From Halalkalicoccus sp. CGA53 (GTDB lineage: Archaea > Halobacteriota > Halobacteria > Halobacteriales > Halalkalicoccaceae): a stretch of DNA of 64,000 nucleotides. Every line of letters starts with the position of its first letter. Within the stretch, counting starts at the first letter, position 1. This document shows positions 1-64,000 of this stretch, one piece after another. The position numbers and the translations under genes are program-made. The notes under the pieces are model-generated. The model was not told the origin of the DNA and ran no database searches. It was given only the letters and a program-made list of their open reading frames with translations. The DNA lies in contig NZ_CP144125.1 of the NCBI RefSeq assembly GCF_036429475.1, forward strand, positions 1,798,001-1,862,000. Direction: 5' to 3'.

Positions 1-112
1 TCTCTCCGGGTTCGAGGTCGGTCTTCGGGTTGTCGAAGAACGGGTCGATCAGCAGGTCGGTCCCGCCGACCGAGACGTGCCACGTCGAGTGGCCGTGCCA
101 AGTGAGCTCCAT
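1..112 (-). CDS. UPF0173-like metal-dependent hydrolase, N-terminal fragment
   Basis: Only the first 37 residues lie in the window; the gene runs off the left edge. The N-terminus begins [17 protein letters not shown] and continues with [11 protein letters not shown]. This is the opening of the metallo-beta-lactamase-fold hydrolases of the UPF0173 family: a beta-strand with a conserved HGHS-type motif, then LLIDPF. The substrate of the family is not known. The start ATG is divergent from the FAH pseudogene, with about 100 bases between them that hold an AT-rich stretch near 140. Family assignment rests on the N-terminal motifs only. Confidence 0.8.
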
Positions 113-212
113 GGTCGTCTCCCGGTTCGGGGGAGAACGAGTTAAAACCAGGCGGGACGACGAACCCTGTCGGTGTCTCAACGCTCTTTCCCGTCCCGCG
201 GGAGGCTGGGGT

Positions 213-941
213 ATGCACTACGCGAGGTTCCGCGATCCGGCGGGAGCGGTGAGACGGGGGGAAGTACCGAGAGGGCGAGGTCCACTTCGGCGGCGATCGC
301 TACGACGAGAGCGAGGTTCGGTTTCTCCCACCGTGTGAACCTACGAAGATCGTCTGTGTCGGCCGAAACTACGCCGCCCACGCGGCCGAACTCGACAACG
401 AGGTACCCGACCGGCCGTTGCTCTTTCTGAAGGGGCCGAACACGCTCGCCGCCCACGGCGATACGATCACGCTCCCCGCGGGGAAAGAGCGTGTCGACCA
501 CGAGGCCGAACTCGCGGTCGTGATCGGCGAGCAGTGCAGAAACGTCCCCGCCGATGAGGCCGAGGACGTGATCGCGGGCTACACCTGCCTGAACGACGTC
601 TCGAACCGCGACGACCAGCGCGAGGAGCAGAACTGGATCCGCGGGAAGGCGTTCGACGGGGCGGCACCGATCGGGCCGGTGCTCGCGACGCCCGACGAAC
701 TACCGGAAGACGCCGCGATCAGCCTCCGGGTGAACGGCGACGTTCGCCAGGAGTCGACGATCGACCTGATGTACTTCTCGGTACCCGAACTCATCGAGGA
801 GATCACGACGTACGTGACGCTTGAGGCCGGCGACGTGATCGCGACGGGGACGCCCGAGGGCGTGACCCACTCTCGGACGGCGACCGAGTCGAGGTCGAGA
901 TCGAGGGTGTGGGCGTGCTCGAACACGGCGTTCGCGAGTGA
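213..941 (+). pseudogene. fumarylacetoacetate hydrolase family gene with two frameshifts
   Basis: Read with two single-base corrections, this encodes a 242-residue FAH-family hydrolase (2-hydroxyhepta-2,4-diene-1,7-dioate isomerase type), the normal family length. The central frame (about 271-863) shows CVGRNYAAHA, the metal-site DHEAELAVVIG and GTPEGV motifs. The start [11 protein letters not shown] at 213 is in another frame. The switch falls at the six-G run near 265-270 (one extra base). After GTPEGV the frame changes again at a CCC run near 866-868 (one base missing); beyond it PLSDGDRVEVEIEGVGVLEHG and a stop at 939-941 follow in the original frame. As written, translation from 213 stops at 338. 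It is either a decaying gene or a consensus error at homopolymers. Confidence 0.8.
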
Positions 942-1013
942 GCCGCGGCGGTCCACTCGACGATGCACGACCGCGGTAGCTACTTGTAACAGCGTTCACA
1001 TCGTCCGGTGTCC

Positions 1014-1601
1014 ATGACGCGTACCACCGACGACGGCCGGCGGACCGTGCTGAAGATCGCCGGAGCGACGGCGGGAGCGATCGCCGGACTCGCGGGGTTC
1101 GGACAGGTCTCCGGCGACGAGCACGAGGAAGACGACACGGAACACGGGGACGACGAAGGTGAGCCAGAGGGCGACGAGGAAGCGGGATCCGACCCGGAAG
1201 GGGCCGGGATCGAGCGCGGAGCCGGACTGGTGACCGTCGATGGCGGCGAGACGGTCGCGGGAACGGTCGAACGGATCGAGGCGGCGATCGAGGACGGGCC
1301 ACCCCAGCTGGTCGCGACGATCGACCACGCGGCGAACGCGGAGACGGTGGGCGAGGAGCTTCGGGAGACGACGCTGATCCTCTCCGGTGCGCCCGAACTC
1401 GGGACGCCGGTGATGCAGGAGAGCCAGACCGCGGGGATCGATCTGCCCCAGAAGCTGCTCGTCTGGTGTGACGAGCACGGGGAGGTACGGGTCACGTACA
1501 ACGACCCGCTGGAGGTCCTCGTCGCCCGCCACGAGGTGCCGGAGATCGAGGCGATGAACGAGGCGCTCGCGGGGTTCGCCGCCGCGGGCGCGGGCGAGTA
1601 G
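1014..1601 (+). CDS. Tat-signal DUF302 domain protein
   Basis: 195 residues. The N-terminus has a twin-arginine signal (GRRTVLKIAGATAGAIAGLAG), predicting export in folded form. A highly acidic linker (about residues 35-65) follows, then a DUF302-like domain from about residue 70 to the end, with the pattern SGAPELGTPVMQ and LPQKLLVW typical of that family. DUF302 proteins have a small alpha/beta fold of uncertain function, some linked to thiol chemistry. I chose the ATG at 1014; an in-frame GTG at 1008 would add two residues. Transcription is rightward, followed at 1681 by the thiolase. Confidence 0.78.
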   Translation: MTRTTDDGRRTVLKIAGATAGAIAGLAGFGQVSGDEHEEDDTEHGDDEGEPEGDEEAGSDPEGAGIERGAGLVTVDGGETVAGTVERIEAAIEDGPPQLVATIDHAANAETVGEELRETTLILSGAPELGTPVMQESQTAGIDLPQKLLVWCDEHGEVRVTYNDPLEVLVARHEVPEIEAMNEALAGFAAAGAGE

Positions 1602-1680
1602 CGCGCGATCGGAGCGTGGTCCGGGAAACGGGCGAGCACCCCGGCGGTACCTACTCGTCGGTGCGCGTCGAGGGTGTAGT

Positions 1681-2856
1681 ATGACCCAGGTCGTACTCGT
1701 CGACGGAGCCAGGACGCCACACGGAACGCTGCTCGGCTCGCTCACGGACGTCTCCGCGATCGAACTCGGCCGGACGGCGCTCGACGGCCTTCTGGAGCGA
1801 ACCGACCTCGGCCCCCACCGGATCGACTGGGTCGGGCTGGGCAACGCGATCCAGGCCGGCATCGGGCAGGTGCCAGCGAGACAGGTCGTCGTCGAATCGG
1901 GCCTGCCGAACGAAGTGCCGGTGACGACCATCAACGAGGCCTCGGGCTCGGGGCTGCGCGCGATCGCGCTCGCCGCCGATCGGATCGCCGCCGGTCGGGC
2001 CGAGTTCGCCGTCGCCGGCGGGTTCGAGTCGATGACGAACGCGCCCTGGATCCTGCCCGGCTACCGGACCGGACGACGCCACGGTCACGTCACGGCAGAG
2101 GACTCGATGATCCTCGACGCGCTCTGGGACGTGAACCTCGACGTCCACATGGGCGAGATCACCGAACGGCTGGTCGATCGCGAGGGAGGGGAGTACGACC
2201 TTTCCAGGGAGCGTCAGGACCGCTACGCGCTCGAGAGCCACCGACGGGCTGCCGAGGCGATCGACGACGGGCTCTACGACGAGGAGTGCGTCCCGGTCGA
2301 AGTGGGCGGAGAGACGGTCGACCGGGACGAGGGCGCTCGCCCGGAGTCGACGATGGAGGACCTCGCGGCGCTCTCGCCGGCGTTCCGCGAGGAGGGGACG
2401 ATCACGCCGGCGAACGCGTCGAAGCTCTCGGATGGCGCCGGCGTGGTCCTACTCGCCGAGAGTGAGGCGGCCGAGGAGGTCGGCCTGGAACCGATGGCCC
2501 ACCTCGTCGACTACGCGACCGCCTACCGGGAGCCCGACGAGTTCAACGAGGCCGTCGGCGACGTCATCGAGACGCTGCTCGCCGCGAACGACCTCTCCGT
2601 CGAGGACGTAGACGCGTTCTGGGTGAACGAGGCGTTCGCGGCGCAGTCGGTCTACGCGATGGAACGGCTCGGGATCCCGCGCGAGCGGATGAACCCCCGG
2701 GGTGGTGCGGTCGCCTACGGTCACCCGATTGGCGCGTCCGGGGGGATGCTCGCCGCGTCGCTCGCCCACCAGCTCCGACAGGAGGACCTGGAGTACGGCG
2801 TGATGGGGATGAGCGTCGGCGGTGGCGGGGCGATCATGTCGCTCTGGCGGCGGTAG
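1681..2856 (+). CDS. thiolase family protein with serine at both active-site cysteine positions
   Basis: 391 residues, the full length of acetyl-CoA acetyltransferase/beta-ketothiolase. The fold motifs are clear: VDGARTPHG at the N-terminus, NEAFAAQ near residue 318, and AYGHPIGASGG with the conserved His near residue 346. The acylated cysteine of normal thiolases (CxSG) is replaced: the sequence is NEASGSGLRA with Ser88 in the Cys position. The C-terminal CxGGG reads SVGGGGA. Two-component haloarchaeal beta-ketothiolases are known with a Ser in place of the nucleophilic Cys and an OB-fold partner. No OB-fold partner gene is adjacent here. The reaction is probably acyl-CoA condensation or cleavage, but activity cannot be assumed. 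Confidence 0.85.
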   Translation: MTQVVLVDGARTPHGTLLGSLTDVSAIELGRTALDGLLERTDLGPHRIDWVGLGNAIQAGIGQVPARQVVVESGLPNEVPVTTINEASGSGLRAIALAADRIAAGRAEFAVAGGFESMTNAPWILPGYRTGRRHGHVTAEDSMILDALWDVNLDVHMGEITERLVDREGGEYDLSRERQDRYALESHRRAAEAIDDGLYDEECVPVEVGGETVDRDEGARPESTMEDLAALSPAFREEGTITPANASKLSDGAGVVLLAESEAAEEVGLEPMAHLVDYATAYREPDEFNEAVGDVIETLLAANDLSVEDVDAFWVNEAFAAQSVYAMERLGIPRERMNPRGGAVAYGHPIGASGGMLAASLAHQLRQEDLEYGVMGMSVGGGGAIMSLWRR

Positions 2857-2858
2857 CC

Positions 2859-3413
2859 CTACCCGAACCCGACCACCCTGTCGAACCACCTCTCTCGATC
2901 CGCGCGTTCGACGTCGAAGCCCTTCCGCTCGAACGCCTCCGTGGCCGCCCGCCGTTTCCTCTCGGGGTTCCAGTAGGGGAGATCGATCTCGTGAGTCACG
3001 CGTTCGGGGCCGTCCTTGTACCCGATCTCGATCGTCCGGTCGTCGACCCAAGTCACCGACTCGACCTCGCTGCAACGGATCTCCGAGGGGTCGACGAACC
3101 GCCGTTTCGCCCAGGCACCGCCCTGCAGGAGAACCCCGGCGACAACGAGCAGCGAGAACGCGGTCAGCCAGAACCCCTCCGATAGCGAGGAGACCAGACT
3201 CCAGAGCGTCGATCCCATCCCGAAGAGAAAGAGCAGAACCATCATCGGCTTTCCGAGCACTTCGAGGTCGAACTCCCCGAGGCCGACGCGCACCCGGGAA
3301 AGCGTCGCCTTCGGGCCCTCCTCCACCCGGATCACCCCGTCTTCGATGACGCACTCGCCGTGGCGCGTCTCGAAGCGCTGGGGTTCGTAGCTGGGTGACC
3401 GGCTCCGGGCCAT
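2859..3413 (-). CDS. haloarchaeal membrane protein of unknown function
   Basis: 184 residues. A soluble beta-rich N-terminal part (about 1-52) is followed by two membrane helices (about 55-72 and 80-98, rich in L, V, F). A cytoplasmic C-terminal half contains VTWVDDRTIEIGYKDGPERV and a basic/acidic end. The layout resembles small membrane-anchored PH-like proteins, but I do not recognise a named family. It converges on the thiolase gene, with two bases between the stop codons. No functional context is visible. Confidence 0.65.
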   Translation of the reverse strand: MARSRSPSYEPQRFETRHGECVIEDGVIRVEEGPKATLSRVRVGLGEFDLEVLGKPMMVLLFLFGMGSTLWSLVSSLSEGFWLTAFSLLVVAGVLLQGGAWAKRRFVDPSEIRCSEVESVTWVDDRTIEIGYKDGPERVTHEIDLPYWNPERKRRAATEAFERKGFDVERADRERWFDRVVGFG

Positions 3414-3583
3414 CGCTCGTTCGAGAGTTATCTACCACCCGACTTAACTGTTGTCAGAATCCGAGCAACAGATCGGGTATCCCCACGGAACGATCGGGGC
3501 GGGTGAGCGACGACTCCGCTCTCGGATCCGGCGTTCGTCCGCGGTCCGCTTCCGAGGCGAGAGTCCGAGCACGCGGTGGGCCC

Positions 3584-4246
3584 CTACGACGGGTTCCGGT
3601 GGTCGCTCGCCGGGTCACCGAGCAGGTGGACCGCCATCCGCCCGGCGACGTAGCCGAACGCGGCGATCAGGTGCGCGAGCAACACGAGCAGACCCAGACC
3701 GACCAGCGAGGCGAGCGCGCCCTCGGGGAGCGTCCCGATCGTCCAGACGACCGGCTCGCCGTTCACCTCGCCGAACTCGACCGTGTGGGGGAGCCTGGCG
3801 ACCGCCGTGGCCATCGAGAGCGCGCTGCTGAGCGCGAGCCCGAGCAGGCCAACCCAGAGCTTCATCGAGACGAACGCGAGCGCCCGCCAGGTGAAGCCGT
3901 CGTCGAGGTAGCTCCGGAGCGTTCTGATAAGGCCGTCGCCTCCCTCGGGTGACACCGGGCGTTCCATCTCGACGCCGAGCAGCGACTCCGCGAGCACGTA
4001 CTCGAACCGACCGGCGAGCCGGCACGCGAGCACCGTCGCGAGCATGATTCCGAGCCCGACGACGAGGATCGAGAATGCCAGCCCGATGACGAGCCCGAAC
4101 CCGAGCGCCATCGAGTAGACGAAACCGATCGGGAGCGCGAGCAGGAGGTAGAGCAGGGCGAGGTAGGTCCGTCGCCGGAGCAGCGGGCCGACGACGCTCG
4201 CTACGATCCCCGTCGATGCGCCAGTTCGGTGGCTCTGACCGGTCAT
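3584..4246 (-). CDS. putative sensor-domain membrane protein
   Basis: 220 residues with four to five hydrophobic helices at about 27-46, 48-72, 118-150 and 175-205. The pairwise layout, with RRTYLALLYLLLALPIG leading the first helix and a soluble stretch around 75-115, fits the putative sensor domain family (PF13796 type). That family is often found in haloarchaea and in bacterial two-component proteins. No kinase or DNA-binding domain is attached. It is transcribed away from hisC, and the shared 228-base intergenic region contains a long inverted repeat. Confidence 0.65.
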   Translation of the reverse strand: MTGQSHRTGASTGIVASVVGPLLRRRTYLALLYLLLALPIGFVYSMALGFGLVIGLAFSILVVGLGIMLATVLACRLAGRFEYVLAESLLGVEMERPVSPEGGDGLIRTLRSYLDDGFTWRALAFVSMKLWVGLLGLALSSALSMATAVARLPHTVEFGEVNGEPVVWTIGTLPEGALASLVGLGLLVLLAHLIAAFGYVAGRMAVHLLGDPASDHRNPS

Positions 4247-4275
4247 CGCTCGGGAGCAGTCACCGCTCCGTACTT

Positions 4276-4355
4276 ATACTGTCGGCTGTAAGTCGTTCAA
4301 GATTATCGCGCCCCCGTGGTGCCGAGAATCTTCACACAGTTACAGCCGACAGTAT
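4276..4355. repeat. perfect 16-bp inverted repeat forming an 80-bp near-palindrome
   Basis: The left arm atactgtcggctgtaa (4276-4291) is the exact reverse complement of 4340-4355. Inside it a second imperfect inverted pair (agatt near 4300 and aatct near 4327) makes the whole stretch nearly palindromic. If the element is taken as 4277-4354, it is flanked on both sides by the trinucleotide TTA, which could be a target-site duplication. It is either a miniature mobile element or hairpin repeat, or a widely spaced operator between hisC and the sensor-domain gene. Confidence 0.75.
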
Positions 4356-4444
4356 TAGGCTTCCGTCCGTGTTCAGGCCGGGAAAGTCGGCTCGCAGAGC
4401 GCGTCGATCGGGCGGGGAAGCCCGACCGGACGCGTATGTGCACG

Positions 4445-4450
4445 CTTAAG
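4445..4450 (+). promoter_or_regulatory. TATA-like box for hisC
   Basis: cttaag lies 25-30 bases before the chosen hisC start at 4475, the spacing expected for a leaderless haloarchaeal transcript. This supports 4475 over a more upstream start. Confidence 0.5.
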
Positions 4451-4474
4451 GGCGCACCTTCCGTCCGAACCGAC

Positions 4475-5557
4475 ATGCACCCACGGGACCTGTCCTCGCA
4501 CTCGGCGTACGTCGCCGGGCGCGGGATCGAGGAGGTGGCCCGGGAACTCGGCCTCGATCCCGACTCGCTCGTGAAGCTCTCCTCGAACGAGAACCCGCTC
4601 GGCCCGAGCCCGAAGGCGGTCGAGGCGATCCGCACACACGCCGACCGCGTCCACACCTACCCGAAGAGTTCGGCGGTCGACCTGAGAGAGGAGATCGCCG
4701 ATCGCTGGAGCGTCGCCCCCGAGCAGATCTGGCTCGCCAACGGCGGCGACGGCGCGCTCGACTACCTCGCCCGTGCGCTACTCGATCCGGGTGACCGCGT
4801 GCTTGTTTCGGAACCCGGCTTCGCCTACTACGCGATGAGCGCCCGGTTTCACCACGGCACAGTCGCGAGCTACCCGATCTCGAAGGCCGACGACTTCGCA
4901 CAGACCGCCGACGCAGTGCTCGAGGGCTACGACGGCGAACGGATCGTCCACCTCACGAGCCCGCACAACCCGAGCGGCTCGACGATCTCCCTCCCCGAGA
5001 TCGAGGCACTCGCCGACGGAACTGGGGAAGAAACGCTGGTGCTCGTCGACGAGGCCTACGGCGAGTTCAGTGTGAGAGAGAGCGCCGTCTCGCTGCTCGG
5101 GGATCGCGACGACGTCGCCGTCCTTCGTACCTTCTCGAAGGCCTACGGGCTCGCTGGGCTCCGGCTGGGCTACGCCGTCGTTCCAGGTGCCTGGGCCGAC
5201 GCCTACGCGAAAGTGAACACGCCGTTCGCCGCGAGCGCGCTCGCCTGCCGGGCGGGTCTCGCCGCGCTCGACGATCGGGAGCACGTCGAGCGCTCGGTCG
5301 AGATCGCGACCGAGAGCCGGGAGTACATGTACGAGGGCCTCGACGCGCCGACCTGGGAGAGCGAGGGGAACTTCGTGCTCTGTGAGGTCGGCGACGCGAG
5401 CGCGATCGCCGACGAGCTCCAGCGCCGGGGGATCATCGTCCGGGACTGTACGAGCTTCGGGCTGCCCGCCTGCATCAGGATCACCTGCGGGACCGAAGAG
5501 GAGACCGAGCGCGCGGTCGAGGCCGTGAACGACGTGCTCGCGGAGGTCCCCGCGTGA
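4475..5557 (+). CDS. hisC: histidinol-phosphate aminotransferase
   Basis: 360 residues, the family length. This PLP-dependent class I/II aminotransferase converts imidazole-acetol phosphate and glutamate to histidinol phosphate in histidine synthesis. Diagnostic stretches are LSSNENPLGPSP near the N-terminus (the SNENP substrate motif), LANGGDGALDYLARALLDPGD, HNPSG, DEAYGEF and the Schiff-base lysine in RTFSKAYGLAGLRLGY. The frame is open further upstream across the inverted repeat, but the family match begins at MHPRDLSSHSAYV and a TATA-like box fits 4475. Its stop overlaps the start of the adenylate kinase gene by four bases (GTGA). Confidence 0.92.
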   Translation: MHPRDLSSHSAYVAGRGIEEVARELGLDPDSLVKLSSNENPLGPSPKAVEAIRTHADRVHTYPKSSAVDLREEIADRWSVAPEQIWLANGGDGALDYLARALLDPGDRVLVSEPGFAYYAMSARFHHGTVASYPISKADDFAQTADAVLEGYDGERIVHLTSPHNPSGSTISLPEIEALADGTGEETLVLVDEAYGEFSVRESAVSLLGDRDDVAVLRTFSKAYGLAGLRLGYAVVPGAWADAYAKVNTPFAASALACRAGLAALDDREHVERSVEIATESREYMYEGLDAPTWESEGNFVLCEVGDASAIADELQRRGIIVRDCTSFGLPACIRITCGTEEETERAVEAVNDVLAEVPA

Positions 5558-6066
5558 GAGTCGCCGTCACCGGCACTCCGGGGACGGGGAAGACGACGGC
5601 GGTCTCGTTCGTGGAGACCGACCTCGAGGTGGTCCACGCGAACGACGTGATCCGCGAGGAAGGTCTCTACACCGAGGTCGACGAGGGGAGAGGGAGCCTC
5701 GTGGCGGACCTCGACGCGCTCTCCGACTGGCTCGACGAGCGCGAGGTCGAGGGATCGCTCGTGGAGTCACACCTCTCTCACCACCTCGATCCCGGTACCG
5801 TAATCGTGCTCCGGTGTCGGCCGGACCTCCTGGAGAGCCGACTCAGAGAGCGCGGGGGGTCCGCTGGGAAAGCGAGCGAGAACGCGGAGGCGGAGGCGCT
5901 CGACCTGGTGCTCTCGGAGGCGGTGAGCGGGGTCGGGATCGAGAACGTCTACGAGATCGACACGACCGAGAGCGCCCCCGAGTCGGTCGCTCGGGAGGTA
6001 GAACGGGTGCTCGCGGGCGAGCGCGAGCCGAGCGCCGGCGAGGTCGACTACGGGGCGTTCGTATGA
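5554..6066 (+). CDS. AK6/Fap7-type adenylate kinase
   Basis: 170 residues starting with GTG. The P-loop GTPGTGKT lies at residues 7-14. HANDVIREEGLY follows, then the DSHLSHH-type segment (VESHLSHHLDP, about 72-82) and VLRCRPDLLESRLRERG, the hallmarks of the archaeal putative adenylate kinase related to eukaryotic AK6/Fap7. That group phosphorylates AMP and assists late small-subunit ribosome maturation. It overlaps hisC by four bases and the CDP-alcohol transferase by four bases, so the three genes are probably co-transcribed and translationally coupled. Confidence 0.88.
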   Translation: MRVAVTGTPGTGKTTAVSFVETDLEVVHANDVIREEGLYTEVDEGRGSLVADLDALSDWLDEREVEGSLVESHLSHHLDPGTVIVLRCRPDLLESRLRERGGSAGKASENAEAEALDLVLSEAVSGVGIENVYEIDTTESAPESVAREVERVLAGEREPSAGEVDYGAFV

Positions 6067-6671
6067 CGCTCGATCAGTTCCGACCGCACCTCGAGCGGGC
6101 GCTCGACCCGTTCGTCGGCGTGGCGGATCGCATCGGCCTCGGCCCGGACGACGTGAGCGTCATCGCGTTCGCGCTGGCGTGTTTCGCCGCCATCGCGTTC
6201 TACCTCGCGGGCGGGAACCCGACGTGGTACCTCGTGGGGGCGCTGTTGGTCCTCGGCAACGGCTGGCTCGACGTGCTCGACGGGGCACTCGCGCGCCGAC
6301 AGGGGATCGCGTCCACCGCGGGCGACCTCCTCGACCACGTGCTCGACCGCTACGCCGACATCGTGATCGTCGCGGGCCTCGCCGCCGGTCTCGGGGCGTA
6401 CGGCCTCGGGCTGGCGGCGGTGACGGGCGTGCTCATGACCTCGTACCTCGGGACGCAGGCGCAGGCGGTCGGCCTCGACCGGGTCTACGGCGGTCTGTTA
6501 GGACGAGCGGACCGACTCGCGCTCGTCGGGGCGGTGACCGCGCTCGCGACGTTCTTCCCAGGGAGCCTCGGCCCGCTCACGCTCGTCGGCTGGCTGCTCG
6601 TGCTGTTCGCGGTCGTCGGCCACCTGACCGCGCTCCAGCGATTTTACTACGCGCTCCTGGCGCTCCGCTGA
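6063..6671 (+). CDS. CDP-alcohol phosphatidyltransferase family membrane enzyme
   Basis: 202 residues with about six membrane helices. The catalytic signature DG-x2-AR-x8-G-x3-D-x3-D is complete: DGALARRQGIASTAGDLLDH and the following D in VLDRYAD (about residues 65-90). Such enzymes move a polar head group onto CDP-archaeol or a related CDP-lipid in the membrane. The head group cannot be told from sequence; archaetidylinositol phosphate-type and archaetidylglycerol-type are both possible. The start ATG overlaps the kinase stop (ATGA). Confidence 0.88.
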   Translation: MTLDQFRPHLERALDPFVGVADRIGLGPDDVSVIAFALACFAAIAFYLAGGNPTWYLVGALLVLGNGWLDVLDGALARRQGIASTAGDLLDHVLDRYADIVIVAGLAAGLGAYGLGLAAVTGVLMTSYLGTQAQAVGLDRVYGGLLGRADRLALVGAVTALATFFPGSLGPLTLVGWLLVLFAVVGHLTALQRFYYALLALR

Positions 6672-6682
6672 CCGGCAGACGT

Positions 6683-6688
6683 TTTATA
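6683..6688 (+). promoter_or_regulatory. TATA box of the MBF1-like gene
   Basis: tttata at 24-29 bases before the ATG at 6712, with no room for a ribosome binding site. A leaderless transcript is expected. Confidence 0.6.
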
Positions 6689-6711
6689 CGGGCAGCGCGT
6701 CTACCTCGGAT

Positions 6712-7245
6712 ATGGTCCAATGCGAGATGTGCGGCGCGGACACGCAGTCTCCGACGACCGTGAAGATCGAGGGCGCAGAGCTCGACGTCTGTAGCGAGTG
6801 TACGGACTTCGGGACGGAGGTGCGTCAGGCGTCCTCGAGTTCGGCGACGTCGAAGTACTCGACGTCGTCGGAGTCGGGGACCGCGTCTGGGTCGTCGTCC
6901 TCATCGACCGGGAGCGGCCAGGCGGGGGGCTCCACGCGCCGACGGCGCGACATGTTCGACGAGATGGAGGAGCTCGCGGCGGACTACGACCAGCGGATCA
7001 GGGAGGCGCGCGAGTCGCGCTCGCTCAGCCAGGAAGAGCTCGCGAAACAGCTCAACGAGAAGGCGAGCCTGATCCGCAAACTCGAACGCGGTGACATGCT
7101 CCCGAGCGACGAGGTCCAGCGGAAACTCGAACGCTCGCTCGAGATCTCGCTCGTCGAGGGCGGCTCGAGCGAGGAGACCGAGTGGGAGGGCGGCTCCTCC
7201 ACCGGGAGCTACACGCTGGGCGACGTCGTCACCCGAAAGGACTGA
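6712..7245 (+). CDS. multiprotein-bridging-factor 1-like transcription factor
   Basis: 177 residues. An N-terminal zinc ribbon has cysteines at 4, 7, 27 and 30 (CEMC and CSEC). A serine/threonine-rich linker (about 38-75) follows, then an XRE-type helix-turn-helix (about 85-140: RESRSLSQEELAKQLNEKAS and LERGDMLPSDE). A low-complexity tail ends the protein. This is the architecture of archaeal MBF1, which links TBP to regulators or binds the ribosome. It is a monocistronic unit with its own TATA box. Confidence 0.88.
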   Translation: MVQCEMCGADTQSPTTVKIEGAELDVCSECTDFGTEVRQASSSSATSKYSTSSESGTASGSSSSSTGSGQAGGSTRRRRDMFDEMEELAADYDQRIREARESRSLSQEELAKQLNEKASLIRKLERGDMLPSDEVQRKLERSLEISLVEGGSSEETEWEGGSSTGSYTLGDVVTRKD

Positions 7246-7340
7246 TACGGACTCGCTGTACCCGTGTAGCGCTCGGACCGAGCGACGGGTGCCGGTCCGA
7301 CCGGTACGGACTACGGCAGTCCGTACGGGCTCTCGAAACC

Positions 7341-7346
7341 GATTAG
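7341..7346 (+). promoter_or_regulatory. TATA-like box of tpiA
   Basis: gattag at 26-31 bases before the tpiA ATG at 7372, consistent with leaderless transcription. Confidence 0.45.
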
Positions 7347-7371
7347 TCGCCGGCGCACGGCTCTCGGATCG

Positions 7372-8016
7372 ATGTTCGTTCTCGTCAACCTGAAGGCGTA
7401 CGACTGCGATCCGGTAGCCATCGCCGAGGCCGCCCGCGACGTCGCCGAGGAGACGGAGACCAGAATCGCGGTCGCGCCACAGACCGCGGCGCTCTCCCGC
7501 GTCGCCGACACCGGCGTCGAGACCTGGGCACAGCACGTCGATTCGAACTCCCACGGCAGTCACACCGGGAGCGCGCTGGCCGAGGCCGCGGCCGAGGCGG
7601 GCGCGATCGGGACGCTGCTCAACCACTCCGAGAACCGCCTGAAGCTCGCGGACGTCGACGGCGGGATCGAGGCGGCCGAGCGGGTCGGCCTGGAGACGGT
7701 CGTCTGTGCGAACAACCCGGCCCAGACCGCGGCGGCCGCCGCACTCTCGCCCGACGCGGTCGCGGTCGAGCCGCCGGAGCTGATCGGCACCGGCACGCCC
7801 GTCAGCACGGCCGATCCCGACGTCGTCACGGACTCGGTCGAGGCCGCGGCCGCCGTCGACGAGGGGGTCGACGTGCTCTGTGGCGCGGGAATCTCGACCG
7901 GCGACGACGTCGTTGCCGCCCGCGACCTCGGCGCGTCGGGCGTGCTGCTCGCGAGCGGCGTCGCGAAGGCAGATGATCCGAGCGAGGCGCTCTCTGACCT
8001 CGTCGCCGACCTGTAA
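7372..8016 (+). CDS. tpiA: triosephosphate isomerase, archaeal short form
   Basis: 214 residues, the shorter archaeal TIM-barrel form (bacterial ones are about 250). It interconverts glyceraldehyde-3-phosphate and dihydroxyacetone phosphate in the cytoplasm. Visible catalytic residues are Lys8 in VNLKAY, His85 in LLNHSENR and Glu133 in [10 protein letters not shown]. The phosphate-binding CGAGIS and [12 protein letters not shown] motifs close the barrel. The end is 38 bases before the next gene's GTG alternative start. Confidence 0.93.
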
Positions 8017-8069
8017 CGGGGATCGGCCGTCGCAGGAAGCTTCATGGCTCCGGCGTGAGACTGCGGGAC

Positions 8070-9320
8070 ATGGCCGGGGAAGCGGCGCTGGCAGAGCCCA
8101 CAGTTCTCGCTCACACCAAGCGCCGACTCTTCCCGGAGGCGACCGAGCCCGGGACGTACGCCGTCGTCGACACGCAGTTCTCGGCCGACGAGTGGCTCCC
8201 CGGACGCCCGATTCCGGGCCACGTCCGGGAGCGGCTCTCGCCGTTCAACCACGTCCGGCTCGGCTCGGGCTACCCGGACCTGGTCGGCGTCCGCCACCTC
8301 GACTCCGAGCTCCTGACGGTCGAGCGCTTCGGCGACGACCCGCCGCTGATCGCGGTCGAGGCGAAGGGACACACCGGAACCGGTACGGTGGACGTCGAAC
8401 GCGGTGTCGTCCAGGCGTACGACAGGCTGCACGAGGCGAACGCGGCCTACGTCGCCGCACCCGCGTCCGCCGTCTCCCGGTCGACGCGAACCCTCGCCCG
8501 CGAACTCAACGTGGGGGTACTCGCCGTCGACCCGGGTGGGACCGTCGAACCGCTCGAACGCCCGCGCGTCGTCGGTAACCACTCCTCCGACGACGCGAGC
8601 GCGATCCGGTTCCAGGCGACCGCACAGGGCGTCGCCGACCGGTCGTTCGGCCTGAACCACCCGAAGAACTACCTCGCGTACCCGCTCGCGCTTGCCCACC
8701 GTGAGGACACCGCGGAGGTGCTGGCGGATCGAGTGGTGAGGGCGACCGACGGCGCCCGTCGAGGTGCGGCGTTCCTGGGGCTGATCGAGGAGCGGTTCGA
8801 TCGGACGACGCTCACCCCGCTCGGGGAGGAGGTCGTCCGGTTCGCGCTCTCGCGGTACGACTCCATCGACGAGGCGCTCGGGGCGTTCGAGGACTGGAAA
8901 CGCTCGCGGGCGCGGTTCTGCGATCTCGCACCTGAGTGGGGGCTGCTCACCAGACGCGTCGTCTGGGAGTACCCGGCGACGCCGCTGCTCGTGGGGGAGC
9001 TACAGGCGATGCACGGGGACGGGATCCCCGCGCCGTCGCTCGTAACGGTCGTCCGGTGGCTCCACGAGCAGTCCCCGACGTTCGCCGTCGAGCTGTTCCT
9101 CCGGGGAAGCGACGACGTCCGGCGTCGAGTCCTCGACCGGGACGGTTCGCTCCGGACGGGCGAACTCGCAGAGGGCTCCGTCTATCACTCGCCGACGGTG
9201 TTCCAGCTGAAGGCGGTGTTCTACCACGCCGGGATCCTGACCGAGCGGGGGGCGGAACCGAGCAGGCTCGACCCGGAGACGGACGTCTGGGCGCTCCGCG
9301 AGCCGCTCGACCCGGTCTGA
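8070..9320 (+). CDS. PD-(D/E)XK-like nuclease-domain protein with a C-terminal winged-helix-like region
   Basis: 416 residues from the ATG at 8070 (a GTG at 8055 adds five). The N-terminal third carries an apparent PD-(D/E)XK core: GYPD (Asp70), then VEAKG (Glu97, Lys99) and QAYDRL (Gln115), the last fitting the QxxxY-type motif of several nucleases. The C-terminal half is helical and may hold winged-helix segments (TPLGEEVVRFALSRY; TPLLVGELQAMHGDGIPAPS). I do not recognise a named family. No methyltransferase or known defence partner is adjacent, so a restriction role is not indicated. Repair or regulation is equally possible. Confidence 0.65.
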   Translation: MAGEAALAEPTVLAHTKRRLFPEATEPGTYAVVDTQFSADEWLPGRPIPGHVRERLSPFNHVRLGSGYPDLVGVRHLDSELLTVERFGDDPPLIAVEAKGHTGTGTVDVERGVVQAYDRLHEANAAYVAAPASAVSRSTRTLARELNVGVLAVDPGGTVEPLERPRVVGNHSSDDASAIRFQATAQGVADRSFGLNHPKNYLAYPLALAHREDTAEVLADRVVRATDGARRGAAFLGLIEERFDRTTLTPLGEEVVRFALSRYDSIDEALGAFEDWKRSRARFCDLAPEWGLLTRRVVWEYPATPLLVGELQAMHGDGIPAPSLVTVVRWLHEQSPTFAVELFLRGSDDVRRRVLDRDGSLRTGELAEGSVYHSPTVFQLKAVFYHAGILTERGAEPSRLDPETDVWALREPLDPV

Positions 9321-9338
9321 CCCGTGGGTTCCGGGCCG

Positions 9339-9938
9339 TCAGTCCGTCCGTTCGTACTCCTCCCGGCTGATCGAGTAGCGCACCTCGTCGGCGACCTCCT
9401 CGCCGTAGGGCACCCAGTTCCTGAGCGTACCCTCCCGCTTCCCGCCGTGGGCCTCGACGTACCGCTCGATCGCCGAGCGCGACTTCCCGTTCTCGACGTG
9501 GTGGGTGACCGAGACGAGTTCGAGGTCGAGCCGCTCGAACGCGAGGTCGATCATCGCCGCCGCCCGTTCGCCGGAGTAGCCCCGGCCCCAGAAGCGCTTT
9601 CTGAGCCAGAGCCCGAGATCCGCGCTCCGTCGGTCCCAGTCGAGGGTCAGCCCGCACGCGCCGGCTATCTCGCCGTCTCCCTCCTCGCCCTCCTTCGGCC
9701 GGATCGCGTACGTCGCCCCCTCGCCGTCGTCCCACCGTTTCTGGCACCCGTCGACGAACTCCGCGGTCTCCTTTACGGTGCTGTGTGGCCCCCACGGCAT
9801 GTATCGGGTGACCTCCTCGATCCCCTCGTCCGCCGAGCAGATCCGGTAGAACGCGAAGAGGTCGACGTGTTCGTGCGAGAGCCGCGTGAGCGAGAGGCGC
9901 TCGGTCTCGATCCGTTCGGGAAAGAGGTCGCCCGTCAT
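9339..9938 (-). CDS. GNAT family N-acetyltransferase, RimJ-like
   Basis: 199 residues. The opening IETERLSLTRLSHEHVDLF is the standard start of RimJ/RimL-type acetyltransferases. The acetyl-CoA loop is seen as LGLWLRKRFWGRGYSGERAA (Q/RxxGxG/A-like), followed by LDLELVSVTHHVENGKSRSA, where the asparagine and the segment after it form the usual acceptor side. The acceptor substrate is unknown. It converges on the nuclease-like gene with an 18-base gap and is preceded at 9983 by the DNA polymerase IV gene on the same strand. Confidence 0.82.
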   Translation of the reverse strand: MTGDLFPERIETERLSLTRLSHEHVDLFAFYRICSADEGIEEVTRYMPWGPHSTVKETAEFVDGCQKRWDDGEGATYAIRPKEGEEGDGEIAGACGLTLDWDRRSADLGLWLRKRFWGRGYSGERAAAMIDLAFERLDLELVSVTHHVENGKSRSAIERYVEAHGGKREGTLRNWVPYGEEVADEVRYSISREEYERTD

Positions 9939-9982
9939 GGGTTCGGCTCACACCCTCCCGTGAAAAAGTTACCTTCCCCCGC

Positions 9983-11224
9983 TCACTCGAAGTCCGAGAG
10001 CGACGCCTGTCCCCCCGGCGTGGAGGGTGGCGATCGATCCTCGCTCGACCCGTCGGACCTCGCGCTCTCCTCGCCCCACGCGCCGAGGCTCGCCTGGTCG
10101 TCGTCGGAGAACTCGAGGTTCGAGACCCGGACGCCGACCTTCCGCACGCGCTCGCCCTCGAACTCCGAGAGCAGGTCGTGGGCGACCTGCCCGACGAGCG
10201 ACGGGTCGTCGACCGGGCCCGAGAGCGAGCGCTCGCGGGTGTTCACCGAGAAGGGTGGCGTGACGACCTTGATTCCGATCGTCCGGTACATCGCTCCCTC
10301 GCTCCGTGTGCGCTCGGCGACCGCCGCAGCCAGTTCGCTCACCCGTTCGGCGACGAACCCGTACTCCTCGGTCGTCTCGAACGCCGATTCGCGCGAGAGG
10401 CTCTTCGGCCGTCCTCGGGGCGTCACGGCCCGGTCGTCCTCGCCGCGGGCCCGTCGATGGAGGTCGCGCCCGCGCTCGCCGAATTCGCTCGCCAGGTCGG
10501 CCTCGTCCGCGCTCGCCAGGTCGCCCGCGGTCTCGATCCCCCGATCCCGGAGGCTGCGGGCCGTGACCGGCCCGACGCCGTGGAGCTCCTCGATCGGGAT
10601 CGGGGCGAGGAAACCCTCGACCTCCCCGGGCCGGACGACGACGCAGCCGTCGGGCTTCTCGGCGTCGCTCGCGACCTTCGCCGTGGACATGTTCGGCGCG
10701 ACGCCGACGCTCACGGTCACCCCGACGTCGGCGGCGATCCGCTCGGTCAGGTCGCGGGCGAAGGCCTCCGCACCCTCCCAGTCGGTCCGTGTGCTCACGT
10801 CGAGGTAGGCCTCGTCGATCGATACCTCCCGGAAGACGTCGGCCGCCTCCCGGAGGTGCGCCCTGATCTCCTCGCTCACCGATTTGTAGTACCCCATGTC
10901 GACCGGTCGGTAGAAGCCCGCCTCGGAGACGTCGAGGTCCGGGTCCCGTGCGGCCTCGACCTTTCTGGGCAGGCGCTCCAGCGCGTCGGTGATCGGCTGG
11001 GCGCTCTCGACGCCGTAGGCTCTCGCCTCGTAGCTCGCCGTCGCGACCGCACCGCGGGTTTCGCCGGACTCGTAGCCCATCCCGACCACGACCGGCTCGC
11101 CACGGAGCGCGGGTTCGCGAAGCCGCTCGCAGGCGGCGTAGAAGCAGTCCACGTCCGCGTGGATCACGATCCGGACGGCGCGCTCCTCGGTCGACGCACC
11201 GGGAAGTCGCGCGTCACCCGCCAT
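9983..11224 (-). CDS. dinB: DNA polymerase IV, Y family
   Basis: 413 residues. This error-prone translesion polymerase has the palm motif IVIHADVDCFYAACERLREP near residue 20, the second metal site SIDEAYLDVS near 140, and two helix-hairpin-helix-like stretches (PIEELHGVGPVTARSLRDRG). A little-finger domain follows with FSVNTRERSLSGPVDD. The last residues, QASLSDFE, look like a PCNA-interacting peptide (Q-x-x-L-x-x-F). The N-terminal 16 residues may be extra; the conserved part starts at VRIVIHADVD. Confidence 0.92.
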   Translation of the reverse strand: MAGDARLPGASTEERAVRIVIHADVDCFYAACERLREPALRGEPVVVGMGYESGETRGAVATASYEARAYGVESAQPITDALERLPRKVEAARDPDLDVSEAGFYRPVDMGYYKSVSEEIRAHLREAADVFREVSIDEAYLDVSTRTDWEGAEAFARDLTERIAADVGVTVSVGVAPNMSTAKVASDAEKPDGCVVVRPGEVEGFLAPIPIEELHGVGPVTARSLRDRGIETAGDLASADEADLASEFGERGRDLHRRARGEDDRAVTPRGRPKSLSRESAFETTEEYGFVAERVSELAAAVAERTRSEGAMYRTIGIKVVTPPFSVNTRERSLSGPVDDPSLVGQVAHDLLSEFEGERVRKVGVRVSNLEFSDDDQASLGAWGEESARSDGSSEDRSPPSTPGGQASLSDFE

Positions 11225-11322
11225 ACTCCGGGTTCGAGGGCCGGGCGCCTTAGCCTTCTGAAAGCGGAGCGGAACTGATCCGGAGGGGGACGGTAATAAC
11301 GTCGGAGCCCCTCCCGGTAGCT

Positions 11323-11877
11323 ATGTCCGAGGAGATCCTGGAGTTCGAGGGCCGACAGACGAGGAGCGAGGTGGCCGTGTTCTGCCGGTCGCTCGCCGAA
11401 CAGCTCGACGGCGACGGGCCGGTGACGTTAGCGGTCGGCGACCTGACCGCGACGGTGCGGCCGGCCTCGGAGCTGGACGTCGAACTCGAACTCGAACGCG
11501 AGTGGCACGAGGAGGACGAACAGGGAATCGAGTTCGAGCTCGAACTGGAGTGGACGGAGTCGACCGAGGAGCCGACGGTTCCCGCGGAGCGGGTGACGGC
11601 GATGCCGCCGCGTGAGCTTGGCGAGCGGGAGGGAGGAGACGGGAGCGCCGAGGGCGAGGAAGGGGAGGACGAGCCCGACGAGGCCGGCGAACCCGAGAGC
11701 AAGGGTCGGTTCGAACTCTTCGTCGACAGGGCCGGCGAGTGGCGCTGGCGGATGGTCCACCGGAACGGGAACGTGATCGCGACCGGCGCGGAGGGCTACT
11801 CCCGGAAGGCGAAGGCGAGACAGGGCTTGGAGAGCGTTCGGACGAACGCTCCGGGCGCGCCGGTCGTCGAGAAGTGA
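11323..11877 (+). CDS. amphi-Trp plus DUF1508-like (HVO_2922-type) protein
   Basis: 184 residues with two halves. Residues 1-90 form an amphi-Trp domain (EILEFEGRQTRSEVAVFCRS; the WHEEDEQGIEFELELEWTE strand). After a Glu/Gly-rich linker (about 95-125), residues 128-184 form a small YegP/DUF1508-like domain: GRFELFVDRAGEWRWRMVHR, NGNVIATGAEGYSRKAKARQ and GLESVRTNAPGA. DUF1508 domains are compact dimers of unknown role. It converges on the aldo/keto reductase gene with no gap. Confidence 0.82.
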   Translation: MSEEILEFEGRQTRSEVAVFCRSLAEQLDGDGPVTLAVGDLTATVRPASELDVELELEREWHEEDEQGIEFELELEWTESTEEPTVPAERVTAMPPRELGEREGGDGSAEGEEGEDEPDEAGEPESKGRFELFVDRAGEWRWRMVHRNGNVIATGAEGYSRKAKARQGLESVRTNAPGAPVVEK

Positions 11878-12690
11878 TCATGCCCAGAACCGGCCGCGGA
11901 CCCAGTCGGCGCTCGTCCTGGCGAGCGAGGGTGCGGGGACGGCCGCCATCTCCCGCTCGTCGAGGCGGAAGTCGAAGACCGCGAGCGTCTCCGCGAGTTG
12001 GTCCTCTCCCGCGGTCGTGACGACGACCATCCCCTGCTGGAGGAGCCAGCGGAGCGCGACCTGTGAGGGGGTCTTCCCGTAGCGTTCCCCGATCGCGACG
12101 AGGCGCTCGTCTCCGCTCACCCGGCCGTCGGTGAGCGGACAGCTGGCGGTGAGCAGGACGTCACGCTCGCGGCAGAACGACAGCAGCTCCTCGTGGACGC
12201 TGTAGGGGTGGTACTGCACGCGGTCGGTGAGGATCGGCGCGGGCGATAGTTTCAGGGCGCGCTCGAGCGCGCCACGGGTGAAGTTGCAGACGCCGAGGTG
12301 TCGCACCAGCCCCTCCTCCCTGAGTTCGGCCATCGCCCGGAGCGTCTCCGAGAGCGGGACGGTGAGGCTCGGGCGATGGATCGAGAGCACGTCGAGGTAC
12401 TCGACGCCGAGGCGCTCTATGCTCTCGCGCGTCGAGCGGCGAACGTCCTCGTAGCGGTGGTTGCCGGCGTGAAGCTTCGTCGTGAGGAAACACGCCTCCC
12501 GGTCGACCCCCGAGGCGGCGAGCGCCCGACCGATCTCGCGCTCGTTGCCCGCTGCCTGTGCGGCGTCGACGTGGCGGTAGCCCATCGAGAGCGCACGGTC
12601 GACCGTCCGGACGCAGGCGTGATCGGTCAACCCGGCCGTCCCCAGGCCGAGCGAGGGCACCCGCTCGCCCGCCACCCCCACGTACTCCAT
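11878..12690 (-). CDS. aldo/keto reductase-like protein lacking the catalytic tyrosine
   Basis: 270 residues from the ATG at 12690, chosen because the family begins at VGVAGERVPSLGLGT; the frame is open 21 codons further. The TIM-barrel NADP-dependent reductase motifs are present: GYRHVDAAQ, FLTTKL with the lysine, LSIHRPS with the histidine and GVCNFTRGALE. The usual D-T-A-x-x-Y-x-N-E reads DAAQAAGNE, so Asp42 is kept while Ala47 sits at the catalytic tyrosine position. Three of the four tetrad residues remain. It may be a non-reductase paralogue or use altered chemistry. Confidence 0.82.
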   Translation of the reverse strand: MEYVGVAGERVPSLGLGTAGLTDHACVRTVDRALSMGYRHVDAAQAAGNEREIGRALAASGVDREACFLTTKLHAGNHRYEDVRRSTRESIERLGVEYLDVLSIHRPSLTVPLSETLRAMAELREEGLVRHLGVCNFTRGALERALKLSPAPILTDRVQYHPYSVHEELLSFCRERDVLLTASCPLTDGRVSGDERLVAIGERYGKTPSQVALRWLLQQGMVVVTTAGEDQLAETLAVFDFRLDEREMAAVPAPSLARTSADWVRGRFWA

Positions 12691-12816
12691 ACCACCGGAA
12701 CGGGGATGAGAGACATAGTTACGCACACCCGAAACGAGTAGGATCGGCGTCACGTTCGGCGAGCCGAAAAGGATACGTTCGGTCGCTCCCGAGCGAGTTC
12801 TGACGAGGCACCGATC

Positions 12817-12990
12817 GTGCTCCAGACCACCCTCTCGATCCCCTGTGCAGCCCTCTCGCTCGCCCTGACGGCGTCGTTCTACACCGACGGCGAACTCGCC
12901 ATCGCGGCGGCGGGCTCGACGCTCGTCTCGTACTACCTCATGGCCGCCTGCGGCGGGCTCCCCGAACGCGAGAAGTGGATCGGGCTCTAG
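12817..12990 (+). CDS. small membrane protein (57 residues)
   Basis: The sequence starts at a GTG and reads VLQTTLSIPCAALSLALTAS, then FYTDGELAIAAAGSTLVSYY, then a polar tail EREKWIGL and stop. Two hydrophobic helices (about 3-22 and 27-46) suggest a two-span membrane protein. No in-frame ATG exists upstream, so the start is uncertain. Its stop overlaps the stop of the oppositely oriented zinc-binding-like gene by four bases. I recognise no family. Confidence 0.5.
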   Translation: MLQTTLSIPCAALSLALTASFYTDGELAIAAAGSTLVSYYLMAACGGLPEREKWIGL

Positions 12991-13223
12991 TCCTGTTTGT
13001 GCGTGAACAGGAGGACCTCGTCGTCGTGGGTCGTCACGCAGAGGTCGAGCATCAGGCTGAGTTCGAGGCTGTTGTACTCCTCCTCGCAGACGACGAGGTC
13101 GTCGAACGGGCTTTCGCAGGCCGGACAGGCGACGCTGACCGTGTTCTGATACGTTCTGACGCCGTTCGCGCTCCCGCGCGGGGTCAACGAGGAGACGAGC
13201 CGTTCGTAGTCCGCGTCCTCCAT
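12987..13223 (-). CDS. small CPxC-containing haloarchaeal protein
   Basis: 78 residues from the ATG at 13223. The middle contains VSVACPACESPFDDLVVCEE: a CPAC knuckle plus a third cysteine, with a fourth later in LDLCVTTHDDE, so a zinc site is plausible. The tail EVLLFTHKQD is charged. Similar short proteins are common in haloarchaea and sit in varied contexts; no function is assigned. It is convergent with the small membrane protein gene. Confidence 0.65.
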   Translation of the reverse strand: MEDADYERLVSSLTPRGSANGVRTYQNTVSVACPACESPFDDLVVCEEEYNSLELSLMLDLCVTTHDDEVLLFTHKQD

Positions 13224-13319
13224 GCGCACCGTCCGTCGGTGGTCGTGATAAGTCTACGCATACTCCGACGGTTCACCCCCGACACGACCGTTTAAGCCAC
13301 CCGCGGTCGAGGCGAGCGC

Positions 13320-14075
13320 ATGGGAGACGATCGACCACTCGACGGACGTGTCGTGCTCGTGACCGGCGCGAGTGCGGGTATCGGGCGGGAGTCGGCACGC
13401 GCGCTGGCACGCGACGGCGCGGACGTGGTGCTGAGCGCCCGACGCGAGGACCGGCTGATCGAGATCGCCGACGGGATCGAAACGGAAACCGAAAGCGAGA
13501 CGCTGGTTCACACGGCCGACGTGACCGACGAGGCCGCGATCGAGGCGCTCGTCGAGCGCACCGTCTCCGAGTTCGGACGGCTCGACGTCGTCGTGGCGAA
13601 CGCCGGGACCGGCACGGAGCCCGGCGTCGGCGTCGAGGAGCTGCCTACCGAACAGTACCGGACGGTCACCGGCGTCAACATCGACGGGATGTTCTTCACC
13701 GCCCGCGCAGCCCTCCCGCATCTCCGGGAGAGCGAGGGCGTGTTGATCTTCGTCGGAAGCTTCGCGGGACGCTTCCCGCGACCCGCGAGCCCGGTCTACG
13801 CCGCCTCGAAGTGGTGGACCCGTGGGTTCGCGCTGAGCCTCGCCGGACAGGTCGGCGAGGAGGGTGTCGGCGTCTCGGTCGTGAACCCTTCGGAGGTCAG
13901 GACCGAGTTCGGCAAGGAGTTCCGGGAGGAGGTCTCGAAGGACCGCTACGCCCCCGGCGAGGTGACCGAACCGGAAGAGGTGGCCGAGGCGGTCGCGTTC
14001 GCCGCCCGCCAGGAGTCGCCGAACGCCGCGACCGAGATCGACCTCTACCGTCGCGACAAGTTCACGGGGTTCTGA
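13320..14075 (+). CDS. short-chain dehydrogenase/reductase
   Basis: 251 residues, classical SDR length. The Rossmann motif VTGASAGIGRESARALARDG begins near residue 13, NAG follows in VVANAGTG, the serine lies in FVGSFAGRF, and the active-site YxxxK is in SPVYAASKWW. The preference for NADP is suggested by the basic LSARRED at the end of strand 2. The substrate cannot be deduced. A TATA-like tttaag lies about 25-30 bases before the ATG. It is followed by a hairpin and then the katG promoter region. Confidence 0.9.
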   Translation: MGDDRPLDGRVVLVTGASAGIGRESARALARDGADVVLSARREDRLIEIADGIETETESETLVHTADVTDEAAIEALVERTVSEFGRLDVVVANAGTGTEPGVGVEELPTEQYRTVTGVNIDGMFFTARAALPHLRESEGVLIFVGSFAGRFPRPASPVYAASKWWTRGFALSLAGQVGEEGVGVSVVNPSEVRTEFGKEFREEVSKDRYAPGEVTEPEEVAEAVAFAARQESPNAATEIDLYRRDKFTGF

Positions 14076-14110
14076 ACTCCGGCGCCCGACGGAGCGGGCC
14101 GTCCGGACCA

Positions 14111-14137
14111 CCGGTTCGATTCGGGGGAACGAACCGG
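14111..14137 (+). terminator. stem-loop after the SDR gene
   Basis: A perfect 8-bp stem, ccggttcg (14111-14118) with cgaaccgg (14130-14137), and an 11-base loop, 36 bases after the SDR stop. It may end or stabilise the SDR transcript. No U-run follows. Confidence 0.45.
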
Positions 14138-14155
14138 CACGGCTTCTCACACTAC

Positions 14156-14171
14156 CGATACGTCCGTATCG
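14156..14171. repeat. palindrome cgatacg-tc-cgtatcg
   Basis: Two perfect 7-base arms around a two-base centre, in the 367-base gap between the SDR gene and katG. It is about 270 bases before katG, so it could be an operator for an unseen transcript. No gene is visible in the rest of 14172-14358. Confidence 0.45.
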
Positions 14172-14358
14172 ATCGCGACGAACCCTCGACCGTTCTGCAC
14201 CGAGGGGGCCCGTCGGAATCCTACCGATTCGACATTTCGGCTCCGAAAGAGCCCTTCGGGGGTAGACGATGGTACCTGACGAGTTCTCTCACGTACCGAC
14301 GGTGTCGAACTGCCGTGATGAGTACGGGGCGCGAGTCCTCTACCGACGAGGGTTTACG

Positions 14359-14404
14359 GATTCGGTAGTTCGCTTGGGATGCAGCGAAGGTTCCTTACCG
14401 AATC
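14359..14404. promoter_or_regulatory. nested inverted repeat directly upstream of the katG TATA box
   Basis: Outer arms gattcggta (14359-14367) and taccgaatc (14396-14404) are perfect complements; inner arms ttcgct (14369-14374) and agcgaa (14383-14388) also match. The block ends nine bases before the TATA-like ttaata. Its position suits an operator where a dimeric regulator could block or recruit TFB/TBP. A hairpin acting in RNA is less likely because the katG message should start after it. Confidence 0.6.
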
Positions 14405-14412
14405 GAACAACA

Positions 14413-14418
14413 TTAATA
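14413..14418 (+). promoter_or_regulatory. TATA-like box of katG
   Basis: ttaata at 25-30 bases before the katG ATG at 14443, indicating a leaderless message. Confidence 0.6.
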
Positions 14419-14424
14419 GGTTAA

Positions 14425-16620
<2,196 letters not shown>

Positions 16621-16647
16621 GCCGCGGGTGAGAGTCAGGGCTAGCGG

Positions 16648-16681
16648 CCGCTTACGACGTCTCGGCGCAGTGTCGTAGCGG
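16648..16681 (+). terminator. stem-loop after katG
   Basis: ccgcttacgac (16648-16658) pairs with gtcgtagcgg (16672-16681), with one bulged T. It begins 27 bases after the katG stop and is a likely 3' end structure. Confidence 0.5.
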
Positions 16682-16976
16682 TCACCAGTTTGGGTTCACA
16701 ATCGGGTCGTGAAGACGTGTCAAACGTGGTGGGACGCGAGGTCTCTACTAGTTCGCTCTTCCGTAGGAGATTGTTGTTACATTTCGGTTCGTCACTGACT
16801 GAGCCGAGATCGGGCTATGGAGCGGTTCGAAACCAATAGCTCAACTCATGGCAATCGGCAGAAGATCGCGAGACTGCGCTCCATCAACAATGTGCTACGA
16901 AAGAGCGATATCCGAAATCAGCTCGATTCCGCTACCGGTTCTTTAAAAGGAACTCCACGCCGTCTGTTCATTGGGA
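16682..16976. other. gene-free, AT-richer spacer between katG and tRNA-Ala
   Basis: About 300 bases with noticeably lower GC than the neighbours. A reading frame starting at 16817 runs into the complement of the tRNA and has no coding character. I see no integrase, repeat or further RNA gene here. It may be the remnant of something once inserted near the tRNA, but no direct repeat of the tRNA 3' end is visible. Confidence 0.4.
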
Positions 16977-16995
16977 ACTACGGCGCAGCCGTAGT
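16977..16995 (-). terminator. hairpin abutting the tRNA-Ala 3' end
   Basis: actacggc (16977-16984) and gccgtagt (16988-16995) form a perfect 8-bp stem with a three-base loop. The last base coincides with the tRNA discriminator. It could guide termination or 3' processing of the tRNA precursor. Confidence 0.45.
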
Positions 16996-17066
16996 GGACT
17001 CGCCGGGATTTGAACCCGGGGCCTCTCCCATGCCAAGGGAGTGATCTACCCCTGATCTACGAGCCC
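16995..17066 (-). tRNA. tRNA-Ala, anticodon GGC
   Basis: On the reverse strand the 72 bases fold as a full cloverleaf. The acceptor is GGGCTCG/CGAGTCC with one G-U pair. The D arm is GATC/GATC, the anticodon stem CTCCC/GGGAG has loop TTGGCAT (anticodon GGC, reads GCC), and the T arm is CCGGG/CCCGG with loop TTCAAAT. The discriminator is A and CCA is not encoded. There is no intron. Ala(GGC) is a major decoder in this alanine-rich, high-GC genome. Confidence 0.93.
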
Positions 17067-17092
17067 GCACCCTCCCGTATCCTCGGCCGAGT

Positions 17093-17098
17093 GATAAA
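17093..17098 (-). promoter_or_regulatory. TATA-like box of the tRNA gene
   Basis: On the reverse strand this reads tttatc, 27-32 bases before the mature 5' end of the tRNA, the usual archaeal TATA spacing. Confidence 0.5.
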
Positions 17099-17255
17099 CG
17101 CTTCGAACGGCGGTAGTAAGACTTACCTGCCCGAGCGGCCGTGGTTCGGTGGGAACGGCACGGCTGCAAATCTGACCCGTTGCGCGCTGTCGCGCGACTC
17201 GAGATTGCAGTAGTGCGAGTGCTCTACTGCGGTCTGTGCGGTTCCTATCCTCACT

Positions 17256-17723
17256 ATGGCACGAATGCACACCCGTCGTCGCGGCGCGTCCGGTTCGGAC
17301 CGCCCGGCGTCAGACGAACCACCGGAGTGGAGCGACGTCGAAGCCGACGACGTCGAAGCGCGCGTCGTCGAACTCGCAGAGAGCGGACACCCGCCCGCGG
17401 TGATCGGCCTGAAACTCCGCGACGAGGGCGTCCGCGGGACACCCGTCCCGAACGTCAAACTCGCGACCGGGAAGAAGCTCACCGAGATCCTAGCGGAGAA
17501 CGACGCCGAGCCCGACGTCCCGGAGGACCTGCGGAACCTGCTTGAGCGGGCGATCCGCCTGCGCGAACACATGGAGGAGAACCCACAGGACCACCAGAAC
17601 AAGCGGGCGCTCCAGAACACGGAGTCGAAGGTCCGCCGGCTGGTCAGCTACTACCGCGGCGAGGAGATCCCGGAGGAGTTCCGGTACTCCTACGACGCGG
17701 CGAAACGCCTCCTCGGGGAGTGA
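17256..17723 (+). CDS. rps15: 30S ribosomal protein S15
   Basis: 155 residues, the long archaeal/eukaryal form. It begins with the archaeal N-terminal extension (MARMHTRRRGASGSDRP) and has the conserved core LRNLLERAIRLREHMEENPQ and RRLVSYYRGEE, which bind 16S rRNA in the small-subunit platform. The middle GHPPAVIGLKLRDEGVRGTP matches archaeal S15. The stop TGA shares one base with the ATG of the RecJ-like gene (TGATG), so translation is probably coupled along the operon. Confidence 0.95.
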   Translation: MARMHTRRRGASGSDRPASDEPPEWSDVEADDVEARVVELAESGHPPAVIGLKLRDEGVRGTPVPNVKLATGKKLTEILAENDAEPDVPEDLRNLLERAIRLREHMEENPQDHQNKRALQNTESKVRRLVSYYRGEEIPEEFRYSYDAAKRLLGE

Positions 17724-18829
17724 TGGCCGCGACGGATCGACCGAACGACCCGGACGCCCTCGGGGCGTCCGAACTCGCGACGGCGATAGCCGACGCGCCG
17801 TTCGTCAGGCTGCTCGCCCGCGCGGACGGCGCGTCCGTCGCGGCGGCGGGCCTGCTCGCCGCCGCCTGTACCGAGCGGTCGATCCCGTTCCAGGCCAGCG
17901 TCCGACCGACGGAGGGGAACGTCGCGGGGCGAGGTGACGGCCTCGTCGTCGGGATCGGGATCGATACCGACGGCTCGTCGGCGCTCACGTCGAACCGGAC
18001 GCTCGCTGCGTACGAGAGCGCACTCGACCTCGGCTGCGATCCCGATCCGATCCTCGCGGCGGCCGGCCTCGTCGCCGACGGCGGGGATCTGACGACCGAC
18101 GAAGGGGGGGATCTCTTGGCGGACGCGGCGATCGAGCGCAGGCCCGGCGTGGGCGTCCCCACCGCGGACGTATCCGACGGCCTCGCACACACGACGTTCG
18201 TGCACACGTCGTTCTCTGGCGACGAGACGGCAGCGGGAGCCGCACTCGCCGACCTGGAGGACGACGCGCCGGAGGCGGTCGCCTCGCTGCTCGCGCTCGC
18301 GACCATAGAGAGCTCCGAGGCGAGCGCGCGAGCGGCCGAGAGCGTCGAACGGGTACTCAGACCGCACGCGAGCCCGACCGTCCCCCTCGAGACGGTCGAG
18401 GGGCTGGCGGACGTCCTCGACTGTGTCGCCCGCGAGCGTCCCGGAACGGCGCTCGCGCTGGCGATGGGCCACGACGTCCGGGTCGAGGCGCTCGACGCCT
18501 GGCGGTGCCACGCGAAGCGAGCGCACACCGTTCTCGAGACGGCGACGACCGGCCGGTACGACGGCCTGTTCGTCGCGAGGGTCGAGTCGGGACCGATCGA
18601 GACGCTCGCCCGCCTCGTCCGCGACGTCCGTTCGCCCGAACCGGTCGCACTCGTCCTCGCGGAGGGCGAGGCGGCCGCCGCGAGCGTCGAGGGTCACCCG
18701 ATCGATCGGACGACGAACGAGGCCGCGGCGGCCGTCGACGGGGCTGCGAGCGCGACGGTGAGCCGAGGGTACGCGCGATTCGACGGCGAGCCGGAGGGCT
18801 TTCTCACGGCGTTCCGGGAGGTGCTCTGA
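17723..18829 (+). CDS. RecJ-like DHH-fold protein with degenerate catalytic motifs
   Basis: 368 residues. The opening pattern FVRLLARADGASVAAAGLLA aligns with DHH motif I of RecJ-type exonucleases (expected HPDGDALAAAG), but the metal-binding residues are changed. No DHH triad is visible later. The fold therefore appears kept while nuclease activity is probably lost, as in Cdc45/GINS-associated relatives. It lies between rps15 and pcc1, overlapping both by one base (TGATG junctions). This order, followed by rps3ae, recurs in haloarchaea and ties it to translation genes. Function is inferred only. Confidence 0.75.
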   Translation: MAATDRPNDPDALGASELATAIADAPFVRLLARADGASVAAAGLLAAACTERSIPFQASVRPTEGNVAGRGDGLVVGIGIDTDGSSALTSNRTLAAYESALDLGCDPDPILAAAGLVADGGDLTTDEGGDLLADAAIERRPGVGVPTADVSDGLAHTTFVHTSFSGDETAAGAALADLEDDAPEAVASLLALATIESSEASARAAESVERVLRPHASPTVPLETVEGLADVLDCVARERPGTALALAMGHDVRVEALDAWRCHAKRAHTVLETATTGRYDGLFVARVESGPIETLARLVRDVRSPEPVALVLAEGEAAAASVEGHPIDRTTNEAAAAVDGAASATVSRGYARFDGEPEGFLTAFREVL

Positions 18830-19065
18830 TGCGCGCGACGATCCGGACCTCCGTACCCGATCCGGAGACCGTCGCGCGGGCGGTCCGACCGGACAACACC
18901 GACGAGATGACGACCCGCGTCGAGGAGGACGCGGTCGCGACGACGATCGAGCGGGAGACGGCGAGCGGCTTGCTGACGACCGCCGACGACTACGTCGTGA
19001 ATCTGACGGTGGCGACGGAACTGATAGAGCGAACGACCGACTTACAACACACAGATCATGAGTGA
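18829..19065 (+). CDS. pcc1: KEOPS complex subunit Pcc1
   Basis: 78 residues. Pcc1 is the small dimerising subunit of the KEOPS complex, which makes threonylcarbamoyl-adenosine at position 37 of ANN-decoding tRNAs. The motifs DNTDEMTTRVEEDAVATTI and the C-terminal helix DDYVVNLTVATELIE fit the family's two-strand, two-helix KH-like fold. It overlaps the RecJ-like gene by one base and rps3ae by eight, in a translation-related operon. Confidence 0.85.
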   Translation: MRATIRTSVPDPETVARAVRPDNTDEMTTRVEEDAVATTIERETASGLLTTADDYVVNLTVATELIERTTDLQHTDHE

Positions 19066-19705
19066 ACGATCCGTATCCCGACGGAAACAGGAGAAACGAT
19101 GGTACAGCGTGCTCGCACCCGAGCAGTTCGACCGGGCCGAACTCGGAAAGACCCCGGCTGACGAACCCGACCAGGTCTACGATCGGAAGATCGAGACCAC
19201 GCTCGGCGAGCTCACGAACAACGCGAGCGAGAACAACACGAAGCTCACCTTCCAGGTGACCGACGTCGGTAGCGACGCGGCGTACACCGAGTTCGTCAAG
19301 CACGAACTCGCCCGGGACTACCTGCGCAGCCTCGTCCGCCGCGGCGCCTCGAAGATCGACGCGACGGTGACGGTGCTCACCGCGGACGACCACCGGGTGC
19401 AGATCCAGCCGGTCGCGTTCACGACGAAGAAGGCAAACCACAGCCAGGAGCGCGCGATCCGCCGCCTGATGATCGACATGACCCGCGAGGCCGCAAGAGA
19501 GCGCACGTTCGAGGAGGTCGTCGACAGCGTCGTCGGCGGGCGGCTCTCGAGTGCGATCTACGGCGAGGCGAAGCAGGTCTACCCGCTGCGTCGCGTCGAG
19601 ATCCAGAAGCTGACCCTCGAGGCACGACCGGAGGAGGTCGCCGAGGAGGAGGAGGTCGCCGTCGAGATCGACGAGGAAGACGTCGCCGTCGACGACGACG
19701 AGTAA
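19058..19705 (+). CDS. rps3ae: 30S ribosomal protein S3Ae
   Basis: 215 residues, the archaeal/eukaryal-specific protein eS1. Matching segments are KRWYSVLAPEQFDRAELGKT, LTFQVTDVGSDAAYTEF, RDYLRSLVRRGASKIDATV and RRVEIQKLTLEARPEE. A very acidic C-terminal tail (last 20 residues) is a haloarchaeal addition. It sits at the platform of the small subunit near the mRNA exit. It is the last gene of the rps15 operon. Confidence 0.95.
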   Translation: MSERSVSRRKQEKRWYSVLAPEQFDRAELGKTPADEPDQVYDRKIETTLGELTNNASENNTKLTFQVTDVGSDAAYTEFVKHELARDYLRSLVRRGASKIDATVTVLTADDHRVQIQPVAFTTKKANHSQERAIRRLMIDMTREAARERTFEEVVDSVVGGRLSSAIYGEAKQVYPLRRVEIQKLTLEARPEEVAEEEEVAVEIDEEDVAVDDDE

Positions 19706-19724
19706 CCCCCGTCCCGTTTCACCG

Positions 19725-20126
19725 CTACTCCTCGACGAGTATCGCACCGATCATCCCGCCGACCTCGTGTGGGATGCAGACGTAGGCGTGTCTCCCGGGC
19801 ACCTCGAACGTGTGTTCGAAGCGCTCGCCGGTCGAGATGAGTCCTCCGCCCCCCTCCTCCCACGCATCGCGGGCCTCGGCCTCGCTCCCGTAGCCACCGG
19901 TCGCGAAGAACGCCGCGCCCTCGGGGATGCCGCCGTCGTAGGCGGTGACGGTGTGCCCGCGCGAACCGGTGTTCTCCCAGACGACCGTCTCGCCGACCGC
20001 TATCGCGAGCTCCTCGGGGAGGAACTCGTGGGCGCTCATCCCGACGTCGTAGTCGTCGGAGCCGAGCGCGGTACAGCCCGCCGTCGCGACCGCGCCAGCG
20101 GCGGCGATGAAGGCGCGTCTGTCCAT
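19725..20126 (-). CDS. halocyanin-like blue-copper lipoprotein
   Basis: 133 residues. A lipobox-type signal (MDRRAFIAAAGAVATAGC) predicts lipid anchoring outside the membrane; the double arginine suggests Tat export. The plastocyanin fold shows His in SRGHTVTAYDGG, then CIPHEVGGM, giving the Cys, His and Met ligands of a type 1 copper site. Halocyanins shuttle electrons to respiratory complexes. It converges on rps3ae with 19 bases between the stops. Confidence 0.87.
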   Translation of the reverse strand: MDRRAFIAAAGAVATAGCTALGSDDYDVGMSAHEFLPEELAIAVGETVVWENTGSRGHTVTAYDGGIPEGAAFFATGGYGSEAEARDAWEEGGGGLISTGERFEHTFEVPGRHAYVCIPHEVGGMIGAILVEE

Positions 20127-20165
20127 ACGTGAGAAAGGGGACTCGGGAGCTAAAGCGGCTCCGAC

Positions 20166-21140
20166 TCAGACCGTCGTCGAGAGGTCGAACTCCTCGACCA
20201 GTGCGAGATAGAGGTCCAGATTCGTCGTGTGACCGACCAGTTCGACGAGACGTCGGTCGGTGTCGTAGGCGACCACGCCGTAGTCCGCGAGCTTCGGGAG
20301 GTGGAGGTGGTGGAGGTCGAGGCTGACCAGCGACCGTTCGTCGTCGGAGACGTCCTCGACCGGGCCATCGGCCTCGGCCGCGGCGACGTCGTTCGCGAGG
20401 TCGCGGACCGTCACCGGGCCGGCGTGCGAGAAGAGCGCGGCAAGTACGCGCCGGCGTCGCGGGTGGACCAGTAGCCCGACGAGTTCGTTGACGGGACGGT
20501 CGCGGTCGATGGCGGGGAGCGTCGGCGCGGGTCCGCCGTGGATCGCGTAGAGCGAGCTCCAGCCGTCTCCCTCCGGAACGAGGCCGCCGACCACGTCACA
20601 GACGAGCGCGAGCGTCCTGATCGTCGAACGGTCGTACGCCGTCGGATCGAGGACGAAGAAGCCGGTCGCCCCCGCTCGTTCGATGTCGACCGAGAGCGTC
20701 CTGAGCAGCGCGAACGTCCCGAGCTCGCCGAGCGCTTCGAGTACGCTCGAGACCTCGAACCAGACGAGCGCGTCGGTCTCGATCGAGTCGAGGTGCGCAC
20801 CGAGAGCGGCCCTGATCGCGCCGACGTCGCCCGGGTCGGAGACCGATCTGACCGGGGTCGGCGGCCGCGGACCACCGGTCGGCCGTGGCCGAGCGGCGGC
20901 CGCCCCGCGCGCGAACTCGTCGATGGCGACGAACCGCCAGTCGGCCGGCTCCGCCCGTTCCGACGCCCGCCACGATCCCACGAACTCGTCGGGCGATCGG
21001 TCCCGGCCGATCGCGACCACCGTCGTGTACGTCGGGTCCTCGGCGGCGATGGCGGCGCCGGTTCCGGTGTCGAGCGCGTCCGGCGCCAGCAGTAGCACGT
21101 TCGAGAACCCCTCCGTCTCCCCGGTTGCTCCCCCTCCCAT
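20166..21140 (-). CDS. RecA/KaiC-like domain fused to a winged-helix domain (DUF7504/DUF7344 type)
   Basis: 324 residues. The N-terminal part (about 10-200) looks like the degenerate RecA/KaiC-like fold found in haloarchaeal regulators: FSNVLLLAPDALDTGTGAAI, then TDALVWFEVSSVLEALGELG. There is no Walker A motif. The C-terminal part (about 225-320) is a winged helix: HPRRRRVLAALFSHAGPVTV, LDLHHLHLPKLADYGVVAYD. That DUF7344 pattern is typical of haloarchaeal transcription factors. It is probably a DNA-binding regulator. It is divergent from the phospholipid synthase gene. Confidence 0.75.
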   Translation of the reverse strand: MGGGATGETEGFSNVLLLAPDALDTGTGAAIAAEDPTYTTVVAIGRDRSPDEFVGSWRASERAEPADWRFVAIDEFARGAAAARPRPTGGPRPPTPVRSVSDPGDVGAIRAALGAHLDSIETDALVWFEVSSVLEALGELGTFALLRTLSVDIERAGATGFFVLDPTAYDRSTIRTLALVCDVVGGLVPEGDGWSSLYAIHGGPAPTLPAIDRDRPVNELVGLLVHPRRRRVLAALFSHAGPVTVRDLANDVAAAEADGPVEDVSDDERSLVSLDLHHLHLPKLADYGVVAYDTDRRLVELVGHTTNLDLYLALVEEFDLSTTV

Positions 21141-21236
21141 TCGTATCCGAATACATATGATTAGGGCTTAACTGTTTGGGCCGCGCTCGGCGGGAGAACA
21201 CAACGGATAAAGCCCCGCTCACTCACCGGGGGAGTG

Positions 21237-21953
21237 ATGCGTCTCGCCCCGCGGTTCGTCGGCCGGCTCGGCGTCGCCGACGTGGTGACGGTCGGGAACG
21301 CCGCGCTCGGCTTCCTCGCGGCGATCGTCGCCACGCTCGACCCCTGGCGCGGGGCACAGCTCATCCTGCTGGCGGCGGTGGCGGACGGCCTCGACGGCCT
21401 GCTCGCACGTCGATACGGGGGCACCCCCGCGGGCCCGTACCTCGACTCGCTCGCCGACGTGGCCTCGTTCGCGGTCGCCCCTGCGGTCCTGCTGTTCGTC
21501 GTCGCCCGCGACGGCTGGGGGATCACCGGTGCAGAACCGTCGGTCGAGACCGCGGTCGCGCTCGGGGTGCCAGCGCTGTTCGTCGCGGTCGGCGTGGTCA
21601 GGCTCGGACTCTACACCGCCTACGACACCGCCGACCACCACACGTTCGGGGTGCCGACGACGCTCGCCGCGACCATCGTCGGCGCCGCGGTGCTGGCCGA
21701 GGTCACCGATCCGATCCCGCTCTACCTCCTCGCGATAGTTTTCTGTTACCTGATGGTCTCGCCGATCCGCTACCCCGACCTCCTCGCGCGTGACGCGCTC
21801 ATCATGGGCGTCGTCCACTGTCTCGCGGTCGCTATCCCCGGCTTCGGCGGCGGGATCTTCCCGGTCGCGCTGCTGACGCTCGCGGTGGTCTACCTCTTTC
21901 TCGGCCCGCGCTTTTACTGGGGTGACGCGGAACGGGAAGGGAAACGCTCATAG
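21237..21953 (+). CDS. pssA: CDP-lipid serine phosphotransferase-like (archaetidylserine synthase)
   Basis: 238 residues, about seven membrane helices. The CDP-alcohol transferase signature is complete: DGLDGLLARRYGGTPAGPYL followed by DSLADV (DG-x2-AR-x8-G-x3-D-x3-D). The opening VADVVTVGNAALGFLAAIVA is characteristic of the PssA/CDP-diacylglycerol-serine group, so archaetidylserine synthesis is the best guess. Serine specificity is inferred from the subfamily and not proven. I use the ATG at 21237 over the GTG one codon earlier. Confidence 0.85.
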   Translation: MRLAPRFVGRLGVADVVTVGNAALGFLAAIVATLDPWRGAQLILLAAVADGLDGLLARRYGGTPAGPYLDSLADVASFAVAPAVLLFVVARDGWGITGAEPSVETAVALGVPALFVAVGVVRLGLYTAYDTADHHTFGVPTTLAATIVGAAVLAEVTDPIPLYLLAIVFCYLMVSPIRYPDLLARDALIMGVVHCLAVAIPGFGGGIFPVALLTLAVVYLFLGPRFYWGDAEREGKRS

Positions 21954-21977
21954 ACGCGACGCGCGCTACTCGGAGAC

Positions 21978-23408
21978 ATGAGCGAGGACGAGGCTCCCGA
22001 CGAGGAGAGGGCGGAGGGAGGCGACGAGGAGGGCACAGCGGGTGACGAGCCGGAGGAAGAGACCTCGAACGAGGCGGTAGACGGGACCGAAGAGGCGTCC
22101 GAAGCCGAGGACGTGGAAGAGGACACCGCCGCCGACGAGGACGAGAACGACGATGACGACTCCGGGACCGATAGCGACGACGAGCCCGGCCTCAGCGAGG
22201 AGGAACTCCACGAGGCTCTCGACGACGCCGAGGGGATGCTCGAGGAGGCGGAGACAGAGGCCGATCTCGACGAGGTGGAGGCGACGATCGAGGCGATCGA
22301 GGTCGACCTCGGCGCGGCCGAACTCCCCGAACCGGACGAAGAGGACGAGGACGCGGAGGACCCGAGGGAGGAGCTCGAATCGCGGATCGAAGAGCTTCGA
22401 TCAGAGCTCGAAGACCAGCGCGGTCCTTACACCGAGGACGTCGTCGAGGCGATCGAGTCGGAGGTCGACACCGTCGAGGAGGAGGAGTGGACCGACGACG
22501 GCCTCGAAGAGGCGACCGCCGCGGTCGAGGCCTTCCTCACAGCGATCGACGACCTCCTGAGCGACGACGTAGCGGACTCCGTCGACGAGGACGTCGACGC
22601 ACTGACGGCAGCACTCGAGCGGGCGATCGCAGCGGTCGAGGCGGGAGACCTCGATCCCGACGCCGATAGCGAGACGATCGCCGCGCTGCTGGAGGCGACC
22701 GACGACCTCGAATCCGATCTCGACGACGCGGAGGTCTGGCTCGACCTCTCGGTGCGCGAGCGGATGCAGCGTCAGGGCTTCTACGACGTGCTCAGTCACT
22801 ACAAGGACTACCCGCCGGAGTGGTCGGCGCTCAAGGAACACGAGAAACGTGGCAACGCCGACATGGTGTTGCTCGCGTTCGAGATGTTCGACTCGGACTT
22901 CATGGAGGAGCACTGCCTCTCCGCACTGAAGCGGATGGGCGACGAGCGCGCGGTCGAGCCGATGATGGAGCTGGCACAGAAGCGCAACAAGCCGGCGATC
23001 GAGATCCTCGGGAAGGTCGCGAGCGACGAGCCGGTCGAGATGCTCCGCGAGTACGCCGCCGCCGAGAAGGATCCACAGTTGCAGTACGTCACGCTGAAGG
23101 CCCTCGGCGAGATCGGGAGCGAGGAGGGCACGCAGGCGGTCGCCGACCAGCTCGTCGCGGAGAGCTACGAGGTGAGGAGCAGGGCAGCCCGCGCACTCGG
23201 ACTGATCGGCGACACACGGGCGGTCGACCCGCTTTCGACGGTCCTCGCCGACGACGAGAGCGATGTCGTCCGCGCGAGCGCGGCCTGGGCGCTCAACCAG
23301 ATCGGAACCGAGAGCGCGCTGTCGGTCGTCCGCGAGTACGCCGAGGACCGGGCGTACATCGTCCAGTCGGAGGCGAAGAAGGCCGAGACGGCCACCGCGG
23401 GCGTCTGA
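21978..23408 (+). CDS. acidic HEAT-repeat protein
   Basis: 476 residues. The first 75 are almost entirely acidic low-complexity sequence. A helical, coiled-coil-rich middle (about 75-260: EELHEALDDAEGMLEEAETE and similar) follows. From about 265 to the end lie HEAT/PBS-lyase repeats, recognisable in DERAVEPMMELAQKRNKPAI, YVTLKALGEIGSEEGTQAVA and AARALGLIGDTRAVDPLSTV. HEAT arrays are protein-interaction scaffolds. No catalytic motif is present. It is 24 bases downstream of pssA and may share its transcript. Confidence 0.85.
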   Translation: MSEDEAPDEERAEGGDEEGTAGDEPEEETSNEAVDGTEEASEAEDVEEDTAADEDENDDDDSGTDSDDEPGLSEEELHEALDDAEGMLEEAETEADLDEVEATIEAIEVDLGAAELPEPDEEDEDAEDPREELESRIEELRSELEDQRGPYTEDVVEAIESEVDTVEEEEWTDDGLEEATAAVEAFLTAIDDLLSDDVADSVDEDVDALTAALERAIAAVEAGDLDPDADSETIAALLEATDDLESDLDDAEVWLDLSVRERMQRQGFYDVLSHYKDYPPEWSALKEHEKRGNADMVLLAFEMFDSDFMEEHCLSALKRMGDERAVEPMMELAQKRNKPAIEILGKVASDEPVEMLREYAAAEKDPQLQYVTLKALGEIGSEEGTQAVADQLVAESYEVRSRAARALGLIGDTRAVDPLSTVLADDESDVVRASAAWALNQIGTESALSVVREYAEDRAYIVQSEAKKAETATAGV

Positions 23409-23439
23409 ACTTCTTATAGGAAGCCGGCCCAGCTGTGGC

Positions 23440-25086
23440 GTGTCACGGTGGTCGTCCTCGCTCGTCCCCGTTACCGTTTTCGCGTTCGTTCTCGTAGCCA
23501 TCGCGATCGTCGCGGTGGGGTCGATCGGGACGGCCTCCGGCTCCGGGGCACCACAGATCGTCGAGGTCTATCCGAACACCGCCGCCGAGGGGAACGCGGG
23601 CGAACACGTCGTGGTCTCGTTTCCCGAACCGACGGATCTGAACGGGTGGGAACTCGCCGACGACCGCTCGACGGTCCCGCTCGGAAACGGGACGGCCGAG
23701 GGGAGGGTCGCGTTCAGCACCCACCCCGGCTACGCAGCGGTGTTCGCGGAGGACCCCGTCCACGGACTCGACGGGTTCATCGCACTCTCGCAGGAGGGCG
23801 ACCACATCCGGCTGCTGTACGAGGGTGTGGTCGTCGACGAGGTTCGGTACGACCGGGCGCCGAGAGCACAGCGATGGGTCCGTCTCGGTCCCGACAGTGG
23901 ACCCGGCCACGAGGAGTGGCGCTGGATCCCCGAGCGAGCGACCGGGTTCGAGGCCGAGAGCTACGAGGTGGAGGAGGCGACGGTGTTCGTCCTCCCCGAC
24001 GCACCCGAACTCCCGACCGAGGTGCTCTCTAGTGCCGAGGACAGACTGCTCTTCGCCGGCTACACCGTCAGTTCGGAGCGTGCAGTCGGGGAACTCCTCG
24101 CGGCACACGACCGAGGCGTCGAGGTGGTCGTCCTCGTCGACGGGACGCCGGTCGGCGGGCAGACCGAACACGAGGCCGAGGCGCTCGACCGGCTCGCCGA
24201 CGCCGGCGTCGAGGTCCGGGTGTTCGACGGCGACCGCCAGCGGTATCGGTTTCACCACGCGAAGTACGCTGTCTCGGACGACCGCGTACTGGTGCTCACC
24301 GAGAACTGGAAACCCTCCGGGACCGAGGGTCGTTCCAGCCGTGGCTGGGGCGTCTCCGTGACCGACGACGCCGTCGCCGAGGACGTCGTCCGTGTGTTCG
24401 AAGCCGACTCGTACGGCCACGACACGGTCGTATGGAATGAGTACCGCGAGGACCGGGAGTTCGTCGGTTCCGAGCCGGCGAACGCGACCTACCCCGCCGA
24501 GTTCCGGGCGAAGACGCTGCCCGCCGACTCCGTTCGGGTCGTGGCCGCTCCGGACAACGCCGAGGGAGAGACGATAGCGATGCTCGCGGGCGCCGAGGAG
24601 TCGATCCGCGTCCAGCAGGTCTCGGTCGGGGATACCGACCACCCGTTCGTCGAGGAGACGATGGTCGCCGCCGAACGTGGCGTCGAAGTCGAGTACGTCC
24701 TGGATGGGTCGTGGTACGTCGCGAGCGAAAACCGCGAGTTCGTCCGCTACGTCGAGGAGCGACGGACGGAGGACGGGCTTCCGGTCGACGCCCGCGTCGT
24801 CGAACCTCGCTCGCGCTTCGAGAAGGTCCACACGAAGGGCGTGATCGTCGACGACCGGAGGGTGCTCGTCTCCTCCGTGAACTGGAACAACAACTCCGTG
24901 CGGAACAACCGCGAACTCGGCCTGCTCGTCGAGAGCGAGGAGGTCGGGGGGTTCTACGCGAGCGTCTTCCGGTCGGACTGGTACGGCGGCCGGTGGCAGT
25001 TGCCGGTCGAGTTCGGCGCGGGGGTAGCGATCTCCGTGGGGCTCGCGGGCTGGATCGGGAAACGTGCGATCCGGTTCGAGGGGTGA
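23440..25086 (+). CDS. secreted phospholipase D-like protein with lamin-tail-like N-terminal domain
   Basis: 548 residues from a GTG at 23440, chosen because a signal/membrane helix (LVPVTVFAFVLVAIAIVAVG) follows at once. The next 110 residues (IVEVYPNTAAEGNAGEHVVV, DLNGWELADD) resemble a lamin-tail-type beta domain. Two HKD motifs then follow: HHAKYAVSDDRVLVLTENW and VHTKGVIVDDRRVLVSSVNW, each H-x-K-x4-D. The pair forms one active site in PLD enzymes, nucleases and lipid synthases. A C-terminal helix (GVAISVGLAGWIG) may anchor it. The substrate is unknown. Confidence 0.85.
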   Translation: MSRWSSSLVPVTVFAFVLVAIAIVAVGSIGTASGSGAPQIVEVYPNTAAEGNAGEHVVVSFPEPTDLNGWELADDRSTVPLGNGTAEGRVAFSTHPGYAAVFAEDPVHGLDGFIALSQEGDHIRLLYEGVVVDEVRYDRAPRAQRWVRLGPDSGPGHEEWRWIPERATGFEAESYEVEEATVFVLPDAPELPTEVLSSAEDRLLFAGYTVSSERAVGELLAAHDRGVEVVVLVDGTPVGGQTEHEAEALDRLADAGVEVRVFDGDRQRYRFHHAKYAVSDDRVLVLTENWKPSGTEGRSSRGWGVSVTDDAVAEDVVRVFEADSYGHDTVVWNEYREDREFVGSEPANATYPAEFRAKTLPADSVRVVAAPDNAEGETIAMLAGAEESIRVQQVSVGDTDHPFVEETMVAAERGVEVEYVLDGSWYVASENREFVRYVEERRTEDGLPVDARVVEPRSRFEKVHTKGVIVDDRRVLVSSVNWNNNSVRNNRELGLLVESEEVGGFYASVFRSDWYGGRWQLPVEFGAGVAISVGLAGWIGKRAIRFEG

Positions 25087-25108
25087 TCACCGGGAGCGAG
25101 TCCGTACC

Positions 25109-26077
25109 TTAGTAGCGAGGAGACCGGGGGGAGGAGGACGACGAGAGCGGTGTCGAGAGCCACTCGGCGAGCAACCGCTTGGTGGCCTCCTCGGTCCGAA
25201 CACCGTCGTGATCGGTCGCCAGTTCGACGTTCTCCGCGCCGTCGAGCGTCGGGCTCTCCGGTCTGAGAAGGAAGAACCGGTCGTCACACCCCCGGACCGT
25301 GTGGTAGTCGATCGCGTCGTCGTTCGGGGTCGCGTCGGGATGGTTGAGTTCGTACAGCGGTTCGCCCGGCGTGTCGGCGCAGCTATGCGAGATGAACGCA
25401 CAGACCCGCGTGTTCCCCGGTCCCTCCCTGCACCCCGGCCCACAGGTCCAGGTGCCCCGGTTCGCCCCCGCCAGCCCGACGACCGTCTCGACCCGGTCGT
25501 AGCGTTCCGGGTAGTTTTCCAGGCCGTCCAGCCAGTAGCGAAGGCCCGTCACGCCCAGGCTGTGGCCGACGACCTGCACCCGGTCGACACCAGTGTACTC
25601 GCGGATCCTCGCCACGAACCCGTCCAGCTGGTCGCGCATCTCCTCGTGGGTGCTCCCCTCGCGACCGAACGTGATCGACCAGAGCGCGTCGCCGCCGAAC
25701 CCCCGCTCGACGAGGTACTCGGCGTGATCGAGGAAGTCACACGCGTCGCGGGAGTTCCCGTGGGCGAAGACGACCGGATAACGGTCGAGGCCGGGGTCGG
25801 TACCGAGGGACTCGTGGCCGCCCCAGCCGCCGTACCCGTCGGTTTCGAACGGGAGCCGAGCGTCGTCGGTCCGCTCCCACTCGCAGGGATCGCCCGCTTC
25901 GATCTGCAACCCCGCGAGCTCGGTGTCGCCACGCTCACCGCTCGTGGCGCCGCTTCCCACGACCGGTACGGCCGCCGTAGCACCGATCGTCCGAAGCACG
26001 CGTCGCCTGGTCGGCGTGTTCCTCCCCGCGTTCGGCCGCGTATCGCGTGACACGGTCGAACTCGGGCGCTGAGTCAC
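25109..26077 (-). CDS. Tat-exported lipase-like alpha/beta hydrolase
   Basis: 322 residues. A twin-arginine signal (TPTRRRVLRTIGATAAVPVV, about 22-42) predicts export. The oxyanion region PVVFAHGNSRDACDF and the nucleophile elbow VVGHSLGVTG match class-2-type lipases. Several cysteines (TCGPGCREGPGNTRVC) may form disulphides outside the cell. The likely catalytic Asp lies after FFLLRPESPTLDGAEN and the His in the ATDHDGVR stretch. It converges on the PLD-like gene, and both could act on lipids outside the cell. Confidence 0.83.
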   Translation of the reverse strand: MTQRPSSTVSRDTRPNAGRNTPTRRRVLRTIGATAAVPVVGSGATSGERGDTELAGLQIEAGDPCEWERTDDARLPFETDGYGGWGGHESLGTDPGLDRYPVVFAHGNSRDACDFLDHAEYLVERGFGGDALWSITFGREGSTHEEMRDQLDGFVARIREYTGVDRVQVVGHSLGVTGLRYWLDGLENYPERYDRVETVVGLAGANRGTWTCGPGCREGPGNTRVCAFISHSCADTPGEPLYELNHPDATPNDDAIDYHTVRGCDDRFFLLRPESPTLDGAENVELATDHDGVRTEEATKRLLAEWLSTPLSSSSSPRSPRY

Positions 26078-26174
26078 TTAGGCGCTGAGCCTGTACACTG
26101 GTCGCGTGACGGAGTCGTGTCGGGAGTTTCCGGGACAGGAGGAAGTCGACGATGGGTGTGCCGGTTCGAAAGGA

Positions 26175-28067
26175 CTACTCGTACGTGTGCGCCGCCGCGG
26201 AGAGCGCCTCGTCGATCTCCGCCTCCGCCATCTTCTCGATCAGCGACTCCAGGACCTCCTCGCGTCGGCCCTTCACGAACTTGATCGAGCCGACGACGAG
26301 GTGGCCGCCGCCCTCGACGCCTGCCCCGGTCGTCTCCTCGACGAGTTCGGTGACCATGCGGGGGATGTCGAGGCGGACGCCGTCGCTTCGGAGCACCGCG
26401 AAGTCGGGGCCGACGCCGATCGTGATCACCGGGTCGCCGCCGGTCTCCTCGACGACGCGATCGTGGACCGCGCCCGTCGTGGTCCCCGGCGCGGGGAACG
26501 TAAAGCGGTGGGCGTGCTCCTCGACGTCGATCCGACAGAGGTGCGCGCCGTTCTCCAACCGGCTCCGTTCCGCGTGCGGCAACACCGCGTCGAGCTGGAC
26601 GTCGATGTCTCGCCCCGCGCGCTCGGCGAGAAAGGAGACGAGCTCGCGGTGGCGGGCCTCGTCGTCGCAGTCGACGTTGAGCACGTCGCTGATGAGGGGC
26701 TGCCCGGCGTTGTACTTCAACCAGTGGGCGGCGTAGTCGAGTGCGTCGCTGATCTCGTGGACGTCCTCGGTCCCGTAGCCCGCCTCCTCTGCGAGCGCGA
26801 GGTAGTCGTCCATCGCGCCCGCCGACGAGCGATCGGAGATCCCCGCCACCGCGGGGACGTGGCCGAGTTCTCCTGTCACCGAGGGATCGATCATCCGGGC
26901 GAGTTCGACACAGAGCATTCCAGTGGTAATACGGTAGTCCTCGCCGTGGAGGTAGGGGTTCACGTGGGCGGCGAGCAGTGGGTCGACCGCTTCGGGGTCG
27001 GGGTGGTGGTGATCGATCGCGACGATCGGAATGTCGTAGTGCGAGAGCGTGCGGTAGGCGGGAACGTCCTCCTCGGTCGAGCCGTTGTCGAGCATGAGCA
27101 GCAGCGGGAGTTTCTGGCCGTGTCGGGCGCGATCGGCGAGCGAGTAGTTCAGGTCCCGCGTGGCGTCCTCCATCTCGTAGAAGGGCGCCTTGCTCGGCAG
27201 TCGCTTGAGCAGGTGTCGGGTGGCGTCGTCGTCCTCGTGGACCTCGGCGATGAACCGGCGCAGTGCGAGCGCGAGGGGGACCGCCGCGCACATCCCGTCG
27301 CCGTCGGCGTGGTGACGCATCCGGATCGGTCGGCCCTCGAGCACCATCCGACGGAGCAGCGTGGCGACCTCGTGGAGGTCGGAGAGCAGCGGCTCCATCG
27401 CCGACCACTCGACGAGTGGGTCGACGTCGTGTGGAGTCGCCCGGTCGTCGATCGCGGCGTCGAGGCGCGCTCTGATCTCCGTCTCGTCCTCCCCGGCGAG
27501 CGCGGTGATCGACTCGATCTCGACCTGTGTCGATCCCTCTCGCAGCTCGACGCGTCCGGTCGCGTGGACGACGTCGCCGACCTCGATCTCGGGGTGTGCT
27601 CGCACGCCCGCGGCCTCGAACGCTGCACACGGGACGATCCCGGTCGAATCGGCGATCTGGAAGATCGTGGGGCCGCCGGTCTGCTTGATCTGGACGACCT
27701 CGCCCTCGACATCCACTTCCTCGCCCTCGTCGAGCCCGGAGACCCGCGTCACCTCGTAGGCGTGGTCGACGGTCACGACCGTGGCCGTCTCGAGGTCGGC
27801 CGGCGCGGGCGAGAAGGCGACGTCGCCGTTCTCCCGGATCCGGTCGAGGGAGACGGCCAGTCGATCGCCGACCGCGTAGCTCTCCTCGAGGGTCGACTCG
27901 TGGACGAGGCCGGAGACGTGATCGGAGAGGTCGACGAAGACGCCGTACTCGACGACGCCGTTGACCGTACCGAGATACGTGAGATCCTCCTCGACGTCAC
28001 CGATCGTGCAGTCGGACGCGAGATCGTGGACGACGAACTCGCCGTCCGCTTCGGAGTGAGAAGCCAT
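26175..28067 (-). CDS. S1-OB-DHH/DHHA1 RecJ-like exonuclease
   Basis: 630 residues from MASHSEADGEF at 28067; the frame stays open another 62 codons upstream without family similarity. Domains in order: S1-like RNA-binding (about 20-85), an OB-fold (about 105-170: VEGEVVQIKQTGGPTIFQIA), DHH phosphoesterase (about 225-420 with HHADGDGMCAAV, LLMLDNGST, AIDHHHPDP) and DHHA1 (GGGHLVVGSIKF near the end). The metal-binding residues are intact, unlike the degenerate paralogue at 17.7 kb. The role is probably single-strand DNA or RNA degradation. It is divergent from the JAMM gene. Confidence 0.88.
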   Translation of the reverse strand: MASHSEADGEFVVHDLASDCTIGDVEEDLTYLGTVNGVVEYGVFVDLSDHVSGLVHESTLEESYAVGDRLAVSLDRIRENGDVAFSPAPADLETATVVTVDHAYEVTRVSGLDEGEEVDVEGEVVQIKQTGGPTIFQIADSTGIVPCAAFEAAGVRAHPEIEVGDVVHATGRVELREGSTQVEIESITALAGEDETEIRARLDAAIDDRATPHDVDPLVEWSAMEPLLSDLHEVATLLRRMVLEGRPIRMRHHADGDGMCAAVPLALALRRFIAEVHEDDDATRHLLKRLPSKAPFYEMEDATRDLNYSLADRARHGQKLPLLLMLDNGSTEEDVPAYRTLSHYDIPIVAIDHHHPDPEAVDPLLAAHVNPYLHGEDYRITTGMLCVELARMIDPSVTGELGHVPAVAGISDRSSAGAMDDYLALAEEAGYGTEDVHEISDALDYAAHWLKYNAGQPLISDVLNVDCDDEARHRELVSFLAERAGRDIDVQLDAVLPHAERSRLENGAHLCRIDVEEHAHRFTFPAPGTTTGAVHDRVVEETGGDPVITIGVGPDFAVLRSDGVRLDIPRMVTELVEETTGAGVEGGGHLVVGSIKFVKGRREEVLESLIEKMAEAEIDEALSAAAHTYE

Positions 28068-28159
28068 TCTTGCCCCGGCTTCGTGAGCCCGCCGTTTAAC
28101 GGTTGTCAAACGGAGGGCGATGCCGCAAGGCTTAGCACGCAGAGCGGTCGAGTAGGGGT

Positions 28160-28675
28160 ATGGGCCTGTTCCGGTCGCCGTTTCGCTCCCGTGAGGTGCT
28201 CGGCATCGCCGCCGACACCCTCGAGTTCGCTCTCCGCGCCTCGGAGGAGGCACACCCGAACGAGTACATGGGACTGCTTCGGGGAGAGGACGCCGGGGAC
28301 CTCGGCCTCGACCGGGATGGCCTCGTCATCACCGACGTGCTGTTCATTCCAGGCACCGAAACGAACCCGGTGAGCGCCACGATCAAGAACAGCGCCATCC
28401 CGAACGACTCCCGAGAGGTCGGCTCGGTCCACTCGCACCCCAACGGCGTGCTCCGGCCGAGCGACGCCGACCTCGCGACGTTTACGAGGGGATCGGTCCA
28501 CGTCATCATCGGCGCACCGTACGGAGAGAACGACTGGAAGGCGTTCGACTCCGACGGCTACGAGACGGATCTCGACGTGCTCTCGGTCACCCTCCCCGAT
28601 GACGACGCCTTCTTCGACTTCGACCAGAACGACATCGACGAGGAGCTCAGACGCGAGGACCGCCCCCGATGGTGA
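28160..28675 (+). CDS. JAMM/MPN metalloprotease-like protein
   Basis: 171 residues. The JAMM zinc site is complete: the upstream Glu in [12 protein letters not shown] (about residue 35), and H-x-H-x7-S-x2-D as [15 protein letters not shown] (about 94-108). Archaeal JAMM enzymes remove ubiquitin-like SAMP modifiers. Desampylation is the family-based guess. It overlaps ribL by seven bases and is likely co-transcribed with it. Confidence 0.85.
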
Positions 28676-29091
28676 GACGCGTCGTCGCCCAGGGCACCTT
28701 CGACCTGTTGCATCCCGGCCACGTCCACTACCTCGAAGACGCCGCAGCGATGGGCGACGTCCTCACCGTGATCGTCGCCCGCCGGACGAACGTCACCCAC
28801 AAACCCGAACCGATCGTTCCCGGACCCCAACGCCGCCGGATGATCGAAGCCCTCGATGTCGTGGACGAGGCGATCCTGGGCCACGAGGAGGACATCTTCG
28901 TACCGATCGAACGGATCGACCCCGACGTGATCGTCCTCGGCTACGACCAACACCACGACGACGCGGCGATCGAAGCCGCGCTGAGAGAACGCGGCATCGA
29001 CTGCGAACTCGCCCGGGCGTCGCCGATGGAGGGCGAGGGCCTGCTCTCGACGGGCCAGATCGTCGACCGGATCTGCGAGCGTCGGTGTTGA
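28669..29091 (+). CDS. ribL: archaeal FAD synthetase (FMN adenylyltransferase)
   Basis: 140 residues, the standard RibL length. It transfers AMP from ATP to FMN to make FAD. The nucleotidyltransferase signature [17 protein letters not shown] (HxGH) is near the N-terminus, and [11 protein letters not shown] at the C-terminus corresponds to the ISSTxIR-like motif. ribH, for another flavin step, is only 1.4 kb away on the other strand. Confidence 0.9.
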
Positions 29092-29180
29092 GCCGGCGAG
29101 GACGGATACGCCGGACGGTTCGAGCTACACCTCTCCCAGAAACGCCTCGCGTATCGCCTACCGTCTCGATAGACCCAACG

Positions 29181-29324
29181 ATGCCGAACGACGGAACGTC
29201 GAACGGCGCGCGTAGGTTCATCGGAACGTACGCGGATATCGACCCCGAATCTGGTGTCGAAGCCACCAAGGAACGTGCCGACCGCGATTTCCGCGAATCG
29301 ATCGAAGAGCTTCGTTCGCGGTAG
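29181..29324 (+). CDS. small charged protein (47 residues), unknown function
   Basis: ATG-started frame ending in TAG: MPNDGTSNGARRFIGTYADI, then DPESGVEATKERADRDFRES, IEELRSR. The composition is haloarchaeal (acidic with a helical C-terminus) and it is preceded by a gap of 89 bases after ribL. No family is recognised; it could be an undescribed small protein or a chance frame. Its end is 26 bases from the convergent aminotransferase stop. Confidence 0.45.
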   Translation: MPNDGTSNGARRFIGTYADIDPESGVEATKERADRDFRESIEELRSR

Positions 29325-29350
29325 CCGCTTTCCCGGTATCCGGAAACGTC

Positions 29351-30499
29351 CTACAGATACCCCTCGGTCGAGAGTCGGTCGACCGCCTCTCTGAGCCGTT
29401 CCTCGCTGTTCGCGTAGGACAATCGGGCGTAGCCGGGCGCGCCGAACGCGCTTCCGGGCACCGTCGCGACGTGAGCCTCCGAGAGCGCGTTCTCGCACCA
29501 CGCCTGGTCGTTCGGCTCCACGGGGACCATCAGGTAAAAGGCGCCCTGTGGCACCGAGACAGAGACGTTCCGGTCCTCCAGCAGGTCGACCACGAGCGCA
29601 CGACGAGCCTCGAAGGCCGCGACCATCTCCGCGACCGAGTCGTCGGCGTTGCGAAGCGCCTCGACGCCCGCGTGCTGGACGAAGTTCGTCGCACACGAGA
29701 CCGAGTGCGAGTGGAGTTTCCCCGCCTCCGAGACGAGCTTCTCCGGCGCGGCGAGGTAGCCGAGTCGCCATCCGGTCATCGAGTAGGCCTTCGAGAAGCC
29801 GTTGATCGTGATCGTCCGCTCTCTCATACCATCGAGCGAGGCGAGCGAGATCGCCTCGCGATCGTAGGTGATCCGCTCGTAGATCTCGTCGCTGATCACC
29901 GTCACGTCGTGTTCGACCGCGAGGTCGCGTACGCCTTTCAGTGCCGCTTCGGAGTAGACCGCGCCCGTCGGGTTGCTTGGCGAGTTCACCACCAGGAGGG
30001 CGGTCTCGTCGGTGATCACCGTCGAGAGCATGTCGAGCGCCGGTTCGAGCGCGAACTCGTGGCGCGCGAGGTCGACTCTCGTCAACTCGCCCCCGGCGAG
30101 TTTCGCCATCGCCTCGTAGGAGACCCACGCCGGATCGAGCAGGACGACCTCGTCGCCCTCCTGGATCAGCGTCTGGAAGACCTCGTAGAGCGCCTGTTTC
30201 CCGCCCGGCGTCACGATCACCTCGTCCGAAGCGTAGTCGGCCCCGTCCGCCGTGAGCTTCTCCGCGATCGCCTCGCGGAGTTCGGGGATCCCCTTCGAGG
30301 GGGTGTAGCCCGTTTGCCCCTCGTCCATCGCCCGTTTCCCCGCCTCGATCACGTTCGCGGGCGTGGGGAAGTCGGGCTCGCCGACGCTCAGGTCGACGAC
30401 GTCTCTCCCCTCCGCCTCGAGTTCGGAGGCGAGGCTGCTGATCGCGAGCGTCGCGCTCGGCTCTACCCGTCCGATCCGCCGTGAGAAGTGAAAACTCAT
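29351..30499 (-). CDS. PLP-dependent aspartate-type aminotransferase
   Basis: 382 residues, class I fold. Segments are VDLSVGEPDFPTPANVIEAG, TPSKGIPELREAIAEKL, NSPSNPTGAVYSEAAL, SDEIYERITY and the PLP lysine in INGFSKAYSMTGWRLGY, with a conserved arginine in YARLSYANSEERL. It probably transfers amino groups between aspartate or other amino acids and 2-oxoglutarate. The exact specificity is not visible. The ATG overlaps the ribH stop (ATGA), so it follows ribH in one message. Confidence 0.9.
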   Translation of the reverse strand: MSFHFSRRIGRVEPSATLAISSLASELEAEGRDVVDLSVGEPDFPTPANVIEAGKRAMDEGQTGYTPSKGIPELREAIAEKLTADGADYASDEVIVTPGGKQALYEVFQTLIQEGDEVVLLDPAWVSYEAMAKLAGGELTRVDLARHEFALEPALDMLSTVITDETALLVVNSPSNPTGAVYSEAALKGVRDLAVEHDVTVISDEIYERITYDREAISLASLDGMRERTITINGFSKAYSMTGWRLGYLAAPEKLVSEAGKLHSHSVSCATNFVQHAGVEALRNADDSVAEMVAAFEARRALVVDLLEDRNVSVSVPQGAFYLMVPVEPNDQAWCENALSEAHVATVPGSAFGAPGYARLSYANSEERLREAVDRLSTEGYL

Positions 30500-30900
30500 T
30501 GGTGTCTCTCCGCGAGGTCGATCGCGCTCTCGACCGCCGTCCCGGCGTTGCCGATCCGGGCGCGCGCTTGGTCCGGGTTCATTCCGGGGCCAGTGATCCC
30601 GAGCGTGACCGGCGTGTCTCGGTCGAGGCTCACCTTCGTGAGGCCGTCGGCGGCCGTCCGCGCGATCACCTGATCGTGGTCCGTCTCGCCGGTGACGATC
30701 GCGCCGATCACGGCGACCGCGTCGATGTCGTCCCGACGGGCGAGCCTGTCGGCCGCGAGCGGCGTGTCGTACGCGCCGGGTACCGACAGCGTCTCGGCGA
30801 TCTCCGCTCCGTGTTCCTCGGCGGCCTCGCGCGCCTCCTCCGCCATCACCTCGGTGACGGAGGCGTTAAAGCGCGAGACGACGAGTCCGAGCGTGACCAT
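30496..30900 (-). CDS. ribH: 6,7-dimethyl-8-ribityllumazine synthase
   Basis: 134 residues from MVTLGLVVSRFNASVTEVM at 30900; the frame is open further but similarity starts here. It condenses 5-amino-6-ribitylaminouracil with dihydroxybutanone phosphate in riboflavin synthesis. Diagnostic segments are VVSRFNASVTEVM, SVPGAYDTPLAADRLA, GAIVTGETDHDQ with the catalytic His, and the closing NAGTAVESAIDLAE. It is divergent from the Agl23-like gene. Confidence 0.92.
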   Translation of the reverse strand: MVTLGLVVSRFNASVTEVMAEEAREAAEEHGAEIAETLSVPGAYDTPLAADRLARRDDIDAVAVIGAIVTGETDHDQVIARTAADGLTKVSLDRDTPVTLGITGPGMNPDQARARIGNAGTAVESAIDLAERHQ

Positions 30901-30982
30901 AGATGGAGTGAACCCGCCGGGGTCTAAGTCCTTGCCGTTCGGGAGGACAAGGGTTTCAATCCCCCGGGGCCCTCTCCCGGTG

Positions 30983-32764
30983 ATGACGGCGACGGGTCCC
31001 CGAACGGAGGAGAACCGACCGACCTCCCGAGACGGGACCGACCGCGATGTATTCGCCGCCCTGCTCGCGATCACCGCACTCGCGCTCGTCGCCCGTCTCT
31101 GGAACCTCGGTGGCCGGACGGCTCACTGGGACGAGGCCCGGGTCGCCTACTGGACCGCCCGCTACGTCGAGACCGGCTTCTTCGAGTACCAGCCGATCAT
31201 CCACGGGCCGTTCCTCCCGCAGGTGAACAGAGTCGTCTTCGCCGCGGTCGGCCCCTCCGATCTCGCTTCGCGTTTCGTCGTCGCCCTCCTCGGAGGACTG
31301 CTCCCGGTCGTCGCGTGGCTCCTCCGCGACAGACTTCGAGACGCCGAACTCCTCGCCCTCGCCGCGCTGCTCGCTGCGAACCCGCTGTTGCTCTACTACT
31401 CCCGGTTCATGCGAAACGACGTCGTCCTCGCGGCGCTCTCGCTCGCGGCGCTCGCGCTGTTCGTCCGTGCGTACGACACCGGCCGCCTGGCGTACTTTCA
31501 CGCGGGCGTGCTCGCGCTCGCCGTCGCGTTCACTACGATGGGAAACGCGATCCTCTACCCACTCTGCTGGATCGGCGCGCTCGGACTCCTGCTCGTTCAT
31601 CGCTGGATCCGAGCGTACCGGACGGGGGGATCGCCGGTGAGAGTGACGGCCGAGTACGCGAGACGGACCGCGCTCGGCCTGTACACGTCGGGGCCCCACC
31701 TCGCGCTCGGTGCCCTGTCGTTCCTCCTCGTCACCGCCTGGTTCTACGCCCCGCGAGCGGGTACCGAGGGGGGCGTCGGGATCGACCGCCTCGGTACCGA
31801 CCCAGGCCTGCTCCCGGGCGTGCTCGCCGCAGCGACGGTCGAGAGCTGGGAGGCGATGGTCGACCTCTGGGTCACCGGCGACATGCAGGACGAGCCGGCG
31901 TACGCCGACGCGCTCGCCTTCTTCGCGGAGACGATGTGGGAGGGCGCACTGGTGGTCTGTGCGCTCGCGCTCGTCGGGATCGCCGTCGAGTTTCTGTACC
32001 GAGAACCCCGAGATCTCGTCGCCGTATGTACCTACTGGGGGCTCGTGAGTATCCCTGGCTATCCGCTCGCGATGGACATCCTCTCGCCGTGGACGCCGGT
32101 TCACGCGATCGTCCCGCTCTGTGTCCCCGCCGCGGTCGGAAGCGCGTGGCTCTACCGGCTCGGCCGGACCTCCCTCGCCGCGGGAGACCACACCAGGGCG
32201 GCGGTCGCCGGGGTCGTCCTCCTCCTCTGCGGTGCGCAGATCGGGGCCGTCGCCGCGACGAGCGTCTACGCGAACGAGCAGAGCCGAGAGAACCCGCTCG
32301 TCCAGTACGCACAGCCGGCCGGCGAGATCGGGGATCGCGTCGGGGCGATGGAGCGCGCGGTCGAACGAAGCGAGGGCGACCTCGCTCTCGTCTACTACGG
32401 CGAGGACCTGGCTCTAGAGGACGAACGCGCAGCGAGTGTGAAGCCGATCGGGGACCCCGAGGCGGGTAACTGGTATCATCGGCTCCCGATGCCGTGGTAC
32501 GCGGCGGTCGTCGGGATCGGTCCCGAGGGAACGGAGAGCACCGACGATCCCGACGACCTGGACGACCTGCTCGCGGGAGAGCCCGCGGTCGTAATCGGCC
32601 CGGCGAGCGAGCGCGAGACGCTCGACGAACGACTCGTGGGGTACGACTCCGCGACCTACGAGACACGGCTCTGGGCGAGCGAGGGACGGTCCTACTCGGA
32701 GGTCGTGATCTACGTCTCCGAGTCCGAGGACTCCGATGTCGACTCGGCCGCCGAGTCCGACTGA
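30983..32764 (+). CDS. Agl23-like (TIGR03663) membrane protein
   Basis: 593 residues with about 10-12 membrane helices and a soluble C-terminal domain (about 480-593). The opening of the mature part, LALVARLWNLGGRTAHWDEA, then RVAYWTARYVETGFFEYQPI and HGPF, matches the haloarchaeal TIGR03663 family. These proteins resemble dolichyl-phosphate-linked (GT-C type) glycosyltransferases and have been linked to flipping or transfer in surface-protein glycosylation. The acidic D in HWDEA is the expected GT-C catalytic position. The 3' end runs 55 bases into gvpM on the other strand. Confidence 0.83.
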   Translation: MTATGPRTEENRPTSRDGTDRDVFAALLAITALALVARLWNLGGRTAHWDEARVAYWTARYVETGFFEYQPIIHGPFLPQVNRVVFAAVGPSDLASRFVVALLGGLLPVVAWLLRDRLRDAELLALAALLAANPLLLYYSRFMRNDVVLAALSLAALALFVRAYDTGRLAYFHAGVLALAVAFTTMGNAILYPLCWIGALGLLLVHRWIRAYRTGGSPVRVTAEYARRTALGLYTSGPHLALGALSFLLVTAWFYAPRAGTEGGVGIDRLGTDPGLLPGVLAAATVESWEAMVDLWVTGDMQDEPAYADALAFFAETMWEGALVVCALALVGIAVEFLYREPRDLVAVCTYWGLVSIPGYPLAMDILSPWTPVHAIVPLCVPAAVGSAWLYRLGRTSLAAGDHTRAAVAGVVLLLCGAQIGAVAATSVYANEQSRENPLVQYAQPAGEIGDRVGAMERAVERSEGDLALVYYGEDLALEDERAASVKPIGDPEAGNWYHRLPMPWYAAVVGIGPEGTESTDDPDDLDDLLAGEPAVVIGPASERETLDERLVGYDSATYETRLWASEGRSYSEVVIYVSESEDSDVDSAAESD

Positions 32765-33009
32765 GTCGACTCGATCCGCTCGACCGTCCGGCCGCTGTCC
32801 TCTCGCGCGCGGATCTCCCCGTCCCAGTCGGCGAAGATCCCGTACTCGGTCATCGTCTCCATCCCCGCGATCGCCGCCCGGAGGTTGATGCCGATCAACG
32901 GGATGTCCGCGACCGTCACGATCACGTCCGCCTGCAAGATCACGCCCTCGGTCAGTAACACGTCCAGCAGGTCGACGATCGCGTGATCGCGCTCTCTGGT
33001 CGGCTCCAT
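32710..33009 (-). CDS. gvpM: gas vesicle protein GvpM
   Basis: 99 residues of the GvpA/J/M family. The core HAIVDLLDVLLTEGVILQAD, VIVTVADIPLIGINLRAAIA and GMETMTEYGIF aligns with GvpA and GvpJ here. A Ser/Glu-rich tail follows. GvpM is an accessory protein thought to help nucleate the vesicle; it is part of the minimal haloarchaeal set. It is the last gene of the leftward operon. Its stop lies 55 bases inside the convergent Agl23-like gene. Confidence 0.9.
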   Translation of the reverse strand: MEPTRERDHAIVDLLDVLLTEGVILQADVIVTVADIPLIGINLRAAIAGMETMTEYGIFADWDGEIRAREDSGRTVERIESTQSDSAAESTSESSDSET

Positions 33010-33857
33010 CACTCCGCACCCCCGATCGCCGGCGCGTGCGAGTACGGCGGCCACGGACCGGTGTAGCTGACCGAGAGGTGGGCCTCCGCGGCGAACTCCT
33101 CCAGCACGTCTCCGATCGCGCCCTCGCTCGCCTCGTCGGCGAGGAGGCTCACCCGGACGACCGAATCGCCCCGCTCCTTCCCGACACCGCTCGCGGCGTC
33201 GACGACCGCGGGCCGCCGTTCGAGTACCTCTATCTCGTGGGCGTGTTCGGCCAGCCGGTCGACGAGTCGATCGGCGAGGGCCGAGCGGCGCTCTCCTACC
33301 CTCGAGGAGACCTGTCGCTCGTACTGTTTCCCGAGCAGGTGGGCGGTCCCCTCGTTCGCCGCGTCGATCCGGTCGGCGAGCGAGCGCAGCTCCTCGTCCT
33401 CCTCGGCCTCCGATCGGACGATCGATTCGTCCCACTGAAGGTCGATCCGGTACTCCCACCGGCCCGAGAGCGAGTCGAGCGCCGCTCGGAGATCGGTATC
33501 GTTCTCCGCGAGCCACCCGCGGACCGCCTCGTCCTCGCCCGTGACGATCGTGTCGAACCGGAACGGGATCGGGGTTCCGAACGCCTCGCCGGCTTCGTCG
33601 ACCACGCGCTGGTGGTCGAGCAGCCAGCGTTTCACCACCTCCATCTCCCCGGAGTCGAACAGCGAACCGACCTGCTGGACGACCGCTCCGATCCCGTCAC
33701 GTTCGACGATCGAGACCGGCCCGCCTTCGATGCCGTCCGCCGTGAACTCCTCCTCGGAGCCCTCGACCGAGACCGCACAGAACAGGTACCGCCCCTCCTC
33801 GAACGAGGGCGGCTCACTCCCGTCGGTCGCTTCCTCGCCGGGTTCGTCGTCGGTCAC
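33009..33857 (-). CDS. gvpL: gas vesicle protein GvpL
   Basis: 282 residues from a GTG at 33857. GvpF/GvpL family: RYLFCAVSVEGSEEEF, IPFRFDTIVTGEDEAVRGWL and the C-terminal VSYTGPWPPYSHAPA (the TGPWPPY signature shared with GvpF). GvpL binds several other accessory proteins. The start overlaps gvpK by four bases and the end shares one base with gvpM. An acidic N-terminal extension of about 22 residues precedes the family core. Confidence 0.92.
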   Translation of the reverse strand: MTDDEPGEEATDGSEPPSFEEGRYLFCAVSVEGSEEEFTADGIEGGPVSIVERDGIGAVVQQVGSLFDSGEMEVVKRWLLDHQRVVDEAGEAFGTPIPFRFDTIVTGEDEAVRGWLAENDTDLRAALDSLSGRWEYRIDLQWDESIVRSEAEEDEELRSLADRIDAANEGTAHLLGKQYERQVSSRVGERRSALADRLVDRLAEHAHEIEVLERRPAVVDAASGVGKERGDSVVRVSLLADEASEGAIGDVLEEFAAEAHLSVSYTGPWPPYSHAPAIGGAE

Positions 33858-34183
33858 GGCTCGAGCCCCTCCCGTTCGTCTGCGACGATCCGGTCGATCC
33901 CCTCCGAGAGCAGGTCGTCCAGGTCGCCGCGCAGCCGGTCGACGTCCCGCCCGAGGTTCTCCCGTTCTTTGATCCGCTCGATCTCCTCCTCGATCGCGAG
34001 CAGCTGCGTGCCGAGGCGGTCGATCTCTTCGGGTGCGAGCGATCCCGACTCCATCCGTCGGATCGCCTCGCGCTCCATCGCCTCGACGAGCAACTCGACG
34101 ACGGCCACGACGAGCGCGAGCAGTCCCGACGCCGCACTGCTCTCGTCCGCGTCCTCGCCCTCGCCGAGGTCGATCCGCCTCAC
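33854..34183 (-). CDS. gvpK: gas vesicle protein GvpK
   Basis: 109 residues. The helical core SGLLALVVAVVELLVEAMER, EAIRRMESGSLAPEEIDRLG and QLLAIEEEIERIKE is the GvpK signature. GvpK is a required accessory protein of unknown mechanism. It overlaps gvpJ and gvpL by four bases each. Confidence 0.92.
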   Translation of the reverse strand: MRRIDLGEGEDADESSAASGLLALVVAVVELLVEAMEREAIRRMESGSLAPEEIDRLGTQLLAIEEEIERIKERENLGRDVDRLRGDLDDLLSEGIDRIVADEREGLEP

Positions 34184-34617
34184 GAATCGTCGTCCCCGTC
34201 CGATTCCTCGGGGCTCGTCTCCTCGGCGGAGTCAGAGCCCTCCTCATCCTCTGACTCCCCGTACGCCGTCGCCTTCACGCCGACCGCAGGGGGTTTGGGA
34301 TTCGGACGTTTCGTCGGGTGCGTGGTCGGTCCCCGTCGAGCGGCACCGATCCCGAGGTCGACCTCGCCCTCCTCCAGCGGCTCGCGTCCCGAGGCCTGCT
34401 CGACCCGGCGCATGTCGGTGCCGCTCGGGAAGGCGAGGCCGTACTCCGCGGCGGTCTCGAACGAGGCGATCGCCGCCCGGAGTTCGATCCCCAGCAGTTC
34501 GGTCTGGCCGACCGTCACCGCGATGTCGGCGTTGATGACGATCCCCTTGTCGAGGATCATCTCGAGGACGTCGGCGAGGTCGCTCTTGTCGCGCACCGGG
34601 CCGGGTCCGTCAGCCAT
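34180..34617 (-). CDS. gvpJ: gas vesicle protein GvpJ
   Basis: 145 residues. The first 75 form a GvpA-like core (LADVLEMILDKGIVINADIA, VTVGQTELLGIELRAAIASF, ETAAEYGL). The remainder is a Pro/Lys and then Ser/Glu-rich tail (HPTKRPNPKPPAVGVKATAY). GvpJ is thought to form part of the conical tip. It overlaps the preceding 295-residue gene by eight bases and gvpK by four. Confidence 0.92.
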   Translation of the reverse strand: MADGPGPVRDKSDLADVLEMILDKGIVINADIAVTVGQTELLGIELRAAIASFETAAEYGLAFPSGTDMRRVEQASGREPLEEGEVDLGIGAARRGPTTHPTKRPNPKPPAVGVKATAYGESEDEEGSDSAEETSPEESDGDDDS

Positions 34618-35497
34618 CGTTCTCGACCTCCTCGGCCGTGTCTCCGTTCGCGTCGGCCTCCCCGTCCTCCGTTTCCTCGTCGTCCTCCTCGTCGAAGATC
34701 ACGCCGCCCTCGGCGTCCTCGAAGCGCTTGCCGTAGATCCGACGGGGGTTCTGCGCCCGCGAGTACCGCACCTGCGAGGGCACCGTCGAGTGACGCGTCG
34801 AGGCCGAGTCCGGGATCGGTCCCCGGGGCATCGTCGAGACCGCCGTCGGGTTCAGCGACTCGCGCCCGCCGAGCTTCTCGTTGTTGAACTCCCAGAGCAG
34901 CCGGAGCGTGTCGTGGGTGTCGAGCAGCGCGGCGCGGAACCCGCTGACGGCCTCCTCGATCAGCCCCCTGATCGCCTCCTGACGGTCGTCGGGATCGAAC
35001 TGCATGTGCGCGCCCTGGCCCCCGAGTCCCATGTCGAGGAGGCTATCGCCGTCATCGTCGTCGTCCCCGACGAGCTCCTCGTCGTCGGTGACGTCGTCGA
35101 CCGCCTCCTCGAGCTCCTCCTGTTCCTCGCGGAGCTCCCCGATGTCGGCGACCTCCCAGAGCTCGCGGAAACGGATCGCCTCCTTCAGGTCCGAGAGGTC
35201 GATCGCCTCCCCGGGATCGTCCGATCCGAGCGCGTCGGGGATGTCCTCGACGTCGACCGCGTCGGGCAACTCGTCCACGTCGATCACGTCCGGAATCTCC
35301 TCCAGGTCGAGCGCCTCCAGGACGTCCTCGGTCTCGTCGACGATCTCCCAGAGGTTCTCCGCCGTTTCGATCAGCTCCTCGTCGTCGCTGTTCTCGACGA
35401 TCGCCGTCTTCAGCCGTTTCAGGCCGTCCCTGATCCCCGGGACCAGCTCGTCGAGCCGGCCGAGGATCGACTTGACCTCGGTCTCGGTCTCGCTCAT
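34610..35497 (-). CDS. gvpI: large acidic protein in the GvpI position
   Basis: 295 residues, roughly twice the usual GvpI. Residues 1-150 are a strongly acidic helical region (ILGRLDELVPGIRDGLKRLK; ELVGDDDDDGDSLLDMG). Residues 165-205 are an ordered-looking segment (RQEAIRGLIEEAVSGFRAAL; HDTLRLLWEFNNEKLGGRES). A basic stretch follows (SQVRYSRAQNPRRIYGKRFE) and then an acidic tail. It is named by its place between gvpH and gvpJ; homology to GvpI is uncertain. It overlaps gvpH by four bases. It could be a fusion of an extra acidic domain with GvpI. Confidence 0.6.
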   Translation of the reverse strand: MSETETEVKSILGRLDELVPGIRDGLKRLKTAIVENSDDEELIETAENLWEIVDETEDVLEALDLEEIPDVIDVDELPDAVDVEDIPDALGSDDPGEAIDLSDLKEAIRFRELWEVADIGELREEQEELEEAVDDVTDDEELVGDDDDDGDSLLDMGLGGQGAHMQFDPDDRQEAIRGLIEEAVSGFRAALLDTHDTLRLLWEFNNEKLGGRESLNPTAVSTMPRGPIPDSASTRHSTVPSQVRYSRAQNPRRIYGKRFEDAEGGVIFDEEDDEETEDGEADANGDTAEEVENDG

Positions 35498-36006
35498 CGC
35501 TCTCCCACCTCGGTCCGGAGACGGACCTCCAGAACGCCGTTTCTGAACGTCGTGTCGGCCGCGATGATCTCCGCGTCGCCAATCGGGATCCGCTCGACCA
35601 CCTCGTCGTCGATCCCGATCACGAGGCGGTTCCTCGAATCGACGCCCGCGGTGACGCTCTCGGCGGTCGCCCGTGGCAGGTCCGCGAGCACGACGAAGCC
35701 GTCGTCGTCGCTCCGGACGTCCACGAGGTACTCTTCGCGTGTCTCGTCCCCCAGTCCCGGCTCGCGGGTCGCATCCCGCTCCTCGGATCCCTCGACCCCG
35801 AGGCGGTCCCAGAGGCTGTCGGGGTCGGGGCGTGCGCCGATCTTCGCGTCGAACCCGTAGTCGGTCCGGACACCCCTCGAGGTCGTCCCGTGGCCCGACC
35901 CGCGTGTTTCACCCGCTCGCTCCATCTCGACGAGCGTGTCGACGACGTGTCTGAGCACGTCGAGGACACCCCGTCCCTCGCGTTCGTTCTCCTCTGGGTC
36001 ACTCAT
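35494..36006 (-). CDS. gvpH: gas vesicle protein GvpH, Hsp20-like
   Basis: 170 residues. The C-terminal half is an alpha-crystallin-type domain: EEYLVDVRSDDDGFVVLADL, PRATAESVTAGVDSRNRLVI and NGVLEVRLRTEVGE. The N-terminal half (VLDVLRHVVDTLVEMERAGE) is helical. GvpH is a small heat-shock-like chaperone of the cluster. It overlaps gvpG and the gvpI-position gene by four bases each. Confidence 0.9.
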   Translation of the reverse strand: MSDPEENEREGRGVLDVLRHVVDTLVEMERAGETRGSGHGTTSRGVRTDYGFDAKIGARPDPDSLWDRLGVEGSEERDATREPGLGDETREEYLVDVRSDDDGFVVLADLPRATAESVTAGVDSRNRLVIGIDDEVVERIPIGDAEIIAADTTFRNGVLEVRLRTEVGER

Positions 36007-36257
36007 GTGTTCACCTCGATCGTCTTGTTCCGTAGCTGGTCGTGGACCGCCTCCGCGACGCGCAGCTCCTCTCTGAGCGCCTCCTTTCGCTCCCTGTACC
36101 GCTCCTCGTCGATCTCCCCGATCTCGTACAGCAGCTGGTTCTCCTTCAGCTCGTCTCTGATCCCGCCCACGTCGTAGAGCTCCTCGAGCGCCATCGCGTG
36201 CAGCGCGTCGAGCACGGAGACGAACGGCCGGACGAACAGGTCGTCGAGGAGGAACAC
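36003..36257 (-). CDS. gvpG: gas vesicle protein GvpG
   Basis: 84 residues from a GTG at 36257, which overlaps the gvpF stop (TAGTG). The sequence VFLLDDLFVRPFVSVLDALH, then LEELYDVGGIRDELKENQLL and YEIGEIDEERYRERKEALRE, is the GvpG family: short, helical and charged. GvpG is essential for vesicle formation in the minimal set. No ATG gives a full-length product, so the GTG start is well supported. Confidence 0.88.
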   Translation of the reverse strand: MFLLDDLFVRPFVSVLDALHAMALEELYDVGGIRDELKENQLLYEIGEIDEERYRERKEALREELRVAEAVHDQLRNKTIEVNT

Positions 36258-36874
36258 TACTGGCCTCCGATCTCGATGTCGACGAAGTTGTACGGCGCCC
36301 ACGGCCCCGTGTACTGGACGATCAGGTCGTCGTAGGCCTCGTCGATCTCGGCGATCGCGTCGTCGAACCCCTCGCGTTCGCTCCGGTCGACCAGGTAGGA
36401 TCGGTTGAGCACGAGGCGGTCGCTGAACAGGTCGTTCTCGACGACCGATCGCGCCCGATGATCGAGGCGGTCCGCGACATCCTCGCCGACCGCCTCCCGA
36501 TCGACCGTCGCCCCCTCGCGTTCGACGAGCTTCAGCCCGAGTTCGAGCGCACCGTCGACCTCCCGGAGCGCGCGGGTGAAGGCGGGTCGTGCCCCCCTGA
36601 GAACGCTCTTGAGCGTCGCCTCGTTCTTGAACGCCATCCCGAAGCGCATCGGGACGACCGTGCGACCCTCGATCACCGTCTGGAGCACGTCGTCGTGCGC
36701 GCGCGAGTTCTCGTCGGTCTCCTCCGGTTCGAGCGTCCCGATCTCGGAGACGACCGCCGAGAGCGTCCGGTAGTCGACCGTGTAGGCGCGATCGACCCCT
36801 TCGACCCCGGTCACGTCGAACTCGGCGTCCTCGCGCTCGATGACGCCGTACGTGTAGAGTGCGTCTGTAGTCAT
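36257..36874 (-). CDS. gvpF: gas vesicle protein GvpF
   Basis: 205 residues. The GvpF/GvpL core is seen in LYTYGVIEREDAEFDVTGVE, TVVPMRFGMAFKNEATLKSV and the end IVQYTGPWAPYNFVDIEIGG. GvpF contacts GvpA and probably helps at early assembly. It is the first gene of the leftward operon F-G-H-I-J-K-L-M and diverges from gvpA, with 103 bases between the two starts. Confidence 0.93.
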   Translation of the reverse strand: MTTDALYTYGVIEREDAEFDVTGVEGVDRAYTVDYRTLSAVVSEIGTLEPEETDENSRAHDDVLQTVIEGRTVVPMRFGMAFKNEATLKSVLRGARPAFTRALREVDGALELGLKLVEREGATVDREAVGEDVADRLDHRARSVVENDLFSDRLVLNRSYLVDRSEREGFDDAIAEIDEAYDDLIVQYTGPWAPYNFVDIEIGGQ

Positions 36875-36923
36875 ACCCCCAACTCGTTACTCGTGCTGGG
36901 AGAGCGAAGCGGAACAAGGGTGT

Positions 36924-36939
36924 GCCTGCGGGAGCAGGC
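36924..36939. promoter_or_regulatory. gcctgc-ggga-gcaggc palindrome in the gvpF-gvpA promoter region
   Basis: Perfect 6-base arms with a four-base centre, 39-54 bases before the gvpA ATG and just upstream of a weak AT-rich stretch (agtatcactaa). The place fits an upstream activator or repressor site. No canonical TATA box is obvious for either direction. Confidence 0.4.
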
Positions 36940-36977
36940 CGCAGTATCACTAACCCGGCGCGCTCACGTCGAAGCGA

Positions 36978-37247
36978 ATGGCATCAACACGACCGACGAC
37001 ATCGAGTCTGGCCGAAGTCCTCGACCGAATCCTCGACAAGGGCTGCGTGATCGACATCTGGGCGCGCGTCTCGCTCGTCGGGATCGAGATCCTCACCGTG
37101 GAGGCGCGGATCGTCATCGCCTCCGTCGACACGTTCCTGCACTACGCGGAGAACATATCGAAGATAGAACAGGCGGAGGAGGAAGGCGACATCGAGGAGC
37201 TCGAGGAGCTCGAGATCGAAGCCACCGCCTCGGGCTCGGCCGAGTAA
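36978..37247 (+). CDS. gvpA: major gas vesicle structural protein GvpA
   Basis: 89 residues. The shell-forming core is almost unmistakable: [40 protein letters not shown] and [19 protein letters not shown]. It polymerises into the gas-permeable, water-excluding wall. Compared with the roughly 76-residue proteins of model haloarchaea, the C-terminal tail is longer and very acidic ([20 protein letters not shown]). It is followed by gvpO after 19 bases. Confidence 0.96.
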
Positions 37248-37266
37248 GCGCCGAATCCGGATTCGA

Positions 37267-37752
37267 ATGGCAGAAACGGCCGACCAGTCGCAGTGTCGAG
37301 CGCTCACCGGGAGCGGCGACCGGTGTACGCGCGAGGCCATCGACGACGACGGCTTCTGTTACCAGCACGGCCCGGACGACGAGACGGTCGAGGGGGAGTC
37401 AGACGACGGTGAGACCACCGAACACGACGACGGAGGAGACCAACACGTGAGCGAAGATTCGAACGACTGTGACGTAGGAGAGAGCGACCTGGGGCGGGTC
37501 CGAAACAAGGTCGGCGCCGTCGCCGAGAAGCTGATCGGCAGACCGCTCGTGAGCGTCGTGAGCGTCGAACGCGTCGGCGACGAGGAGGAGGAGAACTGGC
37601 TCGCGGCCGTCGAGGTCATCGAGCGAAGCGCCATCCCCGACACCCAGGACATCATCGGTCGCTACGAGATCACGCTCGACGACCCGGAGACGATCACCGG
37701 CTACCGCCGGACGCATCGCTACCGTCGCGGCGACATGGAACAGGACATCTGA
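37267..37752 (+). CDS. gvpO: gas vesicle protein GvpO with an N-terminal Cys/His knuckle
   Basis: 161 residues. The C-terminal about 95 residues are the GvpO domain (VAEKLIGRPLVSVVSVERVG, NWLAAVEVIERSAIPDTQDI, IGRYEITLDDPETITGYRRT). The first 40 residues hold QCRALTGSGDRCTREAIDD and FCYQH: Cys10, Cys20, Cys31 and His34, a likely zinc knuckle. An acidic linker joins the two. GvpO is needed for vesicle formation. gvpA and gvpO are adjacent, with no gvpC or gvpN between them. Confidence 0.9.
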   Translation: MAETADQSQCRALTGSGDRCTREAIDDDGFCYQHGPDDETVEGESDDGETTEHDDGGDQHVSEDSNDCDVGESDLGRVRNKVGAVAEKLIGRPLVSVVSVERVGDEEEENWLAAVEVIERSAIPDTQDIIGRYEITLDDPETITGYRRTHRYRRGDMEQDI

Positions 37753-37794
37753 GCGGCCGTCCGTTCTTCAAAGGATTACGTCCCACAGCGGCGG

Positions 37795-38907
37795 CTACTC
37801 CAGGTCGAGCGCCGACGCCAGCTCCTCGGCCATCTCCTCGTGGGCCAGGTTCGCCTTCACGCCCTCCTCCTTCGCGAGCGACTGGAGCTCTCGGTAGGAG
37901 AGCTCCTCTAACTCCTCGATCGACTCCGGACGGTCGTCTTCGTCCTCCTCGCTCTCGTCGTCTTCTCCCTCGTCGCCCGTCTCTTCTTCGTCTTCGTCCT
38001 CTCCGTCGGACTCCTCCTCACCCTCGGGTTCCTCCGTCTCTTCGTCCTCTGACTCGTCTCCCTCGTCGTCTCCGTTCTCCTCGTCCTCCTCGTCGCCGTC
38101 TTCGGTTCCGTCACTCTCTTCTTCTTCCTCGGTCTCGTCCTGTTCCTCCTCTCCTTCGGATGAATCCTCGAGATCCACATCCTCTTCGTCCTCGTCTTCT
38201 TCGTCCTCGTCTTCTTCGTCCTCGTCTTCTTCGTCCTCTTCGCCCTCATCCGCGTCTTCCTCGTCTTCGTCTTCTTTCTCTTTCCCGTCTTCGTCCTCTG
38301 ACTCGTCCGAGTCGTCCTCTTCGTCGTCAGGTGATTCCCCTTCCTCCTCTGCTTCTTCCTCCTCTCCTGTCTCCTCGGCGTCCGACTCGTCGCCGGCGAG
38401 CCCCTCTTTGATAGCCCGACCGATCTGGTTGCCGAGAGAGTCCCCGCTCTCGCTCTCTTCGTCGCTGTCATCCGCGTCGTCGTCCTCTCCGTCCGCTTCT
38501 TCATCCTCGTCCGTCTCGTCGTCGCTCTCTTCCTCGTCCGTTTCTTCCTCCTCGTCTTCGCCTTCGCTTTCCTCGTCGTCGTCTTCGCTTTCCTCGTCGT
38601 CGTCTTTGCTTTCCTCGTCTTCGTCTTCGTCGCCCGTCTCTCCCTCTTCTTCCTCGTCTTCGTCTTCCTCCTCCTCATCCTCACTGAGGGCGTCTCTGAC
38701 GGCCTCCTCGATCTGCCGGGCGAGCATCTCGCCGAGACGGCGGCCGACGAACGCCCCGATCGCGCCACCGACCATCTCGGCGGTCGACCCCTCATCGGAC
38801 GTGTCGAACTCCCCCTCCAGCGGCGTGTCCTCGAGCAACTCCTCGTGGTCGATGTTCTCTAGCAGTGCGTCGGTGTCGGTATCGTCCGAATCGGGTGTGT
38901 CGCTCAT
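37795..38907 (-). CDS. 370-residue acidic low-complexity protein with SAP/Rho-N-like C-terminus
   Basis: The N-terminus (1-75) has two short helices and a glycine-rich amphipathic helix, VGGAIGAFVGRRLGEMLARQ followed by IEEAVRDAL. It is nearly identical to the next gene. Then follow about 240 residues of Asp/Glu/Ser, broken by SLGNQIGRAIKEGLAG near 155-170. The last 45 residues (SIEELEELSYRELQSLAKEE, GVKANLAHEEMAEELASALD) resemble a SAP or Rho-N-type helix-extended-helix nucleic-acid-binding domain. Function is unknown. It faces gvpO, with 42 bases between the stops. It is the last gene of the leftward acidic trio. Confidence 0.7.
   Translation of the reverse strand: MSDTPDSDDTDTDALLENIDHEELLEDTPLEGEFDTSDEGSTAEMVGGAIGAFVGRRLGEMLARQIEEAVRDALSEDEEEEDEDEEEEGETGDEDEDEESKDDDEESEDDDEESEGEDEEEETDEEESDDETDEDEEADGEDDDADDSDEESESGDSLGNQIGRAIKEGLAGDESDAEETGEEEEAEEEGESPDDEEDDSDESEDEDGKEKEDEDEEDADEGEEDEEDEDEEDEDEEDEDEEDVDLEDSSEGEEEQDETEEEEESDGTEDGDEEDEENGDDEGDESEDEETEEPEGEEESDGEDEDEEETGDEGEDDESEEDEDDRPESIEELEELSYRELQSLAKEEGVKANLAHEEMAEELASALDLE
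38654..38763. repeat. 110-bp duplicated block, copy 1
   Basis: Identical base for base to 39096-39205 (offset 442). It encodes the glycine-rich helix and start of the acid tract shared by the two neighbouring proteins. Exact identity over 110 bases, including third codon positions, indicates recent duplication or gene conversion. Confidence 0.85.
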
Positions 38908-38935
38908 GATTCAGTAAGTGGACGGGTAGCGCGCG

Positions 38936-39349
38936 CTACTCCTCCGAGGAGTCGTCTTCGTCGGCTTCCTCGCCCTCGCCGGCGTCCCCGTCCTCCGCTT
39001 CGTCCTCGACTTCGCTTTCCTCGTCCTCGTATTCGTCTTCTTCTTCGTCTTCGCTTTCCTCGTCGCCCGTCTCCCCCTCTTCTTCGTCGTCTTCGTCGTC
39101 TTCGTCTTCCTCCTCCTCATCCTCACTGAGGGCGTCTCTGACGGCCTCCTCGATCTGCCGGGCGAGCATCTCGCCGAGACGGCGGCCGACGAACGCCCCG
39201 ATCGCACCACCGATCTCCTCTGCGACCGACCCCTCACCCGAGGTATCGATCTCCCCTTCGAGCTGGGTTCCTTCGAACAGTTCGTCGTAGTCGACGCTCT
39301 CAAGCAGTTTTTCGGTGTCCATACTTTCGACGAGTGATGTGTCGCTCAT
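38936..39349 (-). CDS. 137-residue acidic paralogue of the 370-residue protein
   Basis: The N-terminal 80 residues align without gaps to the neighbouring protein: MSDTSLVESMDTEKLLESVD, then VAEEIGGAIGAFVGRRLGEM and LARQIEEAVRDALSEDEEEE. The rest is Asp/Glu/Ser low complexity. It lacks the SAP-like C-terminal domain. It lies 28 bases upstream of its paralogue on the same strand, probably in one transcript. The hydrophobic helix is short for a membrane span but could dock onto a surface such as the vesicle wall. Confidence 0.7.
   Translation of the reverse strand: MSDTSLVESMDTEKLLESVDYDELFEGTQLEGEIDTSGEGSVAEEIGGAIGAFVGRRLGEMLARQIEEAVRDALSEDEEEEDEDDEDDEEEGETGDEESEDEEEDEYEDEESEVEDEAEDGDAGEGEEADEDDSSEE
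39096..39205. repeat. 110-bp duplicated block, copy 2
   Basis: Second copy of the block at 38654-38763, same orientation, inside the 137-residue gene. Confidence 0.85.
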
Positions 39350-39374
39350 GATATGTGTGAAAACGTCCGATTAG

Positions 39375-40151
39375 TTACGCTGCCGCCTCGCCGTCGTCGC
39401 CGTCGCCGTTCTCTCCGTCTTCGTCCCCGCTGTCGAGGAGCTGACTCACCAGCGCCTGGATGAACTGCGTGAGCAGATCCTCGAGCGGCAGTTCCTCCAC
39501 GACGCTTCCGAGGAAGTTGCGGAGTCGCTCAGCGATCGCGCTCGCGAACGACCGGATCCGCTCGCCGAGGTCCAGATCGGGGAACTCCGGAAGACCGGGG
39601 AGGCCGATGCCCTCTCCGTCCTCGTCCTCGCCCCCGCCGCCGAGCAGCCCGTTATCGCCGAGCAGGTCGTCGATCCCGAGCAGACCTCCCAGGTCCAAGC
39701 CGCCGTCGAGCAGACCGGTTACCGAACAGAGGAGGTTCCCGAGCAGGTTGTTGGGCCCCGGCACCGCCGAGATGTCGAGGGTGACCGTGTCCAGATCGAC
39801 CTCCAGACCGAGGAGATCGAGGAAGAGCCCATCGAGGTTGAGAAAGAGCACCGGACAGCGCTCTTCCTCGTCGTCTTCGTCTTCTTCCTCGTCGTCTTCG
39901 TCTTCTTCCTCGTCGTCTTCGTCTTCTTCCTCGTCGTCTTCGTCTTCTTCCTCGTCGTCTTCGTCTTCTTCCTCGTCGTCTTCGTCTTCTTCCTCGTCGT
40001 CTTCTTCCTCCTCTTCGTCGTCTTCGTCTTCGTCTTCTTCGTCCTCTTCGTCCTCATCGAGTTCGTCCTCCCCACCGTCGGTCAGCAGGACGCGGACGGC
40101 GGCTGGCTGCTCGTCGCTGTCGTCGCGGTCGCTGCCGTAGGTACGATCCAT
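39375..40151 (-). CDS. acidic-repeat protein with a conserved LLGNLLC-type domain
   Basis: 258 residues from the ATG at 40151; an in-frame ATG at 40166 adds five. A TATA-like run (40176-40183) lies 25-32 bases before 40151. After an Asp/Glu tract with six perfect EEDEDDE heptads comes LNLDGLFLDLLGLEVDLDTV, then ISAVPGPNNLLGNLLCSVTG and LLDGGLDLGGLLG. I recognise this as a motif recurring in uncharacterised bacterial and haloarchaeal proteins. A helical region (RIRSFASAIAERLRNFLGSV) and an acidic tail follow. Function is unknown. It leads the leftward acidic trio. Confidence 0.68.
   Translation of the reverse strand: MDRTYGSDRDDSDEQPAAVRVLLTDGGEDELDEDEEDEEDEDEDDEEEEEDDEEEDEDDEEEDEDDEEEDEDDEEEDEDDEEEDEDDEEEDEDDEEERCPVLFLNLDGLFLDLLGLEVDLDTVTLDISAVPGPNNLLGNLLCSVTGLLDGGLDLGGLLGIDDLLGDNGLLGGGGEDEDGEGIGLPGLPEFPDLDLGERIRSFASAIAERLRNFLGSVVEELPLEDLLTQFIQALVSQLLDSGDEDGENGDGDDGEAAA
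39866..39991. repeat. six perfect 21-bp tandem repeats
   Basis: The unit cctcgtcgtcttcgtcttctt is repeated six times without change (on the reverse strand each unit encodes seven Asp/Glu residues), followed by a partial unit. Period and phase keep the reading frame, so repeat number can vary without breaking the gene. Confidence 0.92.
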
Positions 40152-40374
40152 ACGGGAGACATCCATCCCTCGGAGAATAAAAAGGGGCCACGCACCTGCG
40201 AGAGCGGTGATACGGGGTACCGGGACGACTGATGTAGGGTCTCGGGAGAGCTGTCACGCCACCGAAACACAGAGCAACTCGGGGTCTGACCGAGACGTCA
40301 CTGGGGGCGTGCTCACCGCCGCGGCGAACGGAAGGTCCCGGCCGACCCCGATGGGACGGTCCGGGGAGATGCGA

Positions 40375-40707
40375 CTACGGTTCGGGCGTGAACGACTCGC
40401 CGCAGTCGAGACAGACGTGTGACTCCTGGTTCAGCGCCCCGACGTTCGACTCCGAGAGCGAGCCCTCCCGGACGAGTTTCGCCGCCGCGACGCCCGACTT
40501 CAGCACCTCGCCGTCCTCGCAGGAGGGACAGTCGACGCCGGTGCCGTCCTCGAGCGCGGCGAGGCGGGCCTCGAGGTTCGAGACGCGTTCCTCGAGGCGT
40601 TCGACCTCCTCCGCGTCCTCCTCGCTCGTCTGTGCGAGCGCCTCGACGGCCTCGTCGATCGGTAACGGCTCCTCCATCCACGGGAGTCGCGCTTCGGGTT
40701 CACTCAT
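40375..40707 (-). CDS. coiled-coil plus zinc-ribbon protein
   Basis: 110 residues. A short coiled coil (VERLEERVSNLEARLAALED, about 34-54) is followed by a four-cysteine zinc ribbon: DCPSCEDGEVL and, 30 residues later, VCLDCGESFTPEP. No catalytic features are present. Such proteins may bind nucleic acid or partner proteins. It is divergent from purK, and a 220-base stretch with no other gene separates it from the acidic trio. Confidence 0.72.
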   Translation of the reverse strand: MSEPEARLPWMEEPLPIDEAVEALAQTSEEDAEEVERLEERVSNLEARLAALEDGTGVDCPSCEDGEVLKSGVAAAKLVREGSLSESNVGALNQESHVCLDCGESFTPEP

Positions 40708-40764
40708 TGAGAGGAAGAGGGCGAGCGGACGCTTAAGGACACCCCCAGCGGTCGAACGCGAACG

Positions 40765-40770
40765 CTTATT
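40765..40770 (+). promoter_or_regulatory. TATA-like box of purK
   Basis: cttatt at 24-29 bases before the purK ATG at 40794; leaderless message expected. Confidence 0.5.
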
Positions 40771-40793
40771 CGATCCTCCGGAGAACGCCCGCC

Positions 40794-41948
40794 ATGCAGC
40801 TCACCGCCTCCAGTCCGACACTCGGGGTCGTCGGCGGCGGCCAGCTCGGCCGGATGCTCGCCGAGGCCGCCTCGCCGCTCGGCGTCTCGCTCGTCGTCCT
40901 CGACCCGACCCCCGAGTGTCCGGCGTATCCGGTCGCCAGGGACCAGGTCGTCGGGAGCTTCGACGACGAAGAGGGCATTCGAGAGCTCGCCGAGCGCTCG
41001 GACGCGCTCACCTTCGAGATCGAACTCGCCGACCCGGACGTGATGGAACGGATCGCCGAGGACGCTGGAGTTCCGGTTCAGCCCTCGCCCGACACCCTCC
41101 GGCTGATCCAGGACAAACTCGTCCAGAAGCGCGCGCTCGCCGCCGCCGGGGTCGCGGTCCCGGAGTTCCGCGCCGTCGGAAGCACCGAGGAACTCCGCGA
41201 GGCGCTCTCGGAGCTCGGGACGCCCGCGATGGTGAAAGCTCGCAGAGGAGGCTACGACGGGCGGGGCAACCTCCCGATCGAGAACCCCGACGACGCCGAG
41301 GGCGTGCTCGCCGACCTCGGCACCGACGCGATGGTCGAGGCGTTCGTCCCGTTCGTACGCGAACTCTCGGTGATCGGGGTGAAGGGAAGCGACGAGACCC
41401 GCACGTACGTCGCGGGCGAGAACGTCCACGAGGAGGAGATACTGCGGGAGACGGTCGTCCCCGCCCGGACGAGTGACGAGGTGCGAGAACGTGCACAGCG
41501 GGTCGCCCGCGAGGTGCTCGCGCTGATGGACGGCCGTGGGACCTACGGGATCGAACTGTTCGAGACCGAGGAGGGCGAGATTCTCGTCAACGAGATCGCG
41601 CCGCGGCCGCACAACTCCGGACACTGGACGATCGAAGGCGCTCGCACCTCACAGTTCGAGAACCACGTTCGTGCGGTGCTGGGGCTCCCACTCGGACCGA
41701 CCGAGGTACAGAAGACGACCGTCTCCGCGAACCTGCTCGGCGACGCACCGTCGCGTGAGGCGCGGCTCGACGGGGTTTCTGAGCTGCTCGCGGAGCCGAA
41801 CGCTCACCTCCACTGGTACGGGAAACGGGAGGTTCGCGACCTGCGGAAGATGGGGCACGTGACGGTACTCGAGGCCGACTCCGAGGGCTCCGACGCACTG
41901 CTTGAAACGGCACGCTCTTGCCGAGAGCGCCTGGAGTTCGAGCCATGA
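40794..41948 (+). CDS. purK: 5-(carboxyamino)imidazole ribonucleotide synthase
   Basis: 384 residues, ATP-grasp fold. It carboxylates AIR with bicarbonate and ATP in purine synthesis. Motifs: LGVVGGGQLGRMLAEAASPL at the N-terminus, KARRGGYDGRGN in the ATP-binding loop, GIELFETEEGEILVNEIAPR and PHNSGHWTIEGARTSQFENH, the family hallmark. The stop overlaps the purE start by four bases (ATGA). Confidence 0.95.
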   Translation: MQLTASSPTLGVVGGGQLGRMLAEAASPLGVSLVVLDPTPECPAYPVARDQVVGSFDDEEGIRELAERSDALTFEIELADPDVMERIAEDAGVPVQPSPDTLRLIQDKLVQKRALAAAGVAVPEFRAVGSTEELREALSELGTPAMVKARRGGYDGRGNLPIENPDDAEGVLADLGTDAMVEAFVPFVRELSVIGVKGSDETRTYVAGENVHEEEILRETVVPARTSDEVRERAQRVAREVLALMDGRGTYGIELFETEEGEILVNEIAPRPHNSGHWTIEGARTSQFENHVRAVLGLPLGPTEVQKTTVSANLLGDAPSREARLDGVSELLAEPNAHLHWYGKREVRDLRKMGHVTVLEADSEGSDALLETARSCRERLEFEP

Positions 41949-42562
41949 GCGACGCCGTCTCGAAACTGGTAGAGGAGTTGCGAGCGGAGGCGGATCGAAG
42001 CGCCCCGAACGAGGAGACCCCCGAGATCGGGATCGTGATGGGCAGCGACTCCGACCTCGACGTGATGGTCGGGGCGTACGAGGCGCTCGTTGAGCTGGGA
42101 TTCGCCGAGCAAACGAGCGTCGAGGAGCCACCGGACGAGCGCTTTTCGTTCGAGACGTACGTCGTCTCCGCACACCGAACCCCCGATCTCATGTACGCGT
42201 ACGCGGAGACGGCGGCCGATCGGGGGCTAGACGTGATCGTCGCGGGCGCGGGCGGCAAGTCCGCCGACCTGCCGAACATGACCGCCTCGATCGCCTTCCC
42301 GCTGCCAGTGATCGGTGTCCCGGTCCAAGAGAAGTCGGTCGACTCGGTGATCGGGATGCCGACGGGCGCGCCGATCGTCGCGGTCGACGCAGGGAAATCG
42401 CACAACGCGGCGCTGTCTGCGGTGCAGATCCTCGCCCGCGAGCACGACGAACTCCGAGAGCGCCTCGAAACCTATCACGCCGACCTTCGCGAGGGTGTCG
42501 CCAGTGTCTCGCGCGAACTCCACGAGCGGGGGATCGAACGGTTCAGAGCCGAGCGCGAGTGA
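41945..42562 (+). CDS. purE: N5-carboxyaminoimidazole ribonucleotide mutase
   Basis: 205 residues from the ATG at 41945, overlapping purK. It rearranges N5-CAIR to CAIR, the step after PurK. Motifs: GIVMGSDSDLDVM, VVSAHRTPDLMYAYAETAAD with the catalytic His, and VIVAGAGGKSADLPNMTASI. An N-terminal extension of about 32 residues and a helical tail are additional to the class I core (about 160 residues). The frame is open nine codons upstream inside purK and is not used. Confidence 0.94.
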   Translation: MSDAVSKLVEELRAEADRSAPNEETPEIGIVMGSDSDLDVMVGAYEALVELGFAEQTSVEEPPDERFSFETYVVSAHRTPDLMYAYAETAADRGLDVIVAGAGGKSADLPNMTASIAFPLPVIGVPVQEKSVDSVIGMPTGAPIVAVDAGKSHNAALSAVQILAREHDELRERLETYHADLREGVASVSRELHERGIERFRAERE

Positions 42563-42618
42563 GCCTCGGAGCGGTGGAACCGAACGTGCTCAACCGGCCG
42601 ACGGGGCGAGAATCAACC

Positions 42619-42624
42619 CTTATG
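42619..42624 (+). promoter_or_regulatory. TATA-like element before nuoA
   Basis: cttatg about 31-36 bases before the nuoA ATG; it would start the first half of the split nuo operon. Confidence 0.45.
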
Positions 42625-42654
42625 TAGGTGGCTTCCCAACCCTCGGACGATTGT

Positions 42655-43062
42655 ATGAGCGAGTGGATCGCAGTCGGGGCGTTGGCGTTCGTCGCGGTGC
42701 TGATACCCGTCGGGATGATGGTGGTATCGGCGCTGCTCCGGCCGTCGGTCCCCGAGCAGGGCAAACGGAGCACCTACGAGAGCGGCGAGGTGCCGACGGG
42801 GACGACCCGGATCCGGTTCAACATCCAGTACTACATGGTCGCGTTGCTCTTCGTCGTCTTCGACATCGAGACCGCGTTCATCTTCCCGTGGGTGGTCATC
42901 TACACCGACGCAATCGCGGAGGTCGGCCTGTTGCACGCGCTCGGGCCGATGCTGGTGTTCATCGGCGTGCTGGTCGCCGCGCTCGTCTGGGCGTGGCGCA
43001 CCGGCGCCGTCCAGTGGATCAGGAGCGAACACCCCGAGAAGCGGACCAGGATTCAGCCATGA
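42655..43062 (+). CDS. nuoA: complex I subunit A
   Basis: 135 residues with three membrane helices. YESGEVPTGTTRIRFNIQYY and MVALLFVVFDIETAFIFPW are the family signature (the FDIET acidic helix). It belongs to the membrane arm of the proton-pumping quinone reductase. The first half-operon nuoA-B-CD-H-I overlaps by four bases at each junction. No nuoE, F or G is present, so the electron donor is not obviously NADH. Confidence 0.95.
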   Translation: MSEWIAVGALAFVAVLIPVGMMVVSALLRPSVPEQGKRSTYESGEVPTGTTRIRFNIQYYMVALLFVVFDIETAFIFPWVVIYTDAIAEVGLLHALGPMLVFIGVLVAALVWAWRTGAVQWIRSEHPEKRTRIQP

Positions 43063-43769
43063 GTAGCGAGAAACCACCACGACAGTCAATCATCGAGGGG
43101 AAACCGGCGCAGACGAAGACCCGCGACGCCCGGATGGGCGAGGGGGTGGACAACCGGTTCAACTCACCCCTGAGAGAGGCGTTCGGCACCTCCCCGTTCA
43201 TCCTCACCAAGTTCGATCAGTTCCTGAACTGGTGTCGCGGCTCTTCGATGTTCATGCTGCAGTTCGGCATCGCCTGCTGCAGCCTCGAGATGATGCACAC
43301 CTACGCGGTGAAACACGACCTCGACCGGTTCGGCTCCGGGGTGCCGAGAGCCTCGCCGCGACAGGCCGACACGATCATCATCCCGGGGACGATCGTCTCG
43401 AAGTTCGCCCCGCGGATGAAGCGCGTCTACGACCAGATGGCCGAGCCGAAGTTCGTCGTCAACATGGGCTCGTGTGCCATCTCCGGCGGGCCGTTCCAGG
43501 AGGGCTACAACGTCGTGAAGGGCGCCGAGGAGGTCATCCCGGTCGACATCCACGTCCCGGGCTGTCCGCCCCGACCCGAAGCGCTCGTCTACGGCGTCGT
43601 CAAACTCCAGGAGCGGATCGCCAACGGCGAGAGCTCTCCAGTGGTCGTCAAACCCTACGAACTCGAGCCGTTCGGCGACTTGGAACAGGACGAGGTCGTC
43701 GAGAAGCTCGCGAACCAACTCGACGAGGAGGACCTCGTCATGCGGTACAACTGGGCGGATTCACCATGA
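43059..43769 (+). CDS. nuoB: complex I subunit B
   Basis: 236 residues. It binds the terminal 4Fe-4S cluster (N2), which passes electrons to quinone. The ligands are seen in FGIACCSLEMM (paired Cys), NMGSCAISGG and VPGCPPRPEAL. The N-terminal 55 residues are an extension containing SIIEGKPAQTKTRDARMGEG. It overlaps nuoA and nuoCD by four bases each. Confidence 0.95.
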   Translation: MSSEKPPRQSIIEGKPAQTKTRDARMGEGVDNRFNSPLREAFGTSPFILTKFDQFLNWCRGSSMFMLQFGIACCSLEMMHTYAVKHDLDRFGSGVPRASPRQADTIIIPGTIVSKFAPRMKRVYDQMAEPKFVVNMGSCAISGGPFQEGYNVVKGAEEVIPVDIHVPGCPPRPEALVYGVVKLQERIANGESSPVVVKPYELEPFGDLEQDEVVEKLANQLDEEDLVMRYNWADSP

Positions 43770-45436
43770 GCCTCGAAGAACCACAGCCGGAGTCCGCGTA
43801 CGTCACCGACGAGGGGGTCGACTACGACGCGCTCGCGTCGTTGCTCGGCGACCACGTCCTCGGTCGGGAATCACACCTGAACGCCGAGGCGTTCGTCATT
43901 CGACCGGACGAGGTCCAGGACGTGCTGTACCTGCTTCGGGACGAGGCGGGCTTCGACTACCTCTCGTGTGTCACCGCCCAGGAGTACGAAGACAGGTACG
44001 AGTCGATCTACCACCTGAAGAAGTACGCCGACCCGACCCAGGAGGTCGGTATCGTCGTCCCCGTCCCGCGCGACGAGCCGGTCAGCGAGACCGCCGCGCC
44101 GGTCTACAAGACCGCCGACTGGCACGAACGCGAGGCGTACGACCTGGTCGGCATCGAGTACGAGGGGCATCCCGACCTCCGACGGATCCTGCTCCCCGAG
44201 ACCTGGCAGGGCCACCCGCTCGGGCAGGACTACGACCAGGACAAGCCACAGATCGTCCCGTACAGAGAGCACGTCAACCCGATCGAGGAGGACTACCGCG
44301 ACGCCGAGTCCGACACGATGTTCATCAACATCGGGCCCCACCACCCGGCGACCCACGGCGTGTTACACCTGAAGGCGGTGCTCGACGGCGAGCAGGTCGT
44401 CGACGTCGACCCGGACATCGGCTACTTACACCGGTGTGAGGAGCAGATGTGCCAGAGCAGCACGTACCGCCACCAGATCATGCCCTACCCCGACCGCTGG
44501 GACTACGCCCCCGGCGGGCTGATGAACGAGTGGGCCTACGCCCGCGCGGTCGAGGACCTGGCGGACATCGAGGTGCCCGAGTACGCGCAGGTGATTCGGA
44601 CGATGGGCGCGGAGCTCTGTCGGATGTGCTCGCACATGCTCGCGCTCGGGACGTTCTGTCTCGACATCTACGGGGATTTCACCGCCATCTTCATGTACGC
44701 GATGCGCGACCGCGAGAAGCTCCAGTCGATCCTCGAGGACCTCACCGGCCAGCGGATGATGTTCAACTACCTCCGTCTGGGCGGGATTGCCTGGGACCTC
44801 CCCGAACCGCGAGAGGAGTTCTTCGAGAAGACGCGTGACTTCCTCGAGGACCTCCCGGTCGCGACCCAAGAGTACCACGACCTGATCACCTCCAACGAGA
44901 TCTTCCAGATCAGAACCGTCGGAACGGGCATCCTCCCGCCGGAGGCCGTCAAACAGTACGGCGCGACGGGGCCGGTCGCCCGCGCCTCCGGCGTCGACAT
45001 GGACCTCCGGCGCGACGACCCCTACGGCTACTACGACGAACTCGACTGGGAGGTCGCCGTCGAACACGGCTGTGACAACTACTCGCGCCTGCTCGTCCGG
45101 ATGCGCGAGGTCGAGGAGTCGGCGAAGATCGTCGAGCAGTGTATCGACCTGCTCGAGGACTGGCCCGAGGAGGACCGAGAGATCCAGTCGAACGTGCCGA
45201 GGACCCTGAAACCCGATCCCGACACCGAGGTCTACCGCGGCGTCGAAGCGGCGAAGGGCGAACTCGGGATCTACATGCGCTCGGACGGGACGGCGAAACC
45301 CGCGCGATTCAAGATCCGCAGTCCGTGTTTCTGTAACCTCTCGACGCTCGGTGAGATGTCCGAAGGCGAGTACGTCGCCGACCTGATCGCCTCCTTGGGC
45401 AGTCTCGACATCATCCTCGGTGAGGTCGACCGATGA
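43766..45436 (+). CDS. nuoCD: fused complex I subunits C and D
   Basis: 556 residues. Residues 1-180 are NuoC-like (30 kDa: DWHEREAYDLVGIEYEGHPD, RRILLPETWQGHPLGQDY). From about 190 the NuoD (49 kDa) part starts at FINIGPHHPATHGVLHLKAV, followed by YLHRCEEQMCQSSTYRHQIM and ending FKIRSPCFCNLSTLGEMSEG. It forms the quinone-binding cavity with NuoB. Fusion of C and D is found in several prokaryotes. The frame is open far upstream inside nuoB but similarity starts at the ATG at 43766. Confidence 0.94.
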   Translation: MSLEEPQPESAYVTDEGVDYDALASLLGDHVLGRESHLNAEAFVIRPDEVQDVLYLLRDEAGFDYLSCVTAQEYEDRYESIYHLKKYADPTQEVGIVVPVPRDEPVSETAAPVYKTADWHEREAYDLVGIEYEGHPDLRRILLPETWQGHPLGQDYDQDKPQIVPYREHVNPIEEDYRDAESDTMFINIGPHHPATHGVLHLKAVLDGEQVVDVDPDIGYLHRCEEQMCQSSTYRHQIMPYPDRWDYAPGGLMNEWAYARAVEDLADIEVPEYAQVIRTMGAELCRMCSHMLALGTFCLDIYGDFTAIFMYAMRDREKLQSILEDLTGQRMMFNYLRLGGIAWDLPEPREEFFEKTRDFLEDLPVATQEYHDLITSNEIFQIRTVGTGILPPEAVKQYGATGPVARASGVDMDLRRDDPYGYYDELDWEVAVEHGCDNYSRLLVRMREVEESAKIVEQCIDLLEDWPEEDREIQSNVPRTLKPDPDTEVYRGVEAAKGELGIYMRSDGTAKPARFKIRSPCFCNLSTLGEMSEGEYVADLIASLGSLDIILGEVDR

Positions 45437-46503
45437 ATCCGCTACCCTTCGAGGCGGTGTTGTTGCCCGATACGATCGCGGAGCTGACCGGCCTCGGCCA
45501 GTTGGGTGTCCTCGGCGACCTGATCGCGGCGTTCCTCGCGGCGTTCTTCGTTGGCAACCTGATGCTGGCGATGACCGGCGTCGCCGGGCCGTGGGCGAAA
45601 CGGAAGATCACCGCCGCGTTCACCGACCGGATCGCGGTCAACCGCGTCGGCCCATTCGGCCTGCTGATCATCGTCGCGAGCGCGGTCCAACTGCTCGCGA
45701 AGGAGCTGATCATCCCCGAGGACGTCGACCGACCCGCCTACGACCTCGCGCCGGTCGTCATCGCCTCCTCGGCGATGCTCGGCTTCGCCGTCATCCCGAT
45801 GGGCTCGGGGATCCAGCTCGCCGATCCCGAGGTCGGATTGGCGTTCGTCTTCGCGATCGCATCGATCGCCTCCGTCGGCATGGTGATGGCCGGCTACGCC
45901 TCGTCGAACAAGTACTCGATGCTCGGTGGCCTCCGTGCCGTGGCACAGAACATCGCCTACGAGATCCCGCTGATCGTCACCGGGGCCTCCGTGGTGATCT
46001 TCGCCGGGACGCTCCAGATGTCCGGCATCGTCGAGGCACAGCAGCAGGCGCTGTTCACCGTCGCCGGGATCGGCATCCCCGCGTGGTTCGCGATCGTCAA
46101 CCCGTTCGCGTTCGTGCTGTTCGTCGCCGCGAACATGGCCGAGATCGGACGCAACCCGTTCGACACGCCCGAGGCGCCGACGGAGATCATCGCCGGCTAC
46201 CAGACCGAGTATTCGTCCGTATACTTCGTGCTGATCTACCTCGGGGAGTTCCTCCACATCTTCCTCGGGGCCGCGATCATCACGACCATCTTCCTCGGCG
46301 GGCCGGCCGGACCCGTCCTCCCGGGGATCGTCTGGTTCATCATCAAGATCTGGGCGTTCTTCCTGTTCACCCAGTGGCTGCGCTCGGCGCTGCCCAGGGT
46401 GCGCATCGATCAGATGATCGAGATCGGCTGGAAGGGGATGTTGGTGCTCTCGTTCGCGAACCTGTTGCTCACGGCCGTGATCGTGGGGGTGTTCGTCGTA
46501 TGA
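45433..46503 (+). CDS. nuoH: complex I subunit H
   Basis: 356 residues, eight to nine membrane helices. The signatures are RVGPFGLLIIVASAVQLLAK (quinone-side loop) and AEIGRNPFDTPEAPTEIIAG followed by YQTEYSS, typical of NuoH/ND1. It connects the hydrophilic arm to the proton-translocating arm. It overlaps nuoCD and nuoI by four bases each. Confidence 0.95.
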   Translation: MNPLPFEAVLLPDTIAELTGLGQLGVLGDLIAAFLAAFFVGNLMLAMTGVAGPWAKRKITAAFTDRIAVNRVGPFGLLIIVASAVQLLAKELIIPEDVDRPAYDLAPVVIASSAMLGFAVIPMGSGIQLADPEVGLAFVFAIASIASVGMVMAGYASSNKYSMLGGLRAVAQNIAYEIPLIVTGASVVIFAGTLQMSGIVEAQQQALFTVAGIGIPAWFAIVNPFAFVLFVAANMAEIGRNPFDTPEAPTEIIAGYQTEYSSVYFVLIYLGEFLHIFLGAAIITTIFLGGPAGPVLPGIVWFIIKIWAFFLFTQWLRSALPRVRIDQMIEIGWKGMLVLSFANLLLTAVIVGVFVV

Positions 46504-46961
46504 TAGGACTACTCAAATCGATGGCAACGACGATGAAACACGCACTGGACGGGAACACGTTCACCGTCGAGTACCCGGACGTCCCGCCGGAGGTGAGCCC
46601 CCGGTTCCGCGGCGTCCACAAGTTCAGCCAGGAGCGCTGTATCTGGTGTCGCCAGTGCGAGAACGTCTGTCCGAACGACACGATCCAGATCGTCACGAAC
46701 GAAAAGCGCGAGGGCGAGCAGTACAACCTCCACATCGGCCAGTGCATCTACTGCCGGCTCTGTGAGGAGGTCTGTCCGGTCGACGCGATCCTGCTCACCC
46801 AGAACTTCGAGTTCACCGGCGACACGAAAGACGACCTGGTCTACAACAAAGAACAGCTGATGAACGTCCCCTGGTACAAGGACATCGACCCGCTGGCCTC
46901 GCGCGAGCCCGACCGCGGCGCGTGGATCGGCGAGGGAGAGGGCGAAGTCGACTACCAGTAG
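46500..46961 (+). CDS. nuoI: complex I subunit I, 2[4Fe-4S] ferredoxin-like
   Basis: 153 residues. Two CxxCxxCxxxCP clusters are visible: ERCIWCRQCENVCPNDTIQI and GQCIYCRLCEEVCPVDAILL. NuoI relays electrons to NuoB. The C-terminal NFEFTGDTKDDLVYNKEQLM is the usual family extension. It is the last gene of the first nuo segment. A hairpin follows after nine bases and nuoJ does not appear until 49327. Confidence 0.95.
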   Translation: MIGLLKSMATTMKHALDGNTFTVEYPDVPPEVSPRFRGVHKFSQERCIWCRQCENVCPNDTIQIVTNEKREGEQYNLHIGQCIYCRLCEEVCPVDAILLTQNFEFTGDTKDDLVYNKEQLMNVPWYKDIDPLASREPDRGAWIGEGEGEVDYQ

Positions 46962-46970
46962 GCCGCCCGT

Positions 46971-46987
46971 GCCCGGCTACGCCGGGC
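46971..46987 (+). terminator. stem-loop after nuoI
   Basis: gcccggc-tac-gccgggc: a perfect 7-bp GC stem with a three-base loop starting nine bases after the nuoI stop. It marks a likely end of the nuoA-I transcript. Bases 46988-47211 hold no other gene that I can support; a TATA-like ttatat is near 47153. Confidence 0.5.
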
Positions 46988-47211
46988 GTACCACCGTTTC
47001 CTGTGAACGACACGGACACTGCGAGCGGCGGGCCGGTTTCCCCACGCTCCCGGCCCCGTCCTCGCCTCCCCTCGTGTGTCCGCTCGGACCGATGACCGAC
47101 CCAGAGCGGGGTGCAGAGCGTCCGGAGGCTACGCCAACCCGGGGAGCGGTCGGTTATATCACTCAACGAGGTTATTCTTGCGGAGAGCTTCATTCCGAAC
47201 GGGTGATCGAG

Positions 47212-47820
47212 ATGGCAGTAGACACGACACGGCGGGAGCGAACCGAACACGGGGTCGACCTCGACGCGTACATGGGGTTCATCGACTGGGTGGCGGAGAA
47301 CCCGGGCGACGCAGCGATCGAGTTCCGGGCGTCGGGCACCGCGGAGGAGGTCGCGAACCGAACGACCTCCTCCATCGGGGACTTGGGGGCTCGGCGGCGG
47401 GGAGATGGGTGAAGAAAGGGATCACACCCTCGAGTTCGGCCTCCCGCCGGAGCTCGAGGAGGCCATGGGATATCTCGAACCGACGGATCGGTACGAGGCG
47501 ATCGAGGCCGCGCTCGCCGGGCTCACGGCGTGTATCAACGGAACGATCGCGTACAACGCGCTCCGCGAGGGGATCGGCGTCGAGGAGGTGAGCACGACCG
47601 TGCGCGCCCCGGTCGACCTCCGGTTGCTGTTCGGGATCCACGACACCGACCGTGCCGGGGAGATGTTCGAGGAACTCGTGATCGACGTCGACGTGACCGG
47701 CGCCGACCTGAGCGACGAGGAGGTCGATCGGATCGAAAGTACTACCTGCGCTCGCCGGTCTACACGCTCGTCACGCTCGCACACCCGAACGAACCGGACG
47801 TCAGGGTCCACTCCTCGTAG
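47212..47820 (+). pseudogene. OsmC-family gene with two frameshifts
   Basis: With two one-base corrections it encodes a 202-residue OsmC-like protein. Part 1 (from ATG 47212) reads MGFIDWVAENPGDAAIEFRA and NRTTSSIGDLG. The frame shifts at the five-G run near 47383-47387 (one G too many). Part 2 reads LGGGEMGEERDHTLEFGLPP and AALAGLTACINGTIAYNALR with the conserved Cys. The frame shifts back at an AAA run near 47739-47741 (one A too few) to KYYLRSPVYTLVTLAHPNEP and stop. As written the first frame ends at 47412. OsmC proteins reduce organic peroxides with paired Cys; here only one obvious Cys is seen, so function was uncertain anyway. Confidence 0.8.
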
Positions 47821-47892
47821 CGAGCGCGGGCGACAGCGGTGTTTCCCGATATCGGCGGTGTGAGTGGCGTCGACTCGTCGGTGGGGCGGACC

Positions 47893-48324
47893 TCACTCCG
47901 GTCGGACGACCGTCACCGGGACGACCGATCGCCGGACGACGGTTTCGGCGACGGAGCCGAGCAGGAATCGGGCGACGCCCTCCCGACCGTGACTCCCGAT
48001 GACGATCTGGTCGACATCGTTCTCGTCACAGAACTCGACGATCGCTCCGGCGGGCGCTCCGGCCGCCAGTTCGGTCTCGACAGCGATCTCCTCCGGAGCA
48101 TCCCGGACGAGCGAGTCGAGGATCGCGTCGGCCTCCTCACGTTCGGTCGTGTACTCGTCCTCGTCGGTGTAGCCCGGAAACGCCAGCCGACGGCTGTAGT
48201 CGACCATCGGATCGAGGACGTAGAGCAGCCGCACGGTCGCGTCGGGGAACTGTTCGTAGGCGTACTCGGCGGCACGCCGGGACGCGGGCGATCCGTCCAC
48301 GGGGACGAGCACGTGCGAACCCAT
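47893..48324 (-). CDS. universal stress protein, UspA family
   Basis: 143 residues. VLVPVDGSPASRRAAEYAYE opens the fold, and the ATP-binding G-x2-G-x9-G-S/T pattern appears as IGSHGREGVARFLLGSVAET. UspA proteins act in stress survival by ill-defined means. It lies on the reverse strand in the segment that separates the two nuo halves. Confidence 0.9.
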   Translation of the reverse strand: MGSHVLVPVDGSPASRRAAEYAYEQFPDATVRLLYVLDPMVDYSRRLAFPGYTDEDEYTTEREEADAILDSLVRDAPEEIAVETELAAGAPAGAIVEFCDENDVDQIVIGSHGREGVARFLLGSVAETVVRRSVVPVTVVRPE

Positions 48325-48389
48325 ACACCCCCTACGGTCGAGCGCGATAAAGAGGGTTCCTCACGGGAGGTTCTACCGGTCCCAACGAC

Positions 48390-49007
48390 TCACTCCCCGA
48401 GCGTGGCCAGCGCCCGGAGCGTCCGGAGACAGAGCCGACGGGTGCCGCTCGCAAGTTCCCGCAGGACGGGCATCCCGTCGTAGATCCAGAGCAGGAGGGT
48501 GAGAACCCCCATTCCGAGCACGAGCCGCGTGTAGAGCGACGGGTCGCCGCCGGTCAGTTCGTGGTAGTATGGGAGGAAGAGGTCGAGAAATCGGTCGGCG
48601 AAGCCCTGGCCGTGGTCGTGGCTGGAGGTGACGACGATCGGCCAGAGCAGGTGATCGGTCGTCCACTCGCCCTCCAGTACGTAGATCGGGAGCACGTCGC
48701 CAACGAGGTGCGAGAGGTAGCCGATTCCGAACGCGGTTCCGAGCCTGGGACTCCCTCGTCCCCACGCGAGCAGCCACATGGCGAAGGACAAGGGGACCGC
48801 GAAGAAGAGAGAGTGCCCGAGCGCGTAGCCGGTCGAGAAAACGCCGAACTCCCACGCGAGGGGTTTGTCGATGACGTCCGGGAGGACCGCAGCGACGACG
48901 AGGACCACGGCCACCCGTCCGTCCGGAGCCTCCCGGTACCGGAGGTGGCTGTAGATCGAGTACAGCAGGTAGGCGAATATCGCGTGTTCCCATGGCCACA
49001 TCGCCAC
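48390..49007 (-). CDS. membrane-bound metal-dependent hydrolase-like protein (YdjM/DUF457-like)
   Basis: 205 residues, about five membrane helices. Conserved His and Asp are at the membrane interface: PWEHAIFAYLLYS, VLPDVIDKPLAW, GHSLFFAVPLS and LSHLVGDVLPIY, the pattern of the YdjM/DUF457 group (predicted metal-dependent hydrolases, substrate unknown). M1 and M3 are both possible starts. It follows, on the reverse strand, the 319-base gap before nuoJ1 and is upstream of uspA. Confidence 0.78.
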   Translation of the reverse strand: MAMWPWEHAIFAYLLYSIYSHLRYREAPDGRVAVVLVVAAVLPDVIDKPLAWEFGVFSTGYALGHSLFFAVPLSFAMWLLAWGRGSPRLGTAFGIGYLSHLVGDVLPIYVLEGEWTTDHLLWPIVVTSSHDHGQGFADRFLDLFLPYYHELTGGDPSLYTRLVLGMGVLTLLLWIYDGMPVLRELASGTRRLCLRTLRALATLGE

Positions 49008-49326
49008 CGGGTTTCGGGTCGGCGACGGTTGTTATGGGCACGCTACGCGATCTCTCGCGGCGGATCGGGTGTTCTACTCGGGTTCGATCATCCCCCGGTG
49101 GTTCGGAGCGGTCGACGGGTCAGGTCCGTGTCGCTTCCGTGACCACGGACGGAGAGCACGGGCCCGGGCGATCGATCCGGGTCCGGGTGGCGATCGGCCT
49201 CTGTTCGTCCCGGACCGACCGCGCTCCTCGACGACCGGGGAGATTCCGGCGGAAATCGCCGGCGAGACTTCTCGCACGCGCGTTCATCTCGAAATCTTCA
49301 AAGGGCGTCCGGGAGAGGATAGGGCA
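49008..49326. other. 319-base intergenic region upstream of nuoJ1
   Basis: It contains no convincing gene on either strand. An AT-rich stretch (aaatcttcaaa) about 25-35 bases before the nuoJ1 ATG is a plausible core promoter for the second nuo segment. Several short GC-rich inverted repeats around 49145-49200 have no clear role. Confidence 0.5.
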
Positions 49327-49620
49327 ATGGCACTCCTAGAGACGATCGCGTTCGTGCTGTTCGCGGGGTTGACCCTCGCGAGCAGCCTCGGGGCAGTCCT
49401 CGTTCGGGACGTGTGGCACGCCGCACTCCTGCTCGGGGTCGCGCTGCTCTCGGTCGCGATCCACTACGTGATGCTCGCCGCGGAGTTCATCGCGGCGATG
49501 CAGATCCTCGTCTACGTGGGCGGGGTGCTGATACTGATCACGTTCGCGGTGATGCTCACCCGGACGCAGGGGGAGGAAGCGGGCGAAGCGAACATCGACG
49601 TGGGGGGTGCGGGGCCATGA
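49327..49620 (+). CDS. nuoJ1: complex I subunit J, N-terminal half
   Basis: 97 residues, three membrane helices. SLGAVLVRDVWHAALLLGVA and AAEFIAAMQILVYVGGVLIL followed by ITFAVMLTR correspond to the first half of NuoJ/ND6. In haloarchaea NuoJ is split in two genes; the second half follows with a four-base overlap. It starts the second nuo segment, 2.4 kb after nuoI. Confidence 0.92.
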   Translation: MALLETIAFVLFAGLTLASSLGAVLVRDVWHAALLLGVALLSVAIHYVMLAAEFIAAMQILVYVGGVLILITFAVMLTRTQGEEAGEANIDVGGAGP

Positions 49621-50027
49621 CAACGCGACCACGGCTCAACCTCGGCAACCACCTGCTCTCGGGGATCGCCGCCGTCGCGCTCTTCGCACTCCTCGCGGCG
49701 GTCTTTCTCACCTCGACGTTCCCGGAGCCCCAGGGCTTTCCGGCCGACGCACACATCACCGCGGCGATCGGCTTCGCGATGTTCGATATACCGGCGGGAG
49801 ACGTCCCCGCCGAGGGCTTCATCGCCTCGTTTTTCATCATCGCGATCGTTCTCGACGCCGCGCTCGACGGCGCGGTGATGCTCGCCCGACGCGACGAGGA
49901 CCACCGTCCGGAGGCCGTCTCCCGCGAGGTCGAGACGGTCACGACCGGCGCCGTCGACCTCGAGGACAGCACGGTCGAGCCGACGACGGGCGGCACCGAC
50001 CGCAACCCATCAGGGGGTGGCGACTAG
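49617..50027 (+). CDS. nuoJ2: complex I subunit J, C-terminal half
   Basis: 136 residues. It has two to three membrane helices (LLSGIAAVALFALLAAVFLT; EGFIASFFIIAIVLDAALDG) and an acidic tail rich in Thr/Asp. It is the second half of NuoJ. It overlaps nuoJ1 by four bases and abuts nuoK. Confidence 0.88.
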   Translation: MTTRPRLNLGNHLLSGIAAVALFALLAAVFLTSTFPEPQGFPADAHITAAIGFAMFDIPAGDVPAEGFIASFFIIAIVLDAALDGAVMLARRDEDHRPEAVSREVETVTTGAVDLEDSTVEPTTGGTDRNPSGGGD

Positions 50028-50333
50028 ATGATCGTCCCGCCAGAGTACTACCTGCTGCTCTCGGCCGGCGTCTTCTGTATCGGACTCTTCGGCGTGCTCA
50101 CGCGCCGGAATGCGCTGATGTTCCTCATCAGCGTCGAACTGATGCTGAACGCGGCGAACATCAACCTCGTCGCGTTCTCCTACGTCTGGGGGAACGTAAC
50201 CGGCCAGACGTTCGCGCTGTTCGTCATGGCGCTCGCCGCCGCCGAGGTCGCGATCGGGATCGGGATCATCTTGGTGCTCTACCGGAACTTCCGTGACGTC
50301 GACGTGACCGCACCCGCGGCGATGAGGTGGTAA
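50028..50333 (+). CDS. nuoK: complex I subunit K
   Basis: 101 residues, three membrane helices. The family signature is FGVLTRRNALMFLISVELML and NAANINLVAF, including the conserved membrane glutamate in SVELMLNAANI; a second lies in AAAEVAIG. It forms part of the proton pathway beside NuoN. Confidence 0.95.
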   Translation: MIVPPEYYLLLSAGVFCIGLFGVLTRRNALMFLISVELMLNAANINLVAFSYVWGNVTGQTFALFVMALAAAEVAIGIGIILVLYRNFRDVDVTAPAAMRW

Positions 50334-50335
50334 CA

Positions 50336-52369
50336 ATGGACGGACTCTTCGCATTCTCACCGCTGATCGCACTGCTCCCGCTCGCGTCGTTTCTGATCGT
50401 CCTCGGCTTCGGGAACTACCTCCCGAGGAAGGGCGCGCTCGTCGGCATCCTCGCCACGGGCGGCTCGCTGCTGCTCTCGCTCGCGATGCTCGCCGCGGTC
50501 GCGAGCGGCGAGACGTACAACGAGACGCTCTACACCTGGGTCGCCGGCGCCGGGGAGGAGACGATCTCGCTCACCTTCGGGATCCTGATCGACCCGCTGT
50601 CGTCGCTCATGCTGGTGATCGTCTCGCTGATCGCCTTCCTCGTCCACGTCTTCTCGACGGGCTACATGAACGACGACCACCACCACGCCCAGATCGGCGG
50701 CCTCCCCCGATACTACGCCGAGCTTGGGCTGTTCACGTTCAGCATGCTCGCGTTCGTCTTCAGCGACAACCTGCTGATGGCCTTCGTCTTCTTCGAGCTC
50801 GTCGGCCTCTGTTCGTACCTCCTGATCGGCTTCTGGTTCAAGGAGGACGCCCCGCCGTCGGCCGCGAAGAAGGCGTTTCTCGTCACTCGTTTCGGTGACT
50901 ACTTCTTCCTCGTCGGCGTCGTCGGCGTGCTCGCCACCTTCGGCACCGCACAGTTCGCCGGACCCGAGAGCTTCCCACAGCTCGCCGCCGACGCGATCGA
51001 CGCCGGCGAGACCCTCTTCGGGACGAGCGCGGAGACCTGGATCACCGTCCTCGGCCTGCTCGTCCTCGGCGGCGTGATCGGCAAGTCCGCGCAGTTCCCG
51101 CTTCACACCTGGCTGCCCGACGCGATGGAGGGTCCCACCCCGGTTTCTGCCCTCATCCACGCGGCGACGATGGTCGCTGCGGGCGTCTACCTAGTCGCCC
51201 GGATGTTCGGCTTCTACGCCCTCTCGCCGACGGCGCTCTCGATCATCGCGTTTGTCGGCGCGTTCACCGCGCTGTTCGCCGCGACGATGGGCGTCGTCAA
51301 AGACGACGTGAAGCAGGTGCTCGCGTACTCGACCATCAGCCAGTACGGCTACATGATGCTCGGTCTGGGGGTCGCGGGCTACGTCGCCGCGGTCTTCCAC
51401 CTGATGACCCACGCCTTCTTCAAGGCGCTCCTGTTCCTCGGCGCCGGTGCGGTGATCATCGCGATGCACCACGAACAGGACATGTGGGAGATGGGTGGAC
51501 TGAAGGACAGACTCCCCGTCGTCTACGCGACGTTCCTCGCCGGCTCGCTCGCGCTCGCGGGGATCATTCCCTTCTCGGGCTTCTGGTCGAAAGACGAGAT
51601 CCTCTACGACGCGCTGATCCTCGGTCTCGACAACCCGATCATCCTCGTAGCGTACGCGATGGGACTGCTCGCGGTCTTTTTCACCGGCTTCTACACCTTC
51701 CGGATGGTGCTGCTCACCTTCCACGGCGAGCCGCGAAGCGACCACGCCGAGCACCCGGTCGAACTCGGCTGGAACATGAAGGGGCCGCTCGCGGTACTCG
51801 GCACGCTCGCGGTCGTCGCCGGCGTCGCCAACCTCGCACCCGTGACGAAGCTCACCGGGATCGACCTCGAGTTCCTCAGCTCCTGGCTCGCCTCCGGACC
51901 GGAGGAGACCGCCTACCCGACCTACACCGGTCTCGCCGAGCAGTACGCGGGCTACTCGACGGGGGTGATCGGCAGCGAGGCGGTCACCGTGGTGGTCGCC
52001 GGCGCGGTCGCACTCGGCCTCGCGCTCGGCGGGGCCGGCCTCGCCTGGAAGCTCTACAACGTCCCCACGCCGGTCGCCCACACCGATCGGCTGGGCGAGG
52101 TCAAGACCGTCTGGCAGAACAACTACTACCAGGACGAGTTCCAGGTCTGGCTCGCCGAGGGCGCCACGGCGCGGGTCGCCCGCGGCGCCGACACGTTCGA
52201 CCAGGGCGTCATCGACGGCGTCGTCAACGGCGTCGGCAGCGTGAGCCTGTTCAGCGGCGACCGGGTCCGCCGCGTCCAGAGCGGCACCGTCACGAACTAC
52301 GCCGCGCTGATCGCCGCCAGTCTGGTCGTCATCCTGCTCGCGTTCGTCCTCCTCGGGGGGTGGATCTAA
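50336..52369 (+). CDS. nuoL: complex I subunit L
   Basis: 677 residues, about 16 membrane helices. It is an antiporter-like proton-translocating subunit. Signatures: FELVGLCSYLLIGFWFKEDA, FPLHTWLPDAMEGPTPVSAL and HAATMVAAGVYLV, and the SKDE loop (SGFWSKDEILYDAL). I start at the ATG at 50336; an in-frame GTG at 50327 lies inside nuoK. The C-terminal part contains the long lateral helix (about 600-677). Confidence 0.95.
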   Translation: MDGLFAFSPLIALLPLASFLIVLGFGNYLPRKGALVGILATGGSLLLSLAMLAAVASGETYNETLYTWVAGAGEETISLTFGILIDPLSSLMLVIVSLIAFLVHVFSTGYMNDDHHHAQIGGLPRYYAELGLFTFSMLAFVFSDNLLMAFVFFELVGLCSYLLIGFWFKEDAPPSAAKKAFLVTRFGDYFFLVGVVGVLATFGTAQFAGPESFPQLAADAIDAGETLFGTSAETWITVLGLLVLGGVIGKSAQFPLHTWLPDAMEGPTPVSALIHAATMVAAGVYLVARMFGFYALSPTALSIIAFVGAFTALFAATMGVVKDDVKQVLAYSTISQYGYMMLGLGVAGYVAAVFHLMTHAFFKALLFLGAGAVIIAMHHEQDMWEMGGLKDRLPVVYATFLAGSLALAGIIPFSGFWSKDEILYDALILGLDNPIILVAYAMGLLAVFFTGFYTFRMVLLTFHGEPRSDHAEHPVELGWNMKGPLAVLGTLAVVAGVANLAPVTKLTGIDLEFLSSWLASGPEETAYPTYTGLAEQYAGYSTGVIGSEAVTVVVAGAVALGLALGGAGLAWKLYNVPTPVAHTDRLGEVKTVWQNNYYQDEFQVWLAEGATARVARGADTFDQGVIDGVVNGVGSVSLFSGDRVRRVQSGTVTNYAALIAASLVVILLAFVLLGGWI

Positions 52370-53902
52370 ATGTTGATCGAGTCACTCATCGCCGTCACGT
52401 TGCTCGCAGCGCTCGCCGTGTTCCTCACGCCGAACCGATTCGCCGAACGGGTCGCCTTCGCCGCGAGCCTGCTTCCGCTCGTCGGCAGCCTCTACCTCTG
52501 GAGCCAGTTCGACGCGGAGGGCAACGCGTTGCTCGCGGACTCCGCCGTCGCCTTCGAGAACCGGATCACCTGGATTTCAATCGAGCCGTACGAGATCGCC
52601 TGGCACGTCGGCCTCGACGGCGTGAGCATGCCGCTGATCGTGCTCTCGACGTTCCTCACGACGCTCGCGATCGTCTCGGCGTGGACGCCGATCGTCGAGC
52701 GTCAGTCGCAGTTCTACGGCCTGATGCTGTTCATGGAGGCCGCGCTGATCGGCGTCTTCGCCCAGCTCGACTTCCTCGTCTGGTTCGTCTTCTGGGAGGC
52801 CGTCCTGATCCCGATGTACCTGCTCATCGGCGTCTGGGGCGGCCCACGGCGGAAGTACGCCGCGATCAAGTTCCTGATCTACACGAACGTCGCCTCGCTG
52901 GTGATGTTTCTGGGGTACGTCGCGCTCGTCTTCGGCCTCGGTGACGCCGTCACCTCCTTCGGCCTCCCCGAGACCGCACAGGCAGTCCACGCCGGCGAAC
53001 TCGAGGGTCTCGGCGCGATCGGTCCGGAGACCTTACTCACCGTGGCGTTCCTCGCGACGTTCTTCGGGTTCGCGGTGAAGGTCCCCGTGGTGCCGTTTCA
53101 CACCTGGCTGCCCGACGCCCACGTCGAGGCCCCCACGCCGGTGTCGATCATGCTAGCCGGAGTGATGCTGAAGATGGGCACCTACGCCCTTCTCAGGTTC
53201 AACTTCACGATCCTCTACGATGTCGCCATCGCGCTCGCGGTGCCGATCGCGGCAATCGGCGTGATCAGCGTGATCTACGGCGCGATGCTCGCGCTCGCCC
53301 AGCAGGATCTGAAGAGGATCGTCGCCTACTCCTCGATCTCCTCGATGGGCTACGTCATCCTCGGGCTGGTCGCGTTCACCACGTTCGGGATCGGCGGCGC
53401 GACGTTCCAGATGGTCGCCCACGGCCTGATCTCCGGGCTGATGTTCATGGCCGTCGGCGTCATCTACAACGAGACCCACACCCGGATGGTGAGCGACATG
53501 TCCGGGCTCGCCGAGCGGATGCCCTACGCGGTCGGCATCCTCATCGCCGGGGCGTTCGGCTACATGGGCCTGCCGCTGATGGCCGGCTTTGCCGCTGAGT
53601 TCATGATCTTCTACGGCGCGTTCAGCTCGACGGTGCTCCCGAGCGCGCCGTGGTTCACCGCGATCGCGATGTTCGGCATCGTGATCGTCGCGGGCTACCT
53701 GCTCTTTGCGATGCAGCGGACGCTGTTCGGCGAGTTCAGACTCGAAACCGACTACGAGATCGGGAGGGCACCGCTGCACGACGTACTCCCGCTGTTCGTC
53801 CTGCTGCTCTCGATCATCGCGCTGGGTGTCGACCCCGACATCTTCTTCACCATGATACAGGACGCCGTCGACCCGATCGTCGAACTGGGAGGTGACGCGT
53901 GA
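52370..53902 (+). CDS. nuoM: complex I subunit M
   Basis: 510 residues, about 14 membrane helices. DGVSMPLIVLSTFLTTLAIV, FVFWEAVLIPMYLLIGVWGG and PFHTWLPDAHVEAPTPVSIM identify it as the second antiporter-like subunit. It abuts nuoL directly and overlaps the nuoN ATG by one base. Confidence 0.95.
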   Translation: MLIESLIAVTLLAALAVFLTPNRFAERVAFAASLLPLVGSLYLWSQFDAEGNALLADSAVAFENRITWISIEPYEIAWHVGLDGVSMPLIVLSTFLTTLAIVSAWTPIVERQSQFYGLMLFMEAALIGVFAQLDFLVWFVFWEAVLIPMYLLIGVWGGPRRKYAAIKFLIYTNVASLVMFLGYVALVFGLGDAVTSFGLPETAQAVHAGELEGLGAIGPETLLTVAFLATFFGFAVKVPVVPFHTWLPDAHVEAPTPVSIMLAGVMLKMGTYALLRFNFTILYDVAIALAVPIAAIGVISVIYGAMLALAQQDLKRIVAYSSISSMGYVILGLVAFTTFGIGGATFQMVAHGLISGLMFMAVGVIYNETHTRMVSDMSGLAERMPYAVGILIAGAFGYMGLPLMAGFAAEFMIFYGAFSSTVLPSAPWFTAIAMFGIVIVAGYLLFAMQRTLFGEFRLETDYEIGRAPLHDVLPLFVLLLSIIALGVDPDIFFTMIQDAVDPIVELGGDA

Positions 53903-55398
53903 TGAGCGTCACGGCCGCCTCGACGTGGATCGCGCTCGGACCCGCGCTGATCCTCGCCGCGACCGCGCTCGTCGTCTTCCTCGCCGACGCGTTCGATCCG
54001 CAGGGCGAGAACAACGCGCTGATCGCCGGAGTTTCGCTGGTCGGGACGCTCGCCGCCTTCGGCGTCGCCGCGGAGTACCTCTTCAGCGGCGTCGGCGTCG
54101 ACGAGCCGCTCTCACTCCTACAGGGCCAGCTCGTCGTCGACGGGATGAGCCTCTTCTTCACGCTCATCATCACGAGCGTCACCTCGCTCGTGATCGTCGC
54201 GAGCTACGACTACCTGAAGGGCCAGCCCCACAAGGGCGAGTTCTACTCGCTGGTCGTGCTCGCCGCGACCGGGATGGTGCTGATGGCACACTCGAACAGC
54301 CTGGCGACCGTCTTCGTCAGCCTCGAGCTCGCGAGCCTCTCCTCGTACGCGCTGGTCGCGTTCTTGAAGCGGAACAAGGGGAGCGTTGAGGCCGGCATGA
54401 AGTACTTCCTGATCGGCGCGCTCTCCTCCGCGATCTTCGTCTACGGTATCAGCCTCGTCTACGTCAGCACGGGCGCGCTCCAGCTCGGCCTCGTCGCCGA
54501 GCAGGTCGGAGAGGTCGAGAACGTCGGCATCCTCGGCGTCGGGATCCTGATGATCGTCGGCGGGGTCGCGTTCAAGACCGCCTCCGTCCCCTTCCACTTC
54601 TGGGCGCCGGAGGCGTACGAGGGCGCGCCCGCACCCATCAGCGCGTTCATCTCTTCCGCGTCGAAGGCCGCTGGCTTCGTCGTCGCCTTCCGGGTGTTCG
54701 TCGAGGGCTTCCCGGTCGACGTCGTGCTCGCACTCGGCGTCGACTGGGTGCTCGCCTTCCAGATCATCGCCGTCGTCACGATGCTGCTCGGGAATTTCGC
54801 GGCGGCCGTCCAGGAGAACGTCAAACGGATGCTCGCGTACTCCTCGGTCGGTCACGCCGGCTACGCGATGATCGGTCTCGCCGCCCTCACGAACCCCGGG
54901 CCGTACAACGACTTCGTGCTCGCGGCCGCGATGGCGCACCTGTTCGTCTACGGCTTCATGAACACCGGGGCGTTCCTCTTCGTCTCGCTCGCCGAGCACT
55001 GGGGGATCGGCCGTACGTTCGAGGACTTCAACGGTCTCGCGAAGCGCGCGCCGGTGCTCTCGGTCGCGGTGGCGATCTTCATGTTCAGCCTCGCGGGGCT
55101 GCCGATCGGCGGCGGCTTCTTCTCGAAGCTCTTCCTGTTCTACGGCGCGGTGCTGGCGGGCTACTGGTGGCTCGCCGCGGTCGGCGTGATCGCGAGCGCG
55201 GTCTCGCTTTACTACTACTCGCGGCTGGTCCGGGCGATCTGGATCGAAGAGCCCGCCGAGGACGACCTCACACTGCCGGACCAGCCGCTCGGGCTCTACG
55301 CGGCGATCGTCACCGCGGCGGTGTTCACGGTGTTGCTGATCCCGGGGATCTTCGTCGTCATCGAGACGGCACAGGCCGCCGCTGGCGCGCTCTTCTAG
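53902..55398 (+). CDS. nuoN: complex I subunit N
   Basis: 498 residues, about 14 membrane helices. SLELASLSSYALVAFLKRNK, FKTASVPFHFWAPEAYEGAP and APISAFISSASKAAGFV are typical of NuoN. It closes the second nuo segment. The ATG at 53902 overlaps the nuoM stop; the GTG at 53899 would add one residue. Confidence 0.95.
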   Translation: MSVTAASTWIALGPALILAATALVVFLADAFDPQGENNALIAGVSLVGTLAAFGVAAEYLFSGVGVDEPLSLLQGQLVVDGMSLFFTLIITSVTSLVIVASYDYLKGQPHKGEFYSLVVLAATGMVLMAHSNSLATVFVSLELASLSSYALVAFLKRNKGSVEAGMKYFLIGALSSAIFVYGISLVYVSTGALQLGLVAEQVGEVENVGILGVGILMIVGGVAFKTASVPFHFWAPEAYEGAPAPISAFISSASKAAGFVVAFRVFVEGFPVDVVLALGVDWVLAFQIIAVVTMLLGNFAAAVQENVKRMLAYSSVGHAGYAMIGLAALTNPGPYNDFVLAAAMAHLFVYGFMNTGAFLFVSLAEHWGIGRTFEDFNGLAKRAPVLSVAVAIFMFSLAGLPIGGGFFSKLFLFYGAVLAGYWWLAAVGVIASAVSLYYYSRLVRAIWIEEPAEDDLTLPDQPLGLYAAIVTAAVFTVLLIPGIFVVIETAQAAAGALF

Positions 55399-55443
55399 GG
55401 ACGGGGCGGTAGGTTTTACCGCCCTGGGCGGATACCCCGATCC

Positions 55444-56910
55444 ATGACGTGGCTGTTGCTCGGTGTCGACGACGTCGGCCGTGTGATCGGCACGCAGTCG
55501 GACGAGCACGTCCACATCGTGATCGAGGACCCCGACGAGGTCGATGCGTTCGGCTCGGCGAAGGACGTAAGCGTGACCACCGGCGACCCGACCGACCCCG
55601 CGGTGCTCGCGAGGGTCGAGGAACCGATCGGGATCGCGACGGGCACGAGAGACGGTGAGCGGACGCTCGCCACGATCGAGGCGGCACGCGAGACGTTCCC
55701 GGGCGTACCGGTCGTCGTCTACGCGACCGGGGTGCTCGACGAGGCGACGAGAGAACGCCTCTCGGAGCGTGCCGACCGGGTGATCGGCCACTGCGAGGCG
55801 GTCTGGGAGTACGTCTTCGATATCGTCGCCTGCGAGCCGGCGCTCAGGGCCCACGAGCTCCGCCGGACGCTGCTCGGGATCGAGGGGTCGCTCGGGGTCG
55901 TGATGCACGACAACCCCGACCCGGACGCGATCGCCTCGGGCATCGCGCTCGCCGCGCTCGCGCGCTCGTACGGGATCGAGGCCGAGGCGTGTTACTACGG
56001 GGAGATCACCCACCAGGAGAACCGCGCGTTGGTGAACTTACTCGACCTCGATCTCCGATCGCTGGGGCCGGATTCGACCGGTAGCGAGTTCGACGCCATC
56101 GCGCTCGTCGACCACTCGACGCCCGGGATCAACGACCAGCTCCCCGAGGAGACGCCCGTCGAGATCGTGATCGACCACCACCCCACGCACGGACCGGTCG
56201 ACGCCCGCCACTTCGACATCAGGAGCTGGATCGGCTCGGCGAGTTCTATCCTCGTCGAGTACTTCATCCAGCTGGGCGTCGAACCGGACGAGGTGCTCGC
56301 GACGGCGCTGCTGTTCGGCATCCAGACCGACACCGACGGCTTCACCCGCGGCGTCTCCGAACTCGACTTCGACGCCGCCGCGGTGCTCGTGAGCCTCGCC
56401 GACAGGGGCATCCTCGACCGGCTCGAGCAGCCGACGATGACCCGCGAGACCGTCGAGACGTTCGCGCGGGCGATCCGTGACCTCACGGTACGAGACGGCG
56501 TCGGCGTGAGCTGTGTGGGTTCGCTCAGAGATCGCGACTCGCTCGCGCAGTCGGCCGACCTGCTGTTGAACAGGGAGGACGTCTCGGTCACGCTCGTCTT
56601 CGGAATCGAGCGCGAGACGGTCTACCTCTCGGCTCGCGCGCGAGGGACCGAGGTCGACGTCGGCGAGGTGCTACGCGAGGCGTTCGACCAGATCGGGAGC
56701 GCGGGTGGCCACGCGCAGATGGCCGGCGGACAGCTCCCGGTCGGGATCCTCGGCGACGGCGCGGGCGAGGACGAGCGGCTGATCGAACTGGTACGGGAGG
56801 CGATCGCCGAACGCTTCTTCGAGACGGTCGAGGACCACCGCGGTCGAGTGAGCCGGCGCTGGCCGACGGCGGGAGAGCAGCGGGCGCCGCGCTCCGGCGA
56901 GAGGTTTTAG
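55444..56910 (+). CDS. DHH/DHHA1 phosphoesterase with Rossmann-like N-terminal domain
   Basis: 488 residues. Residues 1-120 look like a degenerate TrkA/RCK-type Rossmann domain (LLLGVDDVGRVIGTQSDEHV). The DHH domain starts near 155: MHDNPDPDAIASGIALAALA, IALVDHSTPGI, VIDHHPTHGPVD and GIQTDTDGF, all catalytic positions intact. DHHA1 has GGHAQMAGGQLP near 420. Relatives degrade cyclic dinucleotides, nanoRNA or pyrophosphate. The likely role here is nucleotide signalling or RNA scavenging, not proven. It lies 45 bases after nuoN and may be co-transcribed. Confidence 0.85.
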   Translation: MTWLLLGVDDVGRVIGTQSDEHVHIVIEDPDEVDAFGSAKDVSVTTGDPTDPAVLARVEEPIGIATGTRDGERTLATIEAARETFPGVPVVVYATGVLDEATRERLSERADRVIGHCEAVWEYVFDIVACEPALRAHELRRTLLGIEGSLGVVMHDNPDPDAIASGIALAALARSYGIEAEACYYGEITHQENRALVNLLDLDLRSLGPDSTGSEFDAIALVDHSTPGINDQLPEETPVEIVIDHHPTHGPVDARHFDIRSWIGSASSILVEYFIQLGVEPDEVLATALLFGIQTDTDGFTRGVSELDFDAAAVLVSLADRGILDRLEQPTMTRETVETFARAIRDLTVRDGVGVSCVGSLRDRDSLAQSADLLLNREDVSVTLVFGIERETVYLSARARGTEVDVGEVLREAFDQIGSAGGHAQMAGGQLPVGILGDGAGEDERLIELVREAIAERFFETVEDHRGRVSRRWPTAGEQRAPRSGERF

Positions 56911-56933
56911 GCGGCACGCGACCACCGACGAAT

Positions 56934-57731
56934 ATGAACGTAGGCGCGGGTGACGACAGGCTCCGGGTTCACGAGTACATGACCCGGGACGTCGAGACCG
57001 TCTCGCCGGACGCGACCGCGGGCGAGGTCGCGCGGCGGATCGCCGAGAGCGACGAACACAGCGGCTTTCCCGTCTGCGACGGCCGCCGCGTCGAGGGGTT
57101 CATCAGCGCGCGCGACCTGCTCCTGGCGTCCGACGACGAACCGCTGTTCAAGGTGATGACGACCGACCTCGTCGTCGCTCACCCGCAGATGAAGGTGACC
57201 GACGCCGCACGCGTGATCCTCCGTTCGGGGATCCAGAAGCTGCCCGTCGTGGACGACGCGGGCAACCTCGTGGGGATCATCTCGAACACCGACGTGATCA
57301 GGAGTCAGATCGAACGCGCGACCCCCGAGAAGGTCGGAAAGCTCGTCCAGACCCTAGAGAGCATCCACGGCGTCACGCTGGGCGAGGAACGACGGGAGGT
57401 CCGCATCGGCGAGCTGACGCCCACACAGGGGAAGGTCTACGCGGACGAACTGGAGGGCAGGAAGTACGAACTCGAACGGGGGCTCGCGGAGCCGCTCGTC
57501 GTCATCGACGTCCAGGGGCGGCTGCTGCTCGCCGACGGCCACCACCGGGTGCTCGCGGCCGACAGGATCGGGATCGAGGAGATGGACGCCTACGTGATCC
57601 TCGTCACCGACGACATCGAACTCGGGATGGAACGCACCGCACGGGAGGAGGGCCTCGACTCGCTGTCCGACATCAACGTCGTTGACTACGCGCGACACCC
57701 GCTGGTCGAGACGACGCGCAGGCTTCAGTAG
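56934..57731 (+). CDS. CBS-pair protein with ParB-like nuclease-fold domain
   Basis: 265 residues. Two CBS domains (about 12-68: VHEYMTRDVETVSPDATAGE; and 73-132: TTDLVVAHPQMKVTDAARVI, LVGIISNTDVI) are followed by a ParB-like domain (about 155-215). The latter contains ELTPTQGKVYADELEGRKYE and ADGHHRVLAADRIGIEEMDA, the GHHR box of ParB/sulfiredoxin folds. CBS pairs bind adenine nucleotides, so the ParB-fold part may be gated by energy state. It follows the DHH gene after 23 bases. Confidence 0.85.
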   Translation: MNVGAGDDRLRVHEYMTRDVETVSPDATAGEVARRIAESDEHSGFPVCDGRRVEGFISARDLLLASDDEPLFKVMTTDLVVAHPQMKVTDAARVILRSGIQKLPVVDDAGNLVGIISNTDVIRSQIERATPEKVGKLVQTLESIHGVTLGEERREVRIGELTPTQGKVYADELEGRKYELERGLAEPLVVIDVQGRLLLADGHHRVLAADRIGIEEMDAYVILVTDDIELGMERTAREEGLDSLSDINVVDYARHPLVETTRRLQ

Positions 57732-57795
57732 GCACGGTCCGTCGAACGCGAAAACCTCCTCTCGACACGTACGGGGACGGCTCTACGAGCGCGTC

Positions 57796-57915
57796 TCAGG
57801 CGAGCGCGCTCTTCGAGCGTCGGTCGGCTTTCTGCTGGCAGTTCAGGCAGGGCTCGATACGGAGGGGTTTGCCGCACTCCTGACAGCACCACTCGGGGTA
57901 GTGACGATCCACCAT
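57796..57915 (-). CDS. 39-residue zinc-finger microprotein
   Basis: MVDRHYPEWCCQECGKPLRI followed by EPCLNCQQKADRRSKSALA. The knuckles CQEC and CLNC are spaced as in the small CPxCG-related zinc-finger proteins that haloarchaea encode in large numbers. The basic tail might bind RNA. The frame is open upstream but the ATG at 57915 fits the conserved size. Such proteins are often missed because of their length. Confidence 0.7.
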   Translation of the reverse strand: MVDRHYPEWCCQECGKPLRIEPCLNCQQKADRRSKSALA

Positions 57916-58081
57916 GGCTATCCATGAGTAGGCATGGCATACAGCGGCATATGTCTTGCGGGATCCTTCACGGTTCTGGCAGGAGCGGCGGACGTACGGC
58001 GGCCGGCCGGCGTCCCCACGTCTCACGTACGACCGACGGTGCGGTCGAGTGCGTCGGGCGGGTCGTGTCCGAGCGCAATCG

Positions 58082-58087
58082 TTAATG
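58082..58087 (+). promoter_or_regulatory. TATA-like box of the mutase gene
   Basis: ttaatg at 23-28 bases before the ATG at 58110, consistent with leaderless transcription. The rest of the gap 57916-58081 shows no gene. Confidence 0.5.
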
Positions 58088-58109
58088 GACGTCCACGAGA
58101 GTTGTCGGT

Positions 58110-59813
58110 ATGTACGACGACGAGACCCTCTCGCGGATCCGAGACGAACGCGAGCGGTGGGAAGCGGAGACCCTCTCGCCCGTCCTCGACCGGCACGGCG
58201 AGCGTCAGGATCGGTTCGCGACCGTCTCGAACCTCGAGGTCGATCGGCTCTACACCCCCGAGGACGTCGCGGATCTCTCCTACGACGACCTCGGCCTCCC
58301 CGGCGAGGAGCCGTTCACCCGGGGACCGTACCCGACGATGTACCGCGGGCGGACCTGGACGATGCGGCAGTTCGCAGGCTTCGGGACCGCAGAGGAGACG
58401 AACGAACGCTTTCACTACCTGATCGAGCAGGGCCAGACCGGCCTCTCGGTCGCCTTCGACATGCCGACGCTGATGGGACTGGACTCGGACGCCTCAATGA
58501 GTCTGGGGGAGGTCGGAAAGGAGGGCGTCGCGGTCGACAGCCTCCGCGACATGGAGGTGCTCTTCGACGGCATCGACGTCGGCGAGGTCTCGACCTCGTT
58601 CACGATCAACCCGAGCGCGCCCGTGATCTACGCGATGTACGTCGCGCTCGCCGACCAGCAGGGCGTCCCGCGCGAGCAGGTCCGGGGGACGCTCCAGAAC
58701 GACATGTTCAAGGAGTTCATCGCACAGAAGGAGTGGGTGATTCCCCCGGAGGCGTCGCTCTCGCTCGTGACCGACGTCGTCGAGTTCTGTACCGATGAGA
58801 CGCCGAACTTCCACCCGATCTCGGTCTCCGGCTACCACATCCGCGAGGCGGGCTCGACGGCGGTCCAGGAGCTCGCGTTCACGCTCGCCGACGGCTTCAG
58901 CTACGTCGAGGACGCGATGGAACGCGGTCTCGACGTGGACGCGTTCGCGCCCCGGCTCTCGTTTTTCTTCAACTGCCACAACTCCTTCTTCGAGGAGGTC
59001 GCGAAGTTCCGCGCCGCCCGTCAGATCTACGCCCGAGTGATGGACGGGTGGTACGACGCCGAGCGCGCGGAGTCGAAACGGCTGAAGTTCCACACCCAGA
59101 CCGCCGGACAGAGCCTCACCGCCCAGCAGCCGCTCAACAACGTCGCGCGCGTGACGATCCAGGCGCTCGCGGGCGTGATGGGCGGCACCCAAAGCCTGCA
59201 CACCAACAGCTACGACGAGGCGCTCGCGCTGCCCTCGGAGGAGGCGGTCCGGGTCGCCCTGCGGACACAGCAGATCATCGCCGACGAGTCCGGTGTCGCG
59301 GACATCGTCGATCCGCTGGGAGGCAGTTTCGCGGTCGAGGCGCTCACGAACGAGGTCGAAGCGCGTGCCACGAGGTATATCGAAGAGATTCGCGAGATGG
59401 GCGAGGGGTCGGTGCGCGACGGCATCCTCCGGGGGATCGAGGATGGTTACTTCCACCGCGAGATCCAGGACGCCGCCTACGAGTACCAAGAGCGCGTCGA
59501 GCGCGAGGAGGAGGTCGTCGTCGGGGTCAACAAGTACACGCTCTCGGAGGACACCAGCCCGGAGATCCTCCACGTGGACGAGGCGGCGGCCGCCGACCAC
59601 CAGCACGCCCGGTTGGAATCGGTGAAAGCCGACCGCGACGACCGCGCGGTGGAGGCCGCACTCTCCTCGCTCGAGGAGGCGATCGACTCCGGAGAGAACA
59701 CGATGCCGGCGATCCTGGAGGCGGTGAAGGCGTACGCGACGATGGGCGAGATCATGGCCGTCTTCGAGGCAGAACACGGCAGCTACCAGGAGACGGTCGG
59801 GACGGTGAGCTAG
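58110..59813 (+). CDS. mcmA: methylmalonyl-CoA mutase, catalytic subunit
   Basis: 567 residues. It interconverts methylmalonyl-CoA and succinyl-CoA with adenosylcobalamin. Visible: FTRGPYPTMYRGRTWTMRQF, AGFGTAEETNERFHYLIEQG, QTGLSVAFDMPTLMGLDSD, then TQTAGQSLTAQQPLNNVARV and SLHTNSYDEALALPSEEA. The cobalamin-binding C-terminal domain of single-chain mutases is absent, as in split archaeal enzymes where a separate small subunit supplies it; that gene is not in this window. It may serve propionyl-CoA use. Confidence 0.93.
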   Translation: MYDDETLSRIRDERERWEAETLSPVLDRHGERQDRFATVSNLEVDRLYTPEDVADLSYDDLGLPGEEPFTRGPYPTMYRGRTWTMRQFAGFGTAEETNERFHYLIEQGQTGLSVAFDMPTLMGLDSDASMSLGEVGKEGVAVDSLRDMEVLFDGIDVGEVSTSFTINPSAPVIYAMYVALADQQGVPREQVRGTLQNDMFKEFIAQKEWVIPPEASLSLVTDVVEFCTDETPNFHPISVSGYHIREAGSTAVQELAFTLADGFSYVEDAMERGLDVDAFAPRLSFFFNCHNSFFEEVAKFRAARQIYARVMDGWYDAERAESKRLKFHTQTAGQSLTAQQPLNNVARVTIQALAGVMGGTQSLHTNSYDEALALPSEEAVRVALRTQQIIADESGVADIVDPLGGSFAVEALTNEVEARATRYIEEIREMGEGSVRDGILRGIEDGYFHREIQDAAYEYQERVEREEEVVVGVNKYTLSEDTSPEILHVDEAAAADHQHARLESVKADRDDRAVEAALSSLEEAIDSGENTMPAILEAVKAYATMGEIMAVFEAEHGSYQETVGTVS

Positions 59814-60073
59814 GCTCGCCGCGAGACGACCATCACCAGCCCGAGAAAGACCCCGAGAACGACCGCGATGGTGATCGCGCCGTAGACAGCGAGCCCGACC
59901 GGGGTCGGTGGGACGTCGACCACCCCGAACATGGCGACCGGCTGGAGGTCCTCTAGGAAGATCCCGATCAGAAAGCCCATCAGTCCCGCGAGGCCGACGA
60001 GCGCCGCGTAGATCGTCAGGATGACGCGGTTACCGGCGACCGTCGTGGCCTCGGGGACGGCGGTGTCGTTCAC
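59810..60073 (-). CDS. two- to three-helix membrane protein
   Basis: 87 residues: VILTIYAALVGLAGLMGFLI, GIFLEDLQPVAMFGVVDVP and LAVYGAITIAVVLGVFLGLV. Similar small proteins are often next to haem-copper oxidase genes in haloarchaea, but the function is not known. The stop overlaps the mutase stop by four bases. It is divergent from the 34-residue gene. Confidence 0.72.
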   Translation of the reverse strand: MNDTAVPEATTVAGNRVILTIYAALVGLAGLMGFLIGIFLEDLQPVAMFGVVDVPPTPVGLAVYGAITIAVVLGVFLGLVMVVSRRA

Positions 60074-60132
60074 GGCGAGGGTTGTGGCGTCCGAACGATG
60101 AGGCTTTCCCTCTCGGCTTCGAACTCGGGGGT

Positions 60133-60237
60133 ATGATCGAGAAGGAGCTCTCGGAGAAGGACCTCCTCGCGCTCGTCCTCGGCGCGGTCGCGCTCTTCAT
60201 GGCGCTGACGGCGCTGTTCATCGTCCTCACGTCCTGA
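60133..60237 (+). CDS. 34-residue single-span membrane microprotein
   Basis: MIEKELSEKDLLALVLGAVA followed by LFMALTALFIVLTS and stop. A charged amphipathic start (residues 1-10) leads into one membrane helix (12-32). The frame sits 60 bases from the divergent 87-residue gene and ends 116 bases before the coxA stop. The composition is well suited to a small oxidase-associated subunit, which is inference from position only. Confidence 0.6.
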   Translation: MIEKELSEKDLLALVLGAVALFMALTALFIVLTS

Positions 60238-60352
60238 GTCGCGACCCGGATACCCTCACGTGCCCGAACCGGGAGCGGATGCCCCGACCGTCTCGGGTGT
60301 ACCGGCCGCTCGTGCGTTTCGAAGCGCGAGAACGGGGACCGCAGGCGGCCGC

Positions 60353-62101
60353 TCAGTCGTCGGCGGGCTCGTGGCCCTCTGGCTCGTCGAGTTCGCCGCC
60401 GTCGGCCATCGCCGGGCCGATCACCTCGCGGTCGAACCAGTTCCACTCGGCGGTGAGCAGGCCGTCCTTCTCCAGGTCCCACGGGTCGCCGCTCTCGACG
60501 AGCGGGCCCTCGAAGTACGACTGGACCATGTTGAACACCCAGATCAGCTGGCCGACGAAGAGGATCAGCGCGCCGACGGTGGTGATCTGGTGGAGGTCGA
60601 CGAACTGCGGGAGGTAAGTCGCGTAGCGCCGGGGCATGCCACCGTAGCCCAGCAGGATCATCGCGAAGAAGGTCACGTTCGTCCCGATCATCGAGAGCCA
60701 GAAGTGCATCAGCCCGAGTTTGCGCTGGTACATCCGGCCCGTAACGAGCGGGAACCAGTAGTAGACGCCCGCGAACACCGCGAAGGCGATCGCGCCCATC
60801 ACGATGTAGTGGAAGTGGCCGACGACGTAGTACGTGGCGTGGAGCACGAGGTCGATCGGGATCGAGGCGAGGAACACCCCCGTCACGCCCCCGATGATGA
60901 AGTTCGAGACGAAGCCGATACAGAACAGCATCGGCACCGTCAGGCGCACGCGGCCGTTCCACATCGTCGTGATCCAGTTGAACACCTTCACCGCGCTCGG
61001 CACCGCGATGGCGAGCGAGACGGCCATGAACGCGACGCGAATCCGCGGGTCGATCCCGGTCGTGAACATGTGGTGTGCCCAGACGCCGAAGCTGAGCACA
61101 CCGATCGCGAGCGTCGAGTAGACGATGAACTTGAAGCCGAACAGCTTCCGTCCGGCGAACCGAGGCAGGATCAGGCTGATCAGCCCCATCGGTGGGAGCA
61201 CGAGGATGTAGACCTCGGGGTGGCCGAAGAACCAGAAGAGGTGCTGATAGAGGATCGGCCCGCCGCCCTCGACCGCGAAGAACTGCGTCCCGAGGTTCCG
61301 GTCGAGCAGCAGCATGACGAGGACGCTGCCCAGCAGTGGGAACGAGAAGAGGATCAGCCCGGACTGGGTGAGGATCGTCCACGAGAAGATGTCGAGGCGG
61401 TTCCAGCCGACGTCCGGCCCGCGCTCGGTGAAGATGGTGGCGATGAAGTTGATCGCCCCCATCGTCGCGCTGATTCCCGAGAGGTGAAGTCCCAGGAGCA
61501 TCAGGTCGAGACCGGCGTGGGGTTGGTCGATCGACATCGGAGGGTAGATCGTCCAGCCGGCCTGTGCGGGGGCAATGATACCAGCCAGCGGGTACGAGAA
61601 GAGCGGCAGCCAGATGAGGACCCCCGAGATGGGCAGCAGCCAGAACGCGATGGCGTTGATCCGGGGAAAGGCCATGTCGTCCGCACCGATCAGCAGCGGG
61701 ATGAAGTAGTTCGCGAACGCGGCGATGATCGGCGTCCCGAAGAGAAAGAGCATCGTGATGCCGTGGCTCGTCATGAACGCGTTGTACGTGTCGGGCGCGA
61801 GGAACGTCGTCTCGGGACTGAACAGCTCCAGGCGCATGATCGTCACAGAGACGCCGCCGATGACGAGCGCGATCACGGCGAAGAGCCCGTAGAGGATACC
61901 GATGTCCTTGTGGTCGACCGTCGTGAGCCAGCGGGTTATCCCGCCGGGTTTGTGTGCCGTCTCGTAGCCCTCCTCCTGCGAGACGGCCGCCCCACCGCTC
62001 GAGAGCGGCGATCGCCAGTTCTCGACCCGCGAGATCCACGCGGCGACCGCCAACAGAAGCACACCCATCAGAACCGTCAAGGCGATCTGCCCTTCTACCA
62101 T
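60353..62101 (-). CDS. coxA: haem-copper oxidase subunit I
   Basis: 582 residues, 12 or more membrane helices. It reduces oxygen to water while pumping protons. The haem ligands are in MTSHGITMLFLFG and VVGHFHYIVMGA, and the copper site is in FGHPEVYILVLPP (with the crosslinked Tyr) and WAHHMFTTG. That HPEVY form places it in the A-type (aa3-like) group. TTVDHKDIGILYG opens the core. An N-terminal helix precedes it. A TATA-like element (62125-62130, reverse) lies 24-29 bases upstream. The gene diverges from a DUF6789-like gene. Confidence 0.94.
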   Translation of the reverse strand: MVEGQIALTVLMGVLLLAVAAWISRVENWRSPLSSGGAAVSQEEGYETAHKPGGITRWLTTVDHKDIGILYGLFAVIALVIGGVSVTIMRLELFSPETTFLAPDTYNAFMTSHGITMLFLFGTPIIAAFANYFIPLLIGADDMAFPRINAIAFWLLPISGVLIWLPLFSYPLAGIIAPAQAGWTIYPPMSIDQPHAGLDLMLLGLHLSGISATMGAINFIATIFTERGPDVGWNRLDIFSWTILTQSGLILFSFPLLGSVLVMLLLDRNLGTQFFAVEGGGPILYQHLFWFFGHPEVYILVLPPMGLISLILPRFAGRKLFGFKFIVYSTLAIGVLSFGVWAHHMFTTGIDPRIRVAFMAVSLAIAVPSAVKVFNWITTMWNGRVRLTVPMLFCIGFVSNFIIGGVTGVFLASIPIDLVLHATYYVVGHFHYIVMGAIAFAVFAGVYYWFPLVTGRMYQRKLGLMHFWLSMIGTNVTFFAMILLGYGGMPRRYATYLPQFVDLHQITTVGALILFVGQLIWVFNMVQSYFEGPLVESGDPWDLEKDGLLTAEWNWFDREVIGPAMADGGELDEPEGHEPADD

Positions 62102-62205
62102 GTTCCCCGGTCAGGACCGCACCGTTATCAAGTATGCGAATCCCGCGACCCAGCCCTCCTCGACCGGCCGAGAACGCTTTTACTCGTGCCACGCTAGGAC
62201 CTACC

Positions 62206-62724
62206 ATGAACGAACGTGAGACGACCGACGAGGAGTTCGGGATCGAGGAGCTAGAGGACGCCGAGACGTTCGACAGGCTGTTCGGTATCGTCGCTGACGG
62301 CGTCGTCGGGGCGGCCGGCGGGCTGGTCGGGACGGCGATGCTCACGGTGGTGCTGTTGATCGCGGAGTCGATCGGCGCGTTCTCCATGGAGGCGTTCGGC
62401 TCGATCGCCCGGACGGCCGGCCTCGACGCGTTCGGGCCGGCGATCGTGATGGGCTATCTCCTCTTCCTCGCCGGGGGGACGGTGCCGTGGCCGCTGCTGT
62501 TCGCCTCGCTGAAGGAGTACCTCCCCGGTGGCAGCGACCCGGTGAAAGGTATCGTCTTCGGGACCGTCCTCTGGACCGGCTTCGCGCTCGCGTTCAACCC
62601 CGGCTTCGTCGGCCTCACGCTGGTCGCCTACCTCGTGTTGACGCTCGTCGCCCACTGGGCGTACGGCGTCGGCCTCGGGGTGGTCTTCGAGTACCTGGCG
62701 ACGCGGTCCGACTCGCTCGTCTAG
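62206..62724 (+). CDS. DUF6789-like membrane protein of the oxidase cluster
   Basis: 172 residues, four to five membrane helices (VGAAGGLVGTAMLTVVLLIA; GPAIVMGYLLFLAGGTVPWP; GFVGLTLVAYLVLTLVAHWA) after an acidic N-terminus. The family name is my recognition of the pattern and position near cox genes. Its role is unknown. A TATA-like ttttac is 23-28 bases before the ATG. The 3' end overlaps the convergent small gene by four bases. Confidence 0.75.
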   Translation: MNERETTDEEFGIEELEDAETFDRLFGIVADGVVGAAGGLVGTAMLTVVLLIAESIGAFSMEAFGSIARTAGLDAFGPAIVMGYLLFLAGGTVPWPLLFASLKEYLPGGSDPVKGIVFGTVLWTGFALAFNPGFVGLTLVAYLVLTLVAHWAYGVGLGVVFEYLATRSDSLV

Positions 62725-62942
62725 AGACGCTTCATGATCTCGTAGGTGAGCCAGGAGAGGCCCACCACCATCCCGAGCATGATCGCGTACATGTAGATCG
62801 TCATGAGGTCGGTGATGCCATCGCCCCAGGGGTTCGCAACGAGGAAGACCCCGATGAAGATGAAGAGGATCACGAGCGGGACGAAGTTCACCGTCGCGTC
62901 CAACAGGGTCTCCCGGTCGAAGACGCGGTCGCTTTCGCTCAT
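62721..62942 (-). CDS. 73-residue two-span membrane protein of the oxidase cluster
   Basis: LLDATVNFVPLVILFIFIGV, FLVANPWGDGITDLMTIYMY and AIMLGMVVGLSWLTYEIMKR. There are two helices linked by a short loop. The pattern resembles the DUF6684 type found beside haloarchaeal cytochrome oxidase genes, possibly a minor subunit or assembly factor. Confidence 0.75.
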   Translation of the reverse strand: MSESDRVFDRETLLDATVNFVPLVILFIFIGVFLVANPWGDGITDLMTIYMYAIMLGMVVGLSWLTYEIMKRL

Positions 62943-62984
62943 GTGCGGAGGTAGCCCGGCGCCGGTGAAATAGGTGCTGATTCT

Positions 62985-63389
62985 CTAGGCCCGGTCGCCG
63001 AGGGCGTACCGGCCGACGAGCGCCCCGAGCATGCAGAGCCCGGCGGCGACGGCGATCGAGGCGACGCGGGTGAGCCCCACGGCGTCGAAGGAGAAGACGT
63101 ACAGCGAGGCCGCGAGCGCGAGGAGGAGCCCGCCGATGACCAGGAGCGTCCCCCAGGGCGTCGCAACGTAGCCGGCCTCGCTCAGGATGCCCGCGACGCT
63201 CCCCGCGAAGAGCAGCAGGCCGCCGACCGCGAGCGGGACGATGTCGAGGAAGACGCCGACCTCGGAGAAGGCGAGCCCGATCGCGATGAAGATCGGGAAC
63301 GGGCTCGTCTTCCCGTAGGGAAACCGGTCGTCCTCGTCGGGGTTCCGGAGTCGCTCTTCGGCCCGTCCGAGGCCCGTCTGGTCGTCCAT
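62985..63389 (-). CDS. oxidase-cluster membrane protein (134 residues)
   Basis: It starts MDDQTGLGRAEERLRNPDED; an upstream in-frame ATG at 63416 adds nine residues and is less likely. A polar N-terminal segment (DDRFPYGKTSPFPIFIAIGL) leads into four helices (LDIVPLAVGGLLLFAGSVAG; TLLVIGGLLLALAASLYVFS). Proteins of this design are labelled cox cluster proteins in haloarchaea. Function is unknown. Confidence 0.72.
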   Translation of the reverse strand: MDDQTGLGRAEERLRNPDEDDRFPYGKTSPFPIFIAIGLAFSEVGVFLDIVPLAVGGLLLFAGSVAGILSEAGYVATPWGTLLVIGGLLLALAASLYVFSFDAVGLTRVASIAVAAGLCMLGALVGRYALGDRA

Positions 63390-63468
63390 ATCCGGAGTAG
63401 AGACGCCAGCAACCAAAACCCATCGACTCGTGTCCTCGAACGGTTCGAAGCCGCCATCCGCGGCGAGT

Positions 63469-63762
63469 TCAGGCGACGAGTAGCCAGACGAAGAGGTAGA
63501 GGAAGTAGAGCAGCACGAGCAGGCCGAGCACCTTCAGCCGGAACGTCCGGATCTCGTCGGTCTCGCCGCGGTAGGCCTCGACGAACGCGTCTCGGTCCTC
63601 GGCAGCGAGCCGGTCGTAGTGGGCGAGTCCGAGGTGGAGGGTCCGATACCGATCGGACGAGAAGGGCTGGGCGCAGTGGGGACAGCGGATCGGCGTCTCC
63701 CCGGCGGGGATGGAGGTATCTCGGTCGGCGTCGAAGGCGGGGTCGGCGAACGGACGCTCCAT
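63469..63762 (-). CDS. C2H2-type zinc finger plus membrane-helix protein
   Basis: 97 residues. A zinc finger is visible in IRCPHCAQPFSSDRYRTLHL then GLAHYDRL (C-x2-C-x12-H-x4-H). The C-terminal helix VLGLLVLLYFLYLFVWLLVA anchors it. It is divergent from the subunit III gene and keeps company with oxidase genes, so a role in haem-copper oxidase assembly is conceivable. Confidence 0.78.
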   Translation of the reverse strand: MERPFADPAFDADRDTSIPAGETPIRCPHCAQPFSSDRYRTLHLGLAHYDRLAAEDRDAFVEAYRGETDEIRTFRLKVLGLLVLLYFLYLFVWLLVA

Positions 63763-63846
63763 GCCCGGTATCGGGCCGCAGACGTGTTGTACCTTCCCCT
63801 GTCGAAGTCAGATGGGTTTTTGGTAGTCGGGGCGCAACCGGCGAGC

Positions 63847-64000
63847 ATGGCTGACGATCATCACCACCTGCCCGCGGTCGAGGACTGGCCGAAGGGCTAC
63901 GGTGAGGCGAGCTGGTGGCCGTTCATCGCGGCCGTCGGCGCCTCCGGTATCTACGTCGGACTCGCACTGCTCATCCTCGGCGTCGGCGACGGCCTGCTCG
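63847..64000 (+). CDS. haem-copper oxidase subunit III, N-terminal fragment
   Basis: Only the first 51 residues lie in the window: MADDHHHLPAVEDWPKGYGE, ASWWPFIAAVGASGIYVGLA, then LLILGVGDGLL. The HHHLPAxxDWPxGxGEASWWP start is typical of subunit III (CoxC/CyoC-like) in haloarchaea. The gene runs off the right edge. Confidence 0.8.
   Translation, partial: MADDHHHLPAVEDWPKGYGEASWWPFIAAVGASGIYVGLALLILGVGDGLL

Follow-up and report, generated by a model that had tools for sequence, protein, structure and literature searches.

What is the hairpin that stands between two divergent genes of Halalkalicoccus sp. CGA53, and how did it come to be there? The genome of this strain comprises 4.04 Mb in two contigs, and the stretch of it under analysis, called the window throughout, is 64,000 nucleotides long. 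In the window, the arm ATACTGTCGGCTGTAA at positions 4276–4291 is matched by its exact reverse complement at 4340–4355, and a repeat search extended the inverted repeat to 36 nt with 81% complementarity (4273–4308 and 4323–4358). The RNA fold of 4266–4365 reached −42.5 kcal/mol (z = −7.6) and the DNA fold of the 78 bp a z of −9.3, with 0 of 200 shuffled sequences folding as well in either case. The near-palindrome with 16-bp perfect arms that a first-pass annotation had pointed out is therefore borne out by both the letters and the fold. It had also been placed correctly: on one side lies a hisC-like aminotransferase gene (Aminotran_1_2, PF00155; 4475–5557, plus strand), whose start region is conserved in two congeners, and on the other a Sensor-domain gene (PF13796; 3584–4246, minus strand). 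The hairpin lies in the divergent intergenic region, 120 bp upstream of the start of hisC and 30 bp upstream of that of the Sensor gene. No Rfam family matched positions 3500–5000 at E ≤ 1.

The boundaries needed a small correction. The triplet TTA occurs as a direct repeat at both flanks (4274–4276 and 4355–4357), and therefore the 80 bp of the first-pass annotation, although right as to the hairpin, extended by one base into each TTA; without these bases, the element is an imperfect full-length hairpin of 78 bp at 4277–4354. Its left terminal inverted repeat, TACTGTCGGCTGTA (4277–4290, plus strand), is the part conserved across genera and is mirrored by the right one (4341–4354, minus strand), both being defined by the sequence, the arm patterns and an alignment of copies, while folding and alignment delimit a sequence-variable inner hairpin at 4299–4332. 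The short length and the inverted ends, with 14-base arms that are conserved, are those of a MITE.

Is this hairpin peculiar to its place? A BLAST search with the 80 bp found 14 near-full-length places in the genome of the strain (L001–L014), 73–100% identical, and arm patterns added two further places with both arms. The whole genome has 16 occurrences (8 + 8) of the exact 14-base arm and 0 of the reversed-arm control; within the window alone, the arm at up to three mismatches gave 3 matches against 2.13 expected, which is not above chance. The suggestion of a genome-wide hairpin repeat, to be checked by looking for many copies, thus proved correct. Furthermore, the element is common in haloarchaea, with the exact arm present in 69 of the 391 genomes of the class and in 29 of 86 genera; 44 arms were counted in a single genome. 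When genome contigs were searched for both arms in exact form, 51 stretches were obtained, all but two of them haloarchaeal by title. One exception is titled only "Euryarchaeota archaeon"; the other, an exact two-arm copy, lies in a bin named after the bacterial Nitriliruptoraceae (SKSM01000107.1, L417), and we suspect a haloarchaeal contig that was perhaps mis-binned. Relatives of the element were also seen in ten plasmid records, from Natribaculum, Haloarcula, Halomicrobium, Natronorubrum and Haloplanus, seven of the ten matches lying under no annotated feature (two of the records concerned have hardly any annotation). Sibling repeats whose ends are related were found too, as was a version of ~104–109 bp. 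No match to the element was found in the phage collection. In IMG/VR, the bare 14-base arm was found in at least 120 stretches; the 80 listed carry one arm each, and these matches were set aside as chance.

If the hairpin was inserted, the flanking triplets should be the trace of the event. From the haloarchaeal loci retrieved, a search window of 60–112 bp yielded 172 distinct short elements of 65–109 bp, among them elements with sibling ends. Identical 3-bp flanks were present in 115 of them. T-N-A stood on both sides in 118, and the middle base was the same in 114 of these pairs, compared with 47.7 expected if the two sides were independent (TCA 55, TGA 47, TTA 7, TAA 5). A plain longer palindrome in place of a duplication would predict complementary middle bases, which were found in only 2 of the 118 pairs, and was rejected. 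Because the flanks across copies are direct T-N-A repeats, the TTA of the window is a true target-site duplication, as had been considered possible in the first-pass annotation, and its length is fixed, both in these 114 pairs and in Natribaculum, where T-N-A is duplicated exactly in all 15 copies examined. The target consensus at cleanly flanked insertions is C-T-S-A-G-like, best given as C-T(C/G)-A-G. The remaining 57 elements have unequal 3-bp flanks, which we read as decay. Among them, TGA on the left with CGA on the right occurs in 11 and TCG with TCA in 4 (for example, L003, L005, L006, L047 and L050), and T to C in one copy of the duplication is the commonest change. The length is divisible by three in 101 of the 172 elements, mostly owing to the dominant 78 bp, which with the 3-bp duplication adds a frame-keeping 81 bp.

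Direct evidence of movement came from the same genus. In one congener (G001), the Sensor/hisC region is present with flanks 88% (left) and 92% (right) identical, there is no element between them, and a single TCA stands where the window has TTA-element-TTA. The empty orthologous site that a mobile origin calls for was thus found beside dispersed copies, in one instance. In the second congener (G002), no arms were present at hisC, and the spacer is more diverged. Elsewhere in G001 there is a 78-bp copy that does not differ from the one in the window; it lies inside a sibling repeat and has TGA on both sides, and the outer sibling repeat has TCA on both sides. Other elements also lie beside or inside siblings (L083 2683–2850, L076 2380–2590 and L213 550–712), some with proper duplications both inside and outside. 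The Natribaculum breve plasmid CP095391.1 has 13 copies, of which 11 are 100% identical and the others 99% and 98%; therefore, transposition in this strain was recent, in the manner of a burst, and the strain is one in which transposition might be caught. One N. breve copy lies inside a DDE_Tnp_1 (PF01609) transposase gene (L535 1–822) and leaves the reading frame open; this gene is a victim of the element, not its partner.

Taken together, the dispersed copies, the 3-bp duplications, the empty site, the insertion into a sibling repeat and the Natribaculum burst uphold the earlier idea of a tiny non-autonomous mobile element. Judged from these comparisons, the 78-bp hairpin is very probably a copy of a MITE-like non-autonomous element that was moved by a transposase acting in trans, with duplication of its T-N-A target. 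In such a mechanism, a transposase provided in trans, which we infer from the ends and the duplication to be of the DDE type, would cut out or copy the near-palindrome with its 14-bp ends TACTGTCGGCTGTA; the element would insert at a T-N-A target, preferably C-T(C/G)-A-G, and the three bases would be duplicated. At this locus, it would have come to lie between hisC and the divergently oriented Sensor gene. Since the exact ends, the target and the duplication are now defined, the copies can be annotated and dated.

Could the hairpin instead regulate hisC or the Sensor gene, as an operator or attenuator that selection has kept at this place? The divergent intergenic position, so near both starts, and the strength of the hairpin would suit such a role, which the first-pass annotation had offered as its alternative. 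However, G001 lacks the element at the corresponding position, the sequence immediately ahead of hisC is conserved in its absence, and the same element sits at many other places. Furthermore, we asked whether one conserved copy precedes the hisC orthologues of six relatives, namely the two congeners and four further family members (G001–G006; L478–L482 and L487), and none of the six hisC loci holds an arm at up to three mismatches. The operator reading fails as an account of the origin because there is no arm near hisC in these relatives, and we consider it highly improbable. A REP/BIME-like palindrome moved without duplication by a Y1 enzyme (RAYT or IS200/IS605), or a repeat of the Haloquadratum SMR or PATE type, might be suspected from the size and the hairpin shape, the SMR-A elements being ~110 bp long with inverted ends according to the passages on them in PMC3119063. 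In the same passages, SMRs are without target duplication, SMR-A elements favour PATE/IS605 palindromes, and PATEs have no inverted repeats at their ends (PMC3119063). The present element has terminal inverted repeats, unlike PATEs and other IS605 derivatives, and clear 3-bp T-N-A duplications across its copies, which show an identity with any of these groups to be wrong; we give this alternative almost no weight.

As far as the pertinent passages of PMC3119063 and PMC10969869 go, prokaryotic MITEs resemble the element in being short, non-coding, dispersed and hairpin-forming, with inverted ends and a target duplication; on the other hand, 78 bp is very short, and no transposon with the same ends was found. 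Five MITE families are described for Haloquadratum walsbyi in the part of PMC3119063 that treats them. The SMRs of Haloquadratum covered there are likewise small and have inverted ends matching no known transposon, but they do not duplicate the target as the element duplicates T-N-A (PMC3119063). The 3-bp duplication also differs from the 5, 8 and 10 bp that the section on Halobacterium transposons gives as the most common lengths in that genus (PMC3119063). In the literature on haloarchaeal MITEs, palindromic repeats, stop-codon insertion, T-N-A duplications and the text of the arm, we found no recognisable account of the element; ISfinder or supplementary tables may list the family.

Where, then, is the autonomous partner? 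The long end-pairs inspected enclosed ordinary genes by Pfam, for dehydrogenase, DNA polymerase IV-like, PAC2, FAD-dependent and TrmB-like proteins; those of 662 bp (L126), 1,392 bp (L145), 1,544 bp (L110), 1,567 bp (L156), 1,570 bp (L168) and 2,227 bp (L213) were rejected on this ground, and several long end-pairs are plainly two short elements flanking a gene. The strain's own genome has 15 DDE_Tnp_1 (PF01609) hits, none of which was seen to be flanked by matching ends; the same is true of 11 of 14 such hit loci in three other genomes. DDE_Tnp_4 gave no hit above the cut-off in eight genomes, and the PF01609 and PF13359 searches of the tested genomes yielded no transposase with the ends of the element. 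One of the DDE_Tnp_1 loci in the other genomes, L464 (G108:C1, near 243337–243813), has a lone decayed right arm with a TCA flank ~1 kb from the transposase gene, with no left arm within 120 bp. On the Natribaculum plasmids, the arm at one mismatch gave, beyond the two-arm copies, only scattered single arms (on CP095395.1 about as many as the reversed control), and seven plasmid stretches read by eye showed no partner. A 290-bp place (G000:C2:1432923–1433212; L082 1424–1713) was also considered as a partner and rejected, being a mosaic that matches IS5-family genes. This mosaic has the ends TACGGTCTGCTGTA, and an ~83-bp stretch of it is found on Natrinema and other plasmids as well.

The IS1031 group of the IS5 family makes a 3-bp TNA duplication. 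It is like the element in its T-N-A target and duplication length, but no such transposase or matching ends were found at the PF01609 loci of four genomes. RUP, Correia and similar mobile palindromes of bacteria are tiny, often extragenic and thought to be moved in trans; they differ from the element in ends, target and hosts. RUP and SPRITE are both named in the portion of PMC10969869 that bears on such repeats.

Does the element settle at particular places with respect to genes? Some of its insertions lie on stop codons, and we tested for an excess there, using gene calls from a codon-based caller and leaving out 58 of the 172 elements because they do not show the same T-N-A on both sides. 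On annotated plasmid stretches, this caller, trained in the same way, recovered 25 of 43 stops with one extra call (three stops are counted twice, as L455 and L476 overlap) and so misses many plasmid genes; another training of the caller recovered 14 of 43 with no extra call and was left out of the counts. Among the 114 cleanly flanked insertions, 58 were exactly on a called stop codon, 51 were elsewhere in intergenic DNA and 5 were in called genes. The caller ignores start codons, and therefore the window copy, one of these five, is called "in gene" although it lies upstream of hisC. The unused sites within 1 kb comprise 142 stop T-N-A and 1,730 other intergenic T-N-A. After 6 of the 114 insertions had been dropped as redundant, 54 of the 103 non-coding ones were at stops, compared with 19.6 expected from the local availability of T-N-A and 32.0 expected once sites were also weighted by the target context of the non-stop insertions; 54 was reached in 0 of 20,000 simulations under either model. 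The stops took 58 insertions against 142 unused sites, compared with 6 against 87 at 1–20 bp downstream. Across three strata of divergence, the share at stops shows no steady increase (14 of 27, 12 of 37 and 28 of 44), and it is 20 of 53 for exact arms and 34 of 55 for mismatched arms. Annotated plasmid places checked by hand had a stop at the duplication in 1 of 4 distinct places; on the Halomicrobium mukohataei plasmid, the duplicated TCA is the annotated stop of a universal stress protein gene. These results indicate that the excess at stop codons is real; it could reflect targeting, retention or a 3′-end function.

Since the T-N-A duplication rebuilds TGA or TAA exactly, the gene stays whole. 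It is conceivable, if well short of probable, that this mobile hairpin of haloarchaea either targets stop codons or persists at them, and hence is a mobile 3′-end module across the Halobacteria with its hairpin just after the last codon. A related explanation accepts the mobile origin and would account for the stop excess by many copies now being retained as 3′-end hairpins of genes, as terminators or mRNA stabilizers. Besides the 58 of 114 insertions at called stops and the excess over both expectations, the inner pairs speak for it to some extent. We aligned 70 copies, out of 130 of 76–80 bp, and found the ends nearly invariant and the middle variable; for the full symmetric structure, 134 cells showed two-sided changes that keep the pair, whereas shuffles gave 92.6 and slid controls no more than 105. 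However, two of five covariation measures were not above the shuffles, namely the pairs with two-sided changes (22 vs. 21.0) and the pair types (63 vs. 62.8), and relatedness may explain the others. RNAalifold retained only 9 pairs, all parts of the outer arms. The two-sided changes hint that the hairpin may matter, and relatedness can also produce them. Moreover, the copy in the window does not lie on a stop codon, and 0 of 15 Natribaculum copies were called at one (L497 perhaps is, by eye). Retention as a 3′-end hairpin is thus rather unlikely. If the stop excess does reflect targeting or selection, selfish DNA could persist in compact genomes without breaking genes, and the element might provide 3′ ends to archaeal transcripts.

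A last observation concerns the Sensor gene. On the minus strand (window 4247–4280), the motif TATAAG starts 32 nt before the start of this gene and is formed by the end of the element together with the TTA duplication; the empty site of G001 has a different sequence at this position. To go by the motif, the element may have given the Sensor gene a TATA-like box.

Follow-up and report, generated by a model that had tools for sequence, protein, structure and literature searches.

The window, the whole 64,000-nucleotide stretch of DNA that was analysed, contains a gas-vesicle (gvp) cluster with three acidic genes, here P1, P2 and P3, beside it, which raises the question of what role these genes have in the gas-vesicle system. 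The cluster has gvpA (36978-37247, + strand), a halophile-type gvpO (37267-37752, +) and a gvpF-G-H-I-J-K-L-M operon (36874-32713, -) of the type without gvpC and gvpDE. The gvpI gene (35497-34610, -) encodes a long acidic protein of 295 aa, with the C-terminal motif STMP/STVP...IYGxRF that is also present in the annotated 144-aa Halobacterium GvpI. Two more gvpA-like genes lie outside the cluster (G000:C2:2575204-2575320, L091, and G000:C2:2123314-2123430, L092), one of them near a GvpI-like gene.

The three genes run consecutively on the minus strand with 25 and 28 bases between them, as originally predicted. P1 (40151-39375, -) encodes 258 aa, P2 (39349-38936, -) encodes 137 aa with a net charge of -61, and P3 (38907-37795, -) encodes 370 aa with a net charge of -201. 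An upstream ATG at 40166 would give a P1 of 263 aa. The second ATG, the predicted start at 40151, is the better choice, since homologue N-termini align there and a TATA-like element, TTTTTATT (40183-40176, -), is centred ~28 nt upstream of it. This element was read by eye, and a sigma-70 promoter scan is inapplicable to archaea. A leaderless start of P1 at 40151 is plausible. P1-P3 match no Pfam or NCBIfam model above cut-off, including every curated Gvp model, in agreement with the prediction that they have no known Gvp similarity; matches to Baculo_PEP_C and similar Pfam models were discounted as coiled-coil or composition effects. Homologues of the set in Halocatena salina are annotated only as 'hypothetical protein', no open-access paper naming P1-P3 was found, and a query of plasmids with P0001 gave no match with the low-complexity filter applied. 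The prediction of a three-gene module is correct in that the genes exist, but it overlooked a fourth linked gene, P0 (40707-40375, -), which is upstream of P1 in the same direction. P0 encodes 110 aa with a coiled coil and a zinc-ribbon-like CxxC...CxxC arrangement.

P1 consists of a poly-acidic tract, a conserved domain of ~50 aa (VLFLNLDGLFLDLLGLEVDL..NLLGNLLC), which is the LLGNLLC-type domain that had been predicted, and predicted amphipathic C-terminal helices. The acidic tract is encoded by a 21-base tandem repeat (39862-40043 of the window, 8.7 copies, 95% match); therefore, its length may differ among strains by slippage. The domain is shared with LLGNLLC-type secreted haloarchaeal proteins, including a paralogue in the same genome (L090 9741-10463, with a Tat-like signal) that is 61% identical to P1 over 51 aa. 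In contrast to the secreted paralogue, P1 has no match to the Tat-signal model. It has the N-terminal acidic tract where the paralogue has its signal, and the amphipathic helices in addition, and the P1 type is confined to gvp+ genomes. The AlphaFold prediction for P1 is poor (pLDDT 56) and did not suffice for a fold search. In some relatives P1 and a P2 paralogue have acquired Ig-like/CarboxypepD_reg domains, and P1 has also acquired long amphipathic repeats.

P2 is made up of an N-terminal 'DTEKLLESVDYDELFEGTQLE' segment, a glycine-zipper amphipathic helix and an acidic tail. P3 begins with a P2-type segment and helix (42-75 in the AlphaFold model), and the two N-termini are 74% identical over 76 aa, which bears out the glycine-rich amphipathic helix predicted to be common to two of the genes. 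The maximal hydrophobic moment of the helix is 0.77, a value equalled by 0.02% of shuffles, and the Gly-zipper model PF13488 gives an E of 0.012-0.013 (15.8-15.9 bits, under the cut-off of 25). The middle of P3 is a ~235-residue acidic linker, predicted to be disordered with low AlphaFold confidence, and the C-terminus (326-370) is predicted as a three-helix domain with a pLDDT of 93-94. Structural matches to this tail are mostly SAP and Rho N-terminal domains, with a Foldseek probability of 0.94 but an E of 0.9; against a Rho structure the VIA Z is 5.0 with an rmsd of 1.4 over 42 residues. Low structural scores are expected because the domain has only ~45 residues. There is no SAP (PF02037) or Rho_N (PF07498) sequence match to the P3 tail above the Pfam cut-off; sub-threshold Rho_N matches occur in 7 of 12 P3-tail members (best 2e-4), and SAP reaches 0.0017 in one homologue. 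The SAP/Rho-N-like C-terminus of the original prediction is thus tentatively supported by AlphaFold and the structural matches, with sequence matches below Pfam cut-offs. The P3 tail is borne by an acidic disordered linker and not by a nucleic-acid enzyme. Ribosomal protein uS3 of Halorutilus and of Euryarchaeota MAGs likewise bears a P3-type tail on an acidic linker, as does an Hsp20-like protein in Halorutilus (the fusions are L112 6536-7132, L130 with the uS3 gene ending at 7147, L107, L113 and L120).

The distribution of the set was determined in 194 haloarchaeal genomes (requested completeness at least 90%), 84 of which have gvpA. Only the conserved non-acidic parts (~53, 75 and 46 aa) were used as probes, with cut-offs of E < 1e-15 for the P1 domain and E < 1e-12 for the P3 tail. 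The gas-vesicle-type P1 domain is present in 63 genomes, all of them gvpA+, and in 0 of 110 genomes without gvpA. The P2/P3 helix is present in 57 genomes, again all gvpA+, and the P3 tail is found in 64 genomes, 62 of them with gvpA. Fisher tests give 3e-33 for P1 and 2e-29 for the P3 tail, ignoring shared ancestry; they were computed with N=195 against a true 194, which makes no material difference. Counted by genus, all 27 genera with P1 are gvp+ (p 3e-11, without full correction for phylogeny). A first set of 59 genomes, this one included, had the P2 helix in 14 (E < 1e-3), all 14 gvpA+; a match in G035 (E 0.008) was left out of this count. G035 (genus g25) and G152 (genus g9) are cases of joint absence within a genus, with neither gvpA nor the set. 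The two genomes with a P3 tail and no gvpA are G018 and G020, and the tail matches in G018, which by coordinates corresponds to Halorutilus salinus, are the ends of the ribosomal S3 and Hsp20-like proteins.

These counts bear on the simplest explanation, that P1-P3 are ordinary acidic low-complexity proteins which lie beside gvp genes by accident. Acidic tracts are common in haloarchaea, and Tat-type secreted paralogues such as L090 share the LLGNLLC domain, which would fit such an explanation. However, the strict co-occurrence with gvpA was obtained from the conserved non-acidic parts by themselves, and an accidental neighbourhood is therefore very improbable. The tie of P1-P2-P3 to the gvp system is very likely functional and not due to chance. 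P1 and the P2/P3 helix are confined to genomes with gvp genes, where they occur as a set, either in the gvp cluster or in a separate operon.

The original prediction proposed a check for co-occurrence with gvpA and named homologues widespread in genomes without gvp genes and away from gvp clusters as speaking against it. For P1 and the P2/P3 helix no homologues were seen in gvp-less genomes, but positions away from gvp clusters were, in an unexpected form. Among 40 genomes with usable coordinates the set is within 10 kb of gvpA in 14 and unlinked in 26; in most families it stands apart from the gvp cluster, and even there it is restricted to gvp+ genomes. The genes were also predicted to face gvpAO, which is true in this genus. 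The sister genus (g2) has gvpA-gvpO-P0-P1-P2/P3 in this order, in one direction throughout; the window has a block of this type in inverted orientation, so that the set faces gvpAO, an arrangement particular to this genus. P0 is found in 8 of the 194 genomes, comprising this family (Halalkalicoccaceae) and G061 of another family, and in relatives it lies between gvpO and P1. The gvp cluster of G061 groups with the clusters of this family in a GvpF+GvpL tree; together with its P0 this is what a transfer of the entire island would produce. In genomes of family f6, in Halocatena and in a Halobacteriales MAG, gvpH and gvpI are separated by P1 and a related helix protein. In Natrialbaceae and Halomarina, P1-P2-P3 and a GvpI-like gene form a conserved separate operon, seen at nearly 40 named loci.

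In Natrialbaceae a strongly conserved element, approximately GTCGCAYACGCAAGGNMAA..NCCACAACG, precedes the P1 start codon by ~35-65 nt. It is present as one copy each in 29 of the 37 Natrialbaceae loci of L114-L153 (for example L126 4612-4623 and L132 4660-4671), and its core was not found in gvp loci or in this window. It is a candidate for a site regulating the separate module operon. Two candidates for a promoter motif common to the module and gvp genes were rejected: CGCAYACGCAAG, upstream of P1 in Natrialbaceae, is missing from gvp loci, and CCACAAC turned out to be where the gvpA coding region begins.

The place beside gvpO had been described as one where gvpC or gvpN might be expected. 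For gvpN this description is not supported. A gvpN-type AAA ATPase (315 bits) is encoded ~190 kb from the gvp cluster at G000:C2:2026688-2027455, gvpN is likewise detached from the gvp cluster in the sister genus, and gvpN and the module coexist in Natrialbaceae. For gvpC the distribution supports it, at the level of about one clade. The GvpC repeat PF05465 is absent from P1-P3 and from the whole genome, while the Halobacterium GvpC control gave 7 repeats with the same library. Eight gvpA+ genomes have strong GvpC repeats, and the set is in 0 of these 8 and in 62 of the 76 other gvpA+ genomes. Among the mapped clusters gvpDE never occurs without gvpC. The clusters without gvpC, the module-associated ones among them, also have no gvpDE and encode a long acidic GvpI, whereas the GvpC clusters mostly have a short one. 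In the midpoint-rooted GvpF+GvpL tree the GvpC+ clusters form one clade, the gvpC-less clusters lie elsewhere, and genomes with neither GvpC nor the set are scattered. Since the GvpC+ clusters are one clade, the exclusion between GvpC and the set amounts to about one independent contrast and could reflect inheritance instead of replacement. G032 combines the two: besides the set it has a second gvp cluster, which encodes a divergent GvpC.

The divergent GvpC of G032 (L077 16554-17576, -, phmmer E 6e-6) has a C-terminal tail that looks SAP-like by eye in place of the usual MucR-type finger. The tail is suggestive but was not taken as proof of a P3-type domain: the P3-tail model gives an E of ~0.5-1, 1 of ~1770 scored shuffles was as high, and Pfam finds no SAP or Rho_N in L077. 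It is possible, with these weak statistics, that L077 is a bridge between GvpC and P3.

The set resembles haloarchaeal GvpC in its tie to the gvp system, in its strongly negative net charge and in being found where GvpC is not. The profile of Halobacterium GvpC runs from helical repeats through an acidic segment to a small C-terminal domain. P3 has a similar layout of amphipathic helix, acidic spacer and small folded domain; the likeness to GvpC, with its Halo_GVPC repeats (PF05465) and MucR-type C-terminal finger, is one of layout and not of homology. P3 has a single glycine-zipper helix and none of the 32-33 aa PF05465 repeats, its end is SAP/Rho-N-like instead of a zinc finger, three or four genes take the place of one, and no sequence homology was detected. 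Because the set is confined to gvp+ genomes, and mostly to those where GvpC is missing, it may well do GvpC's job. The overall reading of P1-P2-P3 as accessory proteins that fill the place of GvpC, in a gas-vesicle system whose clusters have neither GvpC nor GvpDE, has about an even chance of being right, and a GvpC-like coat or shape role, drawn from this distribution and the layout of P3, comes close to an even chance as well.

The joint absence of gvpC and gvpDE from the module-associated clusters would also fit a regulatory set that replaces GvpD/GvpE and not GvpC, with P0 and P3 binding nucleic acid or the transcription machinery and controlling gvp expression. The zinc-ribbon-like make-up of P0 and the best structural matches of the P3 tail, SAP and Rho-N folds that bind nucleic acids, are consistent with such a role. 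The extreme acidity of P2 and P3 argues against it, and most genomes with the module have no P0. No DNA-binding feature is present in P1, and the Ig-like domains and long amphipathic repeats of some relatives look structural. The tail alone does not imply DNA binding, since in Halorutilus it is also carried by ribosomal protein S3 and the Hsp20-like protein. A regulatory role is quite unlikely.

Some of the gene orders suggest a link to assembly. GvpI controls length and shape; a GvpI-like gene is the fourth and last of the Natrialbaceae operon, and P1 and the helix protein adjoin gvpI in other families, including their position between gvpH and gvpI in the f6 genomes. P1-P3 could thus be a chaperone-like scaffold similar to GvpH/GvpI, in which acidic proteins keep GvpA or GvpI soluble while the vesicle grows and are not part of the finished shell. 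P1-P3 differ from GvpI in having no C-terminal STMP/STVP motif. The GvpF-M assembly genes are complete without the set, and 13 gvpA+ genomes have neither the set nor GvpC, which indicates that the set is dispensable. A scaffold role is rather unlikely.

If the set takes over from GvpC as a layer that governs surface, shape or spacing, P1, P2 and P3 would each use their amphipathic helices to lie on the GvpA shell or be anchored in it. Their long, disordered acidic stretches would make up a negatively charged corona that tolerates salt, and P3 might dock assembly proteins through its SAP/Rho-N-like end, comparable to the small C-terminal domain of GvpC. The C-terminal portion of GvpC binds GvpF, H, I, L, N and O (PMC9501494).

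Clusters without gvpC and gvpDE have been reviewed for Natrialba, Natrinema, Halopiger, Haladaptatus and Natronobacterium, species of which are called Vac- (PMC4390858). The table of a later review is in conflict with this and lists gvpACNO for some of those species (PMC9501494). The N. magadii genome paper, in its account of the cluster, agrees with the earlier review that gvpC is missing; the gvp clusters of Natrialba magadii and Haloterrigena turkmenica have one extra gene (Nmag_0337, Htur_2371) and an N-terminally extended GvpI (PMC3403918). By this account they are of the same type as the module-associated clusters, without gvpC, without gvpDE and with a long GvpI, and the account makes no mention of the P1-P2-P3 operon.

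The Vac- record is the main uncertainty over what the gvpC-less clusters build. It is possible, but doubtful, that there is a second haloarchaeal gvp lineage (without GvpC, without GvpDE, with a long acidic GvpI) in which P1-P2-P3 make up the outer layer around a GvpA compartment unlike ordinary flotation vesicles in its shape, its size, its cargo or the conditions under which it forms. If true, such a compartment would account for the Vac- records of species with these clusters. The set bears in any case on the puzzle of Natrialba, Natrinema, Haladaptatus and others, which have gvpC-less gvp genes and no recorded vesicles (PMC4390858). As accessory proteins P1-P3 would add three unnamed members to the gas-vesicle parts list, or five counting P0 and the GvpI-like gene, and would provide a concrete candidate for the GvpC stand-in in most haloarchaeal gvp clusters. 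Those who develop gas vesicles as ultrasound reporters could also find a polyanionic coat protein of interest.

Some gvp clusters without the full set (L102 8238-8855 on a Haladaptatus halobius plasmid and the related L166, L169 and L171) have another hypothetical protein with a glycine-rich helix beside an extra gvpO. In L102 this protein ends in an 'LSDKDLQTLA' tail.
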